This document shows, piece after piece, positions 1 through 30,024 of a stretch of 30,024 nucleotides of DNA. The notes under the pieces were generated by a model, which worked only from the letters and a program-made list of their open reading frames with translations, was not told the origin of the DNA and did no database searches. The position numbers and the translations under genes are program-made. Where the stretch lies: positions 1-30,024 of the IMG/VR virus record IMGVR_UViG_3300032240_000307; one strand, 5' to 3'. Source of the DNA: a virus. Position 1 is the first letter of the stretch, and every line of letters begins with the position of its first letter.

Positions 1-1
1 C

Positions 2-673
2 ACACTAGAGCAGGCGCTTAATCATAAAAGCACAATTGACAGTCTAGAACGTGATCTAACTGTTAAAGTTGCCGAATCTAATCCCTACGATGATCAGATC
101 ACTGAACTGAAAACTACTGCGGTACAGGAAATTGATTGGAACCAGGTTAATGAGCTGGTGCGTGTTAAAGAGCATCAGGAGTTCTTGTATAAGTTGCTGA
201 CAAACAAAGACAGCTTTGTACGTAAACGCATCATTGATCAGAACTTGGCGTTCTTAAATCAACGATTGACCTACTATCTTGACAAAATTGGCCTGCCACA
301 CATTGTTGAGTTTCAGAATGACCTTACAGTTATTATCACACAACTAGGACAAGACCTAGACTTTGACAATTTGAGCCGCGGTGAACGTAACCGTTTGATA
401 CTCAGTATGTCTTGGGCATTCCGAGACGTATGGGAGAACCTATATCACAGCATTAACTTACTGTTCATTGACGAACTTGTAGACAGTGGTATGGATAGTT
501 CCGGAGTCGAAAGCTCAATTGCGGTACTTAAGAAGATGACTCGTGAACGAGATAAGAATGTATTCTTAATTTCACATCGTGATGATCTAACCAGTCGTGT
601 TAATCACGTGCTCAAGGTTATTAAAGAAAACGGATTTACCAGTTATAGCAATGACGTGGAGATTGTTGGGTGA
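2..673 (+). CDS. 46: gp46-like recombination endonuclease subunit (C-terminal part)
   Basis: This is the 3' end of a Rad50/SbcC-type ATPase gene; the reading frame is open from base 2, so the start lies outside the window. In T4, gp46 pairs with the gp47 nuclease to resect DNA ends for recombination-dependent replication and host DNA breakdown. The visible 223 residues begin in a coiled-coil-like stretch and then show the C-terminal ATPase lobe: the ABC signature LSRGE, a Walker B strand LLFIDELVD, and an H-loop ISHRDD. The order and spacing match SMC/Rad50 family C-termini. The stop overlaps the start of the next gene (GTGA), so the downstream oxygenase is probably translationally coupled to it. 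Family assignment is firm; the symbol rests on T4-like context. Confidence 0.9.
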   Translation, partial: TLEQALNHKSTIDSLERDLTVKVAESNPYDDQITELKTTAVQEIDWNQVNELVRVKEHQEFLYKLLTNKDSFVRKRIIDQNLAFLNQRLTYYLDKIGLPHIVEFQNDLTVIITQLGQDLDFDNLSRGERNRLILSMSWAFRDVWENLYHSINLLFIDELVDSGMDSSGVESSIAVLKKMTRERDKNVFLISHRDDLTSRVNHVLKVIKENGFTSYSNDVEIVG

Positions 674-1290
674 AATTTGACAGCGGCAACATAGCATTAA
701 CTAATATGAATATCTTTAGGGCATCTGCTCCTAAAGATCTATTGGTTAAAATGCTGTCTGAAGTAGATCAAATAGAACAAGATGTTGCATCAGCTGAAGA
801 AACTGCTTCAGGATTAACTTCTAAAGGTGTACCTAAGCACTACCGGTTCACTAAACCTACAGAAGATCTACTAAAACAGTATATTCTAGAATGCACACAG
901 TTGTACAGAAATAGCTGTCACTATCTAATGACCTTTGATGCTCCTAATATCACTCCAGAATACTACTGTGAACGTCCTTGGATCAATTTTCAAAAGGCTG
1001 GAGAGTTTATTCCCAATCATATGCACGGCGGAGTACTGAGTTACACTATCTGGCTTAGAATTCCCGATGTAGTAGACTATACTAAAGATCAGTTTAGTGG
1101 TCAATTGGAGTTTACCTATACAGATATACTAGGACGCACACAGGGTGCAACTATGAATGTTGACAAAAACAGCATAGGAAAGACTATGATGTTTCCCAGT
1201 CTATTGAGACACTGTGTATATCCTTTCAGCGATTCTACAGAAACACGCATTTCTGTATCAGGTAACGTATTTCTTGGACGAGAACCTTGA
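670..1290 (+). CDS. 2OG-Fe(II) oxygenase superfamily protein (2OG-FeII_Oxy_5-like)
   Basis: A 206-residue protein resembling the phage 2-oxoglutarate/Fe(II)-dependent oxygenases common in aquatic T4-like phages. Candidate metal ligands are His117 and His119 in the IPNHMHGG stretch and His181 in FPSLLRHCVYPF, with Arg193 in ETRISVSGN as the likely 2-oxoglutarate-binding residue. The usual HxD motif appears as HxH, which is seen in this subfamily but leaves the exact ligand set uncertain. The start is GTG at 670, overlapping the gp46 stop by four bases (GTGA); no better start is visible. It overlaps the following, unrelated-looking oxygenase in the same way. The substrate is unknown; protein or nucleotide hydroxylation are both possible. 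Confidence 0.75.
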   Translation: MKFDSGNIALTNMNIFRASAPKDLLVKMLSEVDQIEQDVASAEETASGLTSKGVPKHYRFTKPTEDLLKQYILECTQLYRNSCHYLMTFDAPNITPEYYCERPWINFQKAGEFIPNHMHGGVLSYTIWLRIPDVVDYTKDQFSGQLEFTYTDILGRTQGATMNVDKNSIGKTMMFPSLLRHCVYPFSDSTETRISVSGNVFLGREP

Positions 1291-1835
1291 ACAGCGACTA
1301 CGTTTATACCAGAGGACGTTACTCATCTTCTGAACTGTCTACTCTTAGAACTCTAATTAAAGGGTTACCTGATATCGGCATAGGTGATCAACCGGCCGAT
1401 GTTATTATTAAGACTGCGTCAGTTAAATGTTTCAACTATTTTCAGGCACAGCATCTATTAGAAAAGTTCCACAACACAGTTTTAGATATCAATAAAGAAT
1501 ATTTTGGTTTTAATATATTTGAAACTTCACAATATGAAGTGTTAAACTATAACACATACGATCAAGGCAACTTAGGCGAATATGATTGGCACAAGGACGG
1601 AGTTAAAAATCGTCCGTTTGACATAAAACTTACGGCACTATTAAATCTATCCGAAGGCGAATACACAGGCGGTAAATTTGAATTGTTCTTAAACGGTCCT
1701 AAAGAAATACCAGAGTTTGGTATTCCTGGAACTATACTGGTAATTCCCAGTTGGATCGTACATCGAGTTACCCCTGTAACGCAAGGACAACGAGTTACGC
1801 TATCAAAATTTTATACAGGACCTAATTTACAATGA
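1287..1835 (+). CDS. PKHD/prolyl-4-hydroxylase-type 2OG-Fe(II) oxygenase
   Basis: A 182-residue protein with a textbook double-stranded beta-helix dioxygenase signature: His102-x-Asp104 in WHKDG, the distal His159 in IPSWIVHRVTPV, and Arg169 in GQRVTLSKFYTGP. This pattern is that of PKHD-type (prolyl 4-hydroxylase-like) hydroxylases, which use Fe(II), O2 and 2-oxoglutarate to hydroxylate a substrate. The start is TTG at 1287, overlapping the previous stop as TTGA, and the stop overlaps the next start as ATGA. It shares only the general fold signature with the oxygenase just upstream, so the pair does not look like a recent duplication. The substrate cannot be read from the sequence. Confidence 0.88.
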   Translation: MNSDYVYTRGRYSSSELSTLRTLIKGLPDIGIGDQPADVIIKTASVKCFNYFQAQHLLEKFHNTVLDINKEYFGFNIFETSQYEVLNYNTYDQGNLGEYDWHKDGVKNRPFDIKLTALLNLSEGEYTGGKFELFLNGPKEIPEFGIPGTILVIPSWIVHRVTPVTQGQRVTLSKFYTGPNLQ

Positions 1836-2062
1836 GTACTGACTCGCACGACAAGATGATTGCTGCTTTTCAGGAATATTTTAAGTGGCAAGACAGATTT
1901 GAATACAGAGGCTCAGACGAAGCAGGCATTAAGGCACGATATTGGCTATCAGAAATACGCAACGAGGCATCAACTAGGCGAACAGAAATACAGGCAAAAC
2001 GAGAAGCACGTAAAGCAACCAGAAAAGGCAAGCCTGGAAGGCCCCCCAAGGTAACTAAATGA
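1832..2062 (+). CDS. Small basic hypothetical protein with AT-hook-like tail
   Basis: A 76-residue protein, start ATG at 1832 overlapping the oxygenase stop (ATGA). The first half is mixed helix with aromatic residues (FQEYFKWQDRFEY), the middle holds ARYWLSEIRNEA, and the C-terminus is strongly basic (QAKREARKATRKGKPGRPPK). The GRP core flanked by basic residues resembles an AT-hook, which binds the minor groove of AT-rich DNA. Similar short proteins occur in aquatic T4-like phages without a known function. DNA binding is an inference from composition only. An overlapping frame at 1860-2054 is taken as a shadow because it breaks the overlapping start/stop chain. Confidence 0.65.
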   Translation: MSTDSHDKMIAAFQEYFKWQDRFEYRGSDEAGIKARYWLSEIRNEASTRRTEIQAKREARKATRKGKPGRPPKVTK

Positions 2063-2497
2063 GTGCAATGGACGTATCAAAATCAACCTGTAGATGAAAT
2101 CCCAGAAGGCTATATTGGCTTTGTTTACATAATCACGAACACCGTAACCGGACAGAAGTACATAGGCAAGAAACTAGCACAGTTTAAACGTACAAAACCC
2201 CCACTCAAAGGCAAAAAACTTAAAAGAAGAAGCACAGTAGAAAGCGATTGGCGCGAATACTGGGGTTCATCTGATAGGTTAAACGCAGACGTCCAAGCAT
2301 TAGGTCCGGAAAAATTCACAAGAGAAATACTATATCTTTGCAAATCCAAGGCAGAACTAAGTTATTTAGAAGCTAGAGAACAGTTTGAACGTAGAGTTTT
2401 AGAAACTGATGACTATTATAATGGCATCATAAACGTCAGAGTCGGCGGATCAAATATACTTAGACAGCGTCTTTTAGAACAATCAAAGGCAAAATAA
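2063..2497 (+). CDS. GIY-YIG-type endonuclease-like protein
   Basis: A 144-residue protein with the GIY-YIG nuclease pattern: GFVYII at residues 19-24 and KYIGK at 32-36, then Arg64 in DWREYWGSS, Glu103 in SYLEAREQ and Asn120 in YYNG. These match, in order, the two motif tyrosines, the catalytic Arg, the metal-binding Glu and the terminal Asn of the family. The first motif is GFVY rather than GIY. A basic insertion, residues 40-57, separates the motif from the Arg. No extra DNA-binding domain is visible, so it may be a compact homing-type or repair-type nuclease. The start is GTG at 2063, immediately after the preceding TGA. It is the last gene of the coupled operon and is followed by a long non-coding stretch. 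Confidence 0.65.
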   Translation: MQWTYQNQPVDEIPEGYIGFVYIITNTVTGQKYIGKKLAQFKRTKPPLKGKKLKRRSTVESDWREYWGSSDRLNADVQALGPEKFTREILYLCKSKAELSYLEAREQFERRVLETDDYYNGIINVRVGGSNILRQRLLEQSKAK

Positions 2498-2779
2498 AGC
2501 GGTTTTTTGGCTGGCGCAGGCCTAATTTCGTGCGCTCTAAACCTGGTCTACGTGTACACAGGGATGGAAAACCTTGCCGCAAAGGTGCTTAACCACTACC
2601 CGAAAGGATGACGATCGCTTCTAAGACCCGCGATTTGGTTATTTGAATAGAAAAAACAGGCAAAAAGAAGGGAGAAAAACCCTTAGGTTGATACGTATGT
2701 TAGCGTATATGTATTGATCCACCGTCATATTGACTGAGCTCGAGGTACCGGATGACCGCCTCTGTAACTGCTTTAACGC

Positions 2780-2859
2780 TAAGTGTACTGTGCAACTCGC
2801 ATAATGCTTCTTAACCCGTCCTGGGTTAAGTGTGACTGAACAATCTGCATAATACTTAA
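2780..2859 (+). repeat. Imperfect direct repeat, two units with period about 47
   Basis: Unit 1 (2780-2814) and unit 2 (2827-2859) both read TAAGTGT, then ACTG, CAA and GCATAAT, then CTT or ACTT. Roughly four fifths of positions match with a few single-base gaps. They flank a perfect hairpin. No further copies were noticed in the window. Confidence 0.7.
2810..2830 (+). other. Hairpin with perfect 8-bp stem
   Basis: CTTAACCC (2810-2817) pairs with GGGTTAAG (2823-2830) around the five-base loop GTCCT. There is no T-run after it, so a simple Rho-independent terminator is unlikely; it lies between the two direct-repeat units. Confidence 0.75.
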
Positions 2860-2873
2860 AGTGCTTCGCACTT
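2859..2873 (+). other. Short hairpin, 6-bp stem
   Basis: AAGTGC (2859-2864) pairs with GCACTT (2868-2873) around loop TTC. It is the second of four stems in this spacer. Confidence 0.6.
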
Positions 2874-2906
2874 ACTATAAGTTCAATAATAAAAAGAAAG
2901 AAAAAA

Positions 2907-2950
2907 GTGCTTTGAGCGCAAGCGAAAAAGCAAACGAGCGTAAGCTCGTT
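2907..2950 (+). other. Two adjacent hairpins with GNRA-type tetraloops
   Basis: The first stem pairs TGCTTT (from 2908) with AAAGCA, ending near 2932, and encloses GC-GCAA-GC. The second pairs AACGAGC (2933-2939) with GCTCGTT (2944-2950) around loop GTAA. GCAA and GTAA both fit the GNRA tetraloop pattern. The second stem ends three bases before the late promoter box. Confidence 0.65.
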
Positions 2951-2953
2951 CAT

Positions 2954-2961
2954 AATAAATA
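2954..2961 (+). promoter_or_regulatory. T4-type late promoter box (AATAAATA)
   Basis: AATAAATA differs from the T4 late consensus TATAAATA at one position. It lies 23 bases upstream of the ATG at 2985 and is the only promoter-like element before the three-gene block 2985-5941. Confidence 0.65.
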
Positions 2962-2984
2962 ACACATATATCTTTGGATCATAA

Positions 2985-4460
2985 ATGCGTATTGAACAAT
3001 TATTAGAAAATCACAACTATTCGAGAAAGCAATTATTAAAAGAATCGTGTGATGGACTAACACAGCAACAAAGAACTATTGTAGAAAACATCTATAATGA
3101 ATTCGTGCCTTTAATCGAAGCAACTCTGACAGCTGATCAAGTAAAAGACATATTCAAGAACGTTGAGCAACAGGCTGTAGCAGGTGGAAACAATAGAACA
3201 CTAGCTGGTCTTGGAGTAGACGGAGTTAAAAAAGTCAATGACATTATTGACAAAGCAGGTAAATGGCTACAGGACACTACTCCTGTTAAGAACTTTGATG
3301 CCAAGTTCGAAAAGCTAAAGAATGACATTAATACCAAGTTTCCTGACAGTAAAATACTTGATGGAGTTTCAAACTTGGCTATTTGGGTTAAGGATAATCC
3401 TGGTAAGACCGCAGCAGTAATCGGAATCTTAACTGCTCTCGCTTCGCTCGCTGGTGGTCCTGTCGGAGGTGCAATCGCTGGTCAAGTACTAAAAGGTGCT
3501 ACAGAATTACTAAAAGGTGAAAAACTTTCAACTGCCATCGGTAAAGGTATTAAGACCGCAGCACTGGGTTATCTATCTGGTAAAGCCTTTGAAGTGTTAG
3601 GCAACTGGGTTGGCGGATTTAGAGAACAAGCAATACCGTTTGGACCTAAAGATGCAGGACTAGAAAAAGTCAACTGGGGTGCAACACAAACACTGACCGC
3701 ACCTGGAATGAGTTCTACAGAAACAATACAGGGATTTAATATCACGGTGTTTCCAGAACAGCGAGAAGCTGTGACACAGGCAATGAATGCTATTAGGGAT
3801 GGTCAAGCTGGCGGGTTTGATACATTAAAAACTATTGCTAGAGAAATAAACACACCAGAATACAAGTCATCTATCAGCAGTATTATGCAAGGTGCTCGAC
3901 AAGTTCAACTGAGCAACGACAGCTTGCTACAATGGATAAACGGTGTTTCCAAAGCAGGGCAGGCACTGAGTCAAGGTGCGGTTGCTGGTGCAAGTTCGAT
4001 GCCCGCAAAACAGGAAAGTTATTATAGTCAGACTCGTCCACTAAGTGAAGGACAGGTCTACGTTGTATTAAAGAGAATCGCGGCTGTAGAACAGTTAAAT
4101 GAAGGTCCAATGGATTGGATCAAGAAAGGTGCAGCAGCAGTAGGTAAAGGTATTGACCGTGTTGGGCAGAATATTACCAACAAAGTTACCTATGAAAAAT
4201 TACTAGCTGGATGGAAACTAGACGGAAGTCCAACAGATTCCGAAGAACTTAAAAAGTTTTTAGCCAGTATGGAAGTAGCACCGGATATAGTAAATACAGT
4301 CTATACCGATATGAAAATAGACTCAGCAGGCGCAGCAGCCGCTGAAACACCAGCAGCAGCCAGTGCGTATAAACAAGTTAAAGATCAAGTTTTGAAGTTA
4401 AATAAGAAACAACGTCAGCGTATCGCAAGCTATCTGCAAAAACAATTAGGAACCGCTTAA
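2985..4460 (+). CDS. Putative internal virion protein with hydrophobic segment
   Basis: A 491-residue protein without a recognised catalytic domain. The N-terminus MRIEQLLENH resembles those of the next two genes. A hydrophobic Ala/Gly-rich segment at about 142-168 could cross or insert into a membrane. Residues 371-395 (LNEGPMDWIKKGAAAVGKG) resemble residues 18-40 of the next protein, and the C-terminus 461-490 (AYKQVKDQVLKLNKKQRQRI...LGT) closely matches residues 195-224 of that protein, so the two share modules. Start ATG 2985 follows a late promoter box with only a weak ribosome site (GGA). Late expression, position and composition suggest a structural or injected protein; function is unproven. 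Confidence 0.6.
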   Translation: MRIEQLLENHNYSRKQLLKESCDGLTQQQRTIVENIYNEFVPLIEATLTADQVKDIFKNVEQQAVAGGNNRTLAGLGVDGVKKVNDIIDKAGKWLQDTTPVKNFDAKFEKLKNDINTKFPDSKILDGVSNLAIWVKDNPGKTAAVIGILTALASLAGGPVGGAIAGQVLKGATELLKGEKLSTAIGKGIKTAALGYLSGKAFEVLGNWVGGFREQAIPFGPKDAGLEKVNWGATQTLTAPGMSSTETIQGFNITVFPEQREAVTQAMNAIRDGQAGGFDTLKTIAREINTPEYKSSISSIMQGARQVQLSNDSLLQWINGVSKAGQALSQGAVAGASSMPAKQESYYSQTRPLSEGQVYVVLKRIAAVEQLNEGPMDWIKKGAAAVGKGIDRVGQNITNKVTYEKLLAGWKLDGSPTDSEELKKFLASMEVAPDIVNTVYTDMKIDSAGAAAAETPAAASAYKQVKDQVLKLNKKQRQRIASYLQKQLGTA

Positions 4461-4461
4461 A

Positions 4462-5565
4462 ATGAAACTAACAGAATTACTAACAGAATCAGAAATACAC
4501 GAACTACAATATCTTGAAGAAGGCCCAATCTTAAACAAGATCGGCGGCGTTGTAGGTGATGTAGCAGGCGGCGTTGCTAAAGGTGTTGGCGCAGTAGCAG
4601 GCGGTGTAGCAGGTATGGGACGTGCATTTAAGAAAGGCTTTGCATCAGGTAAAGCTAGAGTAGCAGGCGATGCAGATCCTAATCCAACTCCAGCAGATCC
4701 TCAACAGGCAGCAGGTGGCGCAGCAGCTCCAGCAGCAGGCGCTCAAGGCGGCGGTGCAGCAGCTCCAGCAGCGGGCGGCGGTGCAGCAGCACCAGCAGGT
4801 GGCGGTGCAGCAGCACCAGCAGGTGGTGGTGCCCCAGCAGGTAGCGGTGGATTTGATTCTAGCGGTAGACCAGTAGCAGCAGCACCAGCAGGTGGTGCAG
4901 CAGCTCAACCAAGTACAACAAATGTTAATGTTTCAGGAGGTAATGCTCAAGGCGGCGGTGCAGCACCTGCAGGGTCAGCTCCTACAGATGGAGCAACCGG
5001 AACTCCTCCAGCTAATCCAGCAGCAGAAAAAGCAGGTCAGACACTATACGCTCAAGTTAAATCACAAATTAAACAACTTGATAAGAAAGGCAAGCAAAGA
5101 ATTTTAGCATTGCTAAACAAATCGTTAGGAACACCAGATCCTAAAGCAGCAGCAGGTGATGCAGCAGGTGCTGATGCTGCTAACACCGCAGCTAAGCCAG
5201 CTGTAGATAAAGTTGCTGCTGGTATGAGTGCTGCAGGTGCAGCTAACACCGCAGCTCCGGCTGATAACACAACAGCGGCTGCTCCAGCTGATACAACGGC
5301 AGCACCTACTGCACCAGCTGATACAACGGCTGCTCCGGCAGAAAAACCCAAGAGAAGAAGACGTAATAGAAGAACAGCTGCAACTCCAGATCCGACAACA
5401 AGTCAAGCAGAAATCGATGCAGCTCGCGAGAGACTGCTTCCACCTGCAAACGACAGCATTATTAGAACAGGAAATAATCTTGCCGAAACACTACTGAAAG
5501 CCATTGCTGCAGAAAAACGTAGAATGGTAGCTGAAGGTAAGATCAGCATTTTTAGAACACACTAA
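4462..5565 (+). CDS. Ala/Gly/Pro-rich low-complexity virion-type protein
   Basis: A 367-residue protein starting one base after the previous stop. The N-terminus MKLTELLTESEI is followed by a Gly/Ala/Val helix-like segment (28-52). Low-complexity Ala/Gly/Pro tracts occupy about 84-190 and Ala/Thr/Pro/Asp tracts 228-293. Between them is the module YAQVKSQIKQLDKKGKQRI (about 196-214), shared with the upstream protein. A basic patch KPKRRRRNRR at 295-304 could bind DNA, and the last 60 residues return to ordinary sequence. LTES could be an LxE-type prohead-protease site. An internal head or DNA-associated protein is a reasonable guess, not a demonstrated role. Confidence 0.6.
   Translation: MKLTELLTESEIHELQYLEEGPILNKIGGVVGDVAGGVAKGVGAVAGGVAGMGRAFKKGFASGKARVAGDADPNPTPADPQQAAGGAAAPAAGAQGGGAAAPAAGGGAAAPAGGGAAAPAGGGAPAGSGGFDSSGRPVAAAPAGGAAAQPSTTNVNVSGGNAQGGGAAPAGSAPTDGATGTPPANPAAEKAGQTLYAQVKSQIKQLDKKGKQRILALLNKSLGTPDPKAAAGDAAGADAANTAAKPAVDKVAAGMSAAGAANTAAPADNTTAAAPADTTAAPTAPADTTAAPAEKPKRRRRNRRTAATPDPTTSQAEIDAARERLLPPANDSIIRTGNNLAETLLKAIAAEKRRMVAEGKISIFRTH
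4711..4911 (+). repeat. Low-complexity GCA/CCA/GGY codon tract
   Basis: This stretch encodes Ala/Gly/Pro runs with near-repeats of the unit GGTGCAGCAGCACCAGCAGG. Similar but weaker tracts recur at about 5143-5340. The repetition makes long artefactual frames on both strands. Confidence 0.85.
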
Positions 5566-5566
5566 T

Positions 5567-5941
5567 ATGAGAATTAATGAAGTAGTTGGTAAAGTAGATG
5601 CAGGAGATCCTGATCCTATGCAGACTGCCTATCAGTCTACAAAGAATCTATTCAGTCCAAGCACTTGGTTTAAAGGCAAAGAAAAACCAGTAGATACTAA
5701 TCTAGTTCAAAACGGATTAAATGATGTATTGTCTTTGCTACTAAATGGTAAAAAATTATTACCGGCAGATGTTAATAATTTAAAAACAATTTCTGCTCAG
5801 GTTCAAAATGGAACTTTAAAACCTGCCGCGAATATTAATGCTCAAGTATTGCAATCGGCTCTAGCAGCCGGTCTTCGCAATCAAGAATTAAATCCACAAC
5901 AGCAACAGGCTGTTACAGATTTTAGAAGACAATTTCATTAG
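5567..5941 (+). CDS. Hypothetical protein, third of the related-N-terminus trio
   Basis: A 124-residue protein starting one base after the preceding stop. It begins MRINEVVGKVDAGD, similar in pattern to its two upstream neighbours, and ends in a Gln-rich helix-like segment (LNPQQQQAVTDFRRQFH). The middle, residues 48-75, looks like two amphipathic helices. No family is recognised. Its TAG stop (5939-5941) overlaps the stop of the converging minus-strand frame (5938-5940), so the two transcription units meet tail to tail with no room for a terminator between the coding regions. Confidence 0.6.
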   Translation: MRINEVVGKVDAGDPDPMQTAYQSTKNLFSPSTWFKGKEKPVDTNLVQNGLNDVLSLLLNGKKLLPADVNNLKTISAQVQNGTLKPAANINAQVLQSALAAGLRNQELNPQQQQAVTDFRRQFH

Positions 5942-6168
5942 AAGAACGGCAGTCCAGATTTCTTAGTTGTTTCAAGATTTTCTTTAACTATCTCACCAAC
6001 TATTTCTCGTTCTTCGTAGCTCATATTCATAACTTCTGAATAGCTAAGACCTCGCATATACCAAGACAGCTTTAGGCAGTCTTTTTTTATAGCTCTCGCC
6101 TCTTTGTCTAACTTCTCTGATTCTCGTAAGATCTCTGGCAGAGATAAATTTAAGATCTTACGCCGAAA
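5938..6168 (-). CDS. -1 frame extension of gp26 (probable programmed frameshift product, tail-assembly type)
   Basis: On the minus strand a 76-codon frame lies downstream of and overlapping gp26, in the -1 frame. It reads FRRKILNLSLPEILRESE at the junction, then KKDCLKLSWYMRGLSYSEVM, and ends TTKKSGLPFF. There is no ATG, GTG or TTG in this frame before ATG at 6057, inside the apparent conserved WYMRG segment. At the junction the gp26 codons sit on A-AAT-TTT (6174-6168), a canonical X-XXY-YYZ slippery heptamer, followed after five bases by a 10-bp stem-loop. A -1 slip would give a fusion of about 358 residues. Alternatives are initiation at CTG 6141, which has no ribosome site, or a short product from 6057. 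Coding nature is likely; frameshifting is inferred. Confidence 0.72.
   Translation of the reverse strand, partial: FRRKILNLSLPEILRESEKLDKEARAIKKDCLKLSWYMRGLSYSEVMNMSYEEREIVGEIVKENLETTKKSGLPFF
6125..6162 (-). other. Stem-loop downstream of the slippery site
   Basis: On the minus strand CGTAAGATCT (6162-6153) pairs perfectly with AGATCTTACG (6134-6125) over an 18-base loop. The stem begins five bases after AAATTTT, within the usual spacing for frameshift-stimulating structures. The gp26 stop codon is in the loop. Confidence 0.7.
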
Positions 6169-7013
6169 AAATTTGACTGATCCATAGTGACCGGAACTTC
6201 ATAGTCCTGACCACACTCCTCGCAGTGAACATTTTGAGCTTTTAATTCAATCTGCTCTTTGATAGCGGTAAGATGAGCACTAATTTTTTCAAAAACATCT
6301 TTGCTACAGTTATCAATAAACTCTTTAATTTGCTTTTTGTCTGTACTAGCACCGTCTGGAGTTTCAATTTTAGTGATACAGTCGCAGATAATATCAACAG
6401 TTAGTTCAGTTAGTTTCACAAAGCTCTTACCAAACTGTTCAACTTTCTGTTCATCATCTAGTTTTTCATCATTAATGATGTTGAATATTTTCTGTTGCTC
6501 AAGTGTTTTAATCTGTGTCTTAGATATTTCTTTATAGGTATAAGGTCGAATGGTAACAACTAATGGGTCAACAGCTACAGTATCGTTATAGGTAAATTGA
6601 CTAAACATACCTAACCAGTTAGTTAAATTAACATCATAATCATTTTCAGTTTCACATCCAGGACACTTAGTACCAATTTCCATACTTTCACCATAGGTAG
6701 CAATACGGATAGCAATAAGAGCAAAGTCTACGTCAATGCTGGGCATTGTCCAAGGATCCTTGATTGCTGGAATACAGCTCTTAATAATTTCAACTGTACT
6801 TTGTCCGCTGAGTAATGCGTCAGGAGTTTTAAACATCAACTCGTCTTTAGCAGTCATTGCAAATACTGGATATTCATCGTTTTCGCTAACATCTAAAGTG
6901 TTAGGAGGATAAAATCTACCTTTGCTAGGTAACTGTACATAAATCTTAGGTTGTCTAAACCAATTGGCTAGAGGATTCTTTGCTATTGATTGCTGATTGT
7001 TAATTTCACTCAT
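6150..7013 (-). CDS. 26: gp26-like baseplate hub / tail assembly protein
   Basis: A 287-residue protein resembling the T4 gene 26 family (T4 base plate protein) as found in aquatic T4-like phages. The N-terminal part holds IYVQLPSKGRFYPP (24-37) and a conserved-looking DELMFKTPDALLSG segment (57-70). Two CxxC pairs, Cys117/Cys120 (CPGC) and Cys264/Cys267 (CEEC), could form a metal-binding site. T4 gp26 is needed for hub assembly but its molecular role is unclear. Start ATG 7013 is preceded by GGAGAT and a perfect late promoter. It is divergent from a tape-measure-like gene and is followed by the -1 frame extension, which suggests a chaperone-like role in tail assembly (inference). Confidence 0.75.
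   Translation of the reverse strand: MSEINNQQSIAKNPLANWFRQPKIYVQLPSKGRFYPPNTLDVSENDEYPVFAMTAKDELMFKTPDALLSGQSTVEIIKSCIPAIKDPWTMPSIDVDFALIAIRIATYGESMEIGTKCPGCETENDYDVNLTNWLGMFSQFTYNDTVAVDPLVVTIRPYTYKEISKTQIKTLEQQKIFNIINDEKLDDEQKVEQFGKSFVKLTELTVDIICDCITKIETPDGASTDKKQIKEFIDNCSKDVFEKISAHLTAIKEQIELKAQNVHCEECGQDYEVPVTMDQSNFFGVRS
6165..6174 (-). promoter_or_regulatory. Slippery sequence for -1 ribosomal frameshifting
   Basis: The minus strand reads AAATTTTTTC. In the gp26 frame this is A-AAT-TTT-TTC, so two overlapping heptamers of the X-XXY-YYZ type (AAATTTT and TTTTTTC) are in the correct phase. Gp26 ends only five codons later. Confidence 0.65.
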
Positions 7014-7022
7014 TTTATCTCC

Positions 7023-7030
7023 GATAAATA
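7023..7030 (+). promoter_or_regulatory. Late promoter for the tape-measure-like gene (GATAAATA)
   Basis: GATAAATA lies 51 bases upstream of ATG 7082. With the minus-strand box at 7044-7051 it forms an inverted repeat, ATAAATACT (7024-7032) and AGTATTTAT (7042-7050), so the two promoters face each other. Confidence 0.65.
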
Positions 7031-7043
7031 CTATTATGTAGAG

Positions 7044-7051
7044 TATTTATA
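7044..7051 (-). promoter_or_regulatory. Late promoter for gp26 (perfect TATAAATA)
   Basis: The minus strand carries an exact T4 late consensus TATAAATA 30 bases upstream of the gp26 ATG, with a ribosome site GGAGAT between. Confidence 0.8.
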
Positions 7052-7081
7052 TACGCATTTTACCCTGGAAAAAATAATCAA

Positions 7082-9859
7082 ATGGCACAATCAGTTTTAA
7101 TCGACATTCCCGGTATTGGACAAGTAGAAGCCAAGAATGCCGCATCTGAAGCAACGCTTCAGGAAATGTTGAAAATAATGCGCAAGTTTGATAAGTCTAC
7201 GGATGGCGGTAAGAAATCAGTAGACGGATCAGGAGGCGGTGGTGGCGGTGGCGGTGGTGGCGGTGGTGGCGCAGGCAGTGGAGGTGGTAGTGCAGGCGGT
7301 GGAACTGCGGCAAAGAGTCAATCTCTGCTAGGCAAAGCTGCATTTGCTGCCGGAATGGGCATTGCTAAACTCGATACTGCTGCCAAAATGGTGCTTGGCG
7401 GATTTAGAGGATTAGCCGAAGGATCTGTAGACACTGTTAATAAATTCGCACAAGTAGGTGACAGTCTTACTGCCGCAGCAGGTGTATTTCAAAATATACC
7501 TATTGTGGGTAAAATGTTTGGTGCAGTTGCACAGGCAGTTACTAGTGTAACAGATGCATATCAACAGGCAGCACAGTCAGGTGCAACCTTTAGCGGAAGT
7601 GTAAATCAATTTTCTGCAGCAGCAACTAGTGCTGGTATGACAATGGAAAAGTTTGGCGCTCTAATCTCGCAAAACGCATTTGGTATGGGCGCATTTGGTA
7701 CTACCGCAGAAGATGGTGCTAAAAACTTTGCTAAGACTTCTAAAGCATTAAGAGCAAGTGCAAGCGATCTATATGCTCTAGGATATTCTACTCAGCAGAT
7801 TAATGAAGGTCTTGCCAAATACGGATCATTGATGCGTAGTCAAGGTCAACAGGGCAAGATGACTAACGATCAACTGGCCGCAGGTGCTAAAAACTATATG
7901 AAAGAACTCGACCTGTTGGCAAAAGCAACCGGTGAAGATCGTAAAACAATCGAAGCACGACAAGCAGCATTAGCACTCGATGCACAGTTCCAAGCATCGA
8001 TGGCAGGATTAGGACCTAAAGTTCGTGATTCATTTATGGCAGTTGCTACAGGTGTACCAAAAGAGCTTGAAGGTTTTACCAAAGACATTATGGCCAACGG
8101 TGTTGCCACAACAGAAGAAAACCAAAAACTAATGGCAATGATGCCACAGTCTGCTGCGATGTTAGCAGAGTTTAATGCTAAGACACAACGCGGTGAAGCA
8201 ATTACTCAAGAAGAAAGAAATAGATTAAACAATCTAATGAAAAAAGAAGGTACTGAGCAATTAAAAAATATTAAACAGGCAGGTGCTGCATCAGCAGAAC
8301 TTGGCGGAACAGTTAAGGCTATGGCAGCAGCTTCAACTATTAATGAAGATGCTTTAAAAACAGGTGCAGCCCAACAGGACGAAGCTGCCAAGAAAACTGA
8401 TGCAATGAACGCAGCAGTTGAAAAAAGTAAGCAAACATTAGCAGAATTTAGTAACGGATTTCAAATGGCATTGGCTAACAGCGGTATGCTTGATACACTA
8501 ATGGAAGCATTTAAATTTACAGCTAACTTTGTGATGCAATATGTTGTTCCGTTGTTTAGTGTATTATCATCATCTATTGGTCTTATTGTTGGCTCGTTAA
8601 TAGATAGTTTTGGTCCTGCTGTTAACGGAGTTGGTGGATTTTTTAATGATGTATTGCTTCCTGCTATTGGAAAATTTACTTCATTCTTAGTTGTTGATCT
8701 TATTCCAGCTGTAGCACAGACGTTTAATGATTTAAAACCAGTACTAGAGTTTTTTGGTGGAGTTATAATGTCTGTTGCAGGTTTTATCACTGATAATCTA
8801 ACTGCGGTACTTATTGTTGTTGGAGGAGTGTTAGCCGGATATTATGCAGTAACTGCCGCACTTACTCTTATTTCTTGGGCTGAGGCAGCTTCAAAAAATG
8901 CGTTAGTTATAGCTACATTACCTGTTATTGCTGGATTTGTATCCGCCGCTGCCGGAGCTATTGCTGCAGGATTAGCATTCCTAGGAATCACGTGGCCAAT
9001 TGGTCTAGCTATTGCCGCAGTAGTAGGACTGATAGCTATATTCAAACATTTTGGTGGAGATATAACAGTTGTTAAAGATGGTTTACTAGTGATGTGGGAT
9101 ACAATGAAAATATTTTTTAAAAGTCTTTGGTTGGGATTTTTAAAACTTTTAGATTTTTTACCAGGTACTGGTGACAAATTTAAAGCACAGATCGAAGAAA
9201 CCGAAAAATCTATTGCTGAGGACAAGAAAGATAGAGAAAACAAAGCCAACGGTATAGCAGAACGTATGGCTAATAATAGAGAAGCAGCTAAGACACAAGA
9301 AGAAAAAGATAAAGAAGCAAAACGTGCAGCAGTCGAAGCTAAACTTGATAAAGCATCACACAGTGCTAAAGCTACTGGTATTAAACAACAAGAAGACCTT
9401 AATGCAAAAGATAAAGCAGTCAAAGATGCATCTGTTAGCAATATGGATTACAATGCTAATGGTGCTGATCTATTAAAACAATTTGCGACAACTAATAAAA
9501 GTGAACTAATTCCAAAAGATCCTGCTGAGATTAAGAAAGCCGCTGAGATTAAAGATCAAAAACCAGCGGCTACTACTGCTGCAGATACTGTTAAGAAAAC
9601 TATTGAAGCAGACGGTGAGAAAAAGACAGCAGATGCTAAAAAGGCCGAAGACGAGAAAAAAGCAGCAGAAGATAAGAAAACAGCAGAATCCAAAGACGGA
9701 ACTAAGAAACCGACAACTCAAGAAACAGCGGAGTCCTTATTAGCGGAGTTAAATACTAAGATGGCCCAGTTACTCAAATTCTCAGCGCAGACAACTACTA
9801 ACACGTATGAAACGTTTAATGCAGCCAAAGGGTTACAAGGCAACTTGTTTAAAAGATAA
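7082..9859 (+). CDS. Probable tail tape-measure / membrane-interacting structural protein
   Basis: A 925-residue protein. Residues 1-40 include IDIPGIGQVEAKNA, then a run of 13 glycines (51-63) and a Gly/Ser linker to about 75. Residues 80-460 are Ala-rich and mainly helical. Several strongly hydrophobic segments follow at roughly 483-507, 562-600 and 607-655, and then a charged Lys/Glu/Asp/Ala-rich helical region, 690-890. Long helical tracts plus clustered membrane segments and a location next to gp26-like genes fit a tape-measure protein that spans the tail tube and may enter the host membrane. T4's own tape measure, gp29, is shorter (about 590 residues). No lysozyme-type motif was recognised. 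The role is inferred from composition and context. Confidence 0.6.
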   Translation: MAQSVLIDIPGIGQVEAKNAASEATLQEMLKIMRKFDKSTDGGKKSVDGSGGGGGGGGGGGGGAGSGGGSAGGGTAAKSQSLLGKAAFAAGMGIAKLDTAAKMVLGGFRGLAEGSVDTVNKFAQVGDSLTAAAGVFQNIPIVGKMFGAVAQAVTSVTDAYQQAAQSGATFSGSVNQFSAAATSAGMTMEKFGALISQNAFGMGAFGTTAEDGAKNFAKTSKALRASASDLYALGYSTQQINEGLAKYGSLMRSQGQQGKMTNDQLAAGAKNYMKELDLLAKATGEDRKTIEARQAALALDAQFQASMAGLGPKVRDSFMAVATGVPKELEGFTKDIMANGVATTEENQKLMAMMPQSAAMLAEFNAKTQRGEAITQEERNRLNNLMKKEGTEQLKNIKQAGAASAELGGTVKAMAAASTINEDALKTGAAQQDEAAKKTDAMNAAVEKSKQTLAEFSNGFQMALANSGMLDTLMEAFKFTANFVMQYVVPLFSVLSSSIGLIVGSLIDSFGPAVNGVGGFFNDVLLPAIGKFTSFLVVDLIPAVAQTFNDLKPVLEFFGGVIMSVAGFITDNLTAVLIVVGGVLAGYYAVTAALTLISWAEAASKNALVIATLPVIAGFVSAAAGAIAAGLAFLGITWPIGLAIAAVVGLIAIFKHFGGDITVVKDGLLVMWDTMKIFFKSLWLGFLKLLDFLPGTGDKFKAQIEETEKSIAEDKKDRENKANGIAERMANNREAAKTQEEKDKEAKRAAVEAKLDKASHSAKATGIKQQEDLNAKDKAVKDASVSNMDYNANGADLLKQFATTNKSELIPKDPAEIKKAAEIKDQKPAATTAADTVKKTIEADGEKKTADAKKAEDEKKAAEDKKTAESKDGTKKPTTQETAESLLAELNTKMAQLLKFSAQTTTNTYETFNAAKGLQGNLFKR
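7232..7270 (+). repeat. Thirteen consecutive glycine codons
   Basis: A run of GGN codons, mainly GGT and GGC, encodes Gly51-Gly63 of the tape-measure-like protein. It is a likely flexible linker and a plausible site of replication slippage. Confidence 0.9.
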
Positions 9860-9871
9860 AAGAGACAATAT

Positions 9872-11578
9872 ATGAGTTGGAAAAAATATTTCACACCAGT
9901 AGACGTCAGCAATAAATCAACAGGCTACAGCCCAATTTCGGGTGGCGGCCGTGTTGGCCCAGCTAGGATGAACTATTCCAGCTACTTACCAGATGTATAC
10001 GCAGGATCACCAAACCGTATTGATCGATATGTTCAATACGACACAATGGACAGTGATAGTGAAATCAATGCTGCCCTAGATATTCTAACAGAATTTTGCA
10101 CACAGCCAGATAAAGAAAACGACACAGCTTTCCATATCCGTTATAACGGCGCCCCAACTTCTACAGAAGTTAAACTAATTAAAGACGCACTACAAAAATG
10201 GGCCAAGGATCAACAGTTTGAAACACGTATATTCCGTATTGTGCGTAACACGTTCAAATACGGTGACTGTTTCTTTGTACGTGATCCAGAAACTAAAAAA
10301 TGGTTGTACGTAGATCCAGTTAAAGTAACCAAGATTATTGTAAACGAAAGCGAAGGTAAAGTTCCTGAGCAGTATGTGATCAAAGATATTAACTTTAATT
10401 TTAAAGATCTAATTGCTACAACTCCACACAATACAACAAATACACAGCCAAGCGGTACAGCTGGATATACCAGTGGCGGCGGATTTGGCAAAGGCTTTGT
10501 AGGTGAAGCTGCTCGTCCTCCAGGCACACGCTTCAACAATCAAGTCAACGAAGTAACAGTTGACGCCAAACACGTAGTTCATATCAGTCTAAGTGAAGGA
10601 CTTGATACTAACTATCCATTTGGTAACAGTCTATTAGAATCAGTATTCAAAGTCTACAAACAGAAAGAACTGCTTGAAGATGCTATCATTATCTATCGTA
10701 TACAACGAGCTCCAGAAAGACGTATTTTCTATGTAGACGTTGGAAATATGCCAGCGCATATGGCGATGTCATTTGTTGAACGTGTAAAAAACGAAATACA
10801 ACAGAGACGTATTCCATCAGCTACAGGCGGTGGAGCAAACGTCATAGACGCTAGTTATAATCCTCTAAGTGTAAACGAAGATTACTTCTTTCCACAGACA
10901 GCAGAAGGTCGTGGATCAAAAGTTGACACCCTACCAGGCGGTACTAACCTAGGTGAAATTACAGACCTACGTTATTTTACCAACAAGCTGTTCCGCGCCC
11001 TACGCATTCCAAGCAGCTACTTACCAACGGCAATTGACGAAAGTCCTAACCAAGTCAGTGATGGTAAAGTAGGTACAGCCTACATTCAAGAACTGCGTTT
11101 TAACAAGTACTGCGAACGTTTGCAGTCCTTGATCATTGAAACATTTGATCTAGAATTTAAACTATGGTTGCTGGATCAAGGTATCAATATCGACAGCACA
11201 TTATTCAAACTAAAGTTTAATGCACCGCAGAACTTTGCAGCCTATCGTCAAGCAGAACTAGATACTACTCGTGTAACTATATTTGCACAACTACAAGAAA
11301 TTCCACATCTCAGCAAGCGTTTTGCTATGAAACGTTTCCTAGGTATGAGCCAAGAAGAGATCACAGAAAACGAACGTATGTGGAAAGAGGAAAACGGAAG
11401 CAACTTAAAACAGCCAACGGATGCAGCAGGTCAACTACGATCTGCAGGTATTACTCCGGGCGGTATTGCTGGAGATATGGCCGGTCAAGAAGCAGAAGCT
11501 CCAGACGATATGGCAGCTGCCGCAGCACCAGGTGCAGGAGCAGAAGATGGTGCAGCCGCACCAATGCCAGCCCAATAA
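9872..11578 (+). CDS. 20: Portal vertex protein (gp20-like)
   Basis: A 568-residue protein matching the T4 gp20 family, close to the T4 length of 524. The dodecameric portal occupies one capsid vertex, starts prohead assembly, is the DNA entry/exit channel and docks terminase and neck. Diagnostic-looking stretches include YDTMDSDSEINAALDILTEF (near residues 54-74), the segment from RAPERRIFYVDVGNMP to the long helix, and LRYFTNKLFRALRIP followed by SYLPTAID. The C-terminus is an Ala/Gly/Pro tail (from about 535). The start ATG 9872 follows GAGAC, 12 bases after the preceding gene's stop. Confidence 0.92.
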   Translation: MSWKKYFTPVDVSNKSTGYSPISGGGRVGPARMNYSSYLPDVYAGSPNRIDRYVQYDTMDSDSEINAALDILTEFCTQPDKENDTAFHIRYNGAPTSTEVKLIKDALQKWAKDQQFETRIFRIVRNTFKYGDCFFVRDPETKKWLYVDPVKVTKIIVNESEGKVPEQYVIKDINFNFKDLIATTPHNTTNTQPSGTAGYTSGGGFGKGFVGEAARPPGTRFNNQVNEVTVDAKHVVHISLSEGLDTNYPFGNSLLESVFKVYKQKELLEDAIIIYRIQRAPERRIFYVDVGNMPAHMAMSFVERVKNEIQQRRIPSATGGGANVIDASYNPLSVNEDYFFPQTAEGRGSKVDTLPGGTNLGEITDLRYFTNKLFRALRIPSSYLPTAIDESPNQVSDGKVGTAYIQELRFNKYCERLQSLIIETFDLEFKLWLLDQGINIDSTLFKLKFNAPQNFAAYRQAELDTTRVTIFAQLQEIPHLSKRFAMKRFLGMSQEEITENERMWKEENGSNLKQPTDAAGQLRSAGITPGGIAGDMAGQEAEAPDDMAAAAAPGAGAEDGAAAPMPAQ

Positions 11579-11589
11579 CTAAATACAAT

Positions 11590-11838
11590 ATGCTTCTAAA
11601 AGAGTTCCTTTATTTTAATGATTCGAACAATGACTTTGCGGTTGATCGTCGATACGACAATAGCAAGGACAGTTCTGTTCTAAAAAAAGACGATACCCGT
11701 AAAATACGGTTAACACTGCGTCAAATCAATCAACTCCGATTGCAAGCTGAAGCACACGAAGCAGAAACGCAAAGTGAGCAGGCTTTTATACAACAGATGT
11801 ACAGTACTCCAGTTGAAGCCGAATCTGCCCCAGCATAA
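11590..11838 (+). CDS. Small protein in the gp67 (prohead core) position
   Basis: An 82-residue protein starting at ATG 11590, MLLKEFLYFND, and ending with a double stop (TAATAA). Residues 35-47 hold DTRKIRLTLRQIN, followed by a charged helix and QAFIQQMYSTP. Directly downstream of gp20, T4 has gene 67, an 80-residue prohead core protein, so size and position agree, although I see no clear sequence identity. Related small proteins appear after gp20 in aquatic T4-like phages. A longer frame from 11380 overlaps gp20 out of frame and is not credible. An ACTAAATA box ends five bases before the ATG, too close to give a normal leader. Confidence 0.6.
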   Translation: MLLKEFLYFNDSNNDFAVDRRYDNSKDSSVLKKDDTRKIRLTLRQINQLRLQAEAHEAETQSEQAFIQQMYSTPVEAESAPA

Positions 11839-12454
11839 TAACACAGCATTTGTACTAGGTAACGGGCGCAGTAGATTAGCAACAGATCATACCGCTCTGT
11901 TAGAGCTTGGCGCTGTATATGGTTGCAACGCAATCTACAGAGAATTTAATCCCCACTATTTGATAGCAGTTGATGTTAATATGGTCAACGAGATTATATC
12001 TACAGGCTATCATCTAAACAACGAGCTATGGACTAATCCTAACAAGGGCGTGGCTAGTAAAGATAACGTAAACTTCTTTAGCCCGCACAAAGGCTGGAGC
12101 TCAGGACCTACTGCATTACACTTTGCAGCCAGCAGGTATTACAGCGAAATATACATATTAGGCTTTGATTTTCAGGGCACTGCTGGATTATTAAACAACG
12201 TTTACGCTGATACTTTTAACTATAAAAAGAGTAATGATCCGGCAACTTACTTTGGTAATTGGGTAAGTCAAACACAGAAAACAATTAAAGAATTTTCAGG
12301 AATACAGTTCCATAGAGTAATTGAACCGGGATCTTTTATACCCTCTGAGTTTGAAGCAATACCAAATTTACAACATTTAACCTACAGGAACTTTTTTAAA
12401 AAGTTTCCCTCGGCTATATATTCAGATCAGATCAATCAAAAAAGTATCATTTAA
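11774..12454 (+). CDS. Glycosyltransferase-like Rossmann protein (GT42/DUF115-like)
   Basis: Up to 226 residues; the start is uncertain. The frame opens with GTG at 11774, 65 bases inside the previous gene; TTG 11813 or CTG 11825 would place the Rossmann-type glycine motif AFVLGNGRSR close to the N-terminus, which is more usual. Later, SSGPTALHFAASRYYSEIYILGFDF resembles the conserved segment of sialyltransferase-like GT42 and DUF115 proteins, in which a substrate-binding SG is followed by a helix and a strand ending in GxDF. A role in decorating capsid or host glycans is possible. Its place inside the head operon is unlike T4. Assignment to a superfamily is tentative, and no catalytic residue is asserted. 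Confidence 0.5.
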   Translation: MSRLLYNRCTVLQLKPNLPQHNNTAFVLGNGRSRLATDHTALLELGAVYGCNAIYREFNPHYLIAVDVNMVNEIISTGYHLNNELWTNPNKGVASKDNVNFFSPHKGWSSGPTALHFAASRYYSEIYILGFDFQGTAGLLNNVYADTFNYKKSNDPATYFGNWVSQTQKTIKEFSGIQFHRVIEPGSFIPSEFEAIPNLQHLTYRNFFKKFPSAIYSDQINQKSII

Positions 12455-12474
12455 CCCCGAATTGTAATCTTAGT

Positions 12475-12482
12475 GTTAAATA
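12475..12482 (+). promoter_or_regulatory. Possible late promoter box (GTTAAATA)
   Basis: The TAAATA core is present with two mismatches to TATAAATA upstream of it. It lies 40 bases before ATG 12523, which has a strong ribosome site (AAGGAGA). Confidence 0.4.
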
Positions 12483-12522
12483 AAACGATGACAGCCTAAC
12501 CATCTTTAAGGAGAATATAACT

Positions 12523-13479
12523 ATGGCAGATAAGAATTTACTAGCACAGATGCTAGAAAACTTGGTCAATGACGACCAAGCTAAAGCGGAAGAATTATTC
12601 CACGAATACGTAGTTTCAGCATCACGCGAAATCTACGAAAACCTAATCGAATCAGAAATTGCTGACGAAGAAGTAGACGAAGCAATGGACGAAGAAGACG
12701 AAGAAGACAAAGTTGACGAAGCATCTAAAGAAGATGAAGACAAAGATGATGAAGATCTTGATGAAAATTTTGAAGATATTGCCTACGAAGGCGATGACGA
12801 AATGCCAGGCGATGCCACTGACGACCTAGAAGGCGACCTAGATATGGGCGACGAAATGGACAGCGAGCACTCAGACAAATCAGAAGAAGAACTATTCCAA
12901 GATCTAGACAGCATTGTAGACGAACTACAAGCTAAGTTCGACGAACTAAAAGGTGGCGATCACGAAGAGCCAGATATGGACAATATGGGTGGCCCAAGCG
13001 ATCACGATGCTGACAATGAAATGGAAGATTTTGATCTAGAAACAGTACGTGAGTACGTAGAAAAAGTTCCAGCTGGTCACGGTGCTGAGCGTAAAGGCGG
13101 ACCAGAAGGTCAACTTTCAGGTACTGGTAAAGACGGCAACAAGCCAACAATGAATACAAAATCAATTGTAGCTGGTAAAAATGATATGGGCGGTTCTGCA
13201 AAGAACTTGAACCAGTCATATGAAGACACTGGCGCTGTACTATCAGCACAAGGTCAACTAAAAGGAACAGGTCTTGCAAAAGGCAACGTAGTTCCTAATC
13301 CAGATGCAAAAGGTAATTTAAATGTGCCAGGTGGCAAAGCAGGAGATGCTTTCAAGAAGAACTCCGCTGGTCACGGTGCTGAGAAAAAGGGTGGTGGCGA
13401 AGGCGTACTAAGTGGCACAGGTTCACAAAGTGATAAGCCTAGCGTTAACTCCCAATCACTTTTCCGTGGTCGTCGTTAA
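12523..13479 (+). CDS. Highly acidic prohead-core-like protein with C-terminal repeats
   Basis: A 318-residue protein in the place where T4 has gene 68 (prohead core), between gp20/67 and gp21. Residues 1-45 form a probable helix. Residues 46-170 are extremely rich in Asp and Glu and contain a helix LFQDLDSIVDELQAKFDELK (124-143). The C-terminal part is Gly/Lys-rich with two copies of a 31-residue repeat, 184-214 and 282-312 (AGHGAE, KGG, EG, LSGTG, KP, N, S in register), and a partial copy QGQLKGTG at 243-250. Acidic core proteins are typical of T4-like proheads, but the repeats are distinctive. Strong ribosome site AAGGAGA; next gene follows after 12 bases. Confidence 0.6.
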   Translation: MADKNLLAQMLENLVNDDQAKAEELFHEYVVSASREIYENLIESEIADEEVDEAMDEEDEEDKVDEASKEDEDKDDEDLDENFEDIAYEGDDEMPGDATDDLEGDLDMGDEMDSEHSDKSEEELFQDLDSIVDELQAKFDELKGGDHEEPDMDNMGGPSDHDADNEMEDFDLETVREYVEKVPAGHGAERKGGPEGQLSGTGKDGNKPTMNTKSIVAGKNDMGGSAKNLNQSYEDTGAVLSAQGQLKGTGLAKGNVVPNPDAKGNLNVPGGKAGDAFKKNSAGHGAEKKGGGEGVLSGTGSQSDKPSVNSQSLFRGRR

Positions 13480-13491
13480 GAGGACAAATAG

Positions 13492-14124
13492 GTGAAAAAA
13501 CTTACCCTAGCAGAACATTTGAGTTACGATCAGGCTAAGATTGTCTTAGAGAGCGAAGAAGGTAGTGACGGTAAAAAGTCACTACATTTAAACGGTATTT
13601 GCATCCAAGGAGATATCCGCAATGCAAATCAACGAGTTTATTCTTCTCAAGAAATTGGCAAGGCTGTCAAAACGCTCAACGAGCAGATCGCTGGTGGTTA
13701 CTCTGTACTAGGAGAAGTTGATCATCCTACAGATTTACGTATCAATCTAGATCGTGTTAGTCATATGATTACCAAGATGTGGATGGACGGGCCAAACGGC
13801 TACGGAAAACTTAAAATCCTCCCAACTCCAATGGGTCAGTTAATTCAGACTATGTTAGAGTCGGGAGTGAAATTAGGTGTAAGTTCAAGAGGATCAGGTG
13901 AGGTTGACGGTGATGGCAAAGTACAAGGCTTTGAAATTATCACTGTAGATGTTGTAGCACAACCTTCCGCACCAGGCGCTTACCCTACTCCAGTATATGA
14001 ACACTTGATGAATAATACAGGTGGATATCAGGCATTTAGAATAGCAAAAGAAGTTCAAGGCGACCCAAAGGCACAGCAATACATAGCAGAGAGTTTGATG
14101 AAGATCATCAAAACTCTTCGATAA
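13492..14124 (+). CDS. 21: Prohead core protease (gp21-like)
   Basis: A 210-residue serine protease of the T4 gp21 / herpesvirus assemblin-like fold. It is packaged in the prohead and cleaves scaffold, core and capsid proteins, usually after LxE or IxE. Candidate catalytic residues are His78 in LGEVDHP and Ser131/Ser132 in KLGVSSRGSGEV, the two hallmark blocks of the family. Length equals that of T4 gp21 (about 212). The start is GTG at 13492 with AGAGGA upstream. It sits directly before gp22 in the canonical order. Confidence 0.9.
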   Translation: MKKLTLAEHLSYDQAKIVLESEEGSDGKKSLHLNGICIQGDIRNANQRVYSSQEIGKAVKTLNEQIAGGYSVLGEVDHPTDLRINLDRVSHMITKMWMDGPNGYGKLKILPTPMGQLIQTMLESGVKLGVSSRGSGEVDGDGKVQGFEIITVDVVAQPSAPGAYPTPVYEHLMNNTGGYQAFRIAKEVQGDPKAQQYIAESLMKIIKTLR

Positions 14125-14143
14125 CCAAAGTAGGAGAATCACA

Positions 14144-15238
14144 ATGCTAGATATCGTAAAACAACTTTTCGAGAACAATGTGATTTCCGAAGAAATCAAA
14201 TCGGAAATTGAATCAGCTTGGGAAAGCCGAATTCAAGAAAGCCGTGACCACGTCACTGCAGAACTTCGTGAAGAATTTGCTCAGAAATACGAGCACGACA
14301 AATCAGCAATGGTAGAAGCTGTAGAACAAATGCTAACAGACCGCTTACAAGCAGAGTTAGGTGAGTTCGCAGAAGATCGTCAAGGTCTAATTGAAGCCAG
14401 GGCAAAGTACGCAAAGAAAATGAAACAGGATTCCAAAGCTATGGAGTCTTTTGTTTTGAATAACTTACGTAAAGAGTTAGCCGAATTACACGAAGATCGT
14501 AAAGCAGTTGCAGGCAATGTAGCAAAATTAGAATCTTTTATTGTGGACGCACTAGCGAAAGAAATCGCAGAATTCCACGCTGATAAGAAAGACTTAGCAG
14601 AAACTAAAGTACGTTTAATCCGTGACAGCAAAGCTAAGTTTGAAGAAGTGAAAAAAGACTTCATCAACAAATCAGCAAAAATCATTGAAGAAACAGTCGC
14701 AAAAGGACTGCGTTCTGAAATGACACAACTAAAAGAAGATATTGACGCTGCCCGCAGAAATGACTTCGGTCGCAGAATTTTTGAAAGCTTCGCAAGCGAG
14801 TTTGCTGCAAGTCATCTAAATGAAAAATCTGAAACTGCAAAACTATTAAAAGTAGTTTCACAGAAAGAAATGGAATTAGAAGAAGCAGCTAAAATTGTTG
14901 CAGAAACACAAGAGCAAGTAGAATCAAAGAATAAAGAAATCGCAATCATCAAAGAATCAATTAACCGCCGCGAAGTAATGGGCGAGTTACTAGGTCCTTT
15001 AACAGGTGACAAGAAATCTGTAATGAAAGAACTACTTGAATCAGTTCAAACAGAAAAGCTACGTGCAGCTTTTGACAAGTATATCCCTTCAGTAATGAAC
15101 GGTGGTACTCCGGCCAAGAAAGCACTAACAGAGGCGAAAGAAATTACAGGCAATAAAAATCAGGCACAAACTATCAGTGGTGAAGAAAAAACCGCTGAGA
15201 TTTTTGACATCCGCAGGCTTGCGGGACTAAAAGTTTAA
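14144..15238 (+). CDS. 22: Prohead scaffold protein (gp22-like)
   Basis: A 364-residue, Glu/Lys/Ala-rich protein predicted to be almost wholly helical and coiled-coil, as expected for the major scaffold of the T4 prohead core, which is degraded by gp21 during maturation. The N-terminus MLDIVKQLFENNVISEEI and the C-terminus FDIRRLAGLKV are short ordered-looking ends; the middle (35-280) is continuous charged heptad-like sequence. Position between gp21 and gp23 is canonical. Strong ribosome site (AGGAGA) seven bases before ATG 14144. The T4 protein is shorter (269 residues), so this version is long. Confidence 0.88.
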   Translation: MLDIVKQLFENNVISEEIKSEIESAWESRIQESRDHVTAELREEFAQKYEHDKSAMVEAVEQMLTDRLQAELGEFAEDRQGLIEARAKYAKKMKQDSKAMESFVLNNLRKELAELHEDRKAVAGNVAKLESFIVDALAKEIAEFHADKKDLAETKVRLIRDSKAKFEEVKKDFINKSAKIIEETVAKGLRSEMTQLKEDIDAARRNDFGRRIFESFASEFAASHLNEKSETAKLLKVVSQKEMELEEAAKIVAETQEQVESKNKEIAIIKESINRREVMGELLGPLTGDKKSVMKELLESVQTEKLRAAFDKYIPSVMNGGTPAKKALTEAKEITGNKNQAQTISGEEKTAEIFDIRRLAGLKV

Positions 15239-15249
15239 GGAGAACTATA

Positions 15250-16419
15250 ATGTCACAACTACTCGAGTCACGCTGGTCGGAAACCAAAGACGCCCTTTTA
15301 GAAGGTCTTCAAGGTAACAAGCGTACAGTAATGGCAACAACTCTCGAAAATACCCGCAAGTATTTGTCTGAGTCTGCTACTGCTGGCGCAACATCCGCCG
15401 GTAACGTTGCAACCCTAAATCGTGTGATCCTTCCAGTGATCAGACGTGTGATGCCTACGGTCATCGCTAATGAATTAGTTGGCGTACAGCCAATGACTGG
15501 CCCAGTTGGTCAAATCCACACACTACGTGTTCGTTACAGCGATAGCTTTGACAGCACAAGTGGTACTGACATCACAGCTGGTGATGAGGCACTAAGCCCA
15601 TTCAAGATTGCTGAAGGCTATTCTGGCAGCAAGTCTGACAAAGCAGCTACTACAGCAGCAATGGAAGGCGTAGCTGGTAACAGACTAAGCATTCAAATCT
15701 TGAAGCAAACAGTTGAAGCTAAGACACGTAAATTGTCAGCTCGCTGGACATTTGAAGCTGCACAAGATGCACAAGCCCAACAAGGTATTGACATCGAAGC
15801 AGAAATTATGGCTGCTCTTGCACAAGAGATCACAGCTGAGATCGACCAAGAAGTTATCGGTTCATTGAATAACTTAGCTGGTACAGTTCTAACATACGAC
15901 CAAAACACTGTTTCTGGTACTGCTACATTCGTTGGTGACGAACACGCTGCTTTAGCTGTTCAAATCAACCGTGTATCTAACTTGATTGCACAGCGTACAC
16001 GTCGTGGTGCTGGTAACTGGGCAGTTGTATCACCAACAGTGTTAACATTGTTACAAAGTGCTACAACTTCAGCTTTTGCTCGTACAACAGAAGGTACTTT
16101 CGAAGCACCTACAAACACTAAGTTTGTTGGTACATTGAACAGTGCAATGCGTATCTATGTAAATGGTTATGCAACATCTGATGATGTATTAGTTGGTTAC
16201 AAAGGTTCAAGCGAATCAGACGCAGCAGCATTCTATTGCCCATACATTCCATTGATGAGCAGTGGTGTTGTTCTTGATCCAGCTACTTTCGAACCAGTAG
16301 TTAGCTTTATGACACGTTATGGATATGTTGAGTTAACAAACACAGCATCTTCATTAGGTAACGCAGCTGATTACTTAGGTAAAGTTGCTGTAACAACAGC
16401 TAACCTAAAATTTGCTTAA
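15250..16419 (+). CDS. 23: Major capsid protein (gp23-like)
   Basis: A 389-residue HK97-fold capsid protein of the gp23 family. Recognisable blocks are NRVILPVIRRVMPTVIANE followed by LVGVQPMTGPVG (55-90), a helical ARWTFEAAQDAQAQQGID (about 152-170), and a C-terminal PYIPLMSSGVVLDPATFEP segment. The N-terminal 41 residues look like the propeptide removed by gp21: LSE at 39-41 fits the LxE rule, giving a mature start SATAGAT. It is much shorter than T4 gp23 (521 residues). Strong ribosome site AAGGAGA upstream, 11 bases after gp22; a strong terminator follows. No gp24-like vertex gene is seen in the window. Confidence 0.93.
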   Translation: MSQLLESRWSETKDALLEGLQGNKRTVMATTLENTRKYLSESATAGATSAGNVATLNRVILPVIRRVMPTVIANELVGVQPMTGPVGQIHTLRVRYSDSFDSTSGTDITAGDEALSPFKIAEGYSGSKSDKAATTAAMEGVAGNRLSIQILKQTVEAKTRKLSARWTFEAAQDAQAQQGIDIEAEIMAALAQEITAEIDQEVIGSLNNLAGTVLTYDQNTVSGTATFVGDEHAALAVQINRVSNLIAQRTRRGAGNWAVVSPTVLTLLQSATTSAFARTTEGTFEAPTNTKFVGTLNSAMRIYVNGYATSDDVLVGYKGSSESDAAAFYCPYIPLMSSGVVLDPATFEPVVSFMTRYGYVELTNTASSLGNAADYLGKVAVTTANLKFA

Positions 16420-16444
16420 TTAGTAGTAATAATAAAGCAGAGTC

Positions 16445-16468
16445 AAAAAGCACCTTCGGGTGCTTTTT
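16445..16468 (+). terminator. Rho-independent terminator after gp23
   Basis: AAAAAGCACC (16445-16454), loop TTCG and GGTGCTTTTT (16459-16468) form a 10-bp stem with a stable tetraloop and a T-run. It closes the head operon 25 bases after the gp23 stop and could act in both directions. Confidence 0.92.
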
Positions 16469-16487
16469 GTTTGACTTAAATATCAGG

Positions 16488-16757
16488 ATGGAAGTTAAGA
16501 CCGAAGAAGATTTTCGAGCAGTGAGAGCACATATGAATGGATGGCGTAAACGCTTTCCTATGTTCAAGCACGATGTTGCTAGAGTCGAACACACAGTTGA
16601 AACACATATTCAAAATTATAGTATAGCATTAGTACACTATAGACAAACACACAACAAAACACATCTTGAACGTGCCCAACGAGAAATAGATGAAATTAAT
16701 AGAGTTGTAGATATTGCTGAAAAAGCACAGCTTATGTCCTTGCTCAGCCAAAGATAA
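16488..16757 (+). CDS. Hypothetical helical protein after gp23
   Basis: An 89-residue, charged, helical protein. ATG 16488 is preferred to TTG 16467 because the latter lies inside the terminator stem. The sequence includes VRAHMNGWRKRFPMFKHDV near the start and ERAQREIDEINRVVDIAEKA near the end. Similar small proteins are found downstream of capsid genes in aquatic T4-like phages, with no known function. The ribosome site is poor (CAGG close to the ATG), and a CTTAAATA box at 16475-16482 is too near to provide a leader, so expression may depend on terminator read-through. Confidence 0.6.
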   Translation: MEVKTEEDFRAVRAHMNGWRKRFPMFKHDVARVEHTVETHIQNYSIALVHYRQTHNKTHLERAQREIDEINRVVDIAEKAQLMSLLSQR

Positions 16758-16760
16758 ATA
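16753..16760 (+). promoter_or_regulatory. Late promoter box (GATAAATA)
   Basis: GATAAATA overlaps the end of the upstream gene and lies 86 bases before ATG 16847. The leader contains a small hairpin, TACTC (16775-16779) with GAGTA (16784-16788) around GTCA. Confidence 0.6.
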
Positions 16761-16834
16761 AAGTATCTAGAGCGTACTCGTCAGAGTAACTTATGCGGAA
16801 ATCCAACCGCGTAGACCTAGAACGTCAAATTATC

Positions 16835-16840
16835 AAGGAG
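16835..16840 (+). promoter_or_regulatory. Ribosome binding site deciding the 16847 start
   Basis: AAGGAG six bases before ATG 16847 shows that translation begins there rather than at the in-frame ATG at 16793, which has no such site. Confidence 0.8.
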
Positions 16841-16846
16841 AAAAAA

Positions 16847-17536
16847 ATGGGACGTCCTTTAAAGAAAGATATTAATGGTAAGGAAGTATTAGGCTTACCG
16901 GGCTTGTCAACAAACACACTAACGGGTATTCGTGTAAGCGGCTATTTCGGTGGTGCATTATCGACAGCTTATGTACTAATCAAACAACGTGGTGCTCAAT
17001 CATTCGTTGTGGCAAAAATTGAAAGCTTCACAGCAAACTCAACCAGCGGTAGCGCAATCCTCACTAATATGGGCGATCAAGATGAAGTTACAGTTGGTGA
17101 CGAACTATCAGGTGCTGGTATTCCATCTGGTGCTAGAGTACAGTCTATCGATAGCGCAACACAGATCACAATGACAGCAAATGCTACAGCAACAGCAACT
17201 GGTATTACAGTTAGTCACTGGGGTGCTTTTAAAATTGGCACAACAGTTAACACAACACCAAATGTAAACGGTGAAATCCTAATCCAAGGTTATGACACTT
17301 CTGCAGGTGGCCAAGGTGCACAGGTTACAGCTAACCTAGTACCTATCCGTAAACTATCACGTAGACTTGCTTATGGTTTTCCGTCAAGCCCAGTTCTAAA
17401 TGCAGGCAGCAGCTATCAGAACAGTGAAGATTCAAATGCATCTACTAACCACGATGAAAAAACATACAGCTGGTACCTCACTGATGACTCATCAATGGAC
17501 TATATCGTATTGACACCAGTTACAGCAAAGATGTAA
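16847..17536 (+). CDS. Putative virion structural protein with inserted beta module
   Basis: A 229-residue protein, MGRPLKKDINGKEVLG at the start. The outer parts (1-57 and 125-229) look like one small structural protein, with AYVLIKQRGAQSFVVAK before and GAFKIGTTVN and IRKLSRRLAYGF after. Residues 58-124 appear to be an inserted beta module with DELSGAGIPSGARVQSID and TQITMTANAT, a pattern of small Ig-like or bacterial surface beta repeats. A comparable segment occurs in the giant protein at 24183. It follows a late promoter and opens the fibre block. Virion location is inferred from context; function is unknown. Confidence 0.6.
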   Translation: MGRPLKKDINGKEVLGLPGLSTNTLTGIRVSGYFGGALSTAYVLIKQRGAQSFVVAKIESFTANSTSGSAILTNMGDQDEVTVGDELSGAGIPSGARVQSIDSATQITMTANATATATGITVSHWGAFKIGTTVNTTPNVNGEILIQGYDTSAGGQGAQVTANLVPIRKLSRRLAYGFPSSPVLNAGSSYQNSEDSNASTNHDEKTYSWYLTDDSSMDYIVLTPVTAKM

Positions 17537-17550
17537 TTTAAGGAAATAGA

Positions 17551-18528
17551 ATGGGACAAGTAGTTAGCACAAGCGGCGATTATACAATTAAGAGCGGAGT
17601 TGGCTCTACAGTCACCATCGACACAGGTCCAGGAGTAGGAAATCTTCTTGTCACTGGAAACCTGTTGATTACTGGTCAAGCGTTAAACGTTGATACAACA
17701 AACCTGAATATTAAAGATAATTTAATTGAATTAAATTCGGGAGAAACAGGTGCAGGAGTTACACTACGTTGGTCTGGACTACAGGTCGACAGAGGTTCAC
17801 TTGCACCTGCTTCAGTATTATTTGATGAAACAAATCAGACGTGGAACATAGCACAGGGTGTTGCTGGAACAGTATTAAATTATGCCAACAGCAAATTACG
17901 TTTAAGAACAATCACAACAAATAACACTACAGACAGTGGAGATCTAACACTAGATACCAATGCTGGTTCTGGAGTGGTAAAGATTACAGGAAGCTCTGCC
18001 TACACAACTCAAGTGTTGAATAGAGCAGATAACTCAGTGTTAACAAACAAAGGATACGTTGACTACGCAATTCAAAATTCACCGTCATTCCAAATTACCT
18101 CAACTGACACTCGTGTGGTTGCCACTGATAAAGATGTAGCTGGATCACTAGCATATATTATTGCCAACACAGGATATTCTACATTCGGTGAAAGCGCAGT
18201 ATCTGTTATTATTGATGGTATACTAGTTTCACAATTTTATAAAAACAGAGTGGTGATACAGGATCTAGAAGTCAGTAATAACGAAATCACAAACAATTAT
18301 ACTAACGGAAATATTAGCCTAAGAACGCAAGGTACTGGCAAAGTTCAGACTAACTATGCTATAGAGCTAGACAATATAGCATCGACACCGGCAACTGTGG
18401 CAAATGCAACATTAGTCTACGGTTCAACTGTTTCCGGCGGCGGTACAGGATTATATTTTGCTAATACAACCTATGTAGGTGAAGTAATTAGTAAAAATAG
18501 AGCGTTTATTTTAAGTATGATATTTTAA
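17551..18528 (+). CDS. Tail-fibre-like structural protein
   Basis: A 325-residue, Thr/Asn/Gly/Val-rich beta protein. It has repeated TGN strands near residues 33-45 (LLVTGNLLITG), then NLNIKDNLIELNSGETGAGV, a motif known from phage fibre and baseplate-associated proteins, and a GLQVDRG/WNIAQG block. Residues 135-165 (DLTLDTNAGSGVVKITGSS) continue the pattern. It is not a match to T4 gp34-37 that I can recognise. AAGGAA precedes ATG 17551. It likely forms part of a trimeric fibre or surface appendage. Confidence 0.6.
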   Translation: MGQVVSTSGDYTIKSGVGSTVTIDTGPGVGNLLVTGNLLITGQALNVDTTNLNIKDNLIELNSGETGAGVTLRWSGLQVDRGSLAPASVLFDETNQTWNIAQGVAGTVLNYANSKLRLRTITTNNTTDSGDLTLDTNAGSGVVKITGSSAYTTQVLNRADNSVLTNKGYVDYAIQNSPSFQITSTDTRVVATDKDVAGSLAYIIANTGYSTFGESAVSVIIDGILVSQFYKNRVVIQDLEVSNNEITNNYTNGNISLRTQGTGKVQTNYAIELDNIASTPATVANATLVYGSTVSGGGTGLYFANTTYVGEVISKNRAFILSMIF

Positions 18529-18537
18529 GAGAAAAAA

Positions 18538-18906
18538 ATGATAACAAGCACACTAGTTAACTCATCGTCAATCACAGTTCCAGTAAGGGTATTTAAAAGT
18601 ACCAACACTGGCGCTAATGGTGGCACACCAATTACTTCAGCAGTTACAACTATTATGATCTGTAACACTTCTGCAATTACACTGACTGATGAAACAGTTA
18701 ATTCAGTGAATGTCAACGTTTATCTTGTTAAAGCTGGCGGAAGTTACTCAACAACAAATCAAGTGGTTAATACCTTGATAGTACCAGCTGGAGAAACTGT
18801 ATTCTTTTCAGAAGAACGCATTGTCCTAGATCCTAACGATGAAATTTGGATCGGCACTTCAACAGCTAACGCAGTAGCAGTCACAGTGAGCTCACTACTA
18901 GTATGA
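18538..18906 (+). CDS. Small beta-rich structural protein, paralogue A
   Basis: A 122-residue all-beta protein with no charged helices. The order of blocks (TIMICNTSAITLT, VNVYLVKAG, NTLIVPAGETVFFSEERIVL, DEIWIGTS, VTVSSLLV) parallels the 110-residue protein at 23474-23806, suggesting a duplicated small jelly-roll or Ig-like subunit. It overlaps the next gene by four bases (ATGA), so the two are coupled. A decoration or fibre-tip role is possible but unproven. Confidence 0.6.
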   Translation: MITSTLVNSSSITVPVRVFKSTNTGANGGTPITSAVTTIMICNTSAITLTDETVNSVNVNVYLVKAGGSYSTTNQVVNTLIVPAGETVFFSEERIVLDPNDEIWIGTSTANAVAVTVSSLLV

Positions 18907-19403
18907 AATTTCTTAAAGGTTCTAGTCTTAATAAGTTTAAACCAAATAGTCAGCAGCTTTTTGGTAATGGTCGCGGCCGTACAGTAATGAATGGCAACGG
19001 CGGTCTAATGATTCCAAAAGGAACTACTGCGCAACGTGCTAAGATTACAGGAGTTAGAGAACCAGGCGGAGATGCCAATGGTTATATTCGTTACAATACC
19101 CAGACCAATGTGTTTGAAGGATATATTAACGGTGCTTGGGAAACTATCAAAGCCCCTAGCGGTTCTTCTATTGCAAAACAAACACTGGGCCCAGGAGATG
19201 CAACAACTACAATTTTTGGACCATTGACACTAACTCCAGCAAACGATGATAACATCATTGTGTTAGTTGGTAACGTGTGGCAAATTTCAGTATCAAACTA
19301 CAACATACTTTATAACTATCTAGGCAGTAATAACGCCTTTATTCAGTTTACAAGTCCAGTACCTATTGGTACATACATCACAATTTACTTCGGTTACGTT
19401 TAA
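18903..19403 (+). CDS. Short fibre-type protein with PKGTTAQR module
   Basis: A 166-residue protein. After a basic Gly/Asn-rich N-terminus (MKFLKGSSLNKFKP) comes the module LMIPKGTTAQRAKI followed by GYIRYNTQTNVFEGYINGAW (approximately 36-82), typical of phage fibre tips and found in related form at the C-termini of the proteins at 20896 and 22399. The C-terminal half is beta-rich and ends YITIYFGYV. Start ATG 18903 overlaps the previous stop. Probably a virion surface protein. Confidence 0.6.
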   Translation: MKFLKGSSLNKFKPNSQQLFGNGRGRTVMNGNGGLMIPKGTTAQRAKITGVREPGGDANGYIRYNTQTNVFEGYINGAWETIKAPSGSSIAKQTLGPGDATTTIFGPLTLTPANDDNIIVLVGNVWQISVSNYNILYNYLGSNNAFIQFTSPVPIGTYITIYFGYV

Positions 19404-19413
19404 TCCAAATTAG

Positions 19414-19421
19414 GGTAAATA
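19414..19421 (+). promoter_or_regulatory. Possible late promoter box (GGTAAATA)
   Basis: A TAAATA core lies 27 bases before ATG 19449, with the repeated CGGAGAT and CGGAGATACG between, the second of which can serve as ribosome site. Confidence 0.4.
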
Positions 19422-19448
19422 TACGTATCGGAGATTCGGAGATACGCA

Positions 19449-20894
19449 ATGGCCCTTGTTTTAAAAGATAGAGTAAAAGTAAGAACACGTACCCAGGGTA
19501 CAGGTACCTTAACCTTAGAAAATGTCGTTGATGGATTTCAATCTTTTTCTACGATCGGTGACGGAAACGAAACATATTTTGGAATTATCGATCAGGTTGG
19601 TAATTGGGAAATTAGCCGCGGTACTTACACAGCCATAGGCAATACACTATCAAGAACTATTGTAGTATCTTCATCAAATAACAATAACTTAGTGGCATTT
19701 GAAGAAGGTTCAAAAAATGTATTCTGTACATTTCCAGCTAGTCTAGCGCAGACTAACTTTACAAATGCAGGATACGGAGTTGGAAACTTTTCTTTCAACG
19801 GCAGTATTTTAGACACTGCAAACAGCACACCGATCACAGTAGCAAAATCAACAACAGTACAAGGTAATCTAACAGTTACAGGCACAGTTTCCGGTTCCGG
19901 TGATTATCTTGGAAATGCAACAACTGCATCCGCATTAAAAACAGCCCGCACAATTAACGGCGTAAGTTTCAATGGCTCTTCTAATATCACAGTAACCGCA
20001 GATGCTAGTACACTATCTGGTTCAGTATTAAAATCTTCTGTTACAACTTCTAGTCTAACTGGAGTTGGTACAATTACCGCTGGAACTTGGTCGGCAACAT
20101 TTGGCGCAGTCAGCGGAGCAAACTTAACAAACTTAACCGCAGCTAATCTAGCTGGCACTATCAATAACACAGTATTAGGTAATTCAGTACTGTATGTTGG
20201 TACTACCTCAATAGCACTTAATCGAAGTCCCCAATCTCAAACACTAACAGGTATCAACATTGACGGTAATGCTGTTACAGCAACACGTCTACAAACAGCT
20301 CGCAATATCAACGGTGTAAGTTTTAATGGTGCTGTGGATATCACAGTGACCGCTGATGCTAACACGCTATCTAACACGGTATTAAAATCAACTGTGGTAA
20401 CCAGTAGCTTAACCAGTGTTGGTACACTAACCGCGCTGACTGTTAATAATGTAGTACGCAGAAATGTTCCCCTAATAAGTCGTAAACACGCTTCTAGTCA
20501 ACTGATAGGTAATGCTTTGCCTTTTAGAGTTGAATTTGATACTATCGCCGAATCAGTATTTGACACTGGGCTAGTTTACAGTACAGTTTCTAATGCAGGT
20601 CGTATAACAAATAACACAGCAGAAACTAGAGTATACACAATTACAACAACTTTAAATTTTGATACTAACTCTTCAGGCTATCGCAGTGCTTGGATTGAGA
20701 AAAACGGAGTTAAACTGGTACAGGACCAACGACAGGCAGTCAATGGCGATCATACATTAATTACGATTTCTACTTCAGTAGTATTAGCAGCAACTGACTA
20801 TATCGAAGTATACGCATATCAAACATCTGGAGTTAACCTATCTATTGGTACTGCTCCTTATAGCGGAAATTATATCAACATAACCTGGATCTAA
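19449..20894 (+). CDS. Tail fibre protein with two internal repeats and C1q-like tip
   Basis: A 481-residue protein in three parts. Residues 1-100 match a common phage fibre N-terminal domain (MALVLKDRVKV, GDGNETYFGIID, LSRTIVVSSSNN, FCTFPASLA). Residues 155-213 and 273-331 are two copies of one repeat, sharing TAR-INGVSFNG, ITVTADA-TLS, VLKS and SSLT-VGT. The last 140 residues resemble a C1q/TNF-like jelly roll, with FRVEFDT, SAWIEKNGVKL and DYIEVYAYQTSGVNLSIG, a fold used for trimeric receptor-binding tips. Such proteins mediate host attachment. The next gene starts one base after the stop. Architecture is clear; the receptor is unknown. Confidence 0.75.
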   Translation: MALVLKDRVKVRTRTQGTGTLTLENVVDGFQSFSTIGDGNETYFGIIDQVGNWEISRGTYTAIGNTLSRTIVVSSSNNNNLVAFEEGSKNVFCTFPASLAQTNFTNAGYGVGNFSFNGSILDTANSTPITVAKSTTVQGNLTVTGTVSGSGDYLGNATTASALKTARTINGVSFNGSSNITVTADASTLSGSVLKSSVTTSSLTGVGTITAGTWSATFGAVSGANLTNLTAANLAGTINNTVLGNSVLYVGTTSIALNRSPQSQTLTGINIDGNAVTATRLQTARNINGVSFNGAVDITVTADANTLSNTVLKSTVVTSSLTSVGTLTALTVNNVVRRNVPLISRKHASSQLIGNALPFRVEFDTIAESVFDTGLVYSTVSNAGRITNNTAETRVYTITTTLNFDTNSSGYRSAWIEKNGVKLVQDQRQAVNGDHTLITISTSVVLAATDYIEVYAYQTSGVNLSIGTAPYSGNYINITWI

Positions 20895-20895
20895 A

Positions 20896-22278
20896 ATGAG
20901 AGACGGTGATTTATCATTAGGCGACAGTGGCCTTGGAGAAGAGTTTGGTAGTGTAAATTATACCGCTTCTCTAGGCCGTATCAGCGGAAAATTACTCAGT
21001 CCTGATCTAGTTAGAAACGGTGTTGATCTAACATTTAGAAACTACGCCTCAGATCCGGACATCCTCTATCTAGATGTTACAAACAAACGTATTGGTATCA
21101 ATATTGATACACCGCAATATCAGTTAGATGTTAATTCTGTAATAAAAACAACAAAGTTAGAAGCCACGAATCAATTACGTGTCGGTAATGTTATTGCCAA
21201 TTCTCCTAGCGGATTTAGCACAGTGGTTGGCGCACTACAGATTTTACCTGCTGACACGCATATACCAATTCCGTTCCACAGAATTACTACCGCCAACTTA
21301 GAATTCCGTTCTAATATGATTGGCAGTTTAAGCAATTCAAATATTGTGCTGGATCCCAACGGTTCGGGAACAGTAGAATTACAGGCAACCACAAATGCAA
21401 CAGGTGATGTTGCCGTAACTGGAAACATTTTAGTCACAGGTAATTTAACAGGCGCTGGAACTATAACTATCGGTGATCAACCAACGGACCTAGTCACAGT
21501 TAGCCCTGATCTTACACAGAGCATTATACCAGGCGTAGATAACACATTTGATTTTGGTAGCAGTTCAAAGCGTTGGGCATCTGCTTATATTCCAGACTGG
21601 AAACAGGTCAACAATCTAGCACCTTATCGTATCAATGTTAATAATCAAACTTTAATTGATGGCGTTGATAACAAAATTTCCGGAACGCAGGCCAATGATG
21701 ATATCAACATCAGTCCGGATAGCGGAATTACACAAATTGAACAACTGCGTTTTAATGGCAGCACAATTACCAATCTTGTTAACAGCGGGCTAACTGGTAC
21801 TCCGGGAATACTTAGGGTCTATATTGCTGGAACAGGTTATACTGACGGATTAGCAATTTCTGAAGCTGGCACACGATTCAATATCGTAACAGGCGCCGGC
21901 GGCTCGATCACTTCTATAACAGCGATTGATACCATCGTTGCCTATGTTGGCCAAGGTGCATTTACATTAATTCAGGGAATAAACACTACTGCTAAATTTA
22001 CAGTCAGCGGATATATTTCAACTAATCCTATGACTTTTGCAGGTACTGGTACGGGCTATCTTCAATTTACAGGCGATGGTGCTATTTCATTACCTGCAGG
22101 CCCAACAGCACAACGTCCACCAAATCCAGAAGTTGGTGACACTCGATGGAATACTGATTTACAGTATATGGAGTGTTTTGATGGCAGCACCTATATCATA
22201 GCAACAGGTCCAGGCGAAACTATTAACAGAGCAAAAATGGAAGAACTTGGTAACCTTTGGACGCTTATCCTAGCCTAA
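20896..22278 (+). CDS. Fibre/structural protein, paralogue 1
   Basis: A 460-residue beta-rich protein. Residues 26-80 (LGRISGKLLSPDL, NGVDLTF, ILYLDVTNKRIGIN, QLDVN) match the start of the protein at 22399, and a shared DNTFDFGSSSKRWASAY block resembles the segment that often precedes chaperone-type fibre tips. TGN repeats (NILVTGNLTGAGTITIGDQ) lie between. Near the C-terminus is SLPAGPTAQRPPNPEVGDTR with WNTDLQYMECFDGS, the same tip-type module as in the 18903 gene. No S74 peptidase domain is seen. Probably part of a multi-subunit fibre. Confidence 0.65.
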   Translation: MRDGDLSLGDSGLGEEFGSVNYTASLGRISGKLLSPDLVRNGVDLTFRNYASDPDILYLDVTNKRIGINIDTPQYQLDVNSVIKTTKLEATNQLRVGNVIANSPSGFSTVVGALQILPADTHIPIPFHRITTANLEFRSNMIGSLSNSNIVLDPNGSGTVELQATTNATGDVAVTGNILVTGNLTGAGTITIGDQPTDLVTVSPDLTQSIIPGVDNTFDFGSSSKRWASAYIPDWKQVNNLAPYRINVNNQTLIDGVDNKISGTQANDDINISPDSGITQIEQLRFNGSTITNLVNSGLTGTPGILRVYIAGTGYTDGLAISEAGTRFNIVTGAGGSITSITAIDTIVAYVGQGAFTLIQGINTTAKFTVSGYISTNPMTFAGTGTGYLQFTGDGAISLPAGPTAQRPPNPEVGDTRWNTDLQYMECFDGSTYIIATGPGETINRAKMEELGNLWTLILA

Positions 22279-22290
22279 TTTTTCAATCTG

Positions 22291-22298
22291 AATAAATA
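22291..22298 (+). promoter_or_regulatory. Late promoter box (AATAAATA)
   Basis: AATAAATA lies 100 bases before ATG 22399, leaving an unusually long leader that contains a hairpin beside the ribosome site. Confidence 0.6.
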
Positions 22299-22369
22299 CT
22301 ATTACTGTAAAGACTGACCAAGTTTTTACGATATCAAACTGTGGTAAACCCGCAATGTAAGGTGGTTAA

Positions 22370-22382
22370 CCGTGAAACACGG
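22370..22382 (+). promoter_or_regulatory. Hairpin in leader, next to ribosome site
   Basis: CCGTG (22370-22374) pairs with CACGG (22378-22382) around AAA. The ribosome site AAGGAG (22388-22393) follows five bases later and points to ATG 22399 rather than the GTG at 22372 inside the hairpin. Confidence 0.6.
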
Positions 22383-22398
22383 GGTCAAAGGAGAGCTT

Positions 22399-23469
22399 AT
22401 GCCGGCTGTTGGTCGAATCACAGGCCCGCTCTTAAAGGCGAATCTTAACCGTGACGGTGTAGATCTGGCTTTTGAGACGGACTTACTATATCTTGATGTT
22501 ACTAATGCTCGCATTGGGGTTAACAAAACTTCTCCTACGACCGCAATTGATGTTAACGGTACAACACGTACTACCAACGCAATAGTTAATACACTATTAA
22601 CAGTTGGAAATTTAAACATCAGTGGCAATACTATTTCAAGTACATCTGGAACTATTTCTTTTGCACCAAGCGGTACAGAAGCAACTGTCTATCACTCAAA
22701 ACTTCAAGTAGACGAATTACAAATTACTGGAAATACAATTTCCACATTTGTATCTAATTCAAACTTAGAGTTACGACCAAACGGATCCGGACAGCTTAAC
22801 ATTGTCGGCAACACAAATATCACAGGCAACTTAAATGTTACTGGAAATATCAGCACCACTGGAAATATCACTATCGGTGGTAACATTCAGATCGGTGATC
22901 AAAATACTGACAGTGTTGTTATTAATGCTGGTATTAACAGCAATTTACTACCAGCTACCGATAACACATATAATTTAGGATCACAGACATTTAGATGGCG
23001 CAGTGTGTATGCAGCAAATTTATATGCTGACGTATTAAACACAGCTTCATTTAGTGCAGGTAATATTAATTTTACCGGCAACACAATTAGTACACCTACT
23101 GGACAGAGTCTGTATATCGACGGCAGTGGCAGTGGTGGTGTACGTTTAGGAAACTTTAGAATCGTAGATAACGTTATCACTAACGTTGTTACAAATGCTG
23201 TTTCTGAAATTCAACATTCAGGAACAGGCTATTTTAAAATTAACGGGACTAATGGATTTGTATTTCCAAAAGGCACAGATGCAACTCGTCCAAGTCTTTC
23301 ATTAGGTTATGCAACAGTTCCAACAGGTATGACACGTTACAATACTACAGCAAGATCGCTAGAAGTATGGGACGGGTTTAGTTGGTCTAGTCCAGCAGGT
23401 GCCAGCGGTGCTGTTAGTGAGATTTTAGCTAACTCGATCGCAGTTCAATTTGTATTGACTTTAGGATAA
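22399..23469 (+). CDS. Fibre/structural protein, paralogue 2
   Basis: A 356-residue relative of the preceding gene. It begins MPAVGRITGPLLKANLNRDG, then DLLYLDVTNARIGVN and AIDVNG, in the same order as its neighbour. The middle has a dense TGN repeat (ITGNLNVTGNISTTGNITIG), then DNTYNLGSQTFRWRSVYAAN. The C-terminus carries FVFPKGTDATRP and RYNTTARSLEVWDGFSW, again the tip-type module. ATG 22399 is chosen because of AAGGAG upstream. Tandem paralogues could form heteromeric fibres or alternative adhesins. Confidence 0.65.
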   Translation: MPAVGRITGPLLKANLNRDGVDLAFETDLLYLDVTNARIGVNKTSPTTAIDVNGTTRTTNAIVNTLLTVGNLNISGNTISSTSGTISFAPSGTEATVYHSKLQVDELQITGNTISTFVSNSNLELRPNGSGQLNIVGNTNITGNLNVTGNISTTGNITIGGNIQIGDQNTDSVVINAGINSNLLPATDNTYNLGSQTFRWRSVYAANLYADVLNTASFSAGNINFTGNTISTPTGQSLYIDGSGSGGVRLGNFRIVDNVITNVVTNAVSEIQHSGTGYFKINGTNGFVFPKGTDATRPSLSLGYATVPTGMTRYNTTARSLEVWDGFSWSSPAGASGAVSEILANSIAVQFVLTLG

Positions 23470-23473
23470 GAAA

Positions 23474-23806
23474 ATGCCAACCGTATTTAAAAATGTTTTA
23501 TCATCGGGATTAGATATAGCACCAACAACTGTGTTTACTACACAGGCTGGCGTTAAAACAACTGTGGTTGGTCTAAGTCTTACAAACACCACAGGCAGTA
23601 TTGTATTAGCCAGCATCTTGTTAAACGATACAGCAACAAGCACACAGGCGTATTATATACAGAATACTGTTATACCGCCGAATCAAAGTCTCCGAGTTGT
23701 TAATAACGGAGAACGTCTAGTGTTAGGCGAGTTAACACAAATTATTATCAGTACCAACGTAGACAACAGCATCGATATGGTGTTGAGCTACGTTGAGATT
23801 AGTTAA
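23474..23806 (+). CDS. Small beta-rich structural protein, paralogue B
   Basis: A 110-residue all-beta protein starting four bases after the previous stop. Blocks VVGLSLTNTTGSIVLASILL, AYYIQNTVIPPNQSLRVVN, GERLVLGE, IIISTNVDNSIDMVLSYVEI run parallel to the 122-residue protein at 18538. This type of small protein is often located among fibre genes in aquatic myoviruses. The precise role is unknown. Confidence 0.6.
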   Translation: MPTVFKNVLSSGLDIAPTTVFTTQAGVKTTVVGLSLTNTTGSIVLASILLNDTATSTQAYYIQNTVIPPNQSLRVVNNGERLVLGELTQIIISTNVDNSIDMVLSYVEIS

Positions 23807-23817
23807 GGAAGAATATT

Positions 23818-24168
23818 ATGAGTTATGTTGGTCAATTTACTACAGGCGATATTTTAGGTTCAGGTAACCCAAGATATTTCCTTGCACTGAGAAGAACAGA
23901 TGAAGGAACTTTGTATTTTGCTAAGATTGACCAGATCAACTCTACAGATACAATTCAAATTAATATACCTGGACCAAACTCAGGTAACTACGAAGATTTT
24001 GAATATGGCGTAGATTTCTTTGACGGTCGTGCGGCAACTGATCACAGCAGACCATACGCAAACTTGTTCTACGATCAATATCGTTGGGACGACAAAAACA
24101 TTTTTTACTACATTGATTCAGAGGGCGGGCTAGTTGTTAGAGTCAATCAATCATATAGTTACAGTTAA
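23818..24168 (+). CDS. Conserved hypothetical structural protein
   Basis: A 116-residue protein beginning MSYVGQFTTGDILGSGNPRY, followed by FLALRRTDEGTLYFAKIDQI and ending NIFYYIDSEGGLVVRVNQSY. I recognise the pattern from short proteins beside large structural genes in aquatic T4-like phages, with no function assigned. AAGGAA lies before ATG 23818. The giant gene follows after 14 bases, so the two are probably co-transcribed. Confidence 0.65.
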   Translation: MSYVGQFTTGDILGSGNPRYFLALRRTDEGTLYFAKIDQINSTDTIQINIPGPNSGNYEDFEYGVDFFDGRAATDHSRPYANLFYDQYRWDDKNIFYYIDSEGGLVVRVNQSYSYS

Positions 24169-24182
24169 CAAGGAATTAGATA

Positions 24183-27100
24183 ATGTCAGCAGAATTTAAA
24201 ATAGCCCGATTAAGATATAACTGGGCCGGAGCTTGGGCAACAGGTCAAACTTTCAATCGCGATGACGTAGTGTCATATAATGGTAAGACATACATCTGTT
24301 TAACTCCACACACTGCCGGGGATTTTTATGACGATATCGGACATACTACCGGTACCGGTGCGATTACTCCTTATTGGGAATTGAGTATTGACGGCAAAGA
24401 ATGGAAAAATGTTTGGACTGCAAATACCTACTACAGTCTAGGTAATATTGTTCGTTATGGCGGAGTTGTCTATGTCTGTACCGGCCAGCACACTAGTGCG
24501 TCAGGCGTCAATCCTCAGATCGATTTAGCCTTCTGGACACCATTATCAACTTTCTCAAACTGGAAAACTAACTGGACTCCTAACACAGTTTTTGGTGTAG
24601 GCGATGTTGTAAAATACGGTGGCATTGTCTATAACTGTAACACTAATCATATATCTGCTGTCGATGTAGCAACTGGCCTAGAAGCCGATCAAAGCAAATG
24701 GACATTGGTAAACAATGGTGTCGAATACAAAGGTACTTGGGTTGGCAGCACACGTTATAAACTCAACGATATTGCAAAATACGGTCCAGATCTTTATATC
24801 TGTATACAAGGGCACACTTCAGGAACCTATGATTCAACATTGATATTTGACGAAACTAAATGGACAATCTGGATGCCAGGTATCGAATTTTCGTCTACAT
24901 ATAGCGATCTTGCAATTTATAAACCAGGCGATGTTGTCATCTATGGTGGATATTCATATGTAAGCATCACAAACAATAATAGAGGAAATATCCCCACTCA
25001 GTCATCAAGCGATTGGTCAATATTGACACAGGGCTATATGATGCAAAATGAGTGGTCAAAAACCTTAACATATAAGATTGGCGATATTGTAAGACGTCAC
25101 GGTATGCTGTTTGAAGCTGCACAAGATGTGCCAGCGACATCACAGTCTCTAGATACTGATCCAACTTCATATAGCATTGCAACAACATTATCAGCAGCAT
25201 CAACTACCACAACATTGGTATTACCTTCGACTACTGGATTGCAGCCAGGAATGATTGTTGCCGGTACAGGGTTCACACTTGGACAACAGGTTGTTAAAGT
25301 AGTTAACAGTACCGATGTTTTAATCAGTCAAGCACCCGACGGTGTAACATCGTTAGGACAGACAGTTAGCTTTAATGGTATTAATTACATCTATTGGACT
25401 TTATTAAATCCGGGAATTCAATATCTCGGACGTTGGACATACCTAACTGAATATGTAGTAGGCGATGTAGTATATTGGTCAAATGGAACATATCAGTGTG
25501 TGCTTAATCACGTAGCAACAGCTAAAAATGCTCTAGTTCCAAATAGACCAGACTCAGAGTTGTCAAATACCTATTGGGTAAAATTAGTACAACACTCAAA
25601 AAATAATTCATTAAACACTCCAGGTGATATTGAAACATATTCTGCAGTTACTAATACACACGTTCCTGTAGCAATTGGTGCAGAGACACAGGTATTAAAA
25701 TCAAATGATAATTTACCTGCTTGGAGTACAATTAACGAAATTACCAACGTATTCTATGTTTCAGAAAAACACGGTACTGACGGAGCAGCCTACGGAGCCA
25801 GCTGGGATAAACCAATCAAGTCTATCAAATATGCCTGCGACAGAATTCTTGCAGGTACATTATATACAAATGCCAGAACAATAACAGAATTGAACAGAGA
25901 TTGGGTCATCCAAGAAATGTATCAATGGATGTTGAAACAGAAAGCATTAAGCCAATCTCCATTTAGTCCAAGTTCTGTATTTGACGAAGCTAAAACTAAA
26001 CGAGATGCAGGTCTTGTTTTTGAAGCAGTCTTATACGATTTAGCCCGAGGCGGCAATAGTCAAACAGTGGCAGCGGCTCTTTCATATTTTGCCGATGGAT
26101 CACAAACAGCATACGTTAATGCAAGCACCGAAGCAGCTATGCCTTATATCATCGCATCCATTAACAAAATGAATTCGTTGATCACACAATATACTATTAG
26201 CAGTACATTAATGCTAGATGTTGATAGTGCTCAGGTATACAATAATATTCCAACTACTCTAAGAGTTCAACAGGTAAGAGATTCGACAACCTATCCACTA
26301 GAAAGTGGCGCAGCATCAGCGATTAACGCATTATTCTTGATTATTACAACAGCATTGACAAATCATACAACTGCCAGTTTACCAGCGCAAAATCAGGGCA
26401 TTACATCAACAGTGTTTGTTAAGACAGGCACCTACAGAGAAACATTACCAATTGTTGTACCAGAAAATACAGCGATCGTAGGAGAAGAACTTCGCGGATC
26501 TGTTGTGACGCCTGCTAATGTTATTGATACCATTGTTAAAAGCACGTCGAGTGGTGACGCATCATTTACCGTAACTTCTACAGACGGTATTGTGGATGGT
26601 ACTCCTATTCAGTTCTCAGGAGCCATTACAATCGGAGCTGGCACACTGTCAATTGGTGGTATTACTACGGGCCAGACTTTTTATGTTAACGATAAAAATG
26701 CAGCAAACGCGGGCACACCTGAAATTACTGCTATTTCATATCTTAACGGTTCTCTACTACATCCAGACGGACACAGCAAGATTCTTGGTTTTGCCTTAGA
26801 CGGATACCCAATCTATGGCCCAATTGGTTATACGAATCCTAACAGTGCCGTTACAGCACCAAAGAGAATGCAAAGTGGTTATACATTAAATTCTTCAAGT
26901 ACTCGTGTAACTCCTGTAACAGATACCGCAAGATATCCGATGGGTATCTTTAATGAAGACTGGACATTTACTAATCCTGCAGGTACTGACCTAGATGAGT
27001 ATAACGGTCGCTATTGTGTTACTCCAGACTATCCTAACGGAACTTATGCTTACTTTACAACTATTGATGCCGGCGGTGCACCAGCATATCCTTATGTAAT

Positions 27101-30024
27101 CGGTAAACGTTTCTACGGTGTCCCAAATCCGTTAGTCAGCGACTATTACAGCGGCGGCGGCTCTGCACCTGCTGGTTACTTTATTGAATACACAAGTCAA
27201 AAATCAAATTTTGACGGAGTACAAAGCAGTTGGACAATCAGTGCAGATGGCGGAACTATCCGTGCAAAAGCTAAAGGCGTACCGTATCACAGCTTCGGAA
27301 GCCAAACAGCTACTAATAATCCAAAGATTCAAAACTATGATCTATCATTTAAGTTTAGAGGTGGTACTAATCAAGCAGCTACATTAAAAACATCAGTAGG
27401 TACTGGTCAAGTTGGTTTTTGGCTGAACGGAGTTGCAATTTTTGGCGCAACAGCAAGTCAAGGTGCGCCGTCTGGCTACACTATTATTTCTGGATATACA
27501 TATAATGCTTCAGCAGCAGCAGGGAAAGCATTAGGTTATTCATTCAATCAAGATTTGTCAGGTGGTATTACAACATCCGATGGAGCATATCGTTATATTG
27601 ATGGTAGCTTCTTCAGTGCTTGGACGACCGGCACAGGATCAAACATTACCGGTACAGCAATTACTGCAACTAAGTTCAGTATTTCAGCATTCCCAGGCGG
27701 ACCGATATTTCCAATTCAAACAGCATCTGCTGGTAATGCAGCGATCTATGTCTACGGTGGCGATGCTATTCAGGATATGTTCCGTTTACGTAATGGTACC
27801 GGTTTAAGAAATATGACCTTTACTGGTCTACTAGGATCACTAGGCGGCATTAACGCATATCAAACACAACGTCCATCAGGCGGATCTTACTCAAGCCTAG
27901 ATCCGGGTCGTGGACCAAACGACAGCCGTTCTTGGATCTATCGTCGAAGCCCATATACACAAAACTGTACAGTATTCGGTTACGGATGTACAGGTATTAA
28001 GATTGATGGTGATCTACATCGCGGCGGGAATAAATCAATTGTTGCCAACGACTATACAACTATTCTATCAGGTGGTATTGGCGTATGGTGTACAGGTTCA
28101 GGAGCACTAACAGAACTTGTTTCTGTATTCGCATACTATTCATATTCTGGATATCTTGCTGAAGCAGGCGGACGAATTCGTGCTACAAACGGAAACACAT
28201 CTTACGGTACATTCGGTGTTATTGCAGAAGGTTACGATCTATCTGAAGTACCTATCGCAGGAACTGTTTACAATAAATCAAGCCAGGTACAGGCCAGTGT
28301 TCAAAGTTCATTGAGCGGTAGTGCTCAGTTAACGGGTGTCAATTATGGCAATGCAGGCGTGGCCTATTATACAAGTACTACAAATAACTTGTTGTACAGT
28401 AACAACTATTTTAATGCTGCGTGGACCAATGACGGTAATGTGGTATTACAGAAAAATGCTCTTGCTCCAAACGGTGTGTCGGAAGCGTGGACATTTACTG
28501 CACTTACTGGCGGTACAGATACTGCATACCTTACACAGGCAATTAGTATTCCAGCAGCTGGTAAGACATATTCAGGACTACCAGCAAACAACTTAACAGG
28601 TAGCGGTGTTTCTGCAACATTTGATGTTACAGTCACAAGTACTAGCTACACTGTACAGGTCAATTCTGGCGGTAGCGGATATGTTACAGGTAACACAATG
28701 TTTATTCCCGGCAGTAACTTAGGTGGTACTGACACAGTAAACGATTGTACAATTACTGTGCAATCATTATCTGGTAGTGCTATTTTAACAGTAGGTGTTG
28801 CTGGCACAGTACCGGCAAACAGCGCAAAAAACTATACACTCAGTGCTTATGTGAAACAGGGAAATTCAAATACTGTTGATCTAGCTGGTATATTTTCTGG
28901 TAATACAACTGTACAAAGTAAAGTGTCATTTAACTTTGTCACCGGAGTAACAACAGCATCTAGTGATGGCACTGGGTTTGTTCCTACACTATATGGTGCA
29001 AAAGTATTACCTGATGGTTGGTACAGATTATATATGGCCATTAACGATGTTACTGGTCTTAACACAACATTAACTCACAGGATTTATGCTCGTGGAGTTG
29101 GACAAGCGGCTGGCTATACATATATCTATGGTAACCAAGTAGAAGTTTCCAAGACAAACGGACAGCCAAGTTTCTATCAAGAAACACAGGCAGCAAAATA
29201 TACAGCCTATGCAAACTACAACATTGTTGGCGCTGGAACAGGAGCCCAATTAGTGGGTGATGAAAATAGATCAGGCGGAGTATTCCAAACTCGATTGACC
29301 GACCTAGATGGTACCGGCTCAACAGGCGGTAACGGATATCTAACAGCGTCTAACAATGCCCAAGGCGGAACTGATCAATACATTTTACTTGCTGGTTCTG
29401 ACACAAGAACTGCCACTAACTATGTTGGTATGAATGTGTTTATTAATAGCGGCACCGGTTCAGGTCAATACGGTTATATTTCATATTTTGATGCAGGTGT
29501 AAGCAAGCGTGCCAACGTATTAAAATCAAGTTTTGATGTTTTAAAAATTGGCGGAACAAATGCATCAGGCAACACATTTACACTAACAACTCCATCGAAA
29601 GTAGACAAGCTCTACATTGATATGCCGGTAGAATTTATTCCTACATACTACAAGACCAGTGTTACCGCAACCAGTGTTGGCTACCTTACAGCAACCGCAG
29701 TAACTGGTGGCATCTACAATACAGTTAGCGTAGCGTCAACAGCACAATTAAGAACTAATCAAGCGGTTAAATTCTTTGCCATAGACGGAACACAGTCAGT
29801 ATTTGGTGGATTAACAGGCGACTATAATTATTATATTGCTGCAATTATTGATAGCACAACTATTCAGGTGGCTGCAACAATTTACGGCGCTGCACAACAA
29901 CTGGTAACACAAAATGGATCAATGACTATGTCATTCCCAAGCGGTACTAGTTACCTACAAGGCGCCACTGATACAATGACACCTAATTTGTTAATTCAGT
30001 TTACTGGAACAGCATTAGGCGGCA
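24183..30024 (+). CDS. Giant modular virion surface protein / adhesin (3' end outside window)
   Basis: The frame is open from ATG 24183 (AAGGAA upstream) to the window end, at least 1,947 residues. Modules: seven chitin-binding-like (CBM5/12-type) repeats from about 14 to 450; a small beta module (320-380) between repeats 6 and 7; a helical region with YVSEKHGTDGAAYGASWDKP (about 525-700); a pectin-lyase-like beta-helix start, VFVKTGTYRETLPIVVPENT (744 on); YHYH-family C-half (about 860-980, ALDGYPIYGP) and N-half (about 1078-1145, WLNGVAIFGA); beta-helix resumption (1198-1385, RNGTGLRNMTF); then a CBM-like jelly roll with NYTLSAYVKQG and GWYRLYMAIND (from 1400). This suggests glycan recognition or processing at the host surface. 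Enzymatic activity is not shown. Confidence 0.85.
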   Translation, partial: MSAEFKIARLRYNWAGAWATGQTFNRDDVVSYNGKTYICLTPHTAGDFYDDIGHTTGTGAITPYWELSIDGKEWKNVWTANTYYSLGNIVRYGGVVYVCTGQHTSASGVNPQIDLAFWTPLSTFSNWKTNWTPNTVFGVGDVVKYGGIVYNCNTNHISAVDVATGLEADQSKWTLVNNGVEYKGTWVGSTRYKLNDIAKYGPDLYICIQGHTSGTYDSTLIFDETKWTIWMPGIEFSSTYSDLAIYKPGDVVIYGGYSYVSITNNNRGNIPTQSSSDWSILTQGYMMQNEWSKTLTYKIGDIVRRHGMLFEAAQDVPATSQSLDTDPTSYSIATTLSAASTTTTLVLPSTTGLQPGMIVAGTGFTLGQQVVKVVNSTDVLISQAPDGVTSLGQTVSFNGINYIYWTLLNPGIQYLGRWTYLTEYVVGDVVYWSNGTYQCVLNHVATAKNALVPNRPDSELSNTYWVKLVQHSKNNSLNTPGDIETYSAVTNTHVPVAIGAETQVLKSNDNLPAWSTINEITNVFYVSEKHGTDGAAYGASWDKPIKSIKYACDRILAGTLYTNARTITELNRDWVIQEMYQWMLKQKALSQSPFSPSSVFDEAKTKRDAGLVFEAVLYDLARGGNSQTVAAALSYFADGSQTAYVNASTEAAMPYIIASINKMNSLITQYTISSTLMLDVDSAQVYNNIPTTLRVQQVRDSTTYPLESGAASAINALFLIITTALTNHTTASLPAQNQGITSTVFVKTGTYRETLPIVVPENTAIVGEELRGSVVTPANVIDTIVKSTSSGDASFTVTSTDGIVDGTPIQFSGAITIGAGTLSIGGITTGQTFYVNDKNAANAGTPEITAISYLNGSLLHPDGHSKILGFALDGYPIYGPIGYTNPNSAVTAPKRMQSGYTLNSSSTRVTPVTDTARYPMGIFNEDWTFTNPAGTDLDEYNGRYCVTPDYPNGTYAYFTTIDAGGAPAYPYVIGKRFYGVPNPLVSDYYSGGGSAPAGYFIEYTSQKSNFDGVQSSWTISADGGTIRAKAKGVPYHSFGSQTATNNPKIQNYDLSFKFRGGTNQAATLKTSVGTGQVGFWLNGVAIFGATASQGAPSGYTIISGYTYNASAAAGKALGYSFNQDLSGGITTSDGAYRYIDGSFFSAWTTGTGSNITGTAITATKFSISAFPGGPIFPIQTASAGNAAIYVYGGDAIQDMFRLRNGTGLRNMTFTGLLGSLGGINAYQTQRPSGGSYSSLDPGRGPNDSRSWIYRRSPYTQNCTVFGYGCTGIKIDGDLHRGGNKSIVANDYTTILSGGIGVWCTGSGALTELVSVFAYYSYSGYLAEAGGRIRATNGNTSYGTFGVIAEGYDLSEVPIAGTVYNKSSQVQASVQSSLSGSAQLTGVNYGNAGVAYYTSTTNNLLYSNNYFNAAWTNDGNVVLQKNALAPNGVSEAWTFTALTGGTDTAYLTQAISIPAAGKTYSGLPANNLTGSGVSATFDVTVTSTSYTVQVNSGGSGYVTGNTMFIPGSNLGGTDTVNDCTITVQSLSGSAILTVGVAGTVPANSAKNYTLSAYVKQGNSNTVDLAGIFSGNTTVQSKVSFNFVTGVTTASSDGTGFVPTLYGAKVLPDGWYRLYMAINDVTGLNTTLTHRIYARGVGQAAGYTYIYGNQVEVSKTNGQPSFYQETQAAKYTAYANYNIVGAGTGAQLVGDENRSGGVFQTRLTDLDGTGSTGGNGYLTASNNAQGGTDQYILLAGSDTRTATNYVGMNVFINSGTGSGQYGYISYFDAGVSKRANVLKSSFDVLKIGGTNASGNTFTLTTPSKVDKLYIDMPVEFIPTYYKTSVTATSVGYLTATAVTGGIYNTVSVASTAQLRTNQAVKFFAIDGTQSVFGGLTGDYNYYIAAIIDSTTIQVAATIYGAAQQLVTQNGSMTMSFPSGTSYLQGATDTMTPNLLIQFTGTALGG
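24222..25520 (+). repeat. Seven CBM5/12-like protein repeats
   Basis: Within the giant gene, repeats begin near residues 14, 77, 130, 184, 236, 290 and 416. The consensus is a Trp, then about five residues, Tyr, two or three residues, GD-I/V-V, Tyr-Gly, and Tyr-x-Cys followed by a His three residues on in the best copies (for example GDVVKYGGIVYNCNTNH). The aromatic pattern is that of chitin-binding type-3 modules; copies 5 and 6 have lost the Cys and His. Confidence 0.75.

Follow-up and report, generated by a model that had tools for sequence, protein, structure and literature searches.

Tail-assembly chaperones made by frameshift are known from phages lambda (G/GT), P2 (E/E') and Mu. For lambda, PMC5009743 describes a short protein, gpG, and a minor -1 fusion, gpGT, encoded near the tape-measure gene. 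The short form binds the tape measure, and recruitment of the tail tube falls to the long form; the paper names T4 as the exception to this conserved tail-gene frameshift. In PMC3004832, T4 gp26 and gp51 are described as hub assembly chaperones; gp51 is absent from the finished particle, and genetic evidence is cited that places gp26 itself in the hub. In this, T4 gp26 would differ from lambda gpG.

For some T4-like phages, the PRFect paper (PMC10885494), citing Vladimirov et al. 2022, mentions a short gene plus a longer fusion gene instead of a frameshift. As represented in PMC10885494 and PMC12846349, the work of Vladimirov, Gautam and Davidson in 2022 identified tail-assembly chaperones of T4-like phages, reportedly with poly-T signals; an earlier note on the DNA studied here, knowing of no described frameshift for T4 gp26, had suggested a hidden T4-group counterpart of lambda G/GT, an idea that is thus not new. 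PMC12846349 also describes a GTTTTT -1 frameshift in chaperone genes of Vandenendeviridae and Andersonviridae.

The locus described here lies in a 30,024-base IMG/VR virus record, the whole of which we call the window. As in lambda, it appears to encode a short protein and a minor -1 fusion near a tape-measure-like gene, which in the window is a prediction from sequence. It differs from lambda in that the protein family is PF12322 (T4 gp26-type), the tape-measure-like gene is divergent rather than downstream, the predicted slip site is U_UUU_UUC, and a hairpin showing compensatory changes lies beyond it. In Vandenendeviridae and Andersonviridae, as is predicted for the window, the chaperone gene has a poly-T -1 shift near where it ends, at the 3' side, and annotations give the C-terminal extension as a hypothetical protein of its own; these are other families than that of the window phage, and the passages on them do not mention a hairpin. 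Cyanophages carry gp26 and a small gp51 (baseplate hub assembly catalyst, phrog_634) with U_UUU_UUC and a -1 extension in the same place as in the window, but they are often annotated as two genes, their extension sequence differs, and so does their hairpin, which is spaced 5 nt from the slip site. T4 gp26 and gp51 belong to the same protein family as the window protein, and T4 gp51 resembles an in-frame long form; in T4 two separate genes are present and gp26 ends without a slip site, whereas the window and its relatives have one gene and a predicted shift.

A gp26 chaperone frameshift is therefore of a kind already known, and the window is a well-supported new example. As far as the literature searched goes, what is new is the uncultured clade, compensatory changes in each of two hairpins, and a contrast between one and two genes across records, any of which may be in Vladimirov et al. 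2022. No description of a gp26 frameshift hairpin was found in the literature searched, and it too may be in that paper.

The gp26 cassette of the window

The window phage is a large uncultured (jumbo) phage that, judging from its sequence, very probably makes a long second form of gp26. The features of the cassette are as follows.

6150..7013, minus strand: gp26-type gene, 287 aa, by homology the short tail-assembly chaperone form (PF12322, phrog_150)
6165..6171, minus strand: putative slippery heptamer U_UUU_UUC in gp26 phase (AAT TTT TTC), read from the sequence
6174-6168, minus strand: overlapping heptamer A_AAU_UUU in gp26 phase, read from the sequence
6125..6162, minus strand: predicted stem-loop overlapping the gp26 stop, 11 bp including one G-U (arms 6162-6152 / 6135-6125; RNAfold -13 kcal/mol)
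5938..6171, minus strand: predicted -1 frame extension (FFRRKILNLSLPEIL...WYMRG...SGLPFF), with TAA at 5940-5938 (sequence, alignment A5, AlphaFold2)
5567..5941, plus strand: convergent ORF, the boundary of the frameshift cassette, its stop meeting the extension stop
7082..9859, plus strand: tape-measure-like gene, 925 aa, divergent from gp26 (phrog_58 E 0.002; hydrophobic stretches)

In profile searches the gp26 product matched PF12322 above the cut-off (E 2e-19, 70.6 bits; cut-off 24.5) and phrog_150 (baseplate hub) with an E value of 3.6e-24. At the junction, TCA AAT TTT TTC GGC, both A_AAU_UUU and U_UUU_UUC are in phase. Counted back from the last base of the gp26 stop codon, the -1 frame is open for 49 nt, and it stays open as far as the TAA at 5940-5938; its first ATG, GTG or TTG is the ATG within WYMRG, 92 nt past the gp26 stop. 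The earlier note's statement that this frame overlaps gp26 and has no start-like codon before WYMRG can thus be read directly from the window. It had also proposed a 76-codon extension and a fusion of about 358 residues: a slip at U_UUU_UUC would indeed give, in silico, a long form of 358 aa, but the shift would add 75 residues after codon 283. If the extension were absent, a gap of about 208 nt would separate gp26 from the convergent ORF.

The putative slip site and the downstream hairpins

An IMG/VR scan yielded 370 stretches encoding relatives, of which the best 80 (60-100% identity), together with the window, gave 81 loci of the window clade, or 72 after removal of identical ones. Cyanophage-type loci were treated in the same way (the best 80 among the matches listed, 78 distinct). 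At the gp26 slip position, T TTT TTC was present in all 72 distinct window-clade loci, including the window, from these best 80 of 370, and in 77 of the 78 distinct cyanophage-type loci from the best 80 among the matches listed. The single exception, a cyanophage-type contig (L150, ~3700), has two bases fewer at the slip site, creating an in-frame gp26-extension fusion that is natural or possibly an assembly error.

As a control we used other Phe-Phe pairs from ORFs of the same loci. T_TTT_TTC encoded 19 of 154 such pairs in the window clade, compared with 71 of 71 at the site (the window being omitted), and 17 of 346 in the cyanophage-type loci, compared with 77 of 77. Elsewhere in gp26 of the window-clade loci, Phe was encoded by TTT 708 times and by TTC 144 times. 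Conservation of the putative slip site is far beyond chance.

The pattern extends to annotated phages. In a set of 14, to which T4, SP-15 and LR756511 do not belong, the open -1 extension was present in every member, with T TTT TTC in 12 and T TTT TTT in two (XacN1 and RAS14). Among seven further phages, VH7D and BUCT-ZZ01 had T TTT TTC and an open extension, phiM12, HTVC008M and Melnitz-2 had T TTT TTT and an open extension, and RHph_I34 and AF3, without Phe-Phe, had T TTT TTG at the slip position. Three genome-bin contigs (L185-L187) also carried T TTT TTC. The earlier note had named A-AAT-TTT as the slip site; this heptamer is in gp26 phase, but one window-clade locus (L053) has lost A_AAU_UUU while keeping U_UUU_UUC. 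From these alignments the predicted core slip site is the overlapping U_UUU_UUC (6171-6165), conserved beyond the window clade, rather than A_AAU_UUU. In Bacillus phage SP-15 (L014, ~3690-3930), the apparent extension of the gp26-type gene is reached from GAA TTT TTT CAC by a +1 (or -2) rather than a -1 change of frame.

The perfect 10-bp stem five bases after A-AAT-TTT that the earlier note described is present (6162-6153 / 6134-6125), and RNAfold adds one G-U pair to it. Folding z-scores for the window were weak, at -2.5 (47 nt), -1.2 (88 nt) and -0.25 (70 nt); single-sequence folding is weak evidence for the hairpin, and we did not rely on it. The stronger evidence is comparative: a slip site kept in all 72 distinct clade loci, and compensatory changes in the stem. 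Rfam at gathering thresholds returned no family at the frameshift junction.

Alignment A1 contained the 59 distinct junctions left after identical ones were removed from the 72 loci. Standard pairs occupied 91.5% of the cells of the 10-pair helix, compared with 87.0% in shuffles, and when the helix was slid out of register pairing fell to 33-52% of cells. Changes on both sides of a pair occurred in 31 cells, compared with 9.2 in shuffles, and none of 500 shuffles reached this value. The number of pairs with both-side changes (four; 33 of 500 shuffles as high) and the number of pair types (nine; 296 of 500 as high) were not exceptional, and RNAalifold retained only four pairs. The column pair 27-54 (GC in 39, AU in 19 and GU in one of the 59) had the highest mutual information among the variable column pairs tested, both columns being third positions of the -1 frame. 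On the gp26 tree it changed about eight times; in four independent comparisons on well-supported branches (seven including weak ones) the two sides nearly always co-varied (sign test p 0.125). At pair 24-57 the partner mostly did not follow (0.5 of two changes). The compensatory events on the window-clade tree are too few for significance.

Stimulator hairpins usually lie 5-9 nt downstream of the slip site. In the window only 2 nt lie between U_UUU_UUC and the hairpin, and 3 nt when the helix is taken to begin at column 23, as it does in most clade members; both values are closer than usual. From A_AAU_UUU the spacing is 5-6 nt, which is normal.

The cyanophage-type hairpin, of 11 bp, differs from that of the window clade and starts 5 nt after the U run, a normal spacing. 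After rows that were too short, contained N or were identical had been dropped, 70 of 77 rows remained; 51 of these formed at least nine of the 11 pairs, and 19 formed seven or fewer. Pair 25-39 was UA in 28, AU in 14 and GC in 14 of the 70 rows, and both-side changes occupied 44 cells, compared with 16.0 in shuffles. Pairs with both-side changes (329 of 500 shuffles as high) and pair types (276 of 500) were again not exceptional, and none of the tree tests for compensatory change in this group reached 0.05. Folding downstream of the site in single phages (L186 being left out) gave z-scores of -3.5 for PA5oct, -2.7 for Atu_ph07, 0.1 for GAP32 and 1.6 for Munch; several jumbo phages, Munch and GAP32 among them, have no strong hairpin. 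Overall, related phages keep the predicted slip site, many with a predicted RNA hairpin after it.

Proposed translation of the extension

A -1 programmed frameshift that fuses gp26 to the extension, giving a long form of 358 aa, is the reading we prefer, with a probability of about 0.92. It was the central proposal of the earlier note, and it is strongly supported by conservation, which extends to the slip site, to the hairpin and to the -1 frame that stays open. The extension reaches a stop in 69 of the 72 window-clade loci, 77 or 78 residues from the slip; in the other three (L050, L060 and L090) it runs off the end of the locus before any stop is met. In the 30 other rows of alignment A5 its identity to the window is 41-94%.

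The two frames were compared over the stretch from slip site to gp26 stop in the 46 of 59 clade junctions with the commonest gp26 tail length, other lengths being omitted. The first -1 codon after Phe-Phe specified Arg in all 46, using four different codons, while the overlapping gp26 codon varied among G, D, A, V and E. Residues also varied at the second -1 codon (S in 23, R in 19 and four others), and codons three to five were K in 40, I in 43 and L in 46 of the 46. In the gp26 frame, the commonest residues over the overlap were V (32), R (32) and S (all 46). By and large the -1 frame is better conserved than the gp26 frame, though not at every codon.

The extension might instead be a separate small gene, with its own start or translated by termination and restart after gp26 (translational coupling). 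A start-like codon does precede WYMRG in many window-clade loci (ATG in 37 and GTG in 12 of the 72), some annotated phages, such as Phosso and 121Q, have a start that overlaps the gp26 stop, and gp51 of P-SSM4 is annotated as a gene of its own. However, there is no ATG, GTG or TTG before WYMRG in 15 of the 72 loci, and PA5oct has none across all 75 codons of its extension. Of the 14 annotated phages, nine have their first such codon at the 15th position or later, or have none, and five have it within the first seven codons. Candidate starts occupy varying positions, and a Shine-Dalgarno-like motif lies ahead of any of them in only 11 of 70 window-clade rows (two of the 72 rows, without a W[YF]MRG match, were omitted). 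These data argue against an independently started small gene, perhaps not in every lineage. A separate gene would also be at odds with the invariant Arg after Phe-Phe, which lies upstream of the gp26 stop, and would leave the invariant U_UUU_UUC and the downstream hairpin unexplained; we consider it improbable.

There are two further rival explanations. RNA polymerase might slip there and add a base, shifting the frame in the transcript, and the six-T run is indeed kept in the 72 clade loci, with longer runs in XacN1, RAS14, phiM12, HTVC008M and Melnitz-2. Six T's are short for efficient polymerase slippage, however, and ribosomal slippage agrees better with the T TTT TTC phase, with the C that ends the run and with the hairpin beyond it, making a transcriptional shift very improbable. 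Alternatively, Phe-Phe might be kept for protein reasons, the open -1 frame being a decayed or mis-assembled gp26 tail. This would suit the invariance of Phe-Phe in 13 diverse aligned gp26 proteins and the in-frame fusion of L150, with its two bases fewer, but not the rarity of T TTT TTC at other Phe-Phe pairs, the conservation of the extension itself or the recurrence of the -1 arrangement across independently sequenced phages; we give it hardly any credence.

Under the programmed frameshift, one mRNA would yield two proteins. Most ribosomes would stop at the gp26 stop codon and release the 287-residue short form, while a minority would stall at the hairpin just past the U run. There, two tRNA-Phe molecules, one in the P site on UUU and the other in the A site on UUC, would slip back by one base on U_UUU_UUC, and reading would continue in the -1 frame to give the 358-residue long form, with a helical domain added. 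The short form would be a T4 gp26-type tail-assembly chaperone and the long form the counterpart of T4 gp51, the pair acting like lambda gpG/gpGT on the tape-measure protein encoded next door. We infer the slippage, its rate and the tRNA details.

Long forms, T4 and the tape-measure neighbour

Long forms built in silico were compared one against one by profile, using for the window clade the 69 of 72 rows with a complete extension. Those of the window clade and the jumbo phages matched over their full length (E 2e-83), and the matches between jumbo phages and cyanophages (E 2.4e-14) and between cyanophages and T4 gp51 (E 1.3e-6) both ran through the extension. The match of the window clade to the cyanophages (E 2e-6) covered the gp26 part only, and that of the jumbo set, or of window and jumbo sets combined, to T4 gp51 (E ~0.002) was confined to a short part of gp26; jumbo-set gp26 on its own likewise matched T4 gp51 over a short stretch only. 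When extensions alone were compared, E values were 5e-22 for window and jumbo, 0.005 (weak) for jumbo and cyanophage, and 1.5e-5 for cyanophage and T4 gp51. Window and jumbo extensions combined gave an E value of 0.03 with T4 gp51, and in profile comparison the window-type extension alone did not match the cyanophage extension (E 0.15) or T4 gp51 (E 0.31). The window extension is therefore linked to T4 gp51 only via the jumbo and cyanophage long forms. Phrog_150 follows T4 gp51 until close to the C terminus, and gp51 of both T4 and P-SSM4 is matched by phrog_634 (hub assembly catalyst). These sequence comparisons support a single chain of homologues that runs from the window clade through the jumbo phages and cyanophages, each represented by its predicted long form, to T4 gp51; they support the earlier note's suggestion of a T4-group counterpart of lambda G/GT.

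AlphaFold2 modeled the extension as a confident all-helical domain (mean pLDDT 91.5) and gp26 with a mean pLDDT of 80.6. In Foldseek, neither model matched a solved fold with an E value of 0.001 or below, and HMM searches of PDB sequences with gp26 or the extension gave nothing useful. The best match of the extension in BFVD (E 0.0075) was a small uncharacterised protein from an uncultured phage. The cyanophage-type extension was present in 560 phage records; in the 60 of these that were listed, names for the extension were mixed, or only gp26 was named. Annotations thus often miss or split the long protein.

PF12322 genes numbered two in T4, the only two-gene genome in this count, and one in 16 of 17 other records. 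SCTP-2 had none at threshold, despite which its gp26 was found by tblastn. The one-gene records include two contigs of the window clade, of 280 kb (G001) and 186 kb (G002); the window itself is only 30 kb. Unlike T4, Vibrio phage VH7D (L188), a member of the Straboviridae, has one PF12322 gene, in which T TTT TTC is followed by an extension in the -1 frame. T4 gp26 ends in GAG TTC TTT GAG and its -1 frame stops soon after, so that there is no slip site and no extension; T4 seems to have replaced the frameshift by gene duplication. We consider it somewhat more probable than its opposite that a U_UUU_UUC-type shift in gp26 is ancestral to the T4 supergroup (jumbo phages, cyanophages, pelagiphages, rhizobial phages and even a Straboviridae member), that hairpins arose anew in separate lineages, and that T4 escaped by the duplication that gave gp26 and gp51. 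The data suggest that T4 relatives do frameshift and that T4 duplicated its gp26 gene instead. For gp26 and gp51 of T4, hub chaperones that are poorly understood, this would provide a concrete role open to testing.

By analogy with lambda, a chaperone role for the short and long forms of gp26 is likely, and the long form most likely works as lambda G/GT tail-assembly chaperones do; we infer the same division of labour between short and long forms in the window. The earlier note had pointed to a tape-measure-like neighbour. By profile (phrog_58, E 0.002) the tape-measure assignment of the 7082-9859 gene is weak, but a relative of this gene is divergent to gp26 in 79 of the 80 clade loci (the best 80 of 370), the other locus (L042) beginning 127 nt before gp26. 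The product is hydrophobic in its central region, in stretches that fall within residues 484 to 661. A single gene lies between the extension and an annotated tape measure in phiM12 and HTVC008M.

Three further features were noted in the window. An ORF at 4462-5565 (plus strand), with no match in Pfam or PHROG at E 0.1, has a long middle part of low complexity, rich in Ala, Gly and Pro. Rfam placed RF01718 (Polynucleobacter-1 RNA, an sRNA family) within this virus record at 2509-2644 (plus strand; 101 bits), and RF02980 (freshwater-2 cis-regulatory RNA) at 16774-16849 (plus strand; 55 bits), where it overlaps the start of the ORF at 16793-17536.

Follow-up and report, generated by a model that had tools for sequence, protein, structure and literature searches.

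The tail-fibre gene at the end of the window (the whole stretch of DNA that was analysed, 30,024 bases) very probably contains, in positions 26712-27644, one complete YHYH module whose halves follow each other in circularly permuted order and which is spliced into a hairpin loop of the fibre. This arrangement is best read as a circular permutation that arose in nature and was inserted into a loop; its novelty lies in the permuted variant, the domain itself being known, if poorly understood.

The window is a viral contig of T4-like phage origin, as seen from Pfam matches to the gp20 portal, the gp21-type prohead protease and the gp23 capsid; a T4 baseplate protein is also encoded on it (Pfam). 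Elsewhere on the contig there are two adjacent and overlapping genes for 2OG-Fe(II) oxygenases (670-1290 and 1287-1835; PF13759, PF13640), a gene for a SegE-type GIY-YIG homing endonuclease (2063-2497; PF19835) and a gene for a low-complexity, Ala/Gly/Pro-rich protein with no Pfam match (4462-5565). The product of the fibre gene, which matches PHROG 9851 'tail fiber', consists of an N-terminal part with CBM5/12-like repeats (PF02839, seven stretches), followed by a beta-helix-like region, into which the YHYH module is inserted. The parts of the gene relevant to the insertion are the following, L154 and L168 being module-free fibre relatives:

24183..30024, + strand: tail-fibre gene (ORF 24183..30023), the last gene, open at the window end, at least 1947 amino acids
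26409..26525, + strand: host beta-helix before the insert (KTGTYRETLPIVVPENTAIVGEELRGSVVTPANVI), 47-52% identical to L154 and L168
26526..26711, + strand: small host beta-domain, part 1 (..FTVTSTDGIVDGTPIQF..ITTGQTFYV), and a short lead; unbroken counterpart in L154 and L168
26712..27125, + strand: C-terminal half of YHYH, placed first (residues 844-981; PF14240 positions 92-184; normal-order HMM)
27126..27221, + strand: linker from the native C end to the native N end (residues 982-1013), conserved in swapped copies
27222..27644, + strand: N-terminal half of YHYH, placed second (residues 1014-1154; PHROG 2576 positions 31-140; normal-order HMM)
27588..27599, + strand: site of the name-giving motif, which reads YRYI in the window (residues 1136-1139); normal-order members also vary at this site
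27654..27752, + strand: small host beta-domain, part 2 (ITATKFSISAFPGGPIFPIQTASAGNAAIYV), matching ..LTSTTFQVSATPGG.. of L168
27753..28382, + strand: continuation of the host beta-helix (GGDAIQDMFRLRNGTGLRNMTFTG..), 49-59% identical to L154 and L168

The earlier note had quoted several sequence strings from this protein, and all of them are found in one frame, that of ORF 24183..30023(+): GFALDGYPIYGP at residue 869 (26787), DLDEYNGRYC at 936 (26988), YPYVIGKRF at 969 (27087), WLNGVAIFGA at 1080 (27420) and DGAYRYIDG at 1133 (27579). The C-half carries H864 and D873, and the N-half carries PYH (H1036) and NGV. The PF14240 profile (cut-off 25 bits) matches only residues 864-963 of the fibre, at profile positions 92-184 with 91.8 bits, which is the C-terminal part of the family (GHSxI..DGxPIYG..TPxYPxGTY), and the N-half with its NGV and YxY region is not reported in this search. 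With PHROG 2576 the two pieces are both recognised, in exchanged order, with profile positions 161-276 at residues 858-975 and positions 31-140 at approximately residues 1037-1147, the latter piece alone having an E-value of 2.4e-9. Moreover, HMMs of the two halves, built from 37 normal-order modules only and evaluated at Z=1e6, match residues 844-980 (C-half, E 2.3e-56) and 1004-1154 (N-half, E 2.7e-46); they are covered in positions 2-137 of 139 and 7-155 of 159, respectively, that is, the domain is complete and its halves are exchanged. Given the normal-order HMM and PHROG 2576 matches, residues 1004-1154 are truly the YHYH N-terminal half, and chance as the source of the matches is, judged by these E-values, excluded. 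Thus, the reversed order of the halves, proposed in the earlier note, is borne out, including the relatedness of the second segment to YHYH. The location given there (26740-27640) holds, while its limits have to be moved slightly outwards, to about 26712-27644, with a conserved linker between the halves.

The order of the halves was surveyed in loci fetched from IMG/VR and one GenBank phage, considering modules with both halves recognised. The order N then C was observed in 57 ORFs, in four of which another insert divides the C-half, and the opposite order in 13 ORFs, several of them from the same contigs; after deduplication, 42 distinct modules remain, 37 with the N-C and five with the C-N order. 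In each of the 37 normal-order modules the HSK of the C-half follows 32-38 residues after the W conserved in the N-half, whereas in the window and three relatives this order is reversed, with a distance of 283 residues, and in a further module, L124, it is reversed with a distance of 277. As the N part does not precede the C part, the window module is a permuted variant rather than an ordinary member of PF14240. For comparison, the normal-order protein L092 (335 amino acids) is read by PF14240 in one stretch, profile positions 8-183.

Since the trees are unrooted, one could suppose that C then N is the ancestral order and the common one is derived. This is very improbable, as PF14240 itself, read in one stretch, has the N-half before the C-half, the N-C order prevails among the distinct modules and is also that of giant cyanophage-type baseplate proteins, and the swapped rows form just one tight clade and one outlier.

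The window being a metagenomic viral contig, an assembly artefact or chimera has also to be considered, but its probability is negligible. The module is read in a single unbroken frame, and the C-N order is present in eight other viral contigs representing three sequence types, so that it is not an assembly error: 3300032225_001178 (97% identical to the window over the insert region), 3300032223_000621 and a set of six near-identical ones obtained from other samples. The diverged ones among these show 58-77% identity per half. An additional, ninth contig has the C-N order in a different protein (see below). The joined C-linker-N stretch used as a query yielded no further contig with it and no deposited phage genome. 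A search of bacterial genomes gave one weak hit only.

The module shows no signs of degradation. The window retains 63 of the 64 near-invariant positions; all 23 of the N-half are present, and the single loss is among the 41 of the C-half. Comparison with L083, a 97% identical copy, gives dN/dS values of 0.05 in the C-half, 0.15 in the N-half and 0 in the linker (with dS 0.53). L084 is more diverged, and its linker shares 84% identity with that of the window, which is above either half; among diverged swapped copies in general the identity of the linker is 72-84%. The swapped order itself is kept down to 58-77% identity per half, and both halves and the linker are conserved in copies diverged to 53-77% identity. 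Judging from these substitution patterns, all segments of the module are under purifying selection.

The earlier note had left the choice between a circular permutation and two decayed copies, the latter meaning that the C-half of one YHYH domain is followed by the N-half of a second one, their counterparts having been lost and neither piece folding properly. The linker resembles a native trailing flank joined to a native leading one, as would be the case at a junction of tandem copies, and this agrees with such a reading. Still, the retention of almost all near-invariant residues, the strong purifying selection, the completeness of the halves and the inheritance of the order, with both halves and the linker conserved across diverged copies, make decay quite improbable, and the same completeness and conservation strongly support the permutation. 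Tandem duplication may have been the origin of the module, but without decay. Nor does YRYI in place of YHYH, taken before as a sign of decay, indicate anything except ordinary variation: the literal YHYH is present in only 5 of 37 normal-order phage modules, so the motif is not diagnostic here, and the swapped relative L084 has it.

When the end of the native N-half and the start of the C-half are read together, the normal junction is restored with no evident loss. The cut corresponds approximately to residues 186-195 of L092, and the only internal stretch of the L092 model with pLDDT below 50 is 186-194, where the cut of the window falls. The new ends lie in the former loop between the halves and are both placed in a single beta-hairpin loop of the small domain on the beta-helix; the conserved linker, about 32 residues long, connects the native C end with the native N end. 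The front of this linker is a trailing piece of the G-G-x-x-P type, as after normal C-halves, and its back is a leading N-F-x-G-x-x-S-W piece, as before normal N-halves (e.g. L006, L010, L011), as expected if two copies had once been joined head to tail.

Accepting this, the permutation would have arisen by head-to-tail fusion of the native flanks, with tandem duplication and subsequent loss of the outer halves as a possible route. No tandem-copy intermediate was found among the relatives examined, and no DNA repeats marking a duplication were seen beyond a 16-base chance family. Composition gives no sign of a recent gain, as the module has a GC content of 0.42 and the host segments range from 0.39 to 0.44. 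Permutation requires the native ends to be near each other, and this is suggested, at the level of sequence, by the fibres L098, L104 and L106: as a normal-order module is nested there in a CBM5/12-like repeat, its ends are probably close in space.

The normal-order module L092 is modelled as one domain (pLDDT 72.5, pTM 0.77), and about 300 residues of this model can be aligned to YHYH protein models of BFVD, which are independent of it (TM 0.67-0.68); therefore, in the normal order the two halves are parts of a single globular unit. For the swapped order, the model, which included the module and the small host domain, is poor (pLDDT 47, pTM 0.48); its input alignment had 43 rows, with the halves unpaired. 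Hence it is conservation, and not the model, that leads us to infer a single YHYH domain re-formed by packing of the swapped halves, which two neighbouring strands would attach to the fibre. Searches of PDB by sequence and by fold revealed no solved structure resembling the YHYH module, which is not proof of a new fold.

Tail fibres are commonly trimers, and in such an oligomer the C-half could find its N-half partner in a neighbouring chain, and the fold of the normal order would then be assembled across chains. The linker of about 32 residues permits either pairing. We consider such domain swapping unlikely, as two adjacent ends in one hairpin are explained more simply by a self-contained domain.

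The site of insertion is defined by comparison with fibre relatives. In L154 and L168 the small beta-domain is uninterrupted (..TAGKTYYVLAIDGLKVSIS.. and ..TAGQTYYVIGATLTSTTFQVSATPGG..), whereas in the window its first part stops after ..TTGQTFYV, and the second part begins with ITATKFSISAFPGG. Hence, the YHYH module splits a beta-hairpin that stays whole in relatives of the host fibre. The small beta-domain, in turn, lies in a loop of the beta-helix between VV(Q/T)P and DMFxLRNGTGLRNM, the length of which varies in relatives from 7 to more than 1200 residues, making it hypervariable. Thus, the previous description of the module as residing inside an interrupted beta-helix was right and may be sharpened to a hairpin of a small beta-domain in this hypervariable loop. 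As to the loop in other fibres, it holds 785-1250 residues of other sequence in L150, L170, L193, L198, L201 and L210, and seven residues in L181, L191 and L207, as expected of a hypervariable acceptor site. A fibre loop accepting such different lengths is a possible route by which phages obtain new surface-binding or enzymatic modules.

A second case of the swapped order is L124 (contig 3300032334_001861), where the C-N module is found in a protein different from the window fibre, where it separates two segments (approximately positions 336-366 and 370-581) that lie side by side in the homologue L137. As in the window, C precedes N, the same loop is cut and the linker has a similar sequence; the protein and the insertion site, however, are different. 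Since the insertion sites differ, either the permutation occurred twice or one permuted module was moved to a new host protein. In the best (unrooted) tree L124, a long branch, falls outside the window clade, implying two changes. An independent origin of its swap is not established, a single origin of the swapped order including L124 not being rejected (p-AU 0.24). We tentatively suggest, with slightly less than even confidence, that YHYH behaves as a closed ring, which phages have repeatedly opened at one and the same loop and inserted into unrelated host domains, namely the fibre beta-helix in the window clade and an unrelated multidomain protein in L124; if so, the evolution of the insert's register would not depend on that of the fold.

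Compared with PF14240 and PHROG 2576, the window module has two clearly homologous halves with all but one near-invariant residue, and differs in their reversal, in the linking of the native ends and in the insertion into a host hairpin. Cyanophage YHYH proteins (baseplate or virion structural proteins, e.g. of S-RIM14 and S-ShM2) resemble the window fibre in being large T4-like virion proteins, and unlike it have the normal order. Fibres L098, L104 and L106 share with the window the CBM5/12-like repeats and the insertion of the YHYH module in a host domain, but there the order is normal and the acceptor is a CBM5/12-like repeat instead of a beta-helix loop. Both orders persist at 40-65% identity within one type of virion protein, and natural circular permutations of this kind are useful test cases for the opening, re-closing and insertion of a domain. 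Moreover, as order-dependent profiles like PF14240 see half of the domain, permuted copies are under-annotated.

YHYH domains have been predicted to bind zinc via three His and one Asp and to work as tail-associated hydrolases in the passage on them in PMC7824862, and in a passage of PMC7029224 they are placed among carbohydrate- and host-recognition domains. H864 and D873 of the C-half and H1036 of the N-half, invariant in 37/37 normal members, are kept in the window. The histidines of the YHYH letters are lost in it, and the passage of PMC7824862 names no positions of the zinc site. Binding to the host surface would be the favoured function of the module, with local hydrolysis possible if the zinc prediction holds. 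The full-text passages on 'YHYH domain', which come from a set with few subscription journals, make no mention of a permutation of this domain.

Further insertions are observed in other YHYH proteins. The giant IMG/VR baseplate-type proteins examined have other sequence between the NGV and YHYH segments, and an insert in the same N-C loop as the window cut was rejected for them, given this position. In giant baseplate proteins such as L037 and L013 the N-half is matched weakly, several hundred residues before the C-half, and the insert between its NGV and YHYH segments is large. Finally, in L002 (8730-9065), L022 and L101 the YHYH C-half is split by an insert of about 100 residues, which in L002 looks cupredoxin-like (Pfam Cupredoxin_1, E 0.025, below the cut-off).
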